DNA from: Candidatus Latescibacterota bacterium | GTDB lineage: Bacteria; JAAXHH01; JABIQT01 | NCBI GenBank assembly: GCA_018667995.1 | Contig: JABIQT010000744.1 | Span: 1-5,487, forward strand | Length of the DNA stretch: 5,487 nt | Reading direction: 5' to 3' | Part shown: positions 1 through 5,487 of the stretch, piece by piece | How the letters are laid out: each line of letters starts with the position of its first letter | How positions within the stretch are numbered: position 1 is the first letter of the stretch | Position numbers and translations under genes: made by a program | The notes under the pieces: model-generated | What the model was told of the DNA's origin: nothing | Databases searched by the model: none | The model's input: the letters and a program-made list of their open reading frames with translations, nothing else

Positions 1-101
1 GGCGAGCTCAGCGCATGGCAATGAGTCACCGTACTGGGGTTGCACAGCCACATTAAGCACAATACATAACACATACGATACCAAAGGGTTACCAGTATTG
101 G
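1..101. other. Non-coding tail downstream of the operon, no recognisable element
   Basis: After the TAG stop at 104-102 there is about 100 bases to the window edge. I see no GC-rich stem followed by a T run on the minus strand, no tRNA-like structure and no supported gene. Short open frames reach the edge on both strands but are too brief to judge. Confidence 0.4.
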
Positions 102-926
102 CTAATCTTTTAAATTAGGTGTTCTATCCAGCAATTCCATGGGCTGAACGATCTGCCGGCGCTCCGGAGTCAGTCGCTCCAGCAATGCAGGGGACGGTTC
201 GTAGCCAAACCGAAAAATCCCATAGGAAGGTCCGTATCGGTAAATGACAACCCGCCGTGTCGCCTCGTTGGTCCTCCTGGCTGACCCATGGGACAGCGTG
301 TCGACGAACAGTAGCGCATCCCCGGCATTCATGTACACTTCCTCTGCCCCCTCGATTCCGTCGACCGACGCACCGGCGGCCATCCGATGCTTGAGCACAT
401 CGGGATGCTCGAAATTTGACTTGTGACTGCCAGGGATGACCATGGTGCCTCCGTCGCCCGGTCCGATATCGGTCAGAGCGATTAGGATATTTACCTGGCC
501 GCACATAAACCTTCCGTTCAAGTAGCGATATTGATTACGCTTCGCACCTGCGAAACCGCCAGAGTGAATGCCGATGGCTTCTCCCTGCTGTCGGAAGTTC
601 GCGAAGTTTTCGTCTATGAAGAGTGCACCGTGGTTATAGTCGAAGGTACCTTCACCCCCGATGAAGTGTCTTACCTTATCGATCCAGGATGGGTGATCGA
701 TTAGAGCCTCGAATGGGGTTCCGGCTTCGTAAATCTGCTGATAGTTCAATCCGTCCGTGGTTCCGTACTGGTGCGCATGGACGTATCCATACCATTCGCC
801 AGGTGTCATTGTTGGTATCGCGTCCAGACTGCCGTTCAAGGCGGCGACCTCGTTTGCAGAAAGCGCCCCCTCCAGTTTTAAGAAACCCCTGAGATCGAAT
901 AAATAGATGTCCAGATCAGTTACCAT
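102..926 (-). CDS. PhyH-family protein with His-x-Gly in place of the His-x-Asp iron motif
   Basis: A 274-residue cytosolic member of the phytanoyl-CoA dioxygenase family, only distantly similar to the other PhyH protein in this window. The core reads GIHSGG (His121, Ser122, Gly123), NGRFMCGQVNILIALTDI, PGDGGTMVIPGSHKSN (around 156-171), then the distal iron His213 in LSHGSARR and Arg224 or Arg225 in ATRRVVIYRY for 2-oxoglutarate. The Asp or Glu of the canonical His-x-Asp/Glu triad is therefore Gly. This is the change that creates a chloride site in Fe/2OG halogenases, but I recall a large uncharacterised PhyH subfamily with HGG at this place and the same PGDGG and PGSHK blocks, so halogenation cannot be assumed. 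The ATG at 926 is well supported by AGGAGA just upstream, which overlaps the stop of the copper monooxygenase gene. It is the last gene of the run; no hairpin terminator is visible after it. Role in the operon unknown. Confidence 0.85.
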   Translation of the reverse strand: MVTDLDIYLFDLRGFLKLEGALSANEVAALNGSLDAIPTMTPGEWYGYVHAHQYGTTDGLNYQQIYEAGTPFEALIDHPSWIDKVRHFIGGEGTFDYNHGALFIDENFANFRQQGEAIGIHSGGFAGAKRNQYRYLNGRFMCGQVNILIALTDIGPGDGGTMVIPGSHKSNFEHPDVLKHRMAAGASVDGIEGAEEVYMNAGDALLFVDTLSHGSARRTNEATRRVVIYRYGPSYGIFRFGYEPSPALLERLTPERRQIVQPMELLDRTPNLKD

Positions 927-930
927 GCTT

Positions 931-936
931 TCTCCT
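931..936 (-). promoter_or_regulatory. Ribosome binding site of the His-x-Gly PhyH gene
   Basis: AGGAGA on the minus strand, four bases before the ATG at 926 (five from GGAG). It is the best Shine-Dalgarno match in the window. It overlaps the TAG stop of the preceding gene (937-935), so terminating ribosomes would be placed directly for re-initiation. It fixes the start of the downstream gene. Confidence 0.8.
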
Positions 937-2272
937 ATTCCTGTAATGTCTCCAGAGAACGTCCCCGTGACCGCTCTGCTATCGCAGCCTGATAATCCTC
1001 ATCCTTCATATAGGTGATATTAACCCAGGCATGTGCCATCTCATCTATCGTTCGGTCGCCCCACCCCACCCACTGATCCGCATCAGGATTGTCACGATTG
1101 GCAACGGTGTTGTCGTGCCAGGCTGTGAAACGCAAAGTGGTACCAGCCGGTAGCAGCGGGGCTACGTGGTCGGCATAAATGTAGTTATTGTGCCAATTGA
1201 ACTGAAAGTTATTCACGTGGCTCAGAAGACGGACTGTCCCATCCGGCAATATCGCTTCCATGGACATGGCCTTACCTCTGAGATGCATATGGGGCTGAAA
1301 GTTCTCGATTCTGCCGGCCCGCTGCATCACATGATGCCCTTGATTTCTGGTAATAGTCCTGGGCGGGATATCCAGGTTTCGCGGATCACCGCTTATCACG
1401 TTGAATAGGCCAAGATGCTGCCTGAACCTTGGTACCACGCCATCCGGGTAAAAGTAAATGGCCAGTTCAATCGCTGTCTCAATCTCCTCACCGACCGCGT
1501 GATGATGGATATCCCAGAGGATCTGCGAATCTGGGCGCATGAGTTTCCCCGTGTCGGCCCGCATCATCTCGCCCTGTTTGCCAACTGCCCACTCCATAAA
1601 GAGCCCCGCATCGACGCCTTCGATACTATTGGTACGTTGGGTCGGAGTCGCTTCATCCTGCTGAAGTTTTGCGATCGCATGGTGTGTTATCCGTCTACCG
1701 GAACGCGTTGAAGGCCGAATCTCTATAGCTCGCACCCATCTCTCGCGAGTGATGCCAGTCTCCGTAATTGGACGATACCAGACATCAGCCCCACTGGTCG
1801 GCATGGTATAAACCGGAGATGTAATTACGAGGTCAGGAGGACCTAGCGATTCTGCAAAGAGCCATACATCCCCCTTGCTCCATGTCCTGGGAGCGGGCAT
1901 GTCTTCCGGGTTACCCCTTGGGGCGCCTTCGGCTACCCACCGCAATACAGTCTCGATCTGCGTATCGGTCATGGATCTGTCATTGCTGAAATCCTGAATG
2001 CCCACACTCTTGTCGATATGCCAGGGAGGCATTTCACCCGATAACACAACGCGATTGATGGCTCGGGCCCATGGACGGACCTCGTCATAACCCACCAACG
2101 ACATGGGTCCCATGGCCCCCTCTCGATGACAGGACTCGCATTTTTCCTGAAATATGGGTGCCACATGGCGAGAATATGTGACCGTCTGGGCCAATACCGT
2201 GGGCACATCGTGTGTGAAAGCCAAGCCAGCGGCAGATGCAATCAGGATCTTTATCGATCGCGAAAAGGACAC
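935..2272 (-). CDS. Exported cytochrome c / PHM-like copper monooxygenase fusion protein
   Basis: A 445-residue protein with an N-terminal export signal (hydrophobic ILIASAAGLAF, probable cleavage after VLA near residue 28), so it acts in the periplasm or at the outer surface. The first domain is a c-type cytochrome: CESCH at residues 45-49 binds haem, and Met81 in MPPWH is the likely axial ligand. The second is a type II ascorbate-dependent copper monooxygenase fold. Its copper ligands appear in the order of peptidylglycine alpha-hydroxylating monooxygenase (PHM): HH at 197-198 and one His of the HHH run at 256-258 (CuH site), then HMH at 328-330 and Met412 in IDEMAHAW (CuM site). The spacings of roughly 60, 72 and 82 residues resemble those of PHM. 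The attached haem may replace ascorbate as electron donor (inference). Start chosen at GTG 2272, with GGAG nine bases upstream; TTG 2299 is an alternative that lengthens the signal region by nine residues. Substrate unknown. Confidence 0.85.
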   Translation of the reverse strand: MSFSRSIKILIASAAGLAFTHDVPTVLAQTVTYSRHVAPIFQEKCESCHREGAMGPMSLVGYDEVRPWARAINRVVLSGEMPPWHIDKSVGIQDFSNDRSMTDTQIETVLRWVAEGAPRGNPEDMPAPRTWSKGDVWLFAESLGPPDLVITSPVYTMPTSGADVWYRPITETGITRERWVRAIEIRPSTRSGRRITHHAIAKLQQDEATPTQRTNSIEGVDAGLFMEWAVGKQGEMMRADTGKLMRPDSQILWDIHHHAVGEEIETAIELAIYFYPDGVVPRFRQHLGLFNVISGDPRNLDIPPRTITRNQGHHVMQRAGRIENFQPHMHLRGKAMSMEAILPDGTVRLLSHVNNFQFNWHNNYIYADHVAPLLPAGTTLRFTAWHDNTVANRDNPDADQWVGWGDRTIDEMAHAWVNITYMKDEDYQAAIAERSRGRSLETLQE

Positions 2273-2359
2273 AACCGTGAACTCCGTTATCCGTGTCAAA
2301 TCATAGCAGAAAAGTCATCATAGGATCCATAGAGAAGTAGGAAACTACATTTATAGCGT
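2273..2359 (-). other. Longest internal gap of the operon, between PhyH and the copper monooxygenase
   Basis: This 87-base AT-rich spacer is the only real gap in an otherwise overlapping or nearly touching gene run. It contains two TATGAT hexamers (around 2305-2300 and 2322-2317) and a TATAAA close to the PhyH stop, all of which resemble -10 elements, but none has a convincing -35 hexamer at 16-18 bases. No strong hairpin is visible. It could hold an internal promoter or a processing site, but nothing here is conclusive. Confidence 0.3.
2282..2285 (-). promoter_or_regulatory. Probable ribosome binding site selecting GTG 2272 as start of the copper monooxygenase
   Basis: GGAG on the minus strand with a nine-base spacer to GTG at 2272. 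The upstream alternative, TTG at 2299, has no purine-rich site before it (a pyrimidine-rich stretch instead). Starting at 2272 gives a standard signal peptide beginning MSFSRSIKILIAS, which supports the choice. Confidence 0.55.
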
Positions 2360-3220
2360 TCAATTGCTCAATTCACGATCAGGCGAAGTGCGATATACCA
2401 CCTGATTTCTATTGCTGTCAGCCCGTTCGCCTGGTTTCCGACTGCCTAGCGTTTCATCAATTACTGGACGCGCAGTTTCGTCGCAAGCTGAATCGTCGAT
2501 ATGCATACCATCCTCATAGTAGGTAATACCCATGACTTCCCTCATCCGGTTGGTTGTGTTGCGGCCTGCTGAATGAAGGACCCAGTGGTTGTGAAGCGAC
2601 GCTTCACCAGCTTTCAAGGATGGCTTGAAAACCTCTATGGCATGTTCGTCAATATATCTCTCATAGTACTGCTGGGAATCGTCGTGAATGCCCCTGGGGC
2701 CAAATCCTTTCTTACGGTGCGTCCGTGCCGCAAAGCTGAGCGGTCCCATATCGTTCGTGATATCAACGAGGGGAATCCACAGCGTCAACACATTGTCGCC
2801 GTATAGTGGCCAATGGGGTCCATCCTGATGCCAGGGAGTGATGCGACTATCTGGTTCCTTGAACATGGGTTTATCGTAGTAAATGCGCACGCCATCAACG
2901 CCCATCAACTCCGCGACTATCTTTCCGAATCTCCGAGCGAGAATGAATCTGGCAGCCCGGGGATCGGTCTCGCGTAGATTGAAGGCCTGGAGGAACACCC
3001 TGGAAAAATCGTCCGCGGGTCGATCTGCCATCGCCACAACTTCGCCAAAATGCGCGTGGGCCGCCTCGTGGATTACCTCTCTATAGACCTCTACTTCCCG
3101 TGTACTCAACACCCCTGGAAGATGGATAAAACCGAGTTCTCGGAAGTCATTAATCTGATCGATAGTAAGATCATATGCCTCCTCCAGGCCAGGCAGGAAA
3201 CCGGCTCCATCATCCGTCAT
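2360..3220 (-). CDS. Phytanoyl-CoA dioxygenase (PhyH)-family Fe(II)/2-oxoglutarate oxygenase, canonical iron site
   Basis: This 286-residue cytosolic oxygenase would couple 2-oxoglutarate decarboxylation to hydroxylation of an unknown substrate. The iron facial triad is complete: WHQDGPHW supplies His131 and Asp133, and LHSAGRN supplies His216. Arg227 in NRMRE, 11 residues later, is placed to bind the 2-oxoglutarate carboxylate, the same spacing as in human PhyH. The double-stranded beta-helix core is visible around TLWIPLVD, and the N-terminal FRELGFIHLPGVLS is the usual PhyH opening. The ATG at 3220 lies inside the end of the M19 gene (ATGACGGATGA overlap); only a GGGG run about seven bases upstream could act as a ribosome binding site, so coupled translation is likely. 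The iron site is intact, so I expect ordinary hydroxylase activity. Hydroxylation of an N- or O-methyl group would release formaldehyde, which fits the HPS-PHI neighbours, but the substrate cannot be read from sequence. Confidence 0.87.
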   Translation of the reverse strand: MTDDGAGFLPGLEEAYDLTIDQINDFRELGFIHLPGVLSTREVEVYREVIHEAAHAHFGEVVAMADRPADDFSRVFLQAFNLRETDPRAARFILARRFGKIVAELMGVDGVRIYYDKPMFKEPDSRITPWHQDGPHWPLYGDNVLTLWIPLVDITNDMGPLSFAARTHRKKGFGPRGIHDDSQQYYERYIDEHAIEVFKPSLKAGEASLHNHWVLHSAGRNTTNRMREVMGITYYEDGMHIDDSACDETARPVIDETLGSRKPGERADSNRNQVVYRTSPDRELSN

Positions 3221-4304
3221 CGCAGGGCCCCGCTGTATCGGGGAGTACTTCTTTCAGAATTCTGATATAGTTACCTCCTAGAACGGCTGCAATATCAGAT
3301 TCAGAGTATCCGGATTCCGTCAGTCCCTCGGTTAACCACGGCAGGCAGGCCGTATTGAAATGCGTGCCGATGCCCACGCCATCGATACCCATGACGTCCA
3401 CCGCATACTTGATGATCTCAAGGGTTCGAGTCATATCGTCGTCCGATACGCATCCATAGGGGGCATCGCCCGCAGGTCGTGAAATGGGCGGCATCACACC
3501 CAGAAGACCTCCCGTATTGACCAGAGCCCTCATTACTGAGTCTGATGTGCTTCGGCTACTGCTATCAAAGTGTTTCGGAATAGAATGGGAATCGATGACG
3601 GGCTTTGAGGATACTTCGATGGCGTCCATGGCACATATCTCGTTTGTATGTGCAATGTCGACCAGGATACCACATCGATTCATCTCTCCTATTACCCGAA
3701 CCCCAAACTCCGTAAGACGCCCACCGGAGCGAAGCTCATCGTGCCCGTCGTAGCCCAGATCACGCCCGGACATGCTAATGGTGACCATACGGAGCCCCAA
3801 TCTGGCGAACATCCTCAAAATCCCGGGGGCATCCCCAAACCAGTCAGACCGATTGGCTCCCATTAACAGGCCTACCCGGTCTGGGTTCGCCAATAAATCG
3901 TCCAGGTCAGATTTTGTACGAATGAGGATAACGACATCCTTATTAGCCTCTACATCGCACAGAAAACGGTCCAACAGTGCAAGTACTACCTGGGTAGGAT
4001 GCTTGAAGGATGATGAGTGGTACATGCGCTCGGGAGATTCACGCCCAGGTCTGTATTCGCTCTGCTCCGGCCAAAGAGCCGCAAAGTTGTCATCATAGAT
4101 AACCGGTCCCCCCTTGCACATCACCAGACGCATGCCCCATTCCTTGAACTTAACGAAGTCACCACGACAGGTATCATCCTGTCGCTTCCCCAAGTCGATG
4201 TGATCCAGGACAAAACGGGGGTGGGTCAGGTTCAGTCCAAGCATATCACATGTGGCAAATCTGGAATCAAATCCAGCAGCATTTCTACAAACTTCGTCTT
4301 TCAT
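3210..4304 (-). CDS. Peptidase M19 (renal dipeptidase-fold) family protein with degenerate metal site
   Basis: Family members are usually zinc dipeptidases with an amidohydrolase-like TIM barrel. The M19 scaffold is clear: ILRMFARLGLRMVTIS, then LTEFGVRVIGEMNRCGILVDIAH (residues about 197-219), DSHS (His240), SSSRS (Arg251) and the C-terminal VLGGNYIRIL. By comparison with human renal dipeptidase, both later metal histidines (His219 and His240) and the substrate Arg are kept. The N-terminal metal pair His-x-Asp is replaced by TCD (residues 18-20), the bridging Glu is not visible in the GLLMGANRS segment, and the late Asp of GxDFD is His315 in GTHFN. No signal peptide is seen, so it is probably cytosolic. 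The chosen start is ATG 4304, 16 bases after the PHI stop; a TTG at 4328 would add eight residues and overlap PHI. Neither has a good ribosome binding site. The stop overlaps the next gene by 11 bases. Substrate unknown; it may not be a peptidase. Confidence 0.82.
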   Translation of the reverse strand: MKDEVCRNAAGFDSRFATCDMLGLNLTHPRFVLDHIDLGKRQDDTCRGDFVKFKEWGMRLVMCKGGPVIYDDNFAALWPEQSEYRPGRESPERMYHSSSFKHPTQVVLALLDRFLCDVEANKDVVILIRTKSDLDDLLANPDRVGLLMGANRSDWFGDAPGILRMFARLGLRMVTISMSGRDLGYDGHDELRSGGRLTEFGVRVIGEMNRCGILVDIAHTNEICAMDAIEVSSKPVIDSHSIPKHFDSSSRSTSDSVMRALVNTGGLLGVMPPISRPAGDAPYGCVSDDDMTRTLEIIKYAVDVMGIDGVGIGTHFNTACLPWLTEGLTESGYSESDIAAVLGGNYIRILKEVLPDTAGPCDDG

Positions 4305-4320
4305 GGCAGTTTGAATGATC

Positions 4321-4875
4321 CTATTCAAGATTCGCGTGTAGCGTGAACATGTCGGCGGAATCGCGGCCCGTCCTATTCATGATCTCGAGAATGAGCGCAT
4401 CCAGTGTCAACAACAGGCATTGTTCGAACAGTGCCCCCATGGGCTGGATCGAGTCTTTCTCTGTCGCGGCGTCTATCTTGGGCGATGGCGCGGGGATTTC
4501 CAGTATCATGTCCGCCAGAGATCCAATGGGGGAGCTCCTACAAACAGTGATCAGACATATGACGGCGCCGATCTCTCGTGCTCGTTTAGCGTGGCTGAGC
4601 AGGCTGGCCGTAGCACCCGATCCTGAGCCGATCAGCAAGACATCGTGCTCGCCTATTGCCGGTGTAACCGTCTCGCCCACGACCGACACATTGAGCCCCA
4701 GATGCATCAATCTCATGGCAAAGCTCCGCATCATCAGCCCTGACCTGCCCGCTCCTGCAGTAAAAATCCGGCGTCCGGACATGAGGGTATCCAGAATCCG
4801 ACCAATGGCCGCTTCATCCAAACCAGACAGAGTGCGATTGAGTTCACTAATCATGGCGTCTAAGTGTCTTTTCAT
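4321..4875 (-). CDS. hxlB: 6-phospho-3-hexuloisomerase (PHI), SIS domain
   Basis: The product isomerises 3-hexulose 6-phosphate to fructose 6-phosphate, the second RuMP step, in the cytosol. At 184 residues it has the usual length for PHI and is a single SIS (sugar isomerase) domain. Diagnostic stretches are FTAGAGRSGLMMRSFAMRLMHLG around residues 38-60 in two conserved blocks, the sugar-phosphate-binding GSGSGAT near residue 83, QPMGALFEQ around residue 143 with the family's catalytic Glu, and the C-terminal MFTLHANLE, which matches PHI proteins closely. The ATG at 4875 shares ATGA with the HPS stop, so translation is probably coupled; the upstream Shine-Dalgarno match is weak. Finding both PHI and HPS makes a RuMP role much firmer than either alone. 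Ribulose 5-phosphate formation by the reverse reactions remains possible. A long open frame exists on the opposite strand here but looks like a shadow. Confidence 0.95.
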   Translation of the reverse strand: MKRHLDAMISELNRTLSGLDEAAIGRILDTLMSGRRIFTAGAGRSGLMMRSFAMRLMHLGLNVSVVGETVTPAIGEHDVLLIGSGSGATASLLSHAKRAREIGAVICLITVCRSSPIGSLADMILEIPAPSPKIDAATEKDSIQPMGALFEQCLLLTLDALILEIMNRTGRDSADMFTLHANLE

Positions 4876-5487
4876 GATAGTCCGATCGCTCGTGTATCCG
4901 GCTCCCGATTGAACCGGGCGCGAATCTCTTGGACAGCTCTCGCGGGGTCTGCATGCCCTGTTATGAAACTGCCTACGATCACAATCTCAGGAACATATGG
5001 AGCACATGCGTGAACTAGATCCGGCCCAATACCACCTGCGATAGCGATCCTGGCGGTTGGGGCAGTCTCTCGAATCGCACCCAGATCCGATAGAGAGTTT
5101 TGCCCCTCACGGTCAGTGGCTGTATGCACACAGACATAGTCGGCCCCAATTTTCTGAACTTCCTGCGACCGTGTGACTTTGTCTCGGACTGCCATAAGAT
5201 CGACCATCACCTCACGACCAGACTTCCGGGCCTCGCGTACTGTGCCACTAATGGTCTCATCGTGGGCAGCACCCAGTACAGTCACGATATCCGCCCCCGC
5301 CCCAAAGGCTATAGACGCCTCATATGCTCCGGCGTCCATAATCTTGAAATCAGCCAGTACGACCTGATCCGGAAAACGCGTTTTCACTGAATCGATAGCC
5401 GAGACCCCCTCACGCAGGATCAGTGGCGTGCCCAATTCTACGATATCAACTTGACCACTCAGTAATTCAACCATTGATAGCGCCTCA
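4872..5487 (-). CDS. hxlA: 3-hexulose-6-phosphate synthase (HPS), 5'-truncated by the window edge
   Basis: This enzyme condenses formaldehyde with D-ribulose 5-phosphate to give D-arabino-3-hexulose 6-phosphate, the formaldehyde-fixing step of the RuMP pathway, in the cytosol. It belongs to the orotidine-phosphate decarboxylase (OMPDC) superfamily of TIM barrels. Visible signatures are VDIVELGTPLI near the N-terminus, the catalytic DxKxxD motif as DFKIMD (about 5331-5351), the strand GADIVTVLGAA, then YVCVHTATD, and the phosphate-binding AIAGGI and VIVGSFIT loops near the C-terminus. The ATG at 5474 is probably not the start: the frame stays open upstream to the edge and reads EALS, which aligns without gaps to B. 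subtilis HxlA as I remember it. About 13 N-terminal residues, including the first-strand Asp of the ALD motif, should lie outside the window. The TGA stop overlaps the next gene's ATG as ATGA. The related 3-keto-L-gulonate-6-phosphate decarboxylase is less likely because of the HPS-like VHT region and the PHI neighbour. Confidence 0.93.
   Translation of the reverse strand, partial: EALSMVELLSGQVDIVELGTPLILREGVSAIDSVKTRFPDQVVLADFKIMDAGAYEASIAFGAGADIVTVLGAAHDETISGTVREARKSGREVMVDLMAVRDKVTRSQEVQKIGADYVCVHTATDREGQNSLSDLGAIRETAPTARIAIAGGIGPDLVHACAPYVPEIVIVGSFITGHADPARAVQEIRARFNREPDTRAIGLS

Follow-up and report, generated by a model that had tools for sequence, protein, structure and literature searches.

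The HPS-PHI gene pair in the window (the whole stretch of DNA analysed, a complete 5,487-bp contig, C258, of the draft genome G000) is best explained by capture of formaldehyde without a dedicated local pathway, a reading that we hold to be about equally apt to be right or wrong. The pair would operate toward fixation, as a sink for detoxification and salvage, and its formaldehyde would come from demethylations spread over the genome, with PhyHa, an Fe(II)/2-oxoglutarate oxygenase encoded in the same run of genes, as a possible local source. The other three products, namely PhyHb, an M19-like protein and a probably exported copper oxygenase, are more likely neighbors that serve other functions than participants in a single pathway. 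Because we found this gene order in a single genome, the run is probably not a dedicated pathway for methyl removal. The most interesting part, and one worth following, is the conserved H-x-G family to which PhyHb belongs.

Six collinear minus-strand reading frames fill the contig. The initial annotation had described six same-strand genes with overlaps or small gaps, and all six frames and their junctions were confirmed:

5486-4872, minus strand: HPS (HxlA); TIGR03128, 218.7 bits, cut-off 200
4875-4321, minus strand: PHI, 6-phospho-3-hexuloisomerase (HxlB); TIGR03127, 223.2 bits, cut-off 160
4328-3210, minus strand: M19-family protein, membrane dipeptidase-like, metal site degenerate; PF01244, E 5.5e-47
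3220-2360, minus strand: PhyHa, Fe(II)/2-oxoglutarate oxygenase; PF05721, E 9e-24, HQD...H...R site
2299-935, minus strand: fusion of cytochrome c and a copper monooxygenase of PHM/DBH type, probably exported; CxxCH, copper ligands, fold match
926-102, minus strand: PhyHb, PhyH protein with H-x-G instead of H-x-D; PF05721, E 8e-20

The contig end cuts the 5' end of the HPS gene, and about 11 N-terminal positions are absent from HPS. HPS and PHI overlap by 4 bp, PHI and M19 by 8 bp (with the ATG at 4302 as the M19 start codon, the two would instead be 18 bp apart), and M19 and PhyHa by 11 bp. A 60-bp gap lies between PhyHa and the copper protein gene, and an 8-bp gap between the latter and PhyHb. 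Such short distances make co-transcription plausible, and we infer that the contig represents the 3' part of a run that is probably co-transcribed. Speaking against our preferred explanation, the close overlaps between HPS, PHI, M19 and PhyHa suggest that in G000 these four genes, if not more, have a common role. Promoter and terminator scans of the window returned sites no more common than in shuffled sequences.

The draft genome measures 6.06 Mb and is 85% complete. Its division into 1,165 contigs, its estimated contamination of 4% and the fact that no relative has the same gene order would all fit an assembly artefact, in which pieces that lie apart in the organism were joined into one short contig. 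We consider this highly improbable, given that the overlapping genes are in frame, with no broken frame at any junction, and that every gene in the window has its best match, among the genomes searched, in the same bacterial order.

HPS and PHI both score above the curated equivalog cut-offs of TIGR03128 and TIGR03127 and are adjacent, as expected of a RuMP pair, and their identities as first annotated therefore stand. HPS is 53% identical to its counterpart in G011 and 50% to that in G001; for PHI the identity to G001 is 61%. The two enzymes convert formaldehyde and ribulose 5-phosphate to hexulose 6-phosphate and then to fructose 6-phosphate. G000 encodes G6PDH and transketolase, that is, another source of pentose phosphate and a means to regenerate ribulose 5-phosphate, which favors the fixing direction. 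Comparisons were made with a set of 16 genomes of the phylum, G000 and 15 others, none of the others from the family of the window; 12 of the 16 (G002-G010, G012, G014 and G015) form one genus, g3. G6PDH and HPS are both present in G000, G001 and G011. A G6PDH family match was not found in any of the 12 genomes of g3, though all 12 keep HPS. The retention of HPS where G6PDH was not found favors a supply of ribulose 5-phosphate in these genomes, and HPS-PHI may serve this purpose in genus g3.

The corresponding explanation for the window is a role in sugar or pentose phosphate metabolism, where HPS-PHI would convert fructose 6-phosphate reversibly to formaldehyde and ribulose 5-phosphate, as in archaea that lack an oxidative pentose phosphate route. 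The oxygenases would then be unrelated neighbors. The initial annotation had held that neighbors pointing to a sugar pathway would count against its formaldehyde proposal, and such neighbors were seen in part: a PfkB-family sugar kinase directly precedes HPS-PHI in G001 and G011, which represent two families of the window's order. A ribokinase (TIGR02152, above the cut-off) occupies the same place in an Anaerolineae genome; the kinase and HPS-PHI loci are L037 5270-7371, L038 5438-7674 and L053 9050-11148. An epimerase/isomerase-like TIM-barrel gene after PHI in G011 and the 12 g3 genomes with HPS and no G6PDH found are also consistent with a sugar role. We nevertheless regard it as unlikely, though a serious rival, for G000, which has its own G6PDH and does not need the HPS-PHI route. 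A search of G000 with the G011 kinase gave no match, which likewise speaks against a sugar role, with the qualification that the genome is 85% complete and that the contig ends exactly where the kinase would lie.

Coupling of HPS-PHI to oxidative demethylation and release of formaldehyde by PhyH demethylases are both already known. In Burkholderia cepacia TM1, HPS-PHI handles the formaldehyde from vanillate demethylation, and HPS and PHI activity rises on vanillate (PMC8879981). Like TM1 with its hxlA and hxlB, G000 combines an HPS-PHI pair with putative oxidative demethylases in one genome, the pair being a proposed sink outside classical methylotrophy. TM1 differs in that its demethylated substrate is known. 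Demethylases of the PhyH family give off formaldehyde, and one PhyH protein of poribacterial origin demethylates 2'-O-methylcytidine and complements an E. coli test strain (PMC12709175). The window's PhyHa and PhyHb share the PhyH family with these FJS/PHYHD1 2'-O-methyl nucleoside demethylases, one tested member of which is poribacterial, but PhyHa has SnoK and MysH as its best solved relatives, at low similarity and with no PHYHD1 chain among the solved relatives listed, and PhyHb lacks the iron carboxylate.

These precedents lend chemical support to the original proposal that the oxygenases feed formaldehyde to HPS-PHI, whereas the occurrence of the run in a single genome and the H-x-G site of PhyHb weaken it. 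A dedicated cassette, where the oxygenases, chiefly PhyHa, would strip the methyl group from a particular N- or O-methyl compound, leaving HPS-PHI to fix the formaldehyde on the spot, is in our judgment quite unlikely. The collinear and overlapping genes, the canonical site of PhyHa and the intact ligands of the copper monooxygenase are consistent with it, as is a PhyH gene near HPS-PHI in G011, which lies ahead of the kinase, though it belongs to another subfamily. On the other side stand the loss of the carboxylate in PhyHb, the degenerate site of the M19 protein, the abundance of PhyH genes in G000 described below, and the absence of the run from every other genome examined.

The initial annotation had proposed to look for co-occurrence of the gene set elsewhere and had named an arrangement unique to one genome as evidence against its reading. 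As far as our data reach, this is the case. The six-gene run did not turn up in any of the other 15 phylum genomes and does not represent a conserved cassette among them, while 19 HPS-family loci from other lineages contained no PhyH gene and provided no second HPS locus with these partners. We also did not find this gene set described in the open-access literature. HPS itself was found in 15 of the 16 phylum genomes (it is absent from G013) and in at least four different gene neighborhoods, which indicates that it functions independently of these oxygenases. Throughout genus g3 (12 genomes), HPS has unrelated genes beside it, and the regions fetched, each 12 to 19.5 kb long, contain no PhyH gene. 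G002 is well assembled, and in it the counterparts of HPS, PhyHa and PhyHb are located on different contigs or more than 1 Mb apart. The orthologues of the window's genes are distributed differently among the genomes, and each gene thus appears to have its own history.

Proximity of PhyH genes to other genes says little in this genome. G000 contains at least 150 PhyH matches, and among the matches listed the family accounts for about 2.6% of its genes. In 2013, Poribacteria were reported to be the only group in which PhyH genes exceed 1.9% of all genes (PMC3909097). By this share G000, which we take for a probable sponge symbiont, is probably poribacterial, though other PhyH-rich lineages besides Poribacteria do exist. 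If the 150 listed matches were evenly scattered, a random 4.5-kb stretch would contain at least one with a probability of about 10% and at least two with a probability of 0.6%. The genes are in fact clustered, with 29% of the listed matches having another one 0.6-3.5 kb away, and two PhyH genes close together are not rare in G000. With PhyH genes both dense and clustered, chance neighbors are to be expected.

The supposed formaldehyde maker of the run with a canonical Fe(II)/2-oxoglutarate site is PhyHa and PhyHa alone. Its H-Q-D ... H ... R site is preserved, with the HQD, the distal histidine and the arginine aligned in all orthologues, and the assignment of two Fe/2OG proteins of the PhyH family in the initial annotation is upheld in full for PhyHa, and for PhyHb as to family membership only, as PhyHb lacks the iron carboxylate. 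PhyHa orthologues with 54-59% identity occur in 12 of the 12 g3 genomes, none of them near HPS. In keeping with formaldehyde release by demethylation, a gene of the N-methyl-L-tryptophan oxidase or sarcosine oxidase type is located no more than a few kb from the g3 orthologue (L115, L116, L117, L121). Enzymes of this type produce formaldehyde. Methylphosphonate hydroxylase was considered as an identity for PhyHa and PhyHb and rejected: the NCBIfam scores, 28.5 bits for PhyHa and 18.8 bits for PhyHb, are far below the cut-off of 500 and represent superfamily background.

The copper protein bears out its first description as a copper monooxygenase fused to cytochrome c, with a CxxCH motif, a PHM/DBH fold and all copper ligands. 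The relevant motifs are CxxCH at residues 54-58, HH at 206-207, a histidine at 265-267, HMH at 337-339 and M421; the histidine and methionine motifs match the PHM ligands in order and roughly in spacing. The protein itself has no Pfam copper match, its relatives (about 32% identity) match PF03712 weakly and just below the cut-off, and a sequence search of the PDB returned nothing useful, so that the class was settled by fold. The structural model (mean pLDDT 69) matches dopamine beta-hydroxylase (4zel) and PHM with a Foldseek probability of 1.00 at about 12-15% identity, and predicts the two-domain PHM/DBH fold with HH/H and HxH/M copper ligands. While fold and ligands are common to these enzymes and the copper protein, animal PHM and DBH rely on ascorbate or cytochrome b561, and the window's protein is instead fused to cytochrome c. 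Its N terminus resembles a signal peptide, which makes export probable. Among the phylum genomes searched, a close orthologue was found only in G013, where the neighbors differ.

The M19 protein retains its family match to PF01244, as first annotated, but it has lost several residues of the M19 metal site. In an alignment to intact M19 proteins from the window's bacterial order, the HxD, the bridging glutamate and a later aspartate are missing and two histidines are kept, which does not amount to the binuclear zinc site of a membrane dipeptidase. The sole orthologue found, in G011 (60% identical; L103 8813-9883), has lost the same residues. This shared loss of zinc ligands suggests that the two proteins probably represent a non-dipeptidase branch of the M19 family.

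In PhyHb, the position of the HxD motif reads H-S-G (H121, G123), and the second histidine (H213) and an arginine (R224) are retained. The protein thus lacks the HxD/E...H triad and its iron-binding carboxylate, and ordinary demethylation by PhyHb is therefore doubtful. H121, G123 and H213 are invariant across eleven sequences, and H-[SCGA]-G was found in every PhyHb relative checked, both in this lineage and in four other lineages (loci including L113, L109, L112, L114 and L169-L174); the relatives from those four lineages read H-[SCG]-G. Among 57 sampled PhyH proteins, a sample biased toward relatives of PhyHa and PhyHb, 40 have HxD and 15 HxG. All 16 phylum genomes encode PhyHb or a relative; the relative in G001 is 47% identical to PhyHb, and those in the remaining 14 genomes are 69-79% identical. 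These relatives never stand beside HPS in the regions seen in other genomes. A plasmid search with PhyHb returned weak relatives only.

The hallmark by which Fe/2OG halogenases are found is HxG/A, a motif that keeps the two histidines and has Gly or Ala in place of the carboxylate residue (PMC11186838), and PhyHb conforms to this definition. We rejected the motif as proof of a halogenase: the Asp to Gly exchange in prolyl 4-hydroxylase yields neither activity, so that the swap alone does not make a halogenase (PMC2767507), and the nearest solved relative of PhyHb, by both profile and fold, is HygX (PDB 4xc9, 4xca, 4xcb, 4zpi; about 23% identity). By our reading HygX, with LHGG in the same region, may likewise lack the acidic residue, but HygX is a biosynthetic enzyme for an antibiotic and no common pathway was seen. 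Confidence of the PhyHb model is below 50 around residues 121-131. The motif data lead us to speculate that PhyHb belongs to a PhyH subfamily with glycine in place of the iron carboxylate throughout, spanning 16 of 16 phylum genomes and at least four other lineages, and that this subfamily could be widely distributed and halogenase-like, or could transfer some other anion, its member here being encoded in one run with formaldehyde-fixing genes; we consider this proposal tentative and on balance unlikely.

If HPS-PHI acts as a formaldehyde sink, it would help to account for the ability of bacteria whose PhyH oxygenases number well above a hundred to withstand the formaldehyde that demethylation would release. 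The split inside a single phylum, between 12 g3 genomes with HPS and no G6PDH found and G000, G001 and G011 with both, is open to testing. The conserved H-x-G PhyH family provides a candidate set of non-hydroxylating iron enzymes in probable sponge symbionts.
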